This document shows positions 1 through 37,791 of a DNA stretch of 37,791 bases, piece by piece; within the stretch, counting starts at the first letter, position 1, and every line of letters begins with the position of its first letter. Position numbers and translations under genes: made by a program. The notes under the pieces are model-generated. The model was not told the origin of the DNA. It searched no databases and worked only from the letters and a program-made list of their open reading frames with translations. The stretch lies in assembly GCA_025361425.1 (NCBI GenBank), contig JANYAH010000171.1:1-37791 (forward strand). The letters run 5' to 3'. This DNA comes from Candidatus Solibacter sp. (GTDB lineage Bacteria > Acidobacteriota > Terriglobia > Bryobacterales > Bryobacteraceae).

Positions 1-102
1 ACACACTTGTTGCGAAACACTAGAGTAACAGATCTGAATAGAGGGTGAGAACGGCACGCCTGCCCCAGGGTATACTGACGACTGTCGAAAGGAGTTTTCC
101 GA

Positions 103-468
103 ATGAAATGGCTACCGGCACTGTTTGCATTGTTCGCCTTCAGCGCTTTGGCCGCGGACATCAGCGGCAACTGGAAGGCGACGGCGGAGGGGCCGAACGG
201 CTCCATGGAGAGAACCTTCACCTTCAAGCAGGAGGGCACTAAGCTCACCGGCGAGACAACCAGCGAGTTCACCGGCAAATCAACCATCACGGACGGCAAG
301 GTAGACGGCGATGCGGTGACGTTTACGATCGCGGCGAAGTTTGGCGATCAGGACATTAAGCTAAGCTACAAGGGCAAAATCGCAGGCACCGAGATCAAAT
401 TCACCAGTGAGATGGCCGGCGGCCCTGGTGGCGGCTCGCCAATGCAGTGGACTGCTAAGAAGATGTAG
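103..468 (+). CDS. Small exported beta-rich protein, lipocalin-like
   Basis: The product is 121 residues and begins with a short Sec signal peptide (charged MK, a hydrophobic core, then an Ala-Leu-Ala-Ala cleavage region near residue 18). The mature part alternates short beta-prone segments with the phrasing ISGNWKA, FKQEGTKLTGE and ITDGKVDGDAVTF, typical of small single-domain beta-barrel proteins seen in many acidobacterial genomes. A strong Shine-Dalgarno AAAGGAG lies about 8 bases before the ATG. A perfect hairpin terminator follows at 513-540. No enzymatic residues are recognisable and the function is unknown; binding of a small hydrophobic ligand or an envelope stress role are only guesses. 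A degraded copy of its 3' end lies at 1734-1780. Confidence 0.8.
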   Translation: MKWLPALFALFAFSALAADISGNWKATAEGPNGSMERTFTFKQEGTKLTGETTSEFTGKSTITDGKVDGDAVTFTIAAKFGDQDIKLSYKGKIAGTEIKFTSEMAGGPGGGSPMQWTAKKM

Positions 469-512
469 AGCGGGGCCGTTCGGCTGGGAAATCGCCCTGG
501 TAATTGACGCGG

Positions 513-540
513 AAAGCCCGGCGCTTTAGCGCCGGGCTTT
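513..540. terminator. Bidirectional intrinsic terminator
   Basis: A perfect 12-bp inverted repeat (AAAGCCCGGCGC / GCGCCGGGCTTT) surrounds a TTTA loop. It sits between two convergent genes, the small exported protein ending at 468 and the PEP-CTERM gene ending at 561, and the A/T ends give a short U-tract in either direction. Confidence 0.85.
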
Positions 541-560
541 GCAAAGAGCCTGCGGGACGC

Positions 561-1352
561 TTACGCGCAACGGCGGCGGCGTGTCATCACACCAAGGGTG
601 CCCAGCACCGTCAGCAGCAGAGCGACGGAACCTGGTTCGGGAACCGCGCTCACACCGGCGTCTTTTACCAGGTACCCAGGAGCGCCGGATACGTAGTTGC
701 TTAGAGAATCGCCGAAGACCCAGTTGACGCCATATGCATCGTTCGTGCCAAGCGTGCGCGGCGCGCCGGTCCCAAGACCTGCCCAACTGGTGCTAAGCTG
801 AGCCGCCGTCGGCGCCTGAATCACGAAACTGGCTAGATCGATGAAGTGCAATCCACTACCTTGTTTGGGCAACCATGACGTGTCAGTATTTTCATAAATC
901 TTAGCTGCCTTATCGCTAAGGTCGGCAAAACTCAAGTTGTACCCGTTGGCATACAAGGGCTGGAAATCGGGGTCGCTGGGTTCGTTCGCAACGACGGCAA
1001 AATGGCCGCTGCCGTCAGTTATCCAAATATTCAAATACGGAGCCGTATACGGCCCGCTGCCAGACGAAAATCGTGCGCGATTGTCTAGCCGAGTGATTTT
1101 CACGGATGAGATGTCGCCCAAGGTCATGCCGTTGACGGCGTTCGATCCGAGTGCCGCCTTCTGGCCACTCGCAGCGATAACGAATTCATATGTTCCGGCG
1201 GGGGATAGGGTGCTGATAGTGGGAGTGCCGCGGATAATGAAGGGCGTGAACGAATCCGCGTTCGCGTTTTGACATGCTGCGATCACAATCGCAGCCCCGA
1301 AGACTATCCGGGCAGGCAGTTTCAAACCAACTTTTCTGAGCGTGCTCGTCAT
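561..1352 (-). CDS. PEP-CTERM sorting-domain exported protein
   Basis: The 263-residue protein has an N-terminal signal peptide (positive start, hydrophobic stretch around residues 14-26, ANA-DS cleavage site). It ends with a classic PEP-CTERM tail: VPEPGS, then a hydrophobic helix, then the basic cluster RRRR. In known systems this tail is recognised by an exosortase (EpsH/XrtA family), and the proteins are linked to exopolysaccharide-associated cell-surface assembly. The body has no recognised catalytic motif. The start is supported by AAAGGAG upstream of the ATG. The Cys at about residue 27 resembles a weak lipobox, but the SPase I site fits better. No exosortase gene is present in this window. 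Confidence 0.85.
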   Translation of the reverse strand: MTSTLRKVGLKLPARIVFGAAIVIAACQNANADSFTPFIIRGTPTISTLSPAGTYEFVIAASGQKAALGSNAVNGMTLGDISSVKITRLDNRARFSSGSGPYTAPYLNIWITDGSGHFAVVANEPSDPDFQPLYANGYNLSFADLSDKAAKIYENTDTSWLPKQGSGLHFIDLASFVIQAPTAAQLSTSWAGLGTGAPRTLGTNDAYGVNWVFGDSLSNYVSGAPGYLVKDAGVSAVPEPGSVALLLTVLGTLGVMTRRRRCA

Positions 1353-1829
1353 ATTACCGTTCTCCTTTACAAAGCGCGGCGAACTGGCTTAAAACACATC
1401 GTCCCCAGTCCTTAAACTGTTCAGCGCCGTCCGCCGGCGGCGAGTGACTGGATTCACCTGCCACAAAACGGCCGGTGAGACCCCTCCCAGCTTCAGATAT
1501 TCGGGAAATCGTGGGAAATTTGTAGAAAATACTACCCGCGCCGGGGCAAGGAAAGCCTCACTGGAACTAGTCCTGAGGCAATAGTTCGAGTGTACCGACA
1601 TGAAATTTGCAATTTAATAGCCATATCTGGCGGCCTTACATTAACCCATGAAGAATTAGACGCTTAGCTAGAATGGGAGAATTGCGAGGTTCCTGATGTT
1701 AGCCCAAACTTTAGCATGAACTCCTCAGTTTCGGGTGTTCGGCTCACGCCATTCCAGTGAACTGCAAAGAAGATGTAGAGTAGGACGGGCCGCGGCCTGC
1801 GCAGGGTGGCGATACCGCCGGCGAGTCCT
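1353..1829. other. Gene-poor interval, mostly without recognisable content
   Basis: This roughly 480-bp gap lies between the PEP-CTERM gene start and the small protein gene at 1830. It is more AT-rich than its surroundings and presumably carries the upstream region of the PEP-CTERM gene. A 70-codon minus-strand frame inside it has no RBS and no protein-like character. The only identifiable content is the paralogue relic at 1734-1780. Confidence 0.5.
1734..1780 (+). pseudogene. Decayed 3' end of a paralogue of the 103-468 gene
   Basis: The last roughly 45 bases of the gene at 103-468 (about 427-470) reappear here with substitutions and small indels. Shared blocks include CGGCTC, the CAGTG-ACTGC phrase and an identical AAGAAGATGTAGAG end that encodes the final Lys-Lys-Met-stop. 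No open frame leads into it, so it appears to be the surviving tail of a duplicated gene. Confidence 0.6.
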
Positions 1830-2075
1830 TCAGTAAGCCGGACCGAGCGGGGAGTACTCGAAGCGGCGCGGATCGAGACCGCGTTCCTGCAACATCCGGA
1901 TGCAAGAATCGGTGGAATCGCCGATGGCTTCGATGCGCCGGAAGGGGAACGTGGCGGGCGTGTAAACTTCGAGCGCGACCATTTTGCCGGCCAAGGCAGT
2001 GCGTTCTTCGAGCGTGAGCCGGTCGGGATTGCGGCCGAGGGCTTGGCGAGGGTCTCTGGCGGCGGATGCAGTCAT
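1830..2075 (-). CDS. Small conserved-looking hypothetical protein
   Basis: This is an 81-residue soluble protein without signal peptide or membrane segment. Its composition is protein-like (phrases such as LTLEERTALAGKMVALEVY and RRIEAIGDS). It begins 15 bases after the ankyrin-protein gene on the same strand, so the two are probably co-transcribed. The RBS is weak. I do not recognise a domain; it may be an acidobacterial lineage-specific protein. Confidence 0.65.
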   Translation of the reverse strand: MTASAARDPRQALGRNPDRLTLEERTALAGKMVALEVYTPATFPFRRIEAIGDSTDSCIRMLQERGLDPRRFEYSPLGPAY

Positions 2076-2090
2076 GCTCTGTGAATTGTA

Positions 2091-2939
2091 TCAGCCCAGG
2101 AGCAACGCGGTAAGGACGGCCCAATACAGCGGCCCCACCTGCGACTTTGCCCAGGACTCGTAGAGTGGGCCGTGTTGATTAGGATTGGTTGCAGCCAGGC
2201 CGCGCATGCCGGTCTTAAGACCGGCTCCGAAGGTTTTTTCGAGTAGTGGAGTGCCGTCTTGCGGCCGGTTTAAAGTGGCCTGGATCAGCATGCTGAGCTG
2301 ATCCACCTGTTGGACACAGGTGGAGCCGGGTTCCACTTGGAGGGTCAGGATGCCATCGGCGTCTTTGGGTCTCGGTCTCTCGGAAATCTCGGTGGTGCCG
2401 CGTGCGTCGGCGGAAACAATGGCTATGAGATCGTGGCCTGAGGCGATGGCGAAATGCCGCAGGGCTTCGATGACGATGCCATCCGGATGAATCTGGCGGA
2501 TGTGTTGGGTCATCTCGTCGGGACCCATGAAGCAGGAACTGAAGAGCGCTTTTCCAGGGGTCCAACTGGCGATGATAGCGAGGCGGAGGCGTTCGGGTTG
2601 GGGCAGGAGTTTCAGGACGGCGTCGTGAGTGGTGTGGATCACGCCGCCGGATGGCGCCAGCAAGGCCAGCATGAAAGCGTTCCAGCGGTGCGTGTCGCGG
2701 GCTTCGGGTTTAGCGCCTTTGGCTAGGAGCAGGCGTACTGTGGCGGTACGGCCGTATTGGGCGGCAAGCATGAGCGGTGTGCGTCCGTCCCGGTCCCTGG
2801 CTTCGAGGTCGGCGCCTTTGGTAAGTAGCGCTTCGATCTCTTTGACTTTACCTTTCCTCGCGGCTTCTAAAATATCCATTGGGGCGTCGGCGGCCAAGAG
2901 GGGGAAAACGGCGGCGAGAAGAACAATCCAGAAGCGCAT
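2091..2939 (-). CDS. Exported ankyrin-repeat protein with unknown C-terminal domain
   Basis: The 282-residue protein starts with a signal peptide (MRFWIVLLAAVFPLLAADA). Residues about 20-85 contain two to three ankyrin repeats with the diagnostic DGRTPLMLAAQYG and ATVRLLLAKGA phrases. Residues about 90-270 form a domain I cannot place, with a CFMGPDE segment, a predicted alpha/beta region (DLIAIVSADARG) and a conserved-looking GSTCVQQVDQL. The end (LYWAVLTALLLG) is hydrophobic and may be a C-terminal membrane anchor. Ankyrin repeats normally mediate protein-protein contact, so a periplasmic scaffold or inhibitor role is plausible but unproven. It appears to lead a two-gene unit with the 81-residue protein downstream. 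Confidence 0.75.
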   Translation of the reverse strand: MRFWIVLLAAVFPLLAADAPMDILEAARKGKVKEIEALLTKGADLEARDRDGRTPLMLAAQYGRTATVRLLLAKGAKPEARDTHRWNAFMLALLAPSGGVIHTTHDAVLKLLPQPERLRLAIIASWTPGKALFSSCFMGPDEMTQHIRQIHPDGIVIEALRHFAIASGHDLIAIVSADARGTTEISERPRPKDADGILTLQVEPGSTCVQQVDQLSMLIQATLNRPQDGTPLLEKTFGAGLKTGMRGLAATNPNQHGPLYESWAKSQVGPLYWAVLTALLLG

Positions 2940-3466
2940 ACTACTGTTTTAGCAGTGTAGTGGTGTTCGGCGCTTCTCCCTGGGGATGTGGCAAATCCGG
3001 TGCTACTGTTCTTTATTAGATATATATATGCATCAGAAGAACCGTAGTAATAGGCCCTGTGGAAAGTGTTGAATATAGGGTAACGTATACGAAAACCAGC
3101 TAGTTGCGGTTATGTCTGATGGAGGATAAAGGTTCGGAAAAAAACGGAAAACCAGCCCTGTCGCGGGATTTTAACAGTTTTTCTCATGCCCTGCGATAGA
3201 GCAATTGTGGAAAAGACAGCAAGTTATTTGTAATGAAAGTATTGGACTGTGAAGTAGTCTGTTGAATACCTGCTATGCGGTGACTTATAGACGGCTTCGG
3301 GGACGATTGCTCTCCTGGGCATGAAAGGCCTTGACGACGCCGCCCGTGGACATGCGGATAGAGAACACCGTGGCCGCCCAACTCGTGCAGGACAACGCGA
3401 TAGTAGTAGGCAATTCCGAGAGAACACAGCAGACTGCGCCGCGAACGGAGGGGCGGAGGTGCCGGA
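2940..3466. other. AT-richer intergenic region with a possible gene relic
   Basis: About 525 bp separate the ankyrin gene start and the GH97 gene end. The part around 2995-3190 is distinctly AT-rich (an alternating TA stretch near 3018-3029 and an A-run near 3139-3145) and holds no gene. A short imperfect inverted repeat (ACTAC / GTAGT) sits just upstream of the ankyrin gene ATG. The 3290-3430 part looks like remnant coding sequence and is listed separately. Confidence 0.5.
3290..3426 (-). pseudogene. Possible relic of a zinc-metallopeptidase-like gene
   Basis: Translated on the minus strand, about 3349-3423 reads LGIAYYYRVVLHELGGHGVLYP followed by HVH. This resembles the HExxH neighbourhood of a secreted metallopeptidase, with one extra Gly in the motif (HELGGH instead of HELGH). 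The similarity appears to continue only after a frame change (GGVVKAFHAQESNRP), and no complete gene surrounds it. I interpret it as a frameshifted fragment. Confidence 0.35.
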
Positions 3467-5380
3467 TTATCGCGTGAACATCGCGACGAATCCGCCGCCG
3501 GACCGCAGGTCCACCGACAAGGAATCCCTGGACGACAGCGTGAGGTGTTCCACCTTGACTGCCGCTGGTTCCGAAGTGTCGCGCAGCAGAACGGCCTGGT
3601 AACTGGCCGGCCGGTTGGACGGTTGGGCCGATTTCGGTCCAAGGAAAGATAGATCGAGGCGGACGTTGCGCGCGGTGGGGCCGTTGGTGACGGCCAGGAA
3701 CCATGTGTTCCCACTACGCCGGGCAAAGGCGGCAACATTGCGAATCTCGGAAACCGGCAGAACAACCGTCTCATCCCAAACACTTGGAATCTTCTTCAGA
3801 ACATCGACCGATGGATTTGCCAGGATGTGTGCCGGGTGTGCCACGTAGACCAGAAGCGGCGCCTGAAGGATGACGGCATTGGCGACCTGATGCGCCCACG
3901 TGGTGTCGGCAATCAACGCGCCGAAGTGTGTGGGTGTGTAGTCGGCCATCCCGGCCAGCATCCGGGTGAACGGCAGGACCACGTCGAGTTGGGCGTAGGG
4001 CGGAAAGAACTCCATTCCGCGAACGGCCTCAATCCCCACAATATTCGGGTAGGTCCGCTCCAAGCCTGTGGGCTTGTTAGCCCCATGAAAATCGACCATC
4101 AGTTTGTGCTTTGCGGCGGCTTTCGCAAACATCTCGTACAGGTCGACAACCTCTTTGTGTTCGTGGTCGAAGAAGTCGATCTTCAATCCGGCGATACCTA
4201 CACGGTTGGCCATCTCTAGGTTCTGTTCCAGCACCTGGGGGTCTTGGATCGAAGAGCGGATGTACCAGACGAATGTCTTCACACCACGTTCCCGCGCGTA
4301 GGCGACTACATCTTTCAACTGGGCTTCGGACCACTGGCTACGCCAGAAGTTTTCCATGACGATGTACTCGAACCCCAGTTCCGAGGCTAACCGAGCCATC
4401 TCTTTCTGGCCCTCCGGCGACGAGTTCGAGCCGTCCAGATAGCTCCAGACGGCGCGCCCCGGTTTGATCCAGTCGGTCTTGAGCCCCTGCGGGAAAAGCC
4501 CAGGATCGGGCGGCGGCGCCACGTTGTGCACGATGTCGCAGTTGAAGAGCGCGCTCCAGTCGCCGCCTATCATCACGATCCGCCAGGGAGTCGTGATGAG
4601 ACCCGTGATTGTGGCGGGCGTCTTGAAACGCTCGACGTCCTTTGCATAGCGCGAACGGAATCCGAAAGTAGCCGGCGCCGAATGGCCCAGTCGGGCGTGA
4701 AGAGCCTGGGTGCCGTCCGCCTGGAATGACATGCCGCTGTAGCCGGTGAGCCCTCCTTCAGTAATCGACGCGTAGGCGCTCTTATCGGGCAACACGAATG
4801 TGAACGGCGGGTTTGTCCACTCGCCATCCATCATGCCCTCGATTGTGTTGGTGGTTGTCCGCCACGGGTAAAGGCCTTCGTAGCCGGAAACGTAGTTCTG
4901 TGGCGCGATGACGCTTCGCGCCGGGACGCGAAAGACGGTTGCCTCATCGGGGGTCCTGGTGCCGCTGCCGGGGACGATGTGCCGGAACGCGACGCCGTCG
5001 TCGCAGGCGCGGACATCGAGCGTGTAGGGGGCGCCGGTTTTGGAATAAGTCAGCGCAATCTTAGCCCCATTGCACCGGTTCACCGCCGTGGAGTGCGGAC
5101 CGTACCAGGGATAAGTCTCATCGACGCGGTAGGTTTCCGCCGTTCCGATCTGCGCCCCTTCACCCAAATTGACCCGATCCACCACGATGCCCAGGGGCGA
5201 TGAATCGATCACATTCTTGCCGCGGAACGCGATGCTGTACTCCAAGCGGCTCTGGGTGTCGGTAGACAAAGTGAAACGGACAAGCCCATCCGGGCTCGCC
5301 ACCACAACCTCCGCCGCCGCGGGGCAACTTAGTCCGACAACAAAGAGCAGAAGAACCGAATATCTCATGGCAACCGCCAT
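3467..5380 (-). CDS. Secreted glycoside hydrolase family 97 enzyme
   Basis: About 637 residues from the chosen ATG. A signal peptide (MRYSVLLLFVVGLSCPAAAE) supports a start at 5380 or 5368 rather than the open frame extending to 5521. Architecture fits GH97: an N-terminal beta-sandwich beginning ASPDGLVRFTL, a TIM barrel with HNVAPPPDPGLFPQGLKTDW, WSYLDG and GLKIDFFDHEH (about residues 398-408), EAVRG (about 451-455), and a C-terminal beta domain. Family members are exo-acting alpha-glucosidases or alpha-galactosidases. The Asp in KIDFFD matches the nucleophile region I recall for the retaining (alpha-galactosidase-like) branch, so that specificity is favoured but not certain. It probably cleaves plant-derived oligosaccharides in the periplasm. 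Neither candidate start has a clear Shine-Dalgarno. Confidence 0.88.
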   Translation of the reverse strand: MAVAMRYSVLLLFVVGLSCPAAAEVVVASPDGLVRFTLSTDTQSRLEYSIAFRGKNVIDSSPLGIVVDRVNLGEGAQIGTAETYRVDETYPWYGPHSTAVNRCNGAKIALTYSKTGAPYTLDVRACDDGVAFRHIVPGSGTRTPDEATVFRVPARSVIAPQNYVSGYEGLYPWRTTTNTIEGMMDGEWTNPPFTFVLPDKSAYASITEGGLTGYSGMSFQADGTQALHARLGHSAPATFGFRSRYAKDVERFKTPATITGLITTPWRIVMIGGDWSALFNCDIVHNVAPPPDPGLFPQGLKTDWIKPGRAVWSYLDGSNSSPEGQKEMARLASELGFEYIVMENFWRSQWSEAQLKDVVAYARERGVKTFVWYIRSSIQDPQVLEQNLEMANRVGIAGLKIDFFDHEHKEVVDLYEMFAKAAAKHKLMVDFHGANKPTGLERTYPNIVGIEAVRGMEFFPPYAQLDVVLPFTRMLAGMADYTPTHFGALIADTTWAHQVANAVILQAPLLVYVAHPAHILANPSVDVLKKIPSVWDETVVLPVSEIRNVAAFARRSGNTWFLAVTNGPTARNVRLDLSFLGPKSAQPSNRPASYQAVLLRDTSEPAAVKVEHLTLSSRDSLSVDLRSGGGFVAMFTR

Positions 5381-5624
5381 TCTATCGCGCTTTGTCCGAA
5401 GGACAGGATCGATGTATCGGGTCACTCCAAAACCGGCTGCGGCTTGCTCGAGAACGCATCGACGGGCGAGTACAGCGTGGAGGCGTCGTCGTCTCCATTC
5501 CTGGTCGGCCTGTTTTGGCAAGGCGTTGGGTTATTGGCACTTGGGACCAGGCTAACTGCGGCCGCCAACGCGCTCGCCGGCTCGTTACGACCAATAGTTC
5601 CGATCCAAGCTGCGGTTTCGGTGT

Positions 5625-6266
5625 CTAGTCGCGACGGGCTGTCCGGTCCCCTAACTGATCGAGCGCCGTTCGAACTTCCTGTTCAAGGGCTCGAAACGCG
5701 GAGAGCTCGCGCAATGCGCCGTAGTCCCCAATGAGTTCCGCCACGCGACGCACTCGCTGAGTGACAGGGAAGTCGCGGAGCCTGCGTCCGTGCAACTCAG
5801 AGGCATCGCGGAGGGCTTGGTGAAGCAAAGCCTTCGGGAACGCCTCATCTTCGAGACGGTGTATTTGAGGAAGATTCAAGGCAGCCCGGCCTCGAGGCCG
5901 TCCCGCCGCCTCTCTGATTGCGTGTTCGTCGATGAGGAGCCAAGTCTCAGTCATCTTCACCGGCACGACACAGACCGCGGCCACATCGATTTCCGCTGCG
6001 TCGAGTCCGCGGATGATCTCTTCCCTGCGGACGTCATGCCCGACCCGATCGGCATCGCGGTGAACGAACAGCAGGTCGCAGGGATACAGGTCGATGGCCG
6101 TTCGGATCTGGTCGGGAAGCGCTTGCGGCGGCTCTCGAAGGCGCCCGAGATCAGCCCATTGAGACTCGACCGTTTCGGCGCCGCGCTCTCTGAGCACGAA
6201 GGACAGGATCGGAAGCAACGCCTGATCGGACGATCCTTCCGAAAGCAGAGTGTATTGGATATTCAC
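5625..6266 (-). CDS. TOPRIM-domain protein (DUF4276/RloB-like), partner of upstream ATPase
   Basis: The 213-residue protein starts at GTG, placed directly after the TGA of the ATPase gene (no intervening bases), so translation is probably coupled. TOPRIM hallmarks are visible: a Glu in SEGSSD (E10) after the first beta strand, and a DxD motif in LLFVHRDADR (D71, D73), followed by a hydrophobic strand and ETWLLID. DUF4276/RloB/AbiLii-type proteins with this layout pair with SMC-like ATPases in phage-defence modules, where the TOPRIM subunit is the likely nuclease. That family link and activity are inferred. The neighbours (GH97 and comM) are unrelated, which suggests an inserted cassette. Confidence 0.75.
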   Translation of the reverse strand: MNIQYTLLSEGSSDQALLPILSFVLRERGAETVESQWADLGRLREPPQALPDQIRTAIDLYPCDLLFVHRDADRVGHDVRREEIIRGLDAAEIDVAAVCVVPVKMTETWLLIDEHAIREAAGRPRGRAALNLPQIHRLEDEAFPKALLHQALRDASELHGRRLRDFPVTQRVRRVAELIGDYGALRELSAFRALEQEVRTALDQLGDRTARRD

Positions 6267-7727
6267 TCAGGAAGCGGCTCCTAAGCCAGGCAGTATAAGT
6301 TGCCGCAAATCCTTCCGGTCGATCACTCTTCCCCGAGACCGGGAGTCCAACTGGCGAGGTTGAAAAGGGCTCAAGTAGGAGAGTAGCGCGCCACGAGACG
6401 CCACCGGTGCCTGACCCTTCGTGACCCGCCACGTACCGGGGAGCGCCCTCAAAACGAGTGCCTTGTAGCGCTTGGTGTCCCGGCTATATTCCCGGTGCTG
6501 CGCGATCAATAGATCCTCGTCGCGAACCTGCCCAACCACTCCAGGTGAGTGGGTGTTCACGATTACCTGACGCAGCGGGTTTCCGGCTCCAATCGGTTCA
6601 TTGGGATCCACCGCGATGGCATCCAACAACTCCAGCATCGCGGGGATCCGCTCCGGGTGAATTCCGTTTTCCGGTTCCTCCAGACACAACAGGCCCGTGA
6701 ATTCCGGATCCTGCTCCAACACCGACAACGCGAGGAAGCGCAGTGTCCCGTCCGAAAGAGATCTGGCGGGGTGGGGAGTACCGTTTCCGCGGACGTGAAC
6801 CGTGAGCAGTTCGCGTCGCTCGTCGCGATCCACCCAGACTTCTTGCACATCGCCGATCAGGTCGGAGAGACGGTTGGCCACTCGGGCGTACACCGATGGT
6901 GCCGCGTCCTCTTGACCTGGCTCGGCTCTGGCGAGCCTATAGAGTGTTGCCGCCAGGTTCGAGCCGTCAGTGCCAAGGTGCCCCGATGTCGAGAATTCGT
7001 CAGTACGCCGCAGGGACGACGGTTCGAGTTGAAACCGTCGCCACGATTGCATCTCGCGCCTTGCCAACACCGCCGTCGGACTCTCCGCGGAGTTGGCCGT
7101 GGAGAGCACTGACCTGGGCAAATTCTCGGCGGGAACGTTCCTTGGAACTCCGGCATTGCCATCCTGGTGAATTCGAATCACCCGTCTGCCTCCGACTTGG
7201 TCAGTCGAAAGCAAAGGTGCAACCCTCCGCCCACGCAAGACAGAATCGCGCCATGGCTTCTTGGTTTCAAAGAGCAAATGTTGATTCCAATCTCTCAGGC
7301 GGATGTGGTTCAGCTTCTCGTTCAGGATCTCCAGGGGACCTGGAGAAGTGGCTCCGGGAGAGTGGTCGCGATATCCGATCAGGAGGTCGTAGCGCAGAAA
7401 GGTAACTCCGGCCTTGACCGGCTGACGGAGGTCGTCAGTTCCTTCGAAAGGAATGATCATTTCGGCCTGAAAGCTCATCTGCTGGGAGTATTGATCGCCC
7501 ACCCGATGGAACAAGCTGCGCACGTCAGTCGTTTTCCTTCCCTCATCGCGAATAGACATTGCCGCGTCAATAAGAGTATTGTCCGCGAGAGCACTGAGAA
7601 ACCCGATGGAATCGAGAAGATTCGACTTGCCGACGCCGTTAGCGCCCGCAATGCAGGTGAAAGGCCCGAATCGGACGTCGATATCGACAAGATTTTTGAA
7701 ACCGGATACTTTCAGTCTGGTCAACAT
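6267..7727 (-). CDS. SMC/OLD-like AAA ATPase of a putative defence pair
   Basis: This is a 486-residue ABC-type ATPase. The opening LKVSGFKNLVDIDVRFGPFTCIAG leads to Walker A GANGVGKS (28-35). The signature SLSDGTLRFLAL lies at about 323-334, Walker B LLCLEEPENG at about 346-355, and the switch histidine in NTHSP at about 391-395. The insert between the half-sites (about 40-320) is too short for SMC coiled coils, as in RecF/OLD/AAA_21 predicted ATPases. Such ATPases sense or restrain a toxic effector in PARIS, AbiL and Gabija-like systems. Here the effector would be the TOPRIM protein encoded immediately downstream. The ATG has a GAGAAG-type RBS. Function in defence is inferred from architecture only. 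Confidence 0.85.
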   Translation of the reverse strand: MLTRLKVSGFKNLVDIDVRFGPFTCIAGANGVGKSNLLDSIGFLSALADNTLIDAAMSIRDEGRKTTDVRSLFHRVGDQYSQQMSFQAEMIIPFEGTDDLRQPVKAGVTFLRYDLLIGYRDHSPGATSPGPLEILNEKLNHIRLRDWNQHLLFETKKPWRDSVLRGRRVAPLLSTDQVGGRRVIRIHQDGNAGVPRNVPAENLPRSVLSTANSAESPTAVLARREMQSWRRFQLEPSSLRRTDEFSTSGHLGTDGSNLAATLYRLARAEPGQEDAAPSVYARVANRLSDLIGDVQEVWVDRDERRELLTVHVRGNGTPHPARSLSDGTLRFLALSVLEQDPEFTGLLCLEEPENGIHPERIPAMLELLDAIAVDPNEPIGAGNPLRQVIVNTHSPGVVGQVRDEDLLIAQHREYSRDTKRYKALVLRALPGTWRVTKGQAPVASRGALLSYLSPFQPRQLDSRSRGRVIDRKDLRQLILPGLGAAS

Positions 7728-7830
7728 GAGCTATCTTCTCGTTACATTCTCTACGATACAGTGAAGCGGGAGTGCGCGGGGTAGGGGGCGAACCGGGGAC
7801 TGCGGTTGACTACCCCGTTTCGGGCAACCC

Positions 7831-9360
7831 TCAGGTCCAATAATTGCGGTCGAGGCTGCGGTACTGGACGGCTTCGGCGAGGTGCTTGGCGGAGACAGTG
7901 GGGGAATGATCGAGGTCGGCGACGGTGCGTGCGACTTTGAGGATGCGGTCGTGGGCGCGGGCGGAGAGGCCCATGCGGCGGACGGCCATTTCGAGGGTGC
8001 GTTCGCCGGCATCGTCGAGCGCGCAGATAGTGCGGATGTCGCGGGCCGGCATGCGCGAGTTATAGAAGCCGCGCGCCTGTTGTACGGTGCGGGCCTGCTC
8101 CACCCGGGCGCGGATTAGGGCCGATGACTCGGCAGTGGTATTGCCGCGCAGCTCCTTAAATGGGACGGAGGGGATCTCGACGTGGATATCGATGCGGTCC
8201 AGCAGGGGGCCGCTGATCTTGCCGAGATAGTGCTGGATCTGGCCCGGGGTGCAGCGGCACTCGCGGGTGGTATCGCCATAGAACCCGCACTTGCAGGGGT
8301 TCATGGCGGCCACCAGCATGAAGCTTGAGGGGAAGCGCAGAGTCATCGTCGAGCGGGCGATGCTGAGCGATCCATCCTCCAGCGGCTGGCGGAGCATTTC
8401 GAGGACGTCGCGCGGGAACTCGGGGAACTCGTCGAGGAAAAGCATGCCATTGTGCGCCAGGCTCGCTTCGCCGGGGCGCGGTATGCCGGCGCCACCGCCG
8501 ATTAGGCCGGCGTCGGAGATGGTATGGTGTGGTGCGCGGAAAGGGCGCTGATGCAGGAGTCCGGCGCCAGGTCCCAGGATTCCGGCAATGCTGTGGACTT
8601 TGGTGGTCTCAATGGCCTCCTCGAAGGTGAGCGGCGGCAGAATGCCGGCGAGGCGCTTGGCCAGCATCGTCTTGCCGGAGCCAGGAGGGCCAATCATAAG
8701 GACATTGTGGACTCCGGCGGCGGCGACTTCGAGGGCGCGTTTGGCCATGGTCTGGCCGCGCACGTCCCGGAAATCGGCTACCGGCTCGATTTCCTCCGAA
8801 CGGCCATTGCGCGAGGCCACCGCGGGCGAAAACTCTTCGGGACGGGTGAGCAAGGCGACCACTTCGGCCAAGTAACGGACGCCGTATACATTGACGCCTT
8901 CGACCACGGCGGCCTCGGCGGCGTTTTCGGCGGGAACAATCAGGTTGGCGATGCCCTGCTCGCGCGCGCAGACTGCGATGGATAGCGTGCCGCGCACGGG
9001 CCGGATGGCGCCATCAAGGGAAAGTTCGCCGATGAAGATGTGCCGATCCAGGGCCTTGACCGCACCCATCGCGCCCAGGATCCCCATGGCCACCGGCAGA
9101 TCGAAGCCTGCTCCTTCCTTACGTACATTGGCCGGGGCGAGGTTGATGGTGATGCGTTTGTTGGGGTAGCCGAAGCCGGAATTGATCAGCGCGCTCTTAA
9201 TGCGCTCGCGGCTTTCACGAACGGCGACGTCGGGCATGCCGACCATTACGGAGTCGCGCGCGTTGCCGGAGGCGAACATGTCGACTTCGACATCGATCAG
9301 GTGAGCATCAATGCCATAAATCGCGGCACCGCGGGTTTTGAACAGCGCCATAAAAACCAT
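7831..9360 (-). CDS. comM: YifB/ComM family Mg-chelatase-like AAA+ ATPase
   Basis: The 509-residue product has the family order: an N-terminal Lon-protease-like fold (TRGAAIYGIDAHLIDVEVD, then NLAPANVRKEGAGFDLP), a central AAA+ module with Walker A GPPGSGKT at about 224-231 and Walker B LFLDEFPEF, a CKCG/CRC cysteine cluster in the AAMNPCKCGFYGD segment, and a C-terminal Mg-chelatase region (SARAHDRILKVARTVADLD). ComM is a hexameric helicase that promotes branch migration during natural transformation. The length is normal and all ATPase motifs look intact. Two ATGs (9360 and 9351) are possible and neither has a good RBS. No other competence gene is near. Confidence 0.92.
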   Translation of the reverse strand: MVFMALFKTRGAAIYGIDAHLIDVEVDMFASGNARDSVMVGMPDVAVRESRERIKSALINSGFGYPNKRITINLAPANVRKEGAGFDLPVAMGILGAMGAVKALDRHIFIGELSLDGAIRPVRGTLSIAVCAREQGIANLIVPAENAAEAAVVEGVNVYGVRYLAEVVALLTRPEEFSPAVASRNGRSEEIEPVADFRDVRGQTMAKRALEVAAAGVHNVLMIGPPGSGKTMLAKRLAGILPPLTFEEAIETTKVHSIAGILGPGAGLLHQRPFRAPHHTISDAGLIGGGAGIPRPGEASLAHNGMLFLDEFPEFPRDVLEMLRQPLEDGSLSIARSTMTLRFPSSFMLVAAMNPCKCGFYGDTTRECRCTPGQIQHYLGKISGPLLDRIDIHVEIPSVPFKELRGNTTAESSALIRARVEQARTVQQARGFYNSRMPARDIRTICALDDAGERTLEMAVRRMGLSARAHDRILKVARTVADLDHSPTVSAKHLAEAVQYRSLDRNYWT

Positions 9361-9413
9361 AGTGGAGCAACGTGGAGAAAGCGCTCAACTATTTTTGTGG
9401 GGCTAGGGGGGGG

Positions 9414-9502
9414 TGGTGCCGGAGGTGGGACTTGAACCCACACGCCCAGTGAAGTGCGCCGGATTTTGAGTCCGGTTCGTCTGCCAATTCCGACACTCCG
9501 GC
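9414..9502 (-). tRNA. tRNA-Leu (anticodon CAA)
   Basis: The minus strand folds into a class II tRNA. The acceptor is GCCGGAG pairing with CTCCGGC, the anticodon stem CCGGA/TCCGG encloses loop CTCAAAA (anticodon CAA), there is a long variable arm, and the T-arm is GTGGG-TTCAAGT-CCCAC. Discriminator A and an encoded CCA are present. A TGG-TAAACT extended -10-like element lies about 20 bases upstream. Confidence 0.95.
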
Positions 9503-9768
9503 AAGGAGATCTGTTTCAGTTTACCACCTCCGGCGGCGGTTGGTGGCTGCGCCAGTCTGGCGCGAGGTAACCCTTTCGATAATGATGCGGCGGATGAAAA
9601 CTGGTAATCCTTGCGCTGGGCGCCGCGGCACTGTTCGGCCCATTCGTGGCAGAGGGCGACCGCTGGTGAGCGGACATCCAGTTTCTAGCGGACATAAGAG
9701 CGCCCTCTTAGACGGATGGCATCGCGGAAGGATGGGCCACCACGAATCCGTAATTCCAGAGAGTAGGG

Positions 9769-9833
9769 TGACTGAAAGCGCTACCAATACGAATTCAAGT
9801 ATTGTTGTGGCGCTGCTTGAGTTTGAGCAGTCA
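9769..9833. repeat. Nested inverted repeats upstream of the receptor promoter
   Basis: Three pairs of complementary arms share one centre: CAATAC (9785-9790) with GTATTG (9799-9804), AGCGC (9777-9781) with GCGCT (9810-9814), and TGACTG (9769-9774) with CAGTCA (9828-9833). The array ends 16 bases before the -35 hexamer, in an operator-like position. A factor-independent terminator is unlikely because no U-tract follows. Confidence 0.5.
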
Positions 9834-9849
9834 CATCTTTAACTTATGC

Positions 9850-9878
9850 TTGTGCTTAATTGTGCACGCGCTTATAAT
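9850..9878 (+). promoter_or_regulatory. Sigma-70-type promoter for the TonB-dependent receptor
   Basis: A TTGTGC -35 element (9850-9855), exactly 17 bases of spacer, and a perfect TATAAT -10 element (9873-9878) would start transcription near 9885. This gives a leader of about 57 bases before the ATG at 9942. Confidence 0.65.
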
Positions 9879-9941
9879 GCAAAACGAAAGTCTCGGGTCC
9901 CGGGCTACCAAGCCCAATCTAAATTAGCGGGGTGTTACTTC

Positions 9942-12900
9942 ATGAAAGGTCTACGTACGATCTATGCCATGTGCGCTTTGTTGCTGCTCACTGCCGGATT
10001 CGGCTATTCGCAAGCAGTCAACGCCACGCTGCTCGGCACGGTCACCGACAGCAGTGGCGGGATAGTTCCCAACGCCAAAGTCACCGTCACCGAAACCAAC
10101 ACCGGAGTCAGTCGATCCGGTCAATCCAACGAAAGCGGGAACTACACGTTTCCCGATCTGGCTCCAGGGCAGTACTCGGTCACCGTGGAGTTGTCCGGGT
10201 TCAAGAAGGAAAGCCGGAAGGATATCGCGCTTACTGTCAACAGCAGTACGCGTATCGACGTTCAAGTGACGCCCGGCAGTATGACGGAAATCGTGGAGGT
10301 CACGGGAGCGCCACCGCTCCTGCAAACCGACCGCGCCGATACTGGTGCGCAGTTGGAGGCGGTGCAGACGGCCTCGCTTCCTCTGGGCACCAACCGCAAT
10401 TATCAGTCGCTGTTAAACCTGGTGCCCGGCACCACGCGGGCGTCCTATCAGCATTCGCAATTCTTCAATGCCGCCAGTTCGCTACAAACCCAAGTGAACG
10501 GCCAGATGCGGATGGGGAACAGCTACCAGATTGAAGGGATCGACAATAACGAGCGCACGGGCCTGCTGCAGATCATGGTTCCGCCGATCGAAGCCATTCA
10601 GGCCGTGGACGTCTCGACCAGCAACTACGAAGCGTCACTGGGCCGCGCGAGCGGCGCCAATACCAACGTGGTTCTGAAATCTGGGACCAATGATTTCCAC
10701 GGCGCCGGCTATGAGTTCCTGCGCAACAGCGCCCTGAACGCACGCAACTTCTTCGACGCTTCGGTGGGACATCTTGCCTACAACTATTTCGGAGGCAACA
10801 TCGGCGGCCCCATCAAGAAGAACAAGATGTTCTTCTTCGGCGATTTTCTGCGTACCACGGACCACCAGGCCAACACCAACCTCGGCACCATTCCCCCCAG
10901 CAGTTGGCGGAGTGGCGACCTGAGCTCCGGCCTGACTCTGGCAGCGCCGGTAGTGGTCTACGACCCGGCCACCGGCAATGCGGATGGCACCAACCGCACT
11001 CCCTTCGCCGGCAACCTGATCCCCACCAACCGGATCACCCCCATCGCGCAGAGAATTCTGAAGCTGGTGCCGGGTCCGAACCAGGCTTCGAGCGACGCAG
11101 CCCCGAGCAACAACTATTTCGCCCTGCTTCCCTTCACCAAAAACACGAATTCGTTCGACGTCAAAGTGGACGACAATGCTTCCGATAAGGGCCGGCTCAG
11201 TGCGCGTTTCAGCTACGGCCGCCCGGTGACGTACCAGGCGCCCATCTACGGCCTGGCCGGTGGCTGGGCGCAAGGCGCATTCCAAGGCACCAGCGTGCAG
11301 AAGACCTATAGCATGGGCGTCAACTATAACCGCATCTTCTCGCCTTCGTTAATCAGCGAGTTCCGTGTGGGCGTGGCGCATTATCGCAACGACGCGTTGA
11401 ACAGCGATTACGGCACCACCGCCTCCAAGGACATCGGCATTCCGGGCGTCAATATCGATACGTGGACCAGCGGCCTAGCCAGCATCAATATCAACGGTGG
11501 TTTCAGCAACCCGACTGTTGGCTACTCGGCCAGCATCCCGTGGCATCGCGCGGAAGCCAATATCAGCGTAGTCAATAGCTGGACGAAGACCGTTGGCAAT
11601 CACACCATCAAGTGGGGCGGCGATTACCGCCGTCTACGCGATGACCTGCTGCAGACGCAGACCGTAAACCCGCGCGGCGCGTTCAACTTCGATACCGCCC
11701 AGACCTCGCTCAACCCCGGCTCCGGCGGTGTTCAGCCCAAAACCGGACTGGCCAACAATATGGCTAGCTTCCTGTTGGATGTCCCCTCCGGCGGCGGACG
11801 CGACATCGCGGCCTACTTCCCGGCTCTGCGGGGCCACCAGTTATTTGCCTTCGTGCAGGACAAGTGGCAGATCTCCTCCAAACTTACCTTGGATTTCGGC
11901 CTCCGCTGGGAGTTCTACCCGCCGCCCACGCCGGCGTTCTCCGGCGGTTTCTCCAACTACAATCCGGCGAACAACACCCTCGTTCTGGCCGGCATTGGCG
12001 GCAACCCCAAGAATATGGGTATGCAGAAAAACTGGAAATATTTTGCGCCGCGCCTGGGAATCTCATACCGCATGAGCAATGCCACGGTGATCCGCGCCGG
12101 TTTCGGCGTTAGCTACACGCCATTCCCGGACAACACGTACGCGTACAATTTCCCCGTGAAGCAGAACAACCAGTATTCCACCGGCGCCAGCAACTTCGCG
12201 CCCGGCGTCACCGGAACCGGCCAATTCTTCTCCATGGCCAACGGCTTCCCGGCTCCCCAGTTGGCCGTGATTCCCTCCAACGGGATCATCACCAACCCGT
12301 CACTGACGCAGAGCGACATCGTGATTCCGTTGGACTATAAGAACCCCAACGTGCAATCGTGGAACTTCTCGATTCAGCGCTCGCTGCCGCTGCACTTCAC
12401 GCTAGACGTGGCCTACGTGGGCAACCATGGGGTGCGCACTTCCGCCACCTACAACCTGAACGTACCCAATAGCGCCGACCAGATGGGCAAAGGCGTGAAT
12501 GGCCGTCCGCTCTATCAGCAGTTCCTGCGCACCGCCGATACGACGCAGTATTTCGTCGGCTATTCCTCGATGTACAACGGCTTGCAAGTGAAATTGAACA
12601 GGCGCTTCCACAACGGCCTGGCGATCACGACCTCCTACACCATGAGCCGCGGGATGGCCTTCCAGACCGGCGACGATGGCAACATCTGGAACTACATCAA
12701 TCCCCGCCGCAGTTACGCGCGCACGGATTTCGATCGCCACCAGACCTTCGTGCAAAGCTACGTCTACGATCTGCCTTTCGGCGTCGGGCGCAAGTGGCTC
12801 AATCGCGGTATTGTTGCCAAAACCCTGGGCGGATGGCAGGTCAACGGCATTCTCACCCTCATGACGGGCTTGCCCATGAGCTTCGGGGCCAGCGGCAGCT

Positions 12901-13283
12901 CGCTCAACACGCCGGGCGCCAGTCAGACGGCCGACCAGGTGGCAGAGGTCACCAAACTGCACGGCATCAACACCGTCGCCAAAGGTGGAAGCCCCTGGTT
13001 TTCGCAGGCCAGCTTTGTACAGCCCACCGGCGTGCGCTTCGGAAGTTCGGGACGGAATACTCTCTCCGGACCTAACTTCTTCAACGTGGATCTGTCCATC
13101 TTTAAGATCTTTAACTTCACGGAGAAGGTCAAAATGGAACTCCGTGGTGAGTCTTTCAGCGTCACCAACACGCCGCAGTTCAGCCGGCCGAATACCGACG
13201 TCTCTAACTCCAACTACGGTTACATTACGGGAGTGGACGGCGGCTCCCGCGGTCTGCAACTGGGCGCGAAGATCAGCTTCTAG
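9942..13283 (+). CDS. Oar-type TonB-dependent receptor with N-terminal carboxypeptidase-regulatory domain
   Basis: The 1113-residue protein (from ATG 9942) has a signal peptide ending GFGYSQA. A carboxypeptidase-regulatory-like beta domain follows (about 25-105; TLLGTVTDSSGGIVPNAKVTV, YTFPDLAPGQYSVTVELSGF). Then come a plug-like region (NRNYQSLLNLVPG, VNGQMRMGNSYQIEGIDNNE) and a long barrel ending in Phe, the usual outer-membrane sorting residue. This architecture is heavily expanded in Acidobacteria and is thought to import glycans or other large substrates, but the ligand cannot be read from sequence. The promoter at 9850-9878 and the signal peptide place the start at 9942 rather than at the upstream in-frame codon at 9846. 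Its stop overlaps the convergent FAH gene stop at CTAG. Confidence 0.92.
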   Translation: MKGLRTIYAMCALLLLTAGFGYSQAVNATLLGTVTDSSGGIVPNAKVTVTETNTGVSRSGQSNESGNYTFPDLAPGQYSVTVELSGFKKESRKDIALTVNSSTRIDVQVTPGSMTEIVEVTGAPPLLQTDRADTGAQLEAVQTASLPLGTNRNYQSLLNLVPGTTRASYQHSQFFNAASSLQTQVNGQMRMGNSYQIEGIDNNERTGLLQIMVPPIEAIQAVDVSTSNYEASLGRASGANTNVVLKSGTNDFHGAGYEFLRNSALNARNFFDASVGHLAYNYFGGNIGGPIKKNKMFFFGDFLRTTDHQANTNLGTIPPSSWRSGDLSSGLTLAAPVVVYDPATGNADGTNRTPFAGNLIPTNRITPIAQRILKLVPGPNQASSDAAPSNNYFALLPFTKNTNSFDVKVDDNASDKGRLSARFSYGRPVTYQAPIYGLAGGWAQGAFQGTSVQKTYSMGVNYNRIFSPSLISEFRVGVAHYRNDALNSDYGTTASKDIGIPGVNIDTWTSGLASININGGFSNPTVGYSASIPWHRAEANISVVNSWTKTVGNHTIKWGGDYRRLRDDLLQTQTVNPRGAFNFDTAQTSLNPGSGGVQPKTGLANNMASFLLDVPSGGGRDIAAYFPALRGHQLFAFVQDKWQISSKLTLDFGLRWEFYPPPTPAFSGGFSNYNPANNTLVLAGIGGNPKNMGMQKNWKYFAPRLGISYRMSNATVIRAGFGVSYTPFPDNTYAYNFPVKQNNQYSTGASNFAPGVTGTGQFFSMANGFPAPQLAVIPSNGIITNPSLTQSDIVIPLDYKNPNVQSWNFSIQRSLPLHFTLDVAYVGNHGVRTSATYNLNVPNSADQMGKGVNGRPLYQQFLRTADTTQYFVGYSSMYNGLQVKLNRRFHNGLAITTSYTMSRGMAFQTGDDGNIWNYINPRRSYARTDFDRHQTFVQSYVYDLPFGVGRKWLNRGIVAKTLGGWQVNGILTLMTGLPMSFGASGSSLNTPGASQTADQVAEVTKLHGINTVAKGGSPWFSQASFVQPTGVRFGSSGRNTLSGPNFFNVDLSIFKIFNFTEKVKMELRGESFSVTNTPQFSRPNTDVSNSNYGYITGVDGGSRGLQLGAKISF

Positions 13284-14038
13284 CTGACGGGGTTCCTCAA
13301 TACACCCACGTGGTCGAGTTCCACCTCGACGACATCGCCGGGCGACATCCTTCGGGTGTTGCCCGGCGTTCCTGTATAGATGAGGTCTCCGGGCAGCAAC
13401 GTCACCCACCCGCTGATCCAACTCAGTACGGCCGCGATATCGAAAATCAGATCGCTGGTGTACTGCTTCTGAATCGTCTCCCCATTCATGCGCGTTTGAA
13501 GCAGCAGCTTGCCGTAATCGATTCCGCTGACGATGGCCGGGCCGAGCGGCGCGAACGTGTCCGACCCTTTGGCGCGCCACCACTGCAAATCCTTTTTCTC
13601 GCCGCCCTGCCATGCGCGGTCGCTAACATCGTTGCCGCAGGTGACGCCGAAGATGGCGTCGCCGGCTTCCGCCGTGGACGCTTGGCGTAGGCGCTTGCCG
13701 ACCACCACCACCATTTCGCCTTCCGAATGCACGTCGGCAGCGTCGCGCGGGATGACGATGGGGTCTTCGGGATTTTGCAGCGCGGTCACTGGCTTGTAGA
13801 AAATTTCCGGGTGCGCGGGTTGCCGGCGCGTGCCCAGATGGCTCCTATAATTCAGCCCCACGGCCATGATCTTGCCGGGTTGGCAGGGGTACAGCAACTT
13901 CACATCGCAGAGCTGGTGAGTCGCGCCGCTGAGGGTGAGGCCGTCAAACAAGCCTCCCTGGATCTGGTGGACGGTGTCGCCTTCCAGCGTGCCGTAGGAA
14001 ATGCCGGAAGCGGATTGGTAGCGGATGTATTTAATCAC
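13280..14038 (-). CDS. Fumarylacetoacetate hydrolase family protein
   Basis: About 252 residues from the GTG at 14038, which matches the usual family beginning (IKYIRYQ). The longer frame to 14122 would overlap the antiporter gene. FAH-fold motifs are present: KIMAVGLNYRSH, the metal-binding HSEGEMVVVVGK region, GVTCGNDVSDR, AKGSDTFAPLGP and GDLIYTGTPGN with PGDVVEVEL. The family includes 2-keto-4-pentenoate hydratases, acylpyruvases and oxaloacetate decarboxylases acting on small dicarbonyl acids with Mg or Mn. The substrate cannot be decided here. It lies 49 bases after the antiporter gene on the same strand, so co-transcription is likely. Confidence 0.88.
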   Translation of the reverse strand: MIKYIRYQSASGISYGTLEGDTVHQIQGGLFDGLTLSGATHQLCDVKLLYPCQPGKIMAVGLNYRSHLGTRRQPAHPEIFYKPVTALQNPEDPIVIPRDAADVHSEGEMVVVVGKRLRQASTAEAGDAIFGVTCGNDVSDRAWQGGEKKDLQWWRAKGSDTFAPLGPAIVSGIDYGKLLLQTRMNGETIQKQYTSDLIFDIAAVLSWISGWVTLLPGDLIYTGTPGNTRRMSPGDVVEVELDHVGVLRNPVS

Positions 14039-14087
14039 GTCTTCGATATTGTAACTCGCACTTTCCGCGCCAAGCGCGGCGCGCGAG

Positions 14088-15269
14088 TCAACCCAGGCGG
14101 ATGATTTCCCGTTCCGCCCCACGCGGCGAGGCGAACGCCAGCTTCAAGAGTGGCGGGGCAATCAGCGTGGTGGCCACCGACAGGAAGACGATGATGCCGT
14201 AGATGTTGTGACCGATGACACCCAAGGTGAGCCCGATCTGCGCCACCACCATCCCCACCTCGCCGCGCGGCACCATGCCTACACCCACCCGGATGGCATC
14301 TGTCCGGCCCATGCCCAGCGCGCTGGCGCCGCACGCCACGAATTTGGAAAGCACGGCGGCCACCAGGAGCACCCCCGCCAGCGTCAGCGTGCCGGCGCCG
14401 GCGAAAGCCGAGATGTCGAAGTGCAGACCGATACCCACCAAAAAGAACGGCACCAGGAGTTCGGCGACTCCATTGGTGAGGTCGGTGACCCGCCCTTCTG
14501 ACGTCTCCGATAAAGCCATACCTGCCAGAAATGCGCCAACGATGGCCGCCACGCCCGCATAGACCGCGAGCAAGGAAAGCGCAAACAGCAGCGTCATAGC
14601 CAACGCGAACTCGCTCTCCGCCACGCGTAACCTGGCCTGCACGCGCGGCATCACGCGGCGCACGGTACGCGTGCCGAAGCGCGCGACAAAGAAGGTAAAG
14701 CCGAGGGCGAGGCCCGCGGTCAACGCGATGTCCAGGTAGTTGACCTTGCCCTTGGCCAAACCGCTGACGAGGGCGAGCACGACCAGACCGAGCACGTCGT
14801 CAACCACCGCCGCGGCCACAATGATGCGGCTCGCGCGCATCTCCAGCAGGCCGCGCGAGGCCAACACCTGCGCCGTAATTCCCACGCTGGTGGCGACCAT
14901 CGCCGCACCCGTGAAGATGCTCTCCAACCGCGGTTCGCCCCAGAGCGTGCAGATTCCCCAGCCGGCGAAAAAGGGCACAATGATTCCGGCGACTGCCACC
15001 AGCAACGCCGTGCCGCCGACTTTCATCAACTCCGACGCCTTCACTTCCAGCCCGACGCGGAAGAGCAGAAACATCACACCGAGATCGGAAAGCGTCCGCA
15101 GGAATTCGCTGGGCGCCAACCAGCCAAGCACCTGCGGGCCAAGCAGGACGCCCGCGAGAATTTCTCCGACGATGCCCGGTTGTCCGAGGCGCTCGAAGAG
15201 TTCCGCCAGAAGTTTGGCCGCCGCGAAAACCAGCAGCATCGCGAGCGGAATCTCGGCAGCCGTGGGCAT
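14088..15269 (-). CDS. CPA2-type monovalent cation/proton antiporter membrane domain
   Basis: This is a 393-residue, strongly hydrophobic protein with about 11-13 predicted membrane helices. Family phrases include LLAELFERLGQPGIVGEILAGVLLGP, LSDLGVMFLLFRVGLE, a paired-Asp AAAVVDDVLGLVVLAL segment (probable ion-binding helix) and GMVPRGEVGMVVAQIGL. These match the Na+/H+ or K+/H+ exchanger family (KefB/GerN-like). It has no C-terminal RCK/TrkA-N regulatory domain, so it would be the short form. It likely contributes to cytoplasmic pH or Na+/K+ homeostasis. The ATG at 15269 lacks a strong RBS. Confidence 0.9.
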   Translation of the reverse strand: MPTAAEIPLAMLLVFAAAKLLAELFERLGQPGIVGEILAGVLLGPQVLGWLAPSEFLRTLSDLGVMFLLFRVGLEVKASELMKVGGTALLVAVAGIIVPFFAGWGICTLWGEPRLESIFTGAAMVATSVGITAQVLASRGLLEMRASRIIVAAAVVDDVLGLVVLALVSGLAKGKVNYLDIALTAGLALGFTFFVARFGTRTVRRVMPRVQARLRVAESEFALAMTLLFALSLLAVYAGVAAIVGAFLAGMALSETSEGRVTDLTNGVAELLVPFFLVGIGLHFDISAFAGAGTLTLAGVLLVAAVLSKFVACGASALGMGRTDAIRVGVGMVPRGEVGMVVAQIGLTLGVIGHNIYGIIVFLSVATTLIAPPLLKLAFASPRGAEREIIRLG

Positions 15270-15358
15270 GAGTCCATTATGCCCCGAGATAGTACAGGCT
15301 TCAGCCGGCCAACGCCCGCTCGCGGACGTATCGCTTCAGAGCTTTGTGAAACCCAGTG

Positions 15359-16096
15359 CTACTGCGCCAGCGCCCGAATTCGCGCCGCGAACAAGGGAGT
15401 GGACGTTGGCTGGTCGGCCCCCGCCTCATTCTCCAGCGTCACCGCCACGGCATCGGCATTCTCCACCGTCCCGCGCTGGATATGCATCGCGCTGCCATCC
15501 GGCGCCGATTGGAACATGCCGGCCGCCTTCGCCTTGCCGTCCTTGACGATCCACATCTCGTACGCTTTACCCGAAGGCGCCGGCTGCAGATTGCCGGCAA
15601 TCAGCAGGACGCCCTGCGACCGGCTGACAAACACCTTACCCTTGGGCTGCGCTTGTCCATCACCAAAGGTGGTGACCGTGGTGTCCGCGCCGGTGAGGAT
15701 GGCGAACGCCTGGTTGACCGCGGTGAGTTCGATGGTCTGCTGGCTGTTCTGCTCGCGGACGCGCGCCAGTTCGTTCGCCAGGTCGCGCTCGCGCCCGCCG
15801 AAGTACACCGCCGCGAACAGCGCCAAGGCGAGCGCCGCCGCCAGGAAGGGCGCCCAACCGAAGCGGTGCTGCTCCACCCCCACACTGGCCAGGATGCGGC
15901 GGCGCAACCCGGCGGAGGGAGCGGCGGGCGGCGCCGTGCCTCCCAGCAGGGCCATCACTTCCCGCGCCCGCTTGATTCCTTGCATGCAGACCTCGCATTC
16001 GCGATTCAGGTGCGCGCGGATCTCGCTGCGCTCCAGTTCGTCGGCCACGCCGATGGCGTACAGTTCGTAATGTTCGCGCAGTTCGATACAGTTCAT
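15359..16096 (-). CDS. RskA-like membrane anti-sigma factor
   Basis: The 245-residue protein has a cytoplasmic N-terminal zinc-finger-like anti-sigma segment (about 1-40; ELYAIGVADELE and HLNRECEVC, giving H-x4-C-x2-C rather than the usual H-x3-C-x2-C). One transmembrane helix lies at about 80-98. A short coiled coil (DLANELARVREQNSQQ) precedes a periplasmic RskA-type C-terminal domain (FVSRSQGVLLIAGNLQPAP, YEMWIVKDGK). Its ATG overlaps the sigma-factor stop by four bases (ATGA), so the two are made together. It should hold the ECF sigma factor inactive until an envelope signal triggers proteolysis; that mechanism is inferred from family knowledge. Confidence 0.88.
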   Translation of the reverse strand: MNCIELREHYELYAIGVADELERSEIRAHLNRECEVCMQGIKRAREVMALLGGTAPPAAPSAGLRRRILASVGVEQHRFGWAPFLAAALALALFAAVYFGGRERDLANELARVREQNSQQTIELTAVNQAFAILTGADTTVTTFGDGQAQPKGKVFVSRSQGVLLIAGNLQPAPSGKAYEMWIVKDGKAKAAGMFQSAPDGSAMHIQRGTVENADAVAVTLENEAGADQPTSTPLFAARIRALAQ

Positions 16097-16677
16097 GCCG
16101 GCACCACCGCGCCCAGTTCCTCGCGCAAATTCTTGAGTGCCGCCCGCACCCAGGTCTTCACCGTACCCAGCGGTTGGCCCATGCGTTCGGCCATTTCGGC
16201 TTGAGACAACCCCTCGAAATACGCTAGTTCGATCACCTGGCGCTGCTCTGACGAGAGCTTCTCCACCGCGGATTTCACCCGGCGGGCGTTGTCGGAACTC
16301 AGAATGTCCTTCTCCATATCGCAGTAGCGCGCGGGTTCTGGCTCTTCGAATTCGCGGAGCTGGCGGTCACGGCCGCCGGCCGTCCGCAGGTAGTCGATGG
16401 CCCGATTGCGCGCCACCGCCAGGAGCCATGGGCCAAGCGAGCCCTTCTGCGCGTCGAAGCCGTGAACCCGATTCCATACGCGCAGGAACGTCTCCTGCAC
16501 CAGATCTTCGGCGATGCCCGCATCGCGGACCACGCGCACAATCAGCGAGAACGTCACCCGGCCGTAGCGATCGTAAAGCTCGGCCAAGGCCTGGGGATCG
16601 CGCCGTTGCATACGCGCGGCGAGGCTGGTATCGTCTTCGGCGGCGTACACGGCCATCAATATGGGAAGCAGCATCAT
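16093..16677 (-). CDS. ECF sigma-70 factor, SigK/RskA-type pair
   Basis: About 194 residues from the ATG at 16677; a longer frame reaches 16806 but its first 43 residues are basic and not sigma-like. Region 2 is visible as LAELYDRYGRVTFSLIVRVV, EDLVQETFLRVWNRV and SLGPWLLAVARNRAIDYLR. Region 4 follows as LSSEQRQVIELAYFEGLSQAEMAERMGQPLGTVKTWVRAALKNLRE, a helix-turn-helix for -35 recognition. The gene overlaps that of its anti-sigma factor by ATGA. The start codon choice is uncertain (16677, 16674 or 16656), as none has a clear RBS. Targets are unknown; the divergent micro-unit at 16831 uses a sigma-70-like promoter. Confidence 0.9.
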   Translation of the reverse strand: MMLLPILMAVYAAEDDTSLAARMQRRDPQALAELYDRYGRVTFSLIVRVVRDAGIAEDLVQETFLRVWNRVHGFDAQKGSLGPWLLAVARNRAIDYLRTAGGRDRQLREFEEPEPARYCDMEKDILSSDNARRVKSAVEKLSSEQRQVIELAYFEGLSQAEMAERMGQPLGTVKTWVRAALKNLREELGAVVPA

Positions 16678-16830
16678 TCGGAGTATTTCGCGCGCCTTCC
16701 GCGCGCGTCTAATTGTATATACGGAGCGCGGACGCAAGCAAGATTTAGCGCGCGCGGCAATTTCTTCGCGCCCCGATGCGACGCTCGCAACGCGAAAGAG
16801 ATCCAAACTAACGGTCGATGCATTTTTTTC

Positions 16831-16859
16831 TTGACTTTATTTCCGAAGCACCTTATATA
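16831..16859 (+). promoter_or_regulatory. Sigma-70-type promoter of the lysine-rich micro-ORF
   Basis: A TTGACT -35 element (16831-16836), a 17-base spacer and a TATATA -10 element (16854-16859) predict a start near 16866, about 49 bases before the 20-codon ORF. Confidence 0.65.
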
Positions 16860-16868
16860 TGAATCACA

Positions 16869-16888
16869 TTGCGATTTTTGAATCGCAA
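16869..16888 (+). promoter_or_regulatory. Perfect stem-loop in the 5' leader of the micro-ORF
   Basis: TTGCGATT and AATCGCAA form a perfect 8-bp inverted repeat around TTTG, beginning at or just after the predicted transcription start. It could be a 5' mRNA-stabilising hairpin or an operator. Confidence 0.5.
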
Positions 16889-16914
16889 AATTTGATGTTA
16901 GGGAGAATCAATCG

Positions 16915-16977
16915 ATGAAGACCGCAACCAAGAAAGCCGCCCCGAAGAAAAAGGCTGCTCCGAAGAAAAAGAAGTAG
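16915..16977 (+). CDS. 20-residue lysine-rich micropeptide (histone-tail-like)
   Basis: The ORF has ATG, 20 codons and TAG, and a good Shine-Dalgarno AGGGAG nine bases upstream. The peptide is half lysine and contains two tandem AAPKKK units, like the Lys/Ala/Pro tails of histone H1-like and extended HU proteins. The two 18-base repeat units (16936-16953 and 16954-16971) differ only at two synonymous alanine codons (GCC to GCT), as expected if the peptide is under selection. A promoter, a leader stem-loop and a terminator bracket it as a complete monocistronic unit. A role in nucleoid or RNA binding is an inference from charge. I know of no named family. Confidence 0.65.
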   Translation: MKTATKKAAPKKKAAPKKKK

Positions 16978-17022
16978 TCTGGGCGTCGCCCTGAACAAGG
17001 GCTGCAAACAGGTTATGACTCC

Positions 17023-17047
17023 AAGGCCCCGGTTTCCGGGGCCTTTT
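17023..17047 (+). terminator. Intrinsic terminator of the micro-ORF unit
   Basis: AAGGCCCCGG and CCGGGGCCTT form a 10-bp GC-rich stem with a TTT loop, and the stem end runs directly into a T-tract on the plus strand. It is about 45 bases after the micro-ORF stop. The minus-strand reading has no T-tract, so it serves the plus-strand unit. Confidence 0.85.
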
Positions 17048-17054
17048 TCATTGT

Positions 17055-18059
17055 TTAGGGCTTTTCCCTCCGGTGCTCTCCTCCCTCTCTCCCTTCGGTT
17101 TTCTTCTGCAGCAGAACCCGGAACGTCTCTCCCATTCCGAACAGCAGCGTCTTGAGCTGCATGCGGCGGCGCAACTCCTCCGCCGCGCCGCCCGCGCCCA
17201 GCGCCGCCGCAAACTGGTCCGGTTCTCCGGCGGCCAACAGCGTCTGCGCCAGCGTCTCAAAGCGCACGGTTGTGAAGCCACACGCGGCGCCGCTCTCTTG
17301 GAGCGCGGTGAAGTTCACGTGCGCCGTGATGTCGCGCAACCCGGCGTCGGACAGCACGTCTTCGCGCGCCGTATGCCGCCGATATCCCATCAGCGTGCCC
17401 GCCGGAAAACGCACGCTCTCCGCGCGCGTGAAACCATAATCGACACTCAGCACGTATCCTTTGGTTAACGCCGCCGCCATGCGCTCGAGCCACGCAACCG
17501 CCTCCAGGTTCACTTCGTACCAACGGCCTTCCTCGGGCGGCAGGTAGTAGCGGCGCAGGTAGCGGTCCGCGTTTGCGCCAACCACTTCTCCGGTGTGCCA
17601 GCGGAAGACGCCGTCCGCCATCGCGACCCGTTGCTCATGGAAAGCGCCGTTCTGGTACACCGCGGCATCCACCGGAAGCGCGTCGAAGAACTCGTTGGAG
17701 AAAACAACACCGGTAAAGTTTTCGGGCATCGCGCCCAAATCGATATCCACCGCCACGTAGTTCCATGCGGCGAATGCCTCCGCCATCTCGCCCCGCCCCG
17801 CTCCCACCTCGACCACGGTAAACTCGCGCGGTTCGCCCATCTCGCGGTAGAGTTCGCGAATCCGCGCCGCCATCAGAATGCCGAAGACCGGCTGGATCTG
17901 TTCCGCCGTGAAAAAGTCGCCGCGCTTGCCGAACGGATCCCGCACGCGCCGGTAGTAGCCGTATTCCGGATGATAGAGGGCCACATCCATGAAGCGCCGG
18001 AACGGAATCGGACCGTTGCGCCAGATCTCCGCCGCCAGAAGTTCGCCGGCCGGCGTCAT
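17055..18059 (-). CDS. MidA/NDUFAF7-family class I SAM-dependent methyltransferase
   Basis: About 334 residues from the ATG at 18059. The N-terminus GELLAAEIWRNGPIPFRRFMDVALYHPEYGYY with GKRGDFFTAEQIQPVFG is diagnostic of the MidA (PF02636) family. SAM-binding motif I appears as FTVVEVGAGRGEMA, and the SNEFFDALPVD segment is the conserved NE..DA stretch. The human homologue NDUFAF7 methylates an arginine of a complex I subunit; the bacterial substrate is uncertain. Its start overlaps the stop of a small upstream gene by ATGA, implying coupled expression. The C-terminus ends in a charged low-complexity tail. Confidence 0.88.
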   Translation of the reverse strand: MTPAGELLAAEIWRNGPIPFRRFMDVALYHPEYGYYRRVRDPFGKRGDFFTAEQIQPVFGILMAARIRELYREMGEPREFTVVEVGAGRGEMAEAFAAWNYVAVDIDLGAMPENFTGVVFSNEFFDALPVDAAVYQNGAFHEQRVAMADGVFRWHTGEVVGANADRYLRRYYLPPEEGRWYEVNLEAVAWLERMAAALTKGYVLSVDYGFTRAESVRFPAGTLMGYRRHTAREDVLSDAGLRDITAHVNFTALQESGAACGFTTVRFETLAQTLLAAGEPDQFAAALGAGGAAEELRRRMQLKTLLFGMGETFRVLLQKKTEGREGGEHRREKP

Positions 18060-18331
18060 GCGCGCTGCTCCCGGTTCTGCGGCGTCTCCAGGAACATTTC
18101 CACCAGATAATCGTGCATGCAATCGTAGAGGTACCGCTGGAAGGTCCAGGCAAACTGCGGGTGTTCGATGTCGCGGGCGTGAATGGGCGCGTAGTAGGTG
18201 TGCAGGCCCAGCCGGCGATCCTTCAGTTCGATCACCAGTTCGACCGCGCCATTCTGCTCCCGCGCCGAGAAACTAAGCAGCGCGTGCTTGTAGCGGCGGG
18301 TTTCCACCAGCACTTTTTCCAGAGGGGTCAC
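18056..18331 (-). CDS. Small conserved-looking protein upstream of the MidA-type gene
   Basis: About 91 residues are proposed from the GTG at 18331; the open frame continues upstream but becomes Arg/Ser-rich shadow sequence there. The protein is soluble, with phrases ETRRYKHALLSFSARE, LVIELKDRRLGLHTYYAPIHARDIEHPQ and WTFQRYLYDCMHDYLVEMF. The His- and Tyr-rich middle is notable, but no domain is recognised. It overlaps the methyltransferase start by four bases and starts only 25 bases from the divergent gene at 18357. The RBS is weak. Confidence 0.6.
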   Translation of the reverse strand: MTPLEKVLVETRRYKHALLSFSAREQNGAVELVIELKDRRLGLHTYYAPIHARDIEHPQFAWTFQRYLYDCMHDYLVEMFLETPQNREQRA

Positions 18332-18356
18332 GGACTTTATGCTAGCGTGAAAAACG

Positions 18357-18956
18357 ATGGCGTTGCCACCCACTGTCCGCGTGAAGCTCAGTTCCGAAGC
18401 TGCCGAATCCATTTCCATCACGCCCGTAGTGGTGCGGGAAATGCCGGTTCGCGAACTGGTGGAGTACATGCTGGGCGTTACCGGCAAGGACGAAGCGCGC
18501 GTCCGCGAACTCCTGCTGCGCGGTAGCCTGGTCAGCGGCGCTTCGCGATTCCGTTGGACTGGGTGGGACGCCGGCCTCGCGAACCTGCGCGAACTGCTGG
18601 CCACGTTCCCGGATCCAGACCCCTCGCGCCGGTTCGCCGCCGCGAATTGCACACGCGCCACGTTGCGCGGCGGCCGCCAGCCCATCGAGATTTCGCGCGA
18701 AGCTGGAGCCCGCAAGGGTTTGTTCCAGCGAGAGAGTTTTTGGGATGTGCTGATGACGGCGATCGACGGGGCCACCCCGGCCTACGCCGGATACTCGTAC
18801 CGCGAACGCTCCGACCGTTACCTCCGCGTGTTCACCCAAGCCGAACTTGAACAACTCCGCGCCGCTAGCCGGCTGATCCGCTACTCCATCTTAAGCGACC
18901 AGATCCGCACCGCGGCGTTCACCCAAGCCGAACTCTACGTGAAACGAGAGGTGTAG
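18357..18956 (+). CDS. Hypothetical protein, possibly with an S4-like N-terminal part
   Basis: The 199-residue soluble protein has coherent protein composition and no membrane segment. Residues about 28-65 (MPVRELVEYMLGVTGKDEARVRELLLRGSLVSGASRFRWTG) loosely resemble an S4-type RNA-binding motif, in which a basic helix is followed by a G-x-V turn. This is a weak, unverified resemblance. The remainder (TPAYAGYSYRERSDRYLRVFTQAELEQL and YSILSDQIRTAAF) is unfamiliar. It is divergent from the small gene/midA pair, with start codons 25 bases apart, and ends two bases before the convergent dnaB gene stop. Conservation within Acidobacteria is suspected but untested. Confidence 0.65.
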   Translation: MALPPTVRVKLSSEAAESISITPVVVREMPVRELVEYMLGVTGKDEARVRELLLRGSLVSGASRFRWTGWDAGLANLRELLATFPDPDPSRRFAAANCTRATLRGGRQPIEISREAGARKGLFQRESFWDVLMTAIDGATPAYAGYSYRERSDRYLRVFTQAELEQLRAASRLIRYSILSDQIRTAAFTQAELYVKREV

Positions 18957-18958
18957 TC

Positions 18959-20323
18959 CTACTCCTCCGGCAACTCTCCGGTATCTTCCGCGCGATTCTC
19001 GAACTTCGTCTGCGCGTGCAGGAATACCAGGTTCACGGTGCCGATGGGTCCGTTGCGTTGTTTGGCGATGATCAACTCCGCCAGTCCCTTGAGGTCTTCG
19101 CGATCGCGATTGTATACTTCTTCGCGAAACACAAAGCCCACCACGTCGGCGTCCTGCTCGATGGATCCGCTCTCGCGGAGGTCGCTCAATTGCGGCCGGT
19201 GGTCGCCCTGCCGGGATTCCACCGCGCGGCTCAACTGGGAAAGCACCATCATCGGTACGTTGAGTTCCTTGGCCAGCAGTTTGAGACCGCGCGAGAGCGC
19301 GCTGACTTCCTGATTGCGATTCTCAGTCCGCCCCCGCATGCTCATCAATTGCAGGTAATCCACAATCACCAGGCCCAATTGCTTGCGCTCAGATTTCAGG
19401 CGCCGCAGTTTGGCATGCATATCCATGAGGTGCAAACCCGCCGTATCGTCGATGTAGAGCGGCGCCTCCACCAGATCCTGCAGGCTCTGGTTCAGCCTGC
19501 GGCGTTCCTCTTGCGAGAGGTAACCGGTGCGGAATCGCTGGCTGTCCACCCGCGCCGACGCGCAGAGCATACGGGTCAGCAGCGACTCCTTGGACATTTC
19601 GAGCGAAAATACCGCCACCGTTTGTTTGTTCTTCAGCGCCACGTGTTGCGCGATGTTCAAGGCCAAGGCGGTCTTCCCCATGGAAGGGCGGCCGGCCACA
19701 ATGAACAGGTCCCCACCATGCATGCCGCCGGTGTATTCATCCAGTTTCAGAAAGCCCGTGCTGACGCCCTTAACGCGCTTGCTGGGGTCCAGGAAGGCGC
19801 TGATGCCGCCTTCGTAACCCCGCAAGATCTCGTCGGGATTTAGCAAGCCGCTCTTCACCTGGGCCTCGCCCAGCTTGAGCAGGGTCTCCTCGGCCCCCGC
19901 CAGAATCTCGTCCGGCGATTCCTCGGCCATCATCGCCCGATTTCTCATGTGCTCGGAAGCGAAGATGATGCTGCGCAGCGTGGCCTTGTCCTTCACTAAA
20001 CGGATGTAGGCGTCGACGTTGGGAATCTGCGGAAGGCCATCGTCCAGGGAAACCAGGTAGCTCAGGCCGTCGCAAGATTCCAGCTCACCGAACTTCATCA
20101 GCTCATTAGCCACGGTGATGCGGTCGATCTTTTCGCCGCGCTGGTACACGTCGCTCATGCGCTTGAAAATGCGGCGGTGCTTCTCCAGGCTGAAATCGTT
20201 GCCTTCCAGCGTGCCGGCCGCCTGGATGTAGAGGCTGTCATCCAGCAGAATGGAACCAAGCACGAAGCGCTCGGCGTCGACATTCGTGGGTAGACCCGTT
20301 TCGGTGGCGTGTTGCGCAGACAT
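18959..20323 (-). CDS. dnaB: Replicative DNA helicase DnaB
   Basis: The 454-residue protein has the N-terminal DnaB domain (NVDAERFVLGSILLDDSLY), a linker, and a RecA-like helicase domain starting GVSTGFLKLDEYTGGMHGGDLFIVAGRPSMGKTALALNIA (Walker A about 211-218). Walker B is LVIVDYLQLM, followed by LSQLSRAVE and LSDLRESGSIEQDADVV. Length and motifs are typical and no intein interrupts it. It unwinds DNA at the replication fork as a homohexamer. Two DnaA-box-like sequences lie upstream between it and the DUF421 gene. Confidence 0.97.
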   Translation of the reverse strand: MSAQHATETGLPTNVDAERFVLGSILLDDSLYIQAAGTLEGNDFSLEKHRRIFKRMSDVYQRGEKIDRITVANELMKFGELESCDGLSYLVSLDDGLPQIPNVDAYIRLVKDKATLRSIIFASEHMRNRAMMAEESPDEILAGAEETLLKLGEAQVKSGLLNPDEILRGYEGGISAFLDPSKRVKGVSTGFLKLDEYTGGMHGGDLFIVAGRPSMGKTALALNIAQHVALKNKQTVAVFSLEMSKESLLTRMLCASARVDSQRFRTGYLSQEERRRLNQSLQDLVEAPLYIDDTAGLHLMDMHAKLRRLKSERKQLGLVIVDYLQLMSMRGRTENRNQEVSALSRGLKLLAKELNVPMMVLSQLSRAVESRQGDHRPQLSDLRESGSIEQDADVVGFVFREEVYNRDREDLKGLAELIIAKQRNGPIGTVNLVFLHAQTKFENRAEDTGELPEE

Positions 20324-20384
20324 CGTGAATCACTAAGCGTAGCTGGGAGACAAGTGCATAAAGCGCCAAGCGCCCAAAAATAGC

Positions 20385-20455
20385 TGTGGATGAGCAACCT
20401 GACTGCAATCAGCAGATGGCCCGCTGTTTACACAGCCGTCATCAACTTTTCCACA
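20385..20455. promoter_or_regulatory. Two near-consensus DnaA-box-like sequences upstream of dnaB
   Basis: TGTGGATGA (20385-20393) and TTTTCCACA (20447-20455) each match the 9-base DnaA box (TTATCCACA or its complement) at 8 of 9 positions. They lie within 70 bases in the divergent dnaB/DUF421 gap. They could regulate dnaB or be chance matches. Confidence 0.35.
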
Positions 20456-20565
20456 ATATTTGCAGTGCACGCCATGCCCTCCCGTTCTTCAAAAACACCG
20501 AGCTCTTATTCTGTTTTAGCAAATTACAGACCATTGGGGGATAGACTAATTTGGGAGGGCATGGA

Positions 20566-21165
20566 ATGCCTGAATGGCTGGCTTCGCCGAAGATGTGGGG
20601 CGATATTTTCGTTGTGGGTGCGCCGATTGCGGAAAAGATCCTGCGCCCGGCGCTGGTGTATGTTTTCCTGGTGGTCGCGCTGCGTGTCTTCGGCAAGCGC
20701 GAACTGGCGCAACTCAACCCGTTTGACCTGGTGGTGCTGCTGTCGCTTTCCAACACGGTGCAGAATGCCATCATCGGCAACGACAACTCGCTGTCGGGCG
20801 GCCTGATCGGCGCATTCTCCTTGTTGGCGCTCAACTACCTGGTGGTACGCTTCCTGTTCCGCCACCGCCGTCTCGACGAGATCCTGGAAGGCGCGCCGAC
20901 GGTAATGATTGATCATGGATGCGTCAACCAGGGCGCCTTGGCGAAGGAGTTGCTGACCACAGCGGAGCTGATGACGGTTCTCCACCGCCAGGGCTTCGAA
21001 ACCGTGGAAGAGGTGGAGCGCTGCGTTCTCGAACCGGGGGGCACATTTGACATCAAGGGAATCAGCCCGCCTCTCGAAAAGCTTAACCACGAAGAAATTA
21101 TGCGCGCCCTGAAGGATCTCAGCACCAGGCTGGATGCCCTGACGCAGGCGCGCGGCCCAGCCTGA
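20566..21165 (+). CDS. DUF421/YetF-family membrane protein
   Basis: The 199-residue protein has three N-terminal membrane helices (about 20-110), including the family phrase RPALVYVFLVVALRVFGKRELAQLNPFDLVVLLSLSNTVQNAIIG. A cytoplasmic YetF-type domain follows (RRLDEILEGAPTVMIDHG, LLTTAELMTVLHRQGFETVEEVERCVLEPGG). The ATG at 20566 has an ideal GGGAGG Shine-Dalgarno seven bases upstream, which excludes the in-frame TTG at 20551. DUF421 proteins are of uncertain function; some are tied to spore or envelope integrity. The tRNA-Ser gene begins 17 bases after the stop. Confidence 0.88.
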   Translation: MPEWLASPKMWGDIFVVGAPIAEKILRPALVYVFLVVALRVFGKRELAQLNPFDLVVLLSLSNTVQNAIIGNDNSLSGGLIGAFSLLALNYLVVRFLFRHRRLDEILEGAPTVMIDHGCVNQGALAKELLTTAELMTVLHRQGFETVEEVERCVLEPGGTFDIKGISPPLEKLNHEEIMRALKDLSTRLDALTQARGPA

Positions 21166-21167
21166 TT

Positions 21168-21173
21168 TATAAT
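21168..21173 (+). promoter_or_regulatory. Perfect -10 element for tRNA-Ser
   Basis: TATAAT directly follows the DUF421 stop codon and lies 9 bases before the tRNA 5' end. No convincing -35 hexamer is found at 17 bases upstream, where the sequence codes for the DUF421 C-terminus. Confidence 0.5.
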
Positions 21174-21182
21174 AAGGATGCC

Positions 21183-21272
21183 GGAGGAATGGGTGAGTGG
21201 TTGATACCGGCGGTCTTGAAAACCGTTAACGGGGAAACTCGTTCGGGGGTTCGAATCCCTCTTCCTCCGCCA
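21183..21272 (+). tRNA. tRNA-Ser (anticodon TGA)
   Basis: This class II tRNA has acceptor GGAGGAA pairing with TTCCTCC, anticodon loop CTTGAAA (anticodon TGA), a long variable arm (roughly AACGGGGAAACTCGTT) and T-loop GGGGGTTCGAATCCCTC. It has discriminator G, typical of serine tRNAs, and an encoded CCA. Confidence 0.96.
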
Positions 21273-21291
21273 GAATTCATCCAGCCGTGGT

Positions 21292-22494
21292 TTAGGTTTC
21301 CCGCATTGAGCCGAGATTGAGGACGCGGGTGACGGACCTCGCGATCATCAGTTCCTCGTCGGTGCGGATGACCCGCACCCTGACCCGGCCGGCTCTCGCC
21401 GAAATCAGCGGTGCATTCCTCGCATTGCGCTTCCGGTTAAGTTCGATGCCGAGAAAGCCGAGTCCATCGCAGATCCGCTCCCGGATCAACGGCGCGTTTT
21501 CGCCGATGCCCGCGGCGAAGACAAGTGTCTCCAGGCCACCCAGCGCCGCGGCGAAGGAGCCGATCCATTTCCTCACCTGGTAGCAAAATAGCTCCACCGC
21601 CTGCGCCGCCCGGACATCGCTGGCTTCACGCGCGCACAAGTCGCGCAGGTCTGAGCTGGTCCCGGAAACTCCCAGCAGGCCGGATTCGTGGTTCACCATC
21701 TTCTGAAATTGCGCCACCGTCATGCGCTCGGTGCGCGCCAGGTAATAAACCAGTCCTGGATCCAGGTCTCCCGTGCGCGTGCCCATGACCAACCCTGCCG
21801 CGGGCGTGAAGCCCATGCTGGTATCGACGCTCTTGCCGTGGCGCACGGCGGCCAAGCTGGCGCCATTGCCGAGATGCGCGAGGATCACACGGCCCTCCGC
21901 GGCAGCGGGATCGAGGCGGCCAAGTTCCTCCATCAAATAGGCGTAGGACAGGCCGTGAAATCCATAGCGCTCCACGCCCCTAGCCGCATAACGCCGGGGA
22001 ATCGGCAGTAGCTTCGCGACCCGCGGCATGTTGCGGTGAAACGCGGTGTCAAAGCACGCCACCTGGGGCAGTTTTGGATGCCGCCGCCTGAACGCCTCAA
22101 TCAGCCCGATTTCGCGCGGCAGGTGCTCGGGGGCATACACCGTGATGCGGTGTAGTTCCGCGAGCAGCTTCGGCGTGACCCGCTCCGGCTCGGAATGCTT
22201 CATGCCGTGCACCACGCGGTGTCCAACTGCTTTGACCGACGCGAAGACCGGCTGCGTCTCAAGCCAATCCAGCAGAAAATCCGCCGCCGTGCCGTGGTCG
22301 GCGAGTGCAAGGCGGCGCGAACCCGGCAGTTTTCCAGCCGGATCGGTGACGGTCAAATTCGTGCCGCTCAAACCGATTCGATCGATCTTTCCATCCAGCC
22401 GCCGCCGCGGCGTGTCACCTGCTTCATACACCGCGAACCGAATGCTCGACGAGCCGCCGTTGACCGTCAGGACGCAGGGCATCGCGGTTTTCAT
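21292..22494 (-). CDS. ackA: Acetate kinase
   Basis: The 400-residue protein carries the acetate/butyrate kinase signatures: VLTVNGGSSSIRF at the N-terminus, ARGVERYGFHGLSYAYL, VILAHLGNGASLAAVRHGKSVDTSMGFTPAAGLVMGTRTGDLDPG and FAAGIGENAPLIRERIC. It converts acetyl phosphate and ADP to acetate and ATP in the cytoplasm. A GGAAG Shine-Dalgarno seven bases before the ATG supports the start. Phosphotransacetylase is not next to it, and phosphoketolase is not seen in the window. Confidence 0.95.
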   Translation of the reverse strand: MKTAMPCVLTVNGGSSSIRFAVYEAGDTPRRRLDGKIDRIGLSGTNLTVTDPAGKLPGSRRLALADHGTAADFLLDWLETQPVFASVKAVGHRVVHGMKHSEPERVTPKLLAELHRITVYAPEHLPREIGLIEAFRRRHPKLPQVACFDTAFHRNMPRVAKLLPIPRRYAARGVERYGFHGLSYAYLMEELGRLDPAAAEGRVILAHLGNGASLAAVRHGKSVDTSMGFTPAAGLVMGTRTGDLDPGLVYYLARTERMTVAQFQKMVNHESGLLGVSGTSSDLRDLCAREASDVRAAQAVELFCYQVRKWIGSFAAALGGLETLVFAAGIGENAPLIRERICDGLGFLGIELNRKRNARNAPLISARAGRVRVRVIRTDEELMIARSVTRVLNLGSMRET

Positions 22495-22543
22495 CGGTCA
22501 ACTTCCGTGACAAAAACACCGGTCCGTCGCGCCGAGTACGGGG

Positions 22544-22888
22544 TCAACGGCCGAAAGTCCGGGAGCGCAGTTCTTCCACGGCATGGAACCAATCTTCTTG
22601 CGGCGAGCCCGCCGGACAGCCTCTAGCCTGCCAGAGTTCCTGAGCGAGGGCTGCGATGTCATCGTGTCCGAATGCGGCGATTCCATGTCCAATCGTAGCC
22701 GCCTGAGTTTGTCGATGAGCTTCTTGGGAGTGCTCGAGGGCTTGCCGTGACAGCTCGTGTGCCGTCAGGTGGTCCTGTTTACCCTGCTGCTCGGCAGCAA
22801 CACGATGGGCATGCGCGGCAACGTCGTGTAATTCGGCGGCTCGCTGGTGGTTCTCGTAATGTGATCCGTTGTTCTGACGAGTGGACAT
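22544..22888 (-). CDS. DUF2934-containing His/Gln-rich small protein
   Basis: The 114-residue protein has an N-terminal charged, histidine-rich helical region (about 1-70, repeated HxxxAA/HE patterns). It ends with the DUF2934 motif IAALAQELWQARGCPAGSPQEDWFHAVEEL at about 79-108. DUF2934 is common in soil and rhizobial genomes next to stress genes, without assigned function. No signal peptide is present. It begins a run of small genes together with a tiny membrane protein on the same strand and a divergent BON lipoprotein. The ATG lacks a strong RBS. Confidence 0.8.
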   Translation of the reverse strand: MSTRQNNGSHYENHQRAAELHDVAAHAHRVAAEQQGKQDHLTAHELSRQALEHSQEAHRQTQAATIGHGIAAFGHDDIAALAQELWQARGCPAGSPQEDWFHAVEELRSRTFGR

Positions 22889-22958
22889 ATTTAAAGTGTC
22901 GCTTTCCGCCCTGGTGTGGGCTTCCTTTGCAGTCTTAAACTCGCGGCCGGCAGCGGAG

Positions 22959-23171
22959 TTATCCCTTTCTGCCTGCTACGAGCAGCAAAACACCGCCAAT
23001 CAGCGCCACGGCGCCCGCGATGGGAGGCAGTGGTACGTCGTGTACCTTTTCCCGAGTGGCGTGAATCGGTCCGATGTCAACCACCTTTTCCGTCGTCGTG
23101 TACGTAAAACCACCCCACGCAAGCCCTAACAGACCAAGCACAATCAGGGTGATTCCAACCGCCTTGTTCAC
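22959..23171 (-). CDS. Small two-helix membrane protein
   Basis: Seventy residues are proposed from the GTG at 23171, which has an excellent AAGGAG Shine-Dalgarno about six bases upstream; an ATG at 23219 exists but has none. Two membrane helices flank a polar loop: AVGITLIVLGLLGLAWGG (about 4-21) and PIAGAVALIGGVLLLVAG (about 50-67). The loop TEKVVDIGPIHATREK is shared in my memory with small membrane proteins often annotated as hypothetical in soil bacteria. The role is unknown. It is divergent from the BON lipoprotein gene. Confidence 0.75.
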   Translation of the reverse strand: MNKAVGITLIVLGLLGLAWGGFTYTTTEKVVDIGPIHATREKVHDVPLPPIAGAVALIGGVLLLVAGRKG

Positions 23172-23388
23172 AATAGACTCCTTCGGGAGGCGGCAGCTAC
23201 ATGCAACCACCTCTGCCACTAACTAAGCAATCCGACAGCCAAACGGATTTACGCCATCCCAAAATCAGCTTATCGGACCGTTTGAGTTTCTCCGGGTCGT
23301 GCCGGCCGCGTAGGACTATTCCGACCGGAGACCTTTGGTCCTTCTCGTGCTGAGGGTAGATTGACCGATATCGTATCAAAGGAGAAAT

Positions 23389-23937
23389 ATGACGACATTC
23401 AAACTGTGCTTTTCTGTTCTGGCGGTAGTTTCCGTCGCGACTCTGGTAGGGTGCTCAACCACACCCACGCAGGTAGCCGACGTTTCGGGCAGCGTCCGCA
23501 CATCGCTGCAGCAGGCAGGCCTGAAAGATGTCTCGGTAAGTCAGGATCGTGACAAGGGCATCGTGACCTTGGGCGGACACGTGGCTCGAGACGGTGACAA
23601 GTTACAAGCAGAAACCATCGCAAGGTCCCTCGCGGGGAGCCAAGTAGTGGCGAACCAGATTGCAGTGATTCCGCCCGGCGTCGAGAGTGAAGCCAAAACG
23701 GTAAACTCAGACCTGGACAAGGGTATCGAGAGTAACCTGCATGCGGCTCTCATCCAATACAACCTTAACGAGAGCGTGAAATATTCTGTCAAGAATCACG
23801 TCGTCACACTGACCGGTGAGGTTGACTCTCAAGCCAAGCGCGCGCGGGCCGAAGAGATCGCGGTTGCGATTCCTAATGTGCAGCAGGTGGTGAACGTGTT
23901 GCAGGTTAAAGGGCAAAAGGCCACTTCTTCGAAGTAA
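23389..23937 (+). CDS. Lipoprotein with two BON domains
   Basis: The 182-residue protein begins with a lipoprotein signal (lipobox LVGC, Cys22). BON domain one spans about 30-95 (VRTSLQQAGLKDVSVSQDRDKGIVTLGGHV) and BON domain two about 105-175 (LHAALIQYNLNESVKYSVKNHVVTLTGEV), each with the closing VANQIAV or QQVVNVLQV strand. BON proteins (OsmY, DolP) bind phospholipids and support envelope integrity under osmotic stress. An AAAGGAG Shine-Dalgarno precedes the ATG. It is followed 39 bases later by a tiny membrane protein gene, so the two probably share a transcript. Confidence 0.88.
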   Translation: MTTFKLCFSVLAVVSVATLVGCSTTPTQVADVSGSVRTSLQQAGLKDVSVSQDRDKGIVTLGGHVARDGDKLQAETIARSLAGSQVVANQIAVIPPGVESEAKTVNSDLDKGIESNLHAALIQYNLNESVKYSVKNHVVTLTGEVDSQAKRARAEEIAVAIPNVQQVVNVLQVKGQKATSSK

Positions 23938-23976
23938 GAGTGGCTCAAGCTCGGCAATCGACACAATAAGGACATT

Positions 23977-24126
23977 ATGCTTTGGACAATCATCGCTTTG
24001 TTTTTGATTCTTTGGCTTCTGGGATTCAGTTTTAGCATTGGCGGAAGCCTGATCCACTTACTGCTGGTTGTGGCTTTGGTGGTGTTAGTCATCAACCTGG
24101 TGACTGGCCGGCGAGGAGCAATTTAG
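23977..24126 (+). CDS. lmo0937-family tiny membrane protein
   Basis: The 49-residue protein consists of two hydrophobic helices, MLWTIIALFLILWLLGFSF and LIHLLLVVALVVLVINL, separated by SIGGS, and ends in a basic tail. This is the known lmo0937 family pattern, found across many bacteria and often upregulated in stress. A Shine-Dalgarno AAGGA lies six bases before the ATG. It follows the BON lipoprotein gene on the same strand. Confidence 0.85.
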   Translation: MLWTIIALFLILWLLGFSFSIGGSLIHLLLVVALVVLVINLVTGRRGAI

Positions 24127-24163
24127 GATCTTTTGCCAGAGCCTTACCGCGCCTTCTCCGCCT

Positions 24164-27100
24164 CTACCCCGCTACTTTTTCCACGCACGCCGGGCCGCAG
24201 ATCCGTTCGACCGCGGCTTTGAATTCGCGGTCGGGACGGACTGTTGCCGGCACGTCGAGCAGCACGGAGAAATCGCGCGGGGCTTCCAGGCGCAGCCGGA
24301 CGGACGTGGTTCCGGGCTTGCGCTTGAAAAGCTCTTCCAATGCCGCCGCGCGGTCCACACCGCCGTCGCGGCCGATCCACACGCGGATGGCGATCACGCC
24401 GGGAAAATCGATGCGCGCGTTATCCAGCGCCACGATATCCTGCACGGAGAGCTTAGGTGTCGTGTTCTCTTCGGGAAGCACCAGGGCGCGGACCATTACC
24501 ACCGTATCTTCCATTACCTGGCTCGCCAGGCGTTCGTAGTTGGTGGCGAAAAGCAGCGCTTCCAAGCTGCCCGTGCGATCTTCCAGAGCCATCACGCACC
24601 ACGGTTTGCCTTCGCGATTACGTTTGCGCGTGATGTTGGTGAGCACTCCGCAGATAACGACTTCGGTGTTCTTGGCGAGGCCCTCGAGGTTGGAGCTGTC
24701 GTGGCTGGCGAGTTCGGCCACTTTATCCACATAGCCGTCCAGCGGATGGCCGGTGACCCAGAAGCCCAGCAGTTCCTTTTCGCCCACGAGCTTTTCTTTG
24801 TCGGTCCAGTCGGGGACGTTGGGCAGGGGCATGGAGGGCGCTTCGCCGGAATCCAGGACGTCGCCGAAGAGGCCCTCCTGGCCGCTTTCGCGATCGCGTT
24901 GCGCACGCTGGCCGGCTTCCATGGCGCCTTCCACGGCGGCCCACTTCTGGCTGCGCGTGCCCTCCTGGGAATCCATCGCGCCGGCCTTGATCAGGCTTTC
25001 GATCATGCGGCGGTTGACAGAACCGAGATCCACTTTCTCACAGAACTGGTGCAGTGACGTGAAACGTCCCACTTCCGCGCGCGCCTTGCCGATGGCTTCC
25101 ACCGCGGATTGACCCAGGTTCTTCACGGCGCCCATGCCGAAGCGGATGGCTTCGCCATCGGGCGTGAAACTCCACTCGCTGTGGTTTACGTCCGGCGGGA
25201 GTATCGTAATCCCCATTTCCCGGCATTCGTTGATGTATCTGACGATCTTGGCCGTGTTCCCGGTTTCCGAGGTGAGCAGCGCCGCCATGAAGTCCACCGG
25301 ATAGTGGCCTTTCAGGTAGGCGGTCACGAAGGCAAGATATGCGTAGGCGGCCGAGTGCGATTTGTTGAAGCCGTAGCCGGCGAACTGCTCCATCAGGTCG
25401 AAGATCTTCTCGACTTTCTTCTGCGGGAAGCCGCGGTCCAGTGCGCCCTGAATGAAGCGCTCGCGCTGCTTGGCCATCTCTTCGACACTTTTCTTGCCCA
25501 TGGCGCGGCGCAGCAGATCCGCATCGCCCAGCGAATAGCCAGCGATACGGTTGGAGATCTGCATCACCTGTTCCTGGTACACGATGACGCCGTAGGTTTC
25601 TTCCAGCAATTCTTTCAGCTCTGGCAGGTCGTAAACCACAGCCTTGCGGCCCCACTTGCGCTCAATGAAATCGTCCACCATGCCGCCCTGAATCGGGCCT
25701 GGGCGATAGAGCGCATTAAGCGCCGTGAGGTCTTCCAGGCGGCTGGGCTGGTAGCGGCGCAGGATGTCGCGCATGCCGCCGGATTCGAACTGGAACACGC
25801 CGCTGGTGATGCCTTTGCAAAAGACTTCGTAGGTGTCTTTGTCGTCCAGGGGAAGATCTTCCGGGACGATGGTCACGCCGTGGCGCTTTTGGATGAGGCG
25901 CAGCGCGTCATGAATCAGCGTCAGCGTGGTCAGCCCCAGGAAATCCATCTTGAGCAGTTGGAGTTTTGACAGGCCGTTCATGTCGAACTGCGTGACAATT
26001 TCGTCGCGGTTCGTCTTATACAGCGGTACTAAATCGCGCAGCGGGAGCGGCGAGATCACCACGCCGGCGGCGTGAACGGAGCAGTTGCGCGCCAGGCCTT
26101 CCAGCCGGAGAGCCACCTTCAGGACATCGTCGATGCGCGGGTCTTTCTTCGCCGCCTCATTGAAGCCGGGCTCCTGGTCAAAGGCTTCCTGTAGTGAAAT
26201 ATTGAGCGTCGCCGGTACCATCTTGGTGAGGCGCTCCACGTCCGCGAACGGCACGTCGAGCACGCGGCCCACGTCCTTGATGGCGGCGCGCGCGCCCAGC
26301 GTATTGAAGGTGATGATCTGCGCCACCTGCTCGCGACCGTACTTCTGCGTGACGTATTGGATCACCTCGCCGCGCCGGTTCATGCAGAAATCCACGTCGA
26401 CGTCGGGGAAGCTGACGCGCTCGGGGTTGAGGAACCGCTCAAACAGCAGGCCGTATTGCAGCGGGTCGATGTCGGTGATCTCCATGGCGTAGCTCACCAG
26501 GCTGCCGGCCGCCGATCCCCGGCCCGGACCCACCGGAATCCCCTTGTCTTTGGCGTAGCGGATGAAGTCCCAGACCACCAGGAAGTAGCCCGAGAACTTC
26601 ATGTCCTGGATCATCTTGATTTCGCGATCCAGGCGTTCGGCGTACTCGGCCAGGTCGTGCTTAAGCGCACCCTTGACCTGCATGGCTTCCAGGCGCGAGC
26701 GGCGCTTCTCAAAACCCATGCGCGCCACGTATTCAAAGTAGGTGTTGGTGGTGTGCTCGGCCGGGATATCGAAGCGCGGGAATGGGTCCACCACTTTTTC
26801 CAGCTTCACCTGGCAGCGCTGAGCGATATCCCAGGTGCGGTCGACGGCGTCTTCCAACTCGCCGAAGAGCTCCATCATTTCCTCGCGCGTTTTGAGGTAG
26901 AAATCCGGCGTGCTCCAGCGCATCCGGTTGGGGTCGTTGAAGTTCTTGCCGGTCTGGATGCACATCAGGATTTCGTGCGCGCGCGCATCCTCCTTGCGCA
27001 GGTAATGCGAATCGTTGGTGGCCACCAGCGGAAAGCCGGTTTCGCTGGAGAGCCGGACCAGCGCGGGCGTCAGGCGCTTATCCTGCTCCAGGTGGTGATC

Positions 27101-27619
27101 CTGCACTTCGAGGAAGAAATTCTTCTGGCCGAAAATGTCGCCATATTGGTGCGCCATGCGCCGCGCATCGTCATGCTTGTCGGAAAGCAGCGTCTCGGGA
27201 ATGTGGCCGCGCAGGCACGCGGACAGGCCGATCAGTCCCTTCGAATGCGCGGCCAGCAGGTCGGTATCGATGCGGGGTTTGTAGTAGAAGCCTTCCAGGT
27301 ACGCGGTGGAGACCAACTTGATCAGGTTGCGATAGCCTTCCTGGTTTTCGCACAGCAGCACCAGGTGGTTGTAGCGATCGGTATCGCTGCGCATCTTGTG
27401 GCCCTTCTGCGAAACGTATACCTCGCAGCCGATCACCGGATGGATGCCCGACGCTTTGGCCGCGTTATAAAACTTCACCGCGCCGAAGAGATTCCCGTGA
27501 TCGGTCATGGCCACGGCGGGCATCTTCTGCTCGACCATGATCTTCATCAACTGGTCGATATCGCAGGCGCCGTCAAGCAGCGAGTAGTCGGTATGGCAGT
27601 GCAGATGGACGAAGGACAT
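24164..27619 (-). CDS. dnaE: DNA polymerase III alpha subunit
   Basis: The 1151-residue replicative polymerase has an N-terminal PHP domain with intact-looking metal ligands (HLHCHTDYS at 5-14, MTDHGNLFG at 38-46, TNDSHYL at 201-207). The polymerase core includes PGRGSAAGS (365-373) and catalytic acids in FPDVDVDF (404-411). A helix-hairpin-helix, an OB-fold (VVICGVLTNITRKRNREGKPWCVMALEDRTG) and a C-terminal tau-binding region follow. Length is typical of DnaE1. The apparent full set of PHP ligands suggests possible residual proofreading chemistry, which is debated for the family. It is separated from the tiny membrane protein gene by 37 bases without an obvious terminator. Confidence 0.97.
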   Translation of the reverse strand: MSFVHLHCHTDYSLLDGACDIDQLMKIMVEQKMPAVAMTDHGNLFGAVKFYNAAKASGIHPVIGCEVYVSQKGHKMRSDTDRYNHLVLLCENQEGYRNLIKLVSTAYLEGFYYKPRIDTDLLAAHSKGLIGLSACLRGHIPETLLSDKHDDARRMAHQYGDIFGQKNFFLEVQDHHLEQDKRLTPALVRLSSETGFPLVATNDSHYLRKEDARAHEILMCIQTGKNFNDPNRMRWSTPDFYLKTREEMMELFGELEDAVDRTWDIAQRCQVKLEKVVDPFPRFDIPAEHTTNTYFEYVARMGFEKRRSRLEAMQVKGALKHDLAEYAERLDREIKMIQDMKFSGYFLVVWDFIRYAKDKGIPVGPGRGSAAGSLVSYAMEITDIDPLQYGLLFERFLNPERVSFPDVDVDFCMNRRGEVIQYVTQKYGREQVAQIITFNTLGARAAIKDVGRVLDVPFADVERLTKMVPATLNISLQEAFDQEPGFNEAAKKDPRIDDVLKVALRLEGLARNCSVHAAGVVISPLPLRDLVPLYKTNRDEIVTQFDMNGLSKLQLLKMDFLGLTTLTLIHDALRLIQKRHGVTIVPEDLPLDDKDTYEVFCKGITSGVFQFESGGMRDILRRYQPSRLEDLTALNALYRPGPIQGGMVDDFIERKWGRKAVVYDLPELKELLEETYGVIVYQEQVMQISNRIAGYSLGDADLLRRAMGKKSVEEMAKQRERFIQGALDRGFPQKKVEKIFDLMEQFAGYGFNKSHSAAYAYLAFVTAYLKGHYPVDFMAALLTSETGNTAKIVRYINECREMGITILPPDVNHSEWSFTPDGEAIRFGMGAVKNLGQSAVEAIGKARAEVGRFTSLHQFCEKVDLGSVNRRMIESLIKAGAMDSQEGTRSQKWAAVEGAMEAGQRAQRDRESGQEGLFGDVLDSGEAPSMPLPNVPDWTDKEKLVGEKELLGFWVTGHPLDGYVDKVAELASHDSSNLEGLAKNTEVVICGVLTNITRKRNREGKPWCVMALEDRTGSLEALLFATNYERLASQVMEDTVVMVRALVLPEENTTPKLSVQDIVALDNARIDFPGVIAIRVWIGRDGGVDRAAALEELFKRKPGTTSVRLRLEAPRDFSVLLDVPATVRPDREFKAAVERICGPACVEKVAG

Positions 27620-27798
27620 GGTTCAGGCAATTCCTCACAAGTCTTCGGGGGAGATCTGGAGTACCTTCTAGTTTACCGTTTTCCCGTGGGTCGGTGGCAT
27701 CCAGCACTCCTGGAAGCGCCATCAACCTGGGCGGCAACTCGCTAACGAAATGCTTTGTTCGCGACTGTTTACGGCGGGCATGACACAATAATTACGGA

Positions 27799-28695
27799 GT
27801 GAAATATCTGAATATGGACCGGCGCTCTGTGGTTGGGTGGACGGCGGTAGCTCTGTCCGCTCTCTTCGCCTCCTTGGCCGCCTTCTGGGGTGCAGTGGAG
27901 GCATTTCATGAGGGATGGTATTACCGCGATTGGAAGATGAATGTGGCCATGACGCTCGCCCAATACCTGGCTCCGATGCTGGTATTTATGGTGGCGGGTG
28001 TGGTGGCGGTGCGCTGGCCGCGGGTGGGTGCGGCATTGCATCTGGCCTGCGCCGGGGCCGCCGCCATCTACTTTCACGGTGGGGCCACTCTGATTCTGGT
28101 GGCGCCGCTGGCCGTGCTCGCTTTGCTCTACGCTTTCGGGAGCTTCTCGCCAAAGTGGGCGGCGTGTGTGGTGGTTGCCGTCCCCACGTTGACCATGCTG
28201 ATTTCAGGCGCGTACCCCGCTTATCTGGCCTTCGACCGGGTGGATGACGGCGAACGCGGCGCGCGCACCATTCGCGGCAACGGCGTGACCCTGGTGTGGG
28301 CGCCCCCCGGGCCCGGTTGGCCGGACGATGGCGTGAGCTGGGAACATGCTCGCACCACCTGCGATTGCCTGAGCGCCGACGGCCGGGTGGTGCTCCCCGC
28401 CCCCCAGCATGTCTGGCGGTTGCCTACAGCGGATGAGGCCGTGCGCACTGCCGTTCGCCACGGCGGCAATGCCGGCGGCTCCTGGGATGCAAAGGCGCGT
28501 ACCGCCGCCTATCGTGTGCCGCCGAACAAAGAGTCGCCGCTCTGGCGGAAGTACTCAAAGATCGTCTATTGGTGGACGGCGACGGAGCGGGATGAAACCC
28601 ACGCGCTGCGATTTGTGTGGAACGGTCAGGTCCGTGCCACCCTCAAAAAGGCACATTGGGGGTACCTGGCCTATCGGTGCGTGAGAGGTGAGTGA
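27799..28695 (+). CDS. Membrane protein fused to a C-terminal DUF1566-like domain
   Basis: The 298-residue protein (GTG start at 27799, or ATG at 27814) has about four N-terminal membrane helices (roughly residues 12-35, 50-70, 80-100 and 105-140). A soluble C-terminal domain follows with VSWEHARTTCDCLSADGR, WRLPTADEAVRTAVRHGG, VYWWTATERDETHALRFVWNG and YRCVRGE. The WRLPT...YW-ST...RCVR phrasing matches DUF1566/Lcl, a C-type-lectin-related fold also seen in FGE-like proteins. The C-terminal domain probably faces the periplasm. The function is unknown. It ends seven bases before the tRNA-Arg gene on the opposite strand. Confidence 0.75.
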   Translation: MKYLNMDRRSVVGWTAVALSALFASLAAFWGAVEAFHEGWYYRDWKMNVAMTLAQYLAPMLVFMVAGVVAVRWPRVGAALHLACAGAAAIYFHGGATLILVAPLAVLALLYAFGSFSPKWAACVVVAVPTLTMLISGAYPAYLAFDRVDDGERGARTIRGNGVTLVWAPPGPGWPDDGVSWEHARTTCDCLSADGRVVLPAPQHVWRLPTADEAVRTAVRHGGNAGGSWDAKARTAAYRVPPNKESPLWRKYSKIVYWWTATERDETHALRFVWNGQVRATLKKAHWGYLAYRCVRGE

Positions 28696-28701
28696 GAAGT
28701 C

Positions 28702-28778
28702 TGGTAGGGACGGGCAGATTCGAACTGCCGACCTGTCGCTTAGGAGGCGGCCGCTCTATCCATCTGAGCTACGTCCCC
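28702..28778 (-). tRNA. tRNA-Arg (anticodon CCT)
   Basis: The 77-base minus-strand tRNA has acceptor GGGGACG pairing with CGTCCCT (a G-U pair at 1-72) and D-arm GCTC/GAGC. The anticodon loop CTCCTAA gives anticodon CCT, the T-arm is GGCAG-TTCGAAT-CTGCC, discriminator A is present and CCA is encoded. The anticodon stem carries one C-A mismatch (28-42). Confidence 0.93.
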
Positions 28779-28788
28779 ACTCATACAG

Positions 28789-28794
28789 ATTGTA
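28789..28794 (-). promoter_or_regulatory. -10 element for tRNA-Arg
   Basis: TACAAT on the minus strand lies 10 bases before the tRNA 5' end, just after the purD stop codon. No recognisable -35 hexamer accompanies it. Confidence 0.4.
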
Positions 28795-28797
28795 CCT

Positions 28798-30015
28798 TTA
28801 AAGCGCTGAGCTTCTCCCCAGACCTTTGTTTCCGATATCGTGGCGGTAGTGCATCCCCTCGAACTCGATGTGACGGACGCCTTCGTAGGCGGCGGCGATG
28901 GCGGCCGGAAGGTCTGGCCCGGAAGCCGTGACTCCCAGGACGCGGCCTCCCGAAGTCTCCAAACGGCTATGCAGTACGCGGGTCCCGGCGTGGAAGACCG
29001 TGGCGCCTTTTGCTACGGCCATTTGCAGTCCACGGATCTCCTTGCCGGTTTCGTACTCGCCGGGGTAGCCGGCGGAGGCGAGGACCACGCAGACACTCGG
29101 TCCGGCATGCCAGGCGAGCTTGTGCCCGGCGAGTTTACCCTCGCTTGCGGCCAGTAGCGCGGGTACGAAATCCGATTCCATGCGGTGCATCAACGGCTGC
29201 GTCTCCGGGTCGCCCAGCCGGACGTTGAACTCCAGCACCTTTGGGCCGTCGGCCGTGATCATTAGGCCGGCGTAGAGGAAGCCGGTGAAGTTCATGGCTT
29301 CGACGGTCGGGTAGATGACCTGGTCCATCACCATGCGGGTGTGCGCCTCGCTCAGGATGCCGGCATCGCAATAGGCGCCCATGCCTCCGGTGTTGGGACC
29401 TTGGTCGTGATCGAAAACGGCTTTGTGGTCCTGGCTGGCGGCCAGCGGCAGAGCGTCGCGCCCGTCGCAGAGCGCGATGAAGCTGACCTCTTCGCCGGTC
29501 AGAAACTCCTCGATCACCAGTCTGCCCTTCAGAGTGGCCAGGGCGGCTTCCGCCTCCGCGGCATTGTGCGCTACAACCACGCCTTTTCCCGCCGCCAGAC
29601 CGTCGGCCTTCAGGACCACTGGAAAGCCGAAGCGTCCCAGTGCCATGCGCGCGTGGGAGGCGTCCTCAACCGTGGTATAGGCGGGGGTCGGTATTCCCCT
29701 TTGTTGTAAAAAGTCCTTTGCAAAAATCTTGCTGCCTTCCAGGCGGGCCGCCTCGGCGTTCGGCCCGACGATGCGCAAGCCGCGCGCGCGGAATGCGTCC
29801 ACCACGCCAGCCACCAGCGGTACTTCCGGTCCGACCACCGTCAGGTCCGCGGCGATGCGGAGGGCCGCATCCAGCGGCTCTCCCGGGATGCAGGTCGCCA
29901 CCCGCGCCATGCCCGGATTTCCGGGGCACGCAAACACCTCGACGCCTTCCGACTGTGCCAGTTTCCAGCACAGGGCATGCTCTCTTCCGCCGCTACCGAT
30001 AACGAGTATCTTCAT
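28798..30015 (-). CDS. purD: Phosphoribosylamine-glycine ligase (GARS)
   Basis: The 405-residue enzyme of de novo purine synthesis ligates glycine to phosphoribosylamine with ATP. The start at 30015 gives the family beginning [22 protein letters not shown]-grasp features follow: [69 protein letters not shown] and [19 protein letters not shown]. An in-frame upstream extension to 30138 lies inside mnmG and is rejected. Its start codon is only 10-19 bases from the divergent mnmG start, leaving no room for ordinary promoters between the genes. Confidence 0.96.
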
Positions 30016-30021
30016 ACACCT

Positions 30022-30027
30022 TACAAT
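30022..30027 (+). promoter_or_regulatory. Candidate -10 element implying a leaderless mnmG transcript
   Basis: TACAAT lies 7 bases before the mnmG ATG at 30035, so transcription would begin at or next to the start codon. No good -35 hexamer is seen (ATAACG at the expected place), and the call rests on the -10 alone. Confidence 0.35.
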
Positions 30028-30034
30028 GGTAGCA

Positions 30035-31834
30035 ATGCCCGACCGGTACGACGTCGTAGTCATCGGCGCCGGCCACGCCGGCTGTGAAGCCGCGCGCGCC
30101 TGCGCCCGCCTTGGCCTGCGCACGGCCATGGTCACCATGAACCTGGACCTGATCGCTCAGATGAGCTGCAACCCGGCCATCGGCGGCATCGCCAAGGGTC
30201 ATTTGGTGCGCGAGATCGACGCGTTGGGCGGCGTCATGGGTGAAATCGCCGATTCGGTGGGCATCCAGTTCCGCTTGCTGAATACGTCGCGCGGTCCGGC
30301 GGTGTGGTCGCCGCGGGCGCAGATGGACAAGAAGTTGTATCGCTTCCGCATGCGCGAGGTGTTGGAGGCGGAGCCGAATCTGCGCATCAAGCAGGCGGAG
30401 GTGGCCGCACTGAAGATGGGTGAAGACCGTCGCGTGACCGGGGTTTTGCTGCGCGATGGGCGAACGGTAGAGGCGAGCGCGGTGATTGTCACCACCGGGA
30501 CGTTCCTCAACGGGTTGGCGCACGTCGGCGAGATGACGTATAGCTGCGGGCGGAATGGCGAAGCGCCTTCGCAGTTGCTCGGGGACCAACTGCGCACCCT
30601 GGGGTTGAATTGGACGCGGTTGAAGACCGGGACACCGCCGCGGCTCGACGGACGAACTATAGACTGGTCCCAATTTGAACCGCAACCCGGGGATCGGGAG
30701 CCTACACCGTTCTCCTTCATGACTCAGCGGATCGACCGGCCGCAAATTCAGTGCCACGTGGGGTACACCACCGAGGAGACACGGCGTGTGCTGCTGGAAG
30801 CGATCCCGCGCTCTCCTTTATATAGTGGTCAGATTTCGGGGGTTGGCCCACGGTATTGCCCCTCAATTGAGGACAAGATCGTCAAATTCCCAGACAAACC
30901 GCGTCACCAGATATTTCTAGAACCAGAAGGCCTGGATACGAATGAGGTTTACGTCAACGGCATGTCGACCAGTATGCCGATCGATGTGCAGGCGGCGATG
31001 CTGGCTTCGGTACCTGGATTGGAAGGGGCGGAGATGATTCGTCCCGGATACGCTATTGAGTATGATGCGATCGACCCGCGGGAACTGCATCATACGTTGG
31101 AAGTGAAGTCGATTCCGGGGCTGTATCTGGCGGGGCAGATCAACGGCACTTCCGGTTACGAGGAGGCGGGGTGTCAGGGTCTGATGGCGGGGCTCAACGC
31201 CGCCGCGCGGTTGGGAGGCCAGGATGCCGTGGTTGTGGGCCGGATGGAGGGGTATATCGGGATCCTGATTGACGATCTGATCACGAAGGGTGCCGACGAG
31301 CCGTACCGGATGTTCACCTCTCGGGCAGAGTTCCGGTTGCACCTGAGGATCGACAATGCGGATACCCGCCTGACACCGATGGGGAGGAGGGCCGGGTTGG
31401 TGAGTGATGAGCGGTGGGAGGTGTTTACCCGGAAGCAGCGCCAGAAGGAGCTTTTGTCGCAGGCGCTGGAGAAGCACCGCAACGGGCAATGGTTGAAGCG
31501 GACCGAAGCATCGATCACGGAGATTGTGCCGTGGATTGAAGAAGTGCTTGGCGAAGCGCCAGTGCGGGGTCTGTTGGCGACGATTGAAACGGAGATCAAG
31601 TACGGCGGCTACATTCAGCAGCAGGAGCGGCAAATGGAGCGGATGAAGGATGCGGAGCGTCGTCCAATTCCCGCGGACTTTGGGTTCCGGGGCATTCCTG
31701 GGCTTTCTCGCGAAGTGCAGGACAAACTGGAGCAGGTCAGGCCCGCCACACTTGGTCAGGCGGGCCGCATACCTGGTGTGACGCCGGCCGCGGTTGCGGT
31801 TTTGGATTGTTATTTGAGTCTGAGCCGGCAGTAA
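30035..31834 (+). CDS. mnmG: tRNA uridine-5-carboxymethylaminomethyl(34) synthesis enzyme MnmG
   Basis: The 599-residue FAD protein installs the wobble-uridine modification together with MnmE. Motifs: dinucleotide-binding [69 protein letters not shown]-type segment ([11 protein letters not shown]), [11 protein letters not shown], and the C-terminal helical domain ending [19 protein letters not shown] 30035 fits the family start [14 protein letters not shown] 30026 is possible. The usual neighbour rsmG is missing, and parS sites and parA follow directly. Confidence 0.96.
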
Positions 31835-31842
31835 TCGGGGGC

Positions 31843-31858
31843 TGTTTCACGTGAAACA
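31843..31858. promoter_or_regulatory. parS: parS site 1 (ParB binding)
   Basis: TGTTTCACGTGAAACA is an exact match to the 16-bp parS palindrome. It lies just after mnmG and upstream of parA. Confidence 0.95.
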
Positions 31859-31866
31859 GGGTAGAT

Positions 31867-31895
31867 TTGTTTCACGTGAAACAGCGTGTTAGTAT
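31867..31895 (+). promoter_or_regulatory. Candidate parA promoter overlapping parS 2
   Basis: TTGTTT (31867-31872), a 17-base spacer and TAGTAT (31890-31895) fit a weak sigma-70 promoter. The predicted start falls at about 31902, on the TTG start codon of parA, so the message may be leaderless. Confidence 0.4.
31868..31883. promoter_or_regulatory. parS: parS site 2 (ParB binding)
   Basis: A second perfect parS palindrome lies nine bases after the first (centres 25 bp apart). It overlaps the candidate -35 region of parA, so ParB loading here could repress parAB. Confidence 0.95.
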
Positions 31896-31901
31896 GACCG
31901 C

Positions 31902-32693
31902 TTGAGCAGAGTCTTCGCTATTGCCAACCAAAAGGGCGGCGTCGGGAAAACCACGACCGCCATCAATCTCGCCGCCGCCCTGGCAGCCAACGACATGCGC
32001 GTCCTTCTGGTGGATTCCGACCCTCAAGGCAACGCCACCAGCGGCCTAGGTGTCTCCAAAGACCCGGACAAACCCAGCCTCTATCACGTCCTTCTCGGGG
32101 ACACACATCCCAAGGACGCCATACGCTCCACCGAATTCGAAGGTCTCGACATCATCACCGCCGACAAAAACCTGGTCGGATCCAACCTGGAACTCGTCGA
32201 CCTCCCCAATCGTGAGTACCGCCTCCGCGAACGATTGGCCGAAATCCGCGACCTTTACCAGTTCATTCTGATCGATTGCCCCCCTGCCCTGGATCTGCTC
32301 ACCCTCAATGCCCTACTCGCCGCGGATTCCGTTCTCGTCCCCATCCAGTGCGAGTTCTTCGCCCTGGAGGGCGTCTCGGAACTCATGGATACGATCGACC
32401 GTATCCGCGAAGCCTTCCAACACCCCCTTGCCATCGAAGGCATCCTGCTCACCATGTACGACGACCGAACCAACCTCACCCGTCAGGTGGCCGCCGACCT
32501 TCGGGATTTCTTCAAGGATGAAGTCTTCCGCACCGTCATCCCCCGCAGCATCCGTTTGGCTGAAGCACCCAGTTTCGGCAAGCCCATCCTCACTTACGAC
32601 CCCCGATCCAAGGGGGCGGAAAGCTATATCAAACTCGCCAAAGAGATCCTCAACCATGAGCAAACCCGAACATCCGCGTCAAGCGCTCGGTAA
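31902..32693 (+). CDS. parA: Chromosome-partitioning ATPase ParA (Soj)
   Basis: The 263-residue protein has the deviant Walker A NQKGGVGKTTTAINLAAALA, followed by VLLVDSDPQGNATSGLG and Walker B-like LIDCPPALDLLTLNALLAADSVLVPIQCEFFALEGVSEL. No DNA-binding N-terminal extension is present, so it is the chromosomal Soj type. The only usable start in this frame is TTG at 31902, since a stop codon lies 12 bases upstream. ParA forms nucleoid-associated dimers that move ParB-parS complexes. It overlaps parB by 38 bases. Confidence 0.96.
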   Translation: MSRVFAIANQKGGVGKTTTAINLAAALAANDMRVLLVDSDPQGNATSGLGVSKDPDKPSLYHVLLGDTHPKDAIRSTEFEGLDIITADKNLVGSNLELVDLPNREYRLRERLAEIRDLYQFILIDCPPALDLLTLNALLAADSVLVPIQCEFFALEGVSELMDTIDRIREAFQHPLAIEGILLTMYDDRTNLTRQVAADLRDFFKDEVFRTVIPRSIRLAEAPSFGKPILTYDPRSKGAESYIKLAKEILNHEQTRTSASSAR

Positions 32694-33558
32694 AGGAATG
32701 GGCGCGCTTCTGCCCACCCGTTCCCACACCCCACCGCTGGCGCTCGTACCCGCTGCGCCGGCCGAGCCTGGCGAGTCTTCGCTGTCCATCCCGATCGACC
32801 AGATTCAGCCGAATCCACTCCAACCCCGGCGCGTCTTCCAGGACAACCGCTTGGAGGAACTGGCTCAATCGATTCGCGCCAACGGCATTATCCAACCCCT
32901 GGTAGTCCGCTACGTCAACGGCCACTACCAATTGGTGGCGGGCGAACGAAGGTGGCGCGCCGCCAAACTCGCGGACATGACAACGGTTCCCGTGGTTGTC
33001 CGCGAAATTCCCGACAACCGGTTACTAGAGATCACGCTGATCGAGAACATTCAGCGCGAAGATCTCAACCCCATGGAGACCGCCAGCGCCTTCGCCCGCA
33101 TGTCGGCCGAACTCAACCTGAATGCGGAAACCATCGGACTGCGCACCGGCAAAGACCGCACCACGGTCATCAACCTGATGCGTTTGCTTCAACTTCCGCC
33201 TGAGATCCAGCAAGTCATATCCGACGGCAAACTTACCGCCGGTCACGGACGCTGCCTGCTCAGCCTGCCCAACGCCGACCTACAACGCGAAGTCTCCGAG
33301 CGCGCCATCGAAGGCACTTGGTCGGTACGCCAAATCGAACGCACCTGCGCCAGGATGACGGCCGGGAAAACTCCCAAGCACGTCGATGAGGTCAAGGTAG
33401 ATCCCAACGTAAAAGCGGCCATCCTGGAAATGGAGCGAAAACTGGGGACGCGAATCCACGTAAAGGAAGGCGCACGCGGACGCGGCAAAATCGAAATTGA
33501 ATACTATTCCGCCGAAGACTTGGACCGGATCTACGACACAATCATGGGGGAGCCTTAA
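32656..33558 (+). CDS. parB: Chromosome-partitioning protein ParB (Spo0J)
   Basis: The 300-residue protein starts at the ATG at 32656, inside the parA 3' end. The N-terminus GKGMGALLP is the ParA-interacting region. CTP-binding motifs are ANGIIQPLVVR, AGERRWRAAKLA and ENIQREDLNPMETA. A helix-turn-helix (AETIGLRTGKDRTTVINLMRLLQLP) binds parS, and the C-terminal dimerisation segment ends RIYDTIMGEP. It loads at the parS sites just upstream of parA and spreads as a CTP-gated clamp. Two local perfect sites make this a likely nucleation point close to the origin. Confidence 0.96.
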   Translation: MSKPEHPRQALGKGMGALLPTRSHTPPLALVPAAPAEPGESSLSIPIDQIQPNPLQPRRVFQDNRLEELAQSIRANGIIQPLVVRYVNGHYQLVAGERRWRAAKLADMTTVPVVVREIPDNRLLEITLIENIQREDLNPMETASAFARMSAELNLNAETIGLRTGKDRTTVINLMRLLQLPPEIQQVISDGKLTAGHGRCLLSLPNADLQREVSERAIEGTWSVRQIERTCARMTAGKTPKHVDEVKVDPNVKAAILEMERKLGTRIHVKEGARGRGKIEIEYYSAEDLDRIYDTIMGEP

Positions 33559-33577
33559 CTACTACTTAAGTAGTAGT
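33558..33577. terminator. 20-bp perfect palindrome between parB and the MerR gene
   Basis: ACTACTACTTAAGTAGTAGT begins on the last base of the parB stop codon and covers the last codons and stop of the convergent merR-type gene. As RNA it forms an 8-bp stem with a UUAA loop but lacks GC content and a U-tract. It may be a weak bidirectional terminator or a protein site. Confidence 0.4.
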
Positions 33578-33942
33578 ATGATTTCCTGAAGCTCCCGGCG
33601 GATCTCGGGTAACGGGTCGACCGAAAATAGTTCTGCCTGAACGCGCTTGGACGCACGCGGCTGTTTGGGAGCGCGTGCTTCACTATGCAGGCTCTGGCGG
33701 GCGCCTTCGATGGTGAAGCGCTTATCGTAGAGCAGGTGCTTGATGCGCAGCAGCAACTCCACGTCCTTGCGGCGGTAGAGGCGGTGGCCGGTACCGGACT
33801 TCTTCGGCGAGAGCACGGGGAACTCGGTCTCCCAGTACCGCAAAACGTAAGCCTCCACTCCCAGGAGCTCGCTTACTTCGCCGATTTTAAAGTACAGCTT
33901 ATCCGGAATCTCCGGCGTCGGCTGCAACGCAACATCTGTCAT
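33562..33942 (-). CDS. MerR-family transcriptional regulator
   Basis: The 126-residue protein has a MerR-type winged helix-turn-helix at about 17-85: [63 protein letters not shown]. The C-terminal tail is short and basic, then ends in [15 protein letters not shown], a dimerisation-type helix. It has no cysteines for metal sensing. Small MerR proteins of this kind are common next to ihfA/pheT or par loci. The target is unknown. It converges on parB and shares the palindrome with it. Confidence 0.9.
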
Positions 33943-33962
33943 TTATCATTCGTAATCCTAGC

Positions 33963-35942
33963 TCAGTCTGTGGTCAATGTCACGACATGCTGACCGCGGG
34001 GGAGCAGGAGCGTCGCCGGGCCGGCCAGTTTGAGCGCCTCATCCACCCCGTCGATCTGGAGTTTCAGGGGAGCCCGACTGAGGATCGCGATGGCGCGCGA
34101 GGCCGATTGGTAGGTGAATTCAAGGGTATGGGCGTTCACCGCGCGGGCGGCCTTCAAATCGCCATTCAGGTGCAACAGGAGCGGACCGGCGACCCGCGTG
34201 GCGGGCTCGACGGCGTGCGGACCCGCGGGCAGCCAGAGGGTTTCGTCATCCTGCGCAGGCCAGAGTTGCCCGTCCACCTTCGCGCCCCCCTTCCATGGGA
34301 TGCCCACGCCGCCCACGGAATCGATCACCGTCTTCGGCCCCATATGCTCGATGCGGGAAACCGCGGCGGCGGCCGAGGGCAGCAACTGGAGATCCGGCGG
34401 CAACAGCGAATTCTCAAAATACAGCGCCACCCGCGCGAAACTGCCCGCCGCGCGGTGCACCAACTGGAATAGCTCGATGCCGGTCTGCTGCTTGGTGGGA
34501 TAGACGTTCTGGTAGCGCTCCACAATATTCAGGTCGATGGCGAGCTTGTCCTGGTGCGGTGTCAAGGCCCGGTAGCGTTCGGCGATCGCGGCATAGCGTT
34601 CGGGGCCGAGGTGCCACACCGTAGCCGGGTCCTCGATCAGGAACGTGAAGCTGCGCGTGTTCAGCAGCGGGAGCACGCGCGCGGCATCGGCGCCGATAGA
34701 ATCGCGCATCCCGGTGTCGAAGCGGTCGTCCACGTGGGTCAGCACCAGATCCAGATCTGGCTTGGCGCGGCGCGTCACGTCCAGTTCGGCGATCCACTCT
34801 TCTTGCATGCGGCGGGCCAACCCGGCGCGGAAATCCAGAAACATCCGGCGCGATGCATCGTCGGTACGCGCGCCGAAGAGTTCCCGCGGGTCGAAGCCCG
34901 CCTGCTGCTGGAACAGCGCGCGCACATCCGTATTCATGGGTGTGAAGCGGCTCGGATTGGCGATTCCCTCCAAGGACTCGAAGTAGAGTTCGGCCAGATT
35001 GATGCCATCCCAATCGAACCGGCCGACCAGCGCGCGCACCCCGGCGCTGACGGCGCGGAAGCACTCGCGGTTGGTCAGATTCATCAGCTTGCGCCAGTCC
35101 AGTTGCGCGTCCTGCAGCACCGCGGTCTGCTCGCGCCATGCGGGATGATCGGTCCAGAACTTCTCGCTGACGTGCGGCAGCTCAAACCAGGCGTACACCA
35201 GAATGCCCTCGCGATGGCAGGCTTCAATCAGTTTCTTCAGGTACGCGTCGCGTTCCGGGTCAGGCTCAAAATTGTGCCAGGCGGCCACGTGGAGAGCGGC
35301 GAACCCCGCCTTGCGCCAGCGCGCCGCGAAGTAGTCCACGTCCACCCGCGAGCGGTATGCGGAATCGAAGAAGGCCCAAAGACGGTTGGTACGGAAGGGA
35401 GGGTCAAGGCCGAGATCTGCCAGCGCGTTCAGCAGATAAGGAAAGCGCTCGCTGCCGCGCTCCCCAGGCGGCGCGGCCACCCAAAGGATGGCGCCAGAGC
35501 CGCGCTTCAGGCCGGCCATCATCGGCGTACCGGTCCAGCGTTCGCGGGCAAACACCTGGGCGGCTTCGGGAATATGGAACACGGGTAACTCGAGTCCCTT
35601 CTCCCACACGATGGGCAGCGTGGGACGGTGCACGTCACTGAGGCTCCGCACCCGCACCGGGTCCTTCGGCCCGCGCCGGAAGCCCAGGAGGTCTGCCAGC
35701 GAGGACTCGCCTTCCAGAATCAGAATGGCGCCGCGCTCCACGCGGGCGGGCCATTCCACGCTGGCCGCGGCCCCGGAGCGCGCGACGAAAATCCGCGATA
35801 GGCCGGCGGGCTTGCGCTGGAGACCAATTGACCCGAGGATCTCCGGCCACGCGCCGGCGTCTTCAGAGAGCACGCTGAAGTAGGGCAGTTCGGCGGCGCC
35901 GGCAAGGCAGGCGAAGACCACGAAGCTAGCGAGTAAACGCAT
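33963..35942 (-). CDS. Exported TIM-barrel protein, putative exopolysaccharide glycosidase
   Basis: The 659-residue protein has a signal peptide (MRLLASFVVFACLAGAAE). A first region (about 20-190) contains a Rossmann-like or deacetylase-like fold remnant (GAILILEGESSLADLLGF, WEKGLELPVFHIPEA). A TIM-barrel-like region lies at about 200-500: ALHVAAWHNFEPDPERDAYLKKLIEACHREGILVYAWFELPHVS, FDWDGINLAELYFES, LDLVLTHVDD. A C-terminal beta domain closes it (TRVAGPLLLHLNGDLKAARAVN). The barrel layout (CHREGILVYAWFELP, WDGINLAELYF) is reminiscent of the PgaB C-terminal hydrolase domain. It overlaps the upstream TPR-barrel gene by 17 bases. Function as a glycan hydrolase is inferred, and the catalytic residues are not proven. 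Confidence 0.65.
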   Translation of the reverse strand: MRLLASFVVFACLAGAAELPYFSVLSEDAGAWPEILGSIGLQRKPAGLSRIFVARSGAAASVEWPARVERGAILILEGESSLADLLGFRRGPKDPVRVRSLSDVHRPTLPIVWEKGLELPVFHIPEAAQVFARERWTGTPMMAGLKRGSGAILWVAAPPGERGSERFPYLLNALADLGLDPPFRTNRLWAFFDSAYRSRVDVDYFAARWRKAGFAALHVAAWHNFEPDPERDAYLKKLIEACHREGILVYAWFELPHVSEKFWTDHPAWREQTAVLQDAQLDWRKLMNLTNRECFRAVSAGVRALVGRFDWDGINLAELYFESLEGIANPSRFTPMNTDVRALFQQQAGFDPRELFGARTDDASRRMFLDFRAGLARRMQEEWIAELDVTRRAKPDLDLVLTHVDDRFDTGMRDSIGADAARVLPLLNTRSFTFLIEDPATVWHLGPERYAAIAERYRALTPHQDKLAIDLNIVERYQNVYPTKQQTGIELFQLVHRAAGSFARVALYFENSLLPPDLQLLPSAAAAVSRIEHMGPKTVIDSVGGVGIPWKGGAKVDGQLWPAQDDETLWLPAGPHAVEPATRVAGPLLLHLNGDLKAARAVNAHTLEFTYQSASRAIAILSRAPLKLQIDGVDEALKLAGPATLLLPRGQHVVTLTTD

Positions 35943-37791
35943 ACCAGAATCCGGCGCGAAGGTCGCTAAAAGCGGAGCGGCGCGACGGGTTATCGAGCAG
36001 ATAGGCGCCGCGCAGCAGGTTGAACGTCAGGTACATGGATTGCGCGAGGGGAACCCGCAACCCGGGGCCGGTTTCCACGAAATTTGCCCAATCCTGGCGC
36101 CTGGCGTCGACGGTAACGTTGCCGTTCCAGTGGAGTTGCACCGGGCCGAAATTGTATCCGGCGCGGGATTGTGTGTAGACCAGAAAATCGTCATCGAAAC
36201 GGCTCACGAAAAGCGCATCCAGGGAGGCGTCGGCCAGCCACCCGCTCGCCTCGCGGCGCAGTGAGCGCGTCACCGATACGCCGCCGCGGTAATCCGGCAA
36301 CATGTGACCCTTCAGGTAGCTGATGGCGGTGCCGGCCTCGCCCCAGGCAGTGATGCCGTGCCACGGCTGCGTTGCCGCGCCGACGGCCAGGATGAAGGAG
36401 CTTTCCGAAAGATACTGCGGGCTGGCCGTGCCGATGGTGCGGCGGGTATCCCCTACGAAGCGCATGCTGACGTAGGGGCGGAACGAAAATCCCAGGTTGA
36501 TTTCGGTCTTGACTTGGCCGTAGGCGAACAAGTCGTGCCAGCGTGTGGAAAAGATGGGAAACAGCCAGGCAGTGGTGCGGAAGCGCTGCACGGACGCATG
36601 GAGATTGTGGAACCCCTCATCGGCGTCGGCGGCGATCATGGGGTCTGGACTGCGGCGCGCCAGATCGAACCAACGCCACGCTACGTCGTCCCGGCGCAGG
36701 AAGTTGTTAGTCCAGGCCAGCTTCCGCATGACCTCGAAATCGCCCGGGTCGCTCTCGTGCGCGGCTTCGAGGTACTTCAGCGCGTCCTTCATATATCCGG
36801 CCTTGATACTGCGCTCGGCCATGATTCTGGCGTCGATGGATAGGGGTGTGGCGGCAGCGCGAGGGTGCAGCACCTGCGGCATCCGCAGTACGGCCCGGAC
36901 CCGGTTGGCGAGATCGTCGTCCTTGCCGGCGAGCACGCGGTCAAACAACGGTACGGCGGCCATCTTCTCACCGCGCGCGTAGAGCAGAAATCCCAATTGG
37001 GTGGCGGAGAGCAGATCCTCGGGCGCGTTCTGGGCCAGGATGCGAAACTCGGCTTCGGCCTCGCCTTCGCGGCCCATGCGCAACAGCAGGTAGCCCAGTT
37101 CGCGGCGCAGAGCGTGATTGGCGGGGTCCAGCGCAAGCGCCTGCCGGAACTCGCTGACGAACGGGTAGCGCGCCGGCAGGAGTTCGCGGGCCATTTCGGC
37201 GGCGCGCGGTTCGCCTCCGTGGGAAGCGGCCAGTAGCGCGGAAATGGCGTCGGCGGTGCGCCCCATGGCCAGCCAGACGCGGCCCAGGTCCACCAGTACG
37301 GTGCGCCGGCCCGGCAGCAGGCGCCAGGCGCGTTCGAAATGGGTGGCGGCCAGCACCAGTTCGCCGCGCTGTTCGGCCAGGGTGGCCAACTCGAAGTGAC
37401 CGCTGAAGTTATCGCCGCCGAGCAGAATCGCGCGCTGCCATCGAGCGATCCCGGCGGCCAGGGGGTCGTCGATATTGTGAAAGGCCTGCTCGGCAGTGGC
37501 GTTCCCGGTGCGCCGCAACCGGTCGAAGACGCACCGCGCTTCGGCCTGCTGTTTGGTCTCGTAGCAGAGAAATGCGTACTCCAGCGCGGCGGCGGCATCG
37601 GCCGGATCCAGCCGCATGGCCTCGCGAAACTGGCCGCGCGCCAGCGTGGGCTCGCCGATCTTGAGGTATGTGTAGGCTAGGTCCTTGCGAATATCCGCAC
37701 GGCCTGGTGTGGCCTGCACGGCGGCGAGAAAGGCGGGCACCGCGACATCGTAATCGCGCGCGCGCAGCGCGGTGTAAGCGCGGTCTGACGC
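35926..37791 (-). CDS. TPR and outer-membrane-barrel protein, NfrA/PgaA-like (5' truncated by window)
   Basis: The frame is open to the window's right edge, so the N-terminus is outside (the residues before the GTG at 37740 continue a TPR: ALRARDYDVAVPAFLAAV). About 400 residues of TPR repeats follow (AYTYLKIGEPTLARGQFREAMRLDPADAAAALEYAFLCYE). After them comes a roughly 200-residue beta-rich domain with barrel-like strands (FGSTW-free, YGQVKTEINLGFSFRPYVSMRF, ITAWGEAGTAISYL, LDALFVSRFDDDFLVYTQSRAGYNF), ending in WYAFTR. This TPR-then-barrel layout is that of exopolysaccharide exporters (PgaA, BcsC) and, in its C-terminal phrasing, of the N4-adsorption protein NfrA. It is the probable export partner of the TIM-barrel protein, whose start it overlaps by 17 bases. 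Confidence 0.7.
   Translation of the reverse strand, partial: ASDRAYTALRARDYDVAVPAFLAAVQATPGRADIRKDLAYTYLKIGEPTLARGQFREAMRLDPADAAAALEYAFLCYETKQQAEARCVFDRLRRTGNATAEQAFHNIDDPLAAGIARWQRAILLGGDNFSGHFELATLAEQRGELVLAATHFERAWRLLPGRRTVLVDLGRVWLAMGRTADAISALLAASHGGEPRAAEMARELLPARYPFVSEFRQALALDPANHALRRELGYLLLRMGREGEAEAEFRILAQNAPEDLLSATQLGFLLYARGEKMAAVPLFDRVLAGKDDDLANRVRAVLRMPQVLHPRAAATPLSIDARIMAERSIKAGYMKDALKYLEAAHESDPGDFEVMRKLAWTNNFLRRDDVAWRWFDLARRSPDPMIAADADEGFHNLHASVQRFRTTAWLFPIFSTRWHDLFAYGQVKTEINLGFSFRPYVSMRFVGDTRRTIGTASPQYLSESSFILAVGAATQPWHGITAWGEAGTAISYLKGHMLPDYRGGVSVTRSLRREASGWLADASLDALFVSRFDDDFLVYTQSRAGYNFGPVQLHWNGNVTVDARRQDWANFVETGPGLRVPLAQSMYLTFNLLRGAYLLDNPSRRSAFSDLRAGFWYAFTR

Follow-up and report, generated by a model that had tools for sequence, protein, structure and literature searches.

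A tiny lysine-rich peptide gene conserved in Bryobacteraceae and many related soil bacteria

Histone H1-like proteins of the chlamydial Hc2 and Bordetella BpH1 type (PF07382, NF038053, NF038052) are Lys/Ala-rich low-complexity proteins in which the number of repeats changes in frame, with lengths of 165-237 residues for Hc2 and 182-206 residues for BpH1 (PMC2848022). AlgP of Pseudomonas, a protein of 352 residues, carries a disordered tail of KPAA repeats behind a helical N-terminal domain, and this tail has been likened to histone H1 (PMC9239181). Here, we analyzed a window of 37,791 nucleotides (contig JANYAH010000171.1 of Candidatus Solibacter sp., assembly GCA_025361425.1), the host of which belongs to the Bryobacteraceae (Acidobacteriota). 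On its forward strand, a miniature gene encodes a peptide of 20 residues, half of them lysine, which looks like a free-standing tail of a histone-like protein and is so short that ordinary gene finders would miss it (Table 1). Unlike AlgP, the tail stands alone, since the ORF has 20 codons in all.

Table 1. Features of the peptide gene and other ORFs noted in the 37,791-nucleotide window
Feature	Position	Strand	Observation
Conserved CATTTTTTTC just upstream of the -35 box	16821-16830	+	T-run strongly conserved in 35 aligned loci
-35 box TTGACT	16831-16836	+	TTGAC invariant in 35 of 35; next base A or T
-10 box TATATA	16854-16859	+	17-bp spacer; not listed by the consensus promoter scan
5' leader hairpin	16869-16888	+	A few bases after the presumed transcription start; 8 pairs, 92.1% of cells paired, 28 cells with changes on both sides against 8.0 in shuffles
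Ribosome binding site AGGGAG	16900-16905	+	GGGAGAATC.. motif
ORF MKTATKKAAPKKKAAPKKKK	16915-16977	+	20 codons, 10 Lys; ATG start, TAG stop
Intrinsic terminator AAGGCCCCGGTTTCCGGGGCCTT plus T's	17023-17050	+	Stem 17023-17045; terminator found in 180 of 181 related units
Next gene	17055-18122	-	Convergent with the peptide gene
AAA-ATPase-like ORF with a smaller partner ORF overlapping its end	5625-7727	-	Recognized by eye only; might be a defence or repair pair
gidA-like ORF followed by ParA- and ParB-like ORFs	29729-33558		Recognized by eye; about 13 kb from the peptide gene

The initial annotation proposed a complete transcription unit for a peptide selected at the protein level, and every part that it named is present in the sequence. 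The two AAPKKK units of the peptide differ only by GCC/GCT, twice, and both changes are synonymous. A consensus promoter scan did not list the promoter, because its -10 box ends in A instead of T; the promoter claim rests instead on conservation, as the columns of CTTGAC are invariant in 35 of 35 aligned sequences and the spacing to TATA[TAC]A is nearly fixed. The same scan listed both hairpins as terminator-like. A chance ORF was rejected, since this is the only ATG ORF of 10-60 codons with at least 40% Lys in the window and none arose in 200 first-order Markov copies. The presumed transcript folds with z = -2.7, and 2 of 200 shuffles fold as well.

A DNA search of 61 genomes led to 35 complete units, from 34 of 37 genomes of the window's family (f1) and one genome of a second family (f2). 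Five loci (L040, L044-L047) with lysine-rich matches but without the aligned leader were left out of this alignment. A first model of promoter, leader and first seven codons (R1) matched 98 of 299 genomes of the class, including 64 of 67 sampled genomes of f1 and 34 of other families, and all of these 34 carry a tiny lysine-rich ORF directly after the GGAG motif (for locus L220, which was read but not included in the second alignment, see locus L260). A second model (R2), built mostly from those, matched 177 of 299 genomes of the class, with one match per matched genome. Of these 177 matches we read 155. A lysine-rich ORF of 10-97 codons is present in 144 of the 155, including 61 of 64 in f1 (20 to 97 codons) and 83 of 91 in other families (10 to 32 codons). 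It should be noted that both models contain seven codons of the ORF and thus favour copies that keep it. All eight sampled genomes of family f3, in the same order, have no match.

In the phylum sample, 37 of 297 genomes matched, six of them outside the class. Four of these six carry such ORFs (17, 26, 29 and 148 codons), while two (genomes G510 and G564) do not. The longest is a 148-residue K/R/T/A repeat protein in another class of the phylum (genome G373, locus L307, 201-644), which follows a similar promoter. In addition, G015, an f1 genome without a model match, has a 114-codon version behind GGGAGAATC under a different upstream sequence. The unit is also carried by a MAG contig titled Bordetella parapertussis (L111, CALQCC020000009.1), which has the length of contig G032:C9 and whose title looks mislabelled, and by locus L110, titled Acidimicrobiia.

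The relatives bear out purifying selection on the peptide. Among 25 distinct 20-codon ORFs (300 pairs), pS is 0.489 and pN is 0.083, giving a pN/pS of 0.17, although some of these ORFs differ in register, which inflates pN. In 108 units chosen for starting MKxA[T/A]KK, the first and second positions of the M, K, A, K and K codons do not vary while third positions do. Length changes keep the frame and the KKK-stop end in most copies. We further compared 181 distinct units of 10-120 residues (median 22), in which K accounts for 47.5%, A for 35%, P for 7% and T for 5% of residues after Met, with all four Ala codons and both Lys codons in use. These units were picked by a filter for lysine-rich ORFs, so that their composition is partly built in; however, this does not hold for their stops (TAA 91, TAG 90 and TGA 0, although these are GC-rich genomes) or for their terminators (180 of 181, against 36 of 181 shuffled flanks).

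The leader is conserved as well. Its hairpin begins about three bases after the start of the RNA expected from the -10 box, a place where 5' hairpins may stabilise mRNAs. None of 500 shuffles reached the observed number of doubly changed cells, although the measure of pairs with a change on both sides is weaker (43 of 500 reached it). Within the window's genus, promoter, leader, ORF and terminator are kept better than the flanks (for example, in locus L017, 0.80, 0.96, 0.89 and 0.87 against 0.62 and 0.68). In this genus and its nearest relatives the leader is as conserved as the ORF, as an RNA role would also predict.

The neighbouring genes are not conserved, so the unit is not tied to one pathway. 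In f1, a MidA-like methyltransferase gene (PF02636) often lies convergent downstream. A conserved operon with the ECF sigma and RskA-type anti-sigma genes was rejected: this pair lies near the unit in the window, several relatives and one genus of f1 (g45), but is found upstream only in part of the family, and no homologue of the window's neighbours was found in 18 of 18 oriented loci of other families. In twelve loci inspected by eye, without a family search, the nearest genes differ.

No family model reaches its cut-off. The short peptides tested gave no match to the H1-like models, and only the 114-residue form of G015 scored with NF038053 (E 6e-8, 33.1 bits against a cut-off of 80) and PF07382 (12.5 bits against 40), both below cut-off. 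In the NCBIfam, Pfam and PHROGs scans of the short forms, one 57-residue form had a match to phrog_8332, of unknown function, at E 0.009. No solved chain in the PDB matched the 20-mer, the only form searched. No Rfam family matched either (best 22.1 bits against a cut-off of 40, sX6; none at E <= 0.5 among 14 loci). No description of this gene was found in a search confined to open-licence literature and judged largely by titles and the start of abstracts.

Taken together, comparison shows a real, stand-alone gene with its own promoter, 5' hairpin, ribosome binding site and terminator, orthologous units of which are spread through the class, usually one per genome, with peptides mostly of 10-30 residues that grow or shrink in frame. 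With moderate confidence, and from sequence signals rather than expression, binding or structure data, we infer that the unit gives much short, stable mRNA and so an abundant, disordered and strongly basic peptide, which coats or condenses a polyanion (DNA, RNA or polyphosphate) as the C-terminal tail of histone H1 or the repeat tails of Hc2 and AlgP do, but without a folded domain. In this view, charge density and not exact sequence is what counts, which would explain the loose length and order of K, A and P together with the strict avoidance of other residues. However, lysine-rich composition does not tell DNA from RNA, ribosome or polyphosphate. By length and model scores the peptide is not a member of the Hc2/BpH1 families, and in our judgement it works like them. 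A membrane toxin was rejected, since the window peptide consists of M, K, T, A and P only.

The strongest alternative, though a doubtful one, is a dual-function or mainly regulatory RNA acting through its leader, GGGAG region or 3' part, with the peptide as a second product or by-product. Such RNAs, of the SgrS kind, appear to combine a short conserved transcript with a tiny ORF, but no target or base-pairing region was identified here. The loss of the ORF with terminator and leader kept, which the initial annotation had named as evidence against a peptide gene, does occur, but in a minority: 3 family genomes and 8 others of the 155 copies read, so that the peptide is dispensable in some lineages. 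In genus g99 of family f11 (loci L321, L322, L326-L329, L336-L351), 18 of 19 genomes match R2 and none of the 18 copies has a lysine-rich ORF, yet promoter, CAGGGAGA(A/G)TAG, an internal GCGGU-GGCAAAG-(G/A)CCGC hairpin, GGCAAAGC-type motifs and a terminator stay aligned in 17 sequences (L337, cut by its contig end, was left out). Nine of the 18 matches have E between 0.01 and 0.72 and count only through the alignment. No Rfam match was obtained for the four loci of this genus tested (L321, L322 and L326 among them). A pattern search for a relocated peptide hit 6 of 19 genomes, in five N-termini of 509-residue proteins and one 85-residue protein, so relocation was rejected, although the pattern is narrow and this evidence is weak. 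Genomes G134 and G188 have similar ORF-less copies. In g45, 13 of 19 genomes match, 10 with the ORF and three (G126, G224 and G312) with the ORF body gone between leader and terminator; these three score 54-60 bits against 74-113 for those with an ORF, as expected of decay. The RNA can thus outlive the peptide, either as a functional RNA or as a slowly decaying remnant, and g99 looks more like function than g45. Against this reading, 144 of the 155 copies keep the ORF under protein-level constraint, so that a peptide gene holds for the window and most relatives, while an additional role of the RNA is possible.

A small basic peptide associated with ribosomes or RNA, working like the tiny ribosomal proteins and not as a nucleoid factor, is less likely still. 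Its size, charge and inferred high expression fit, but lengths from 10 to over 100 residues and the loose order of K, A and P do not suit a fixed binding pocket. A leader peptide or attenuator, suggested by the short ORF, hairpin and terminator in a row, can be all but dismissed, because the next gene in the window is convergent, neighbours differ between families and a terminator follows the ORF in nearly every unit.

A bolder and only tentative possibility is a class-wide bacterial micro-protamine, with peptides of as few as 10 residues (MKKAKKKKKR) made from a dedicated, strongly conserved mini-gene, whose RNA body also works by itself and survives as a non-coding RNA in one genus. Protamines are likewise very small, free-standing polycations, but they are typically arginine-rich and come from animal sperm, whereas Arg makes up 0.3% of residues here. 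If the peptide reading is true, a large soil-bacterial class carries a polycationic micropeptide that sits below usual annotation limits. It would reduce the H1-like tail to its smallest natural form, give a clean test of what charge density alone does to a bacterial nucleoid, RNA pool or polyphosphate, and offer a natural series from coding to non-coding copies of one transcription unit.
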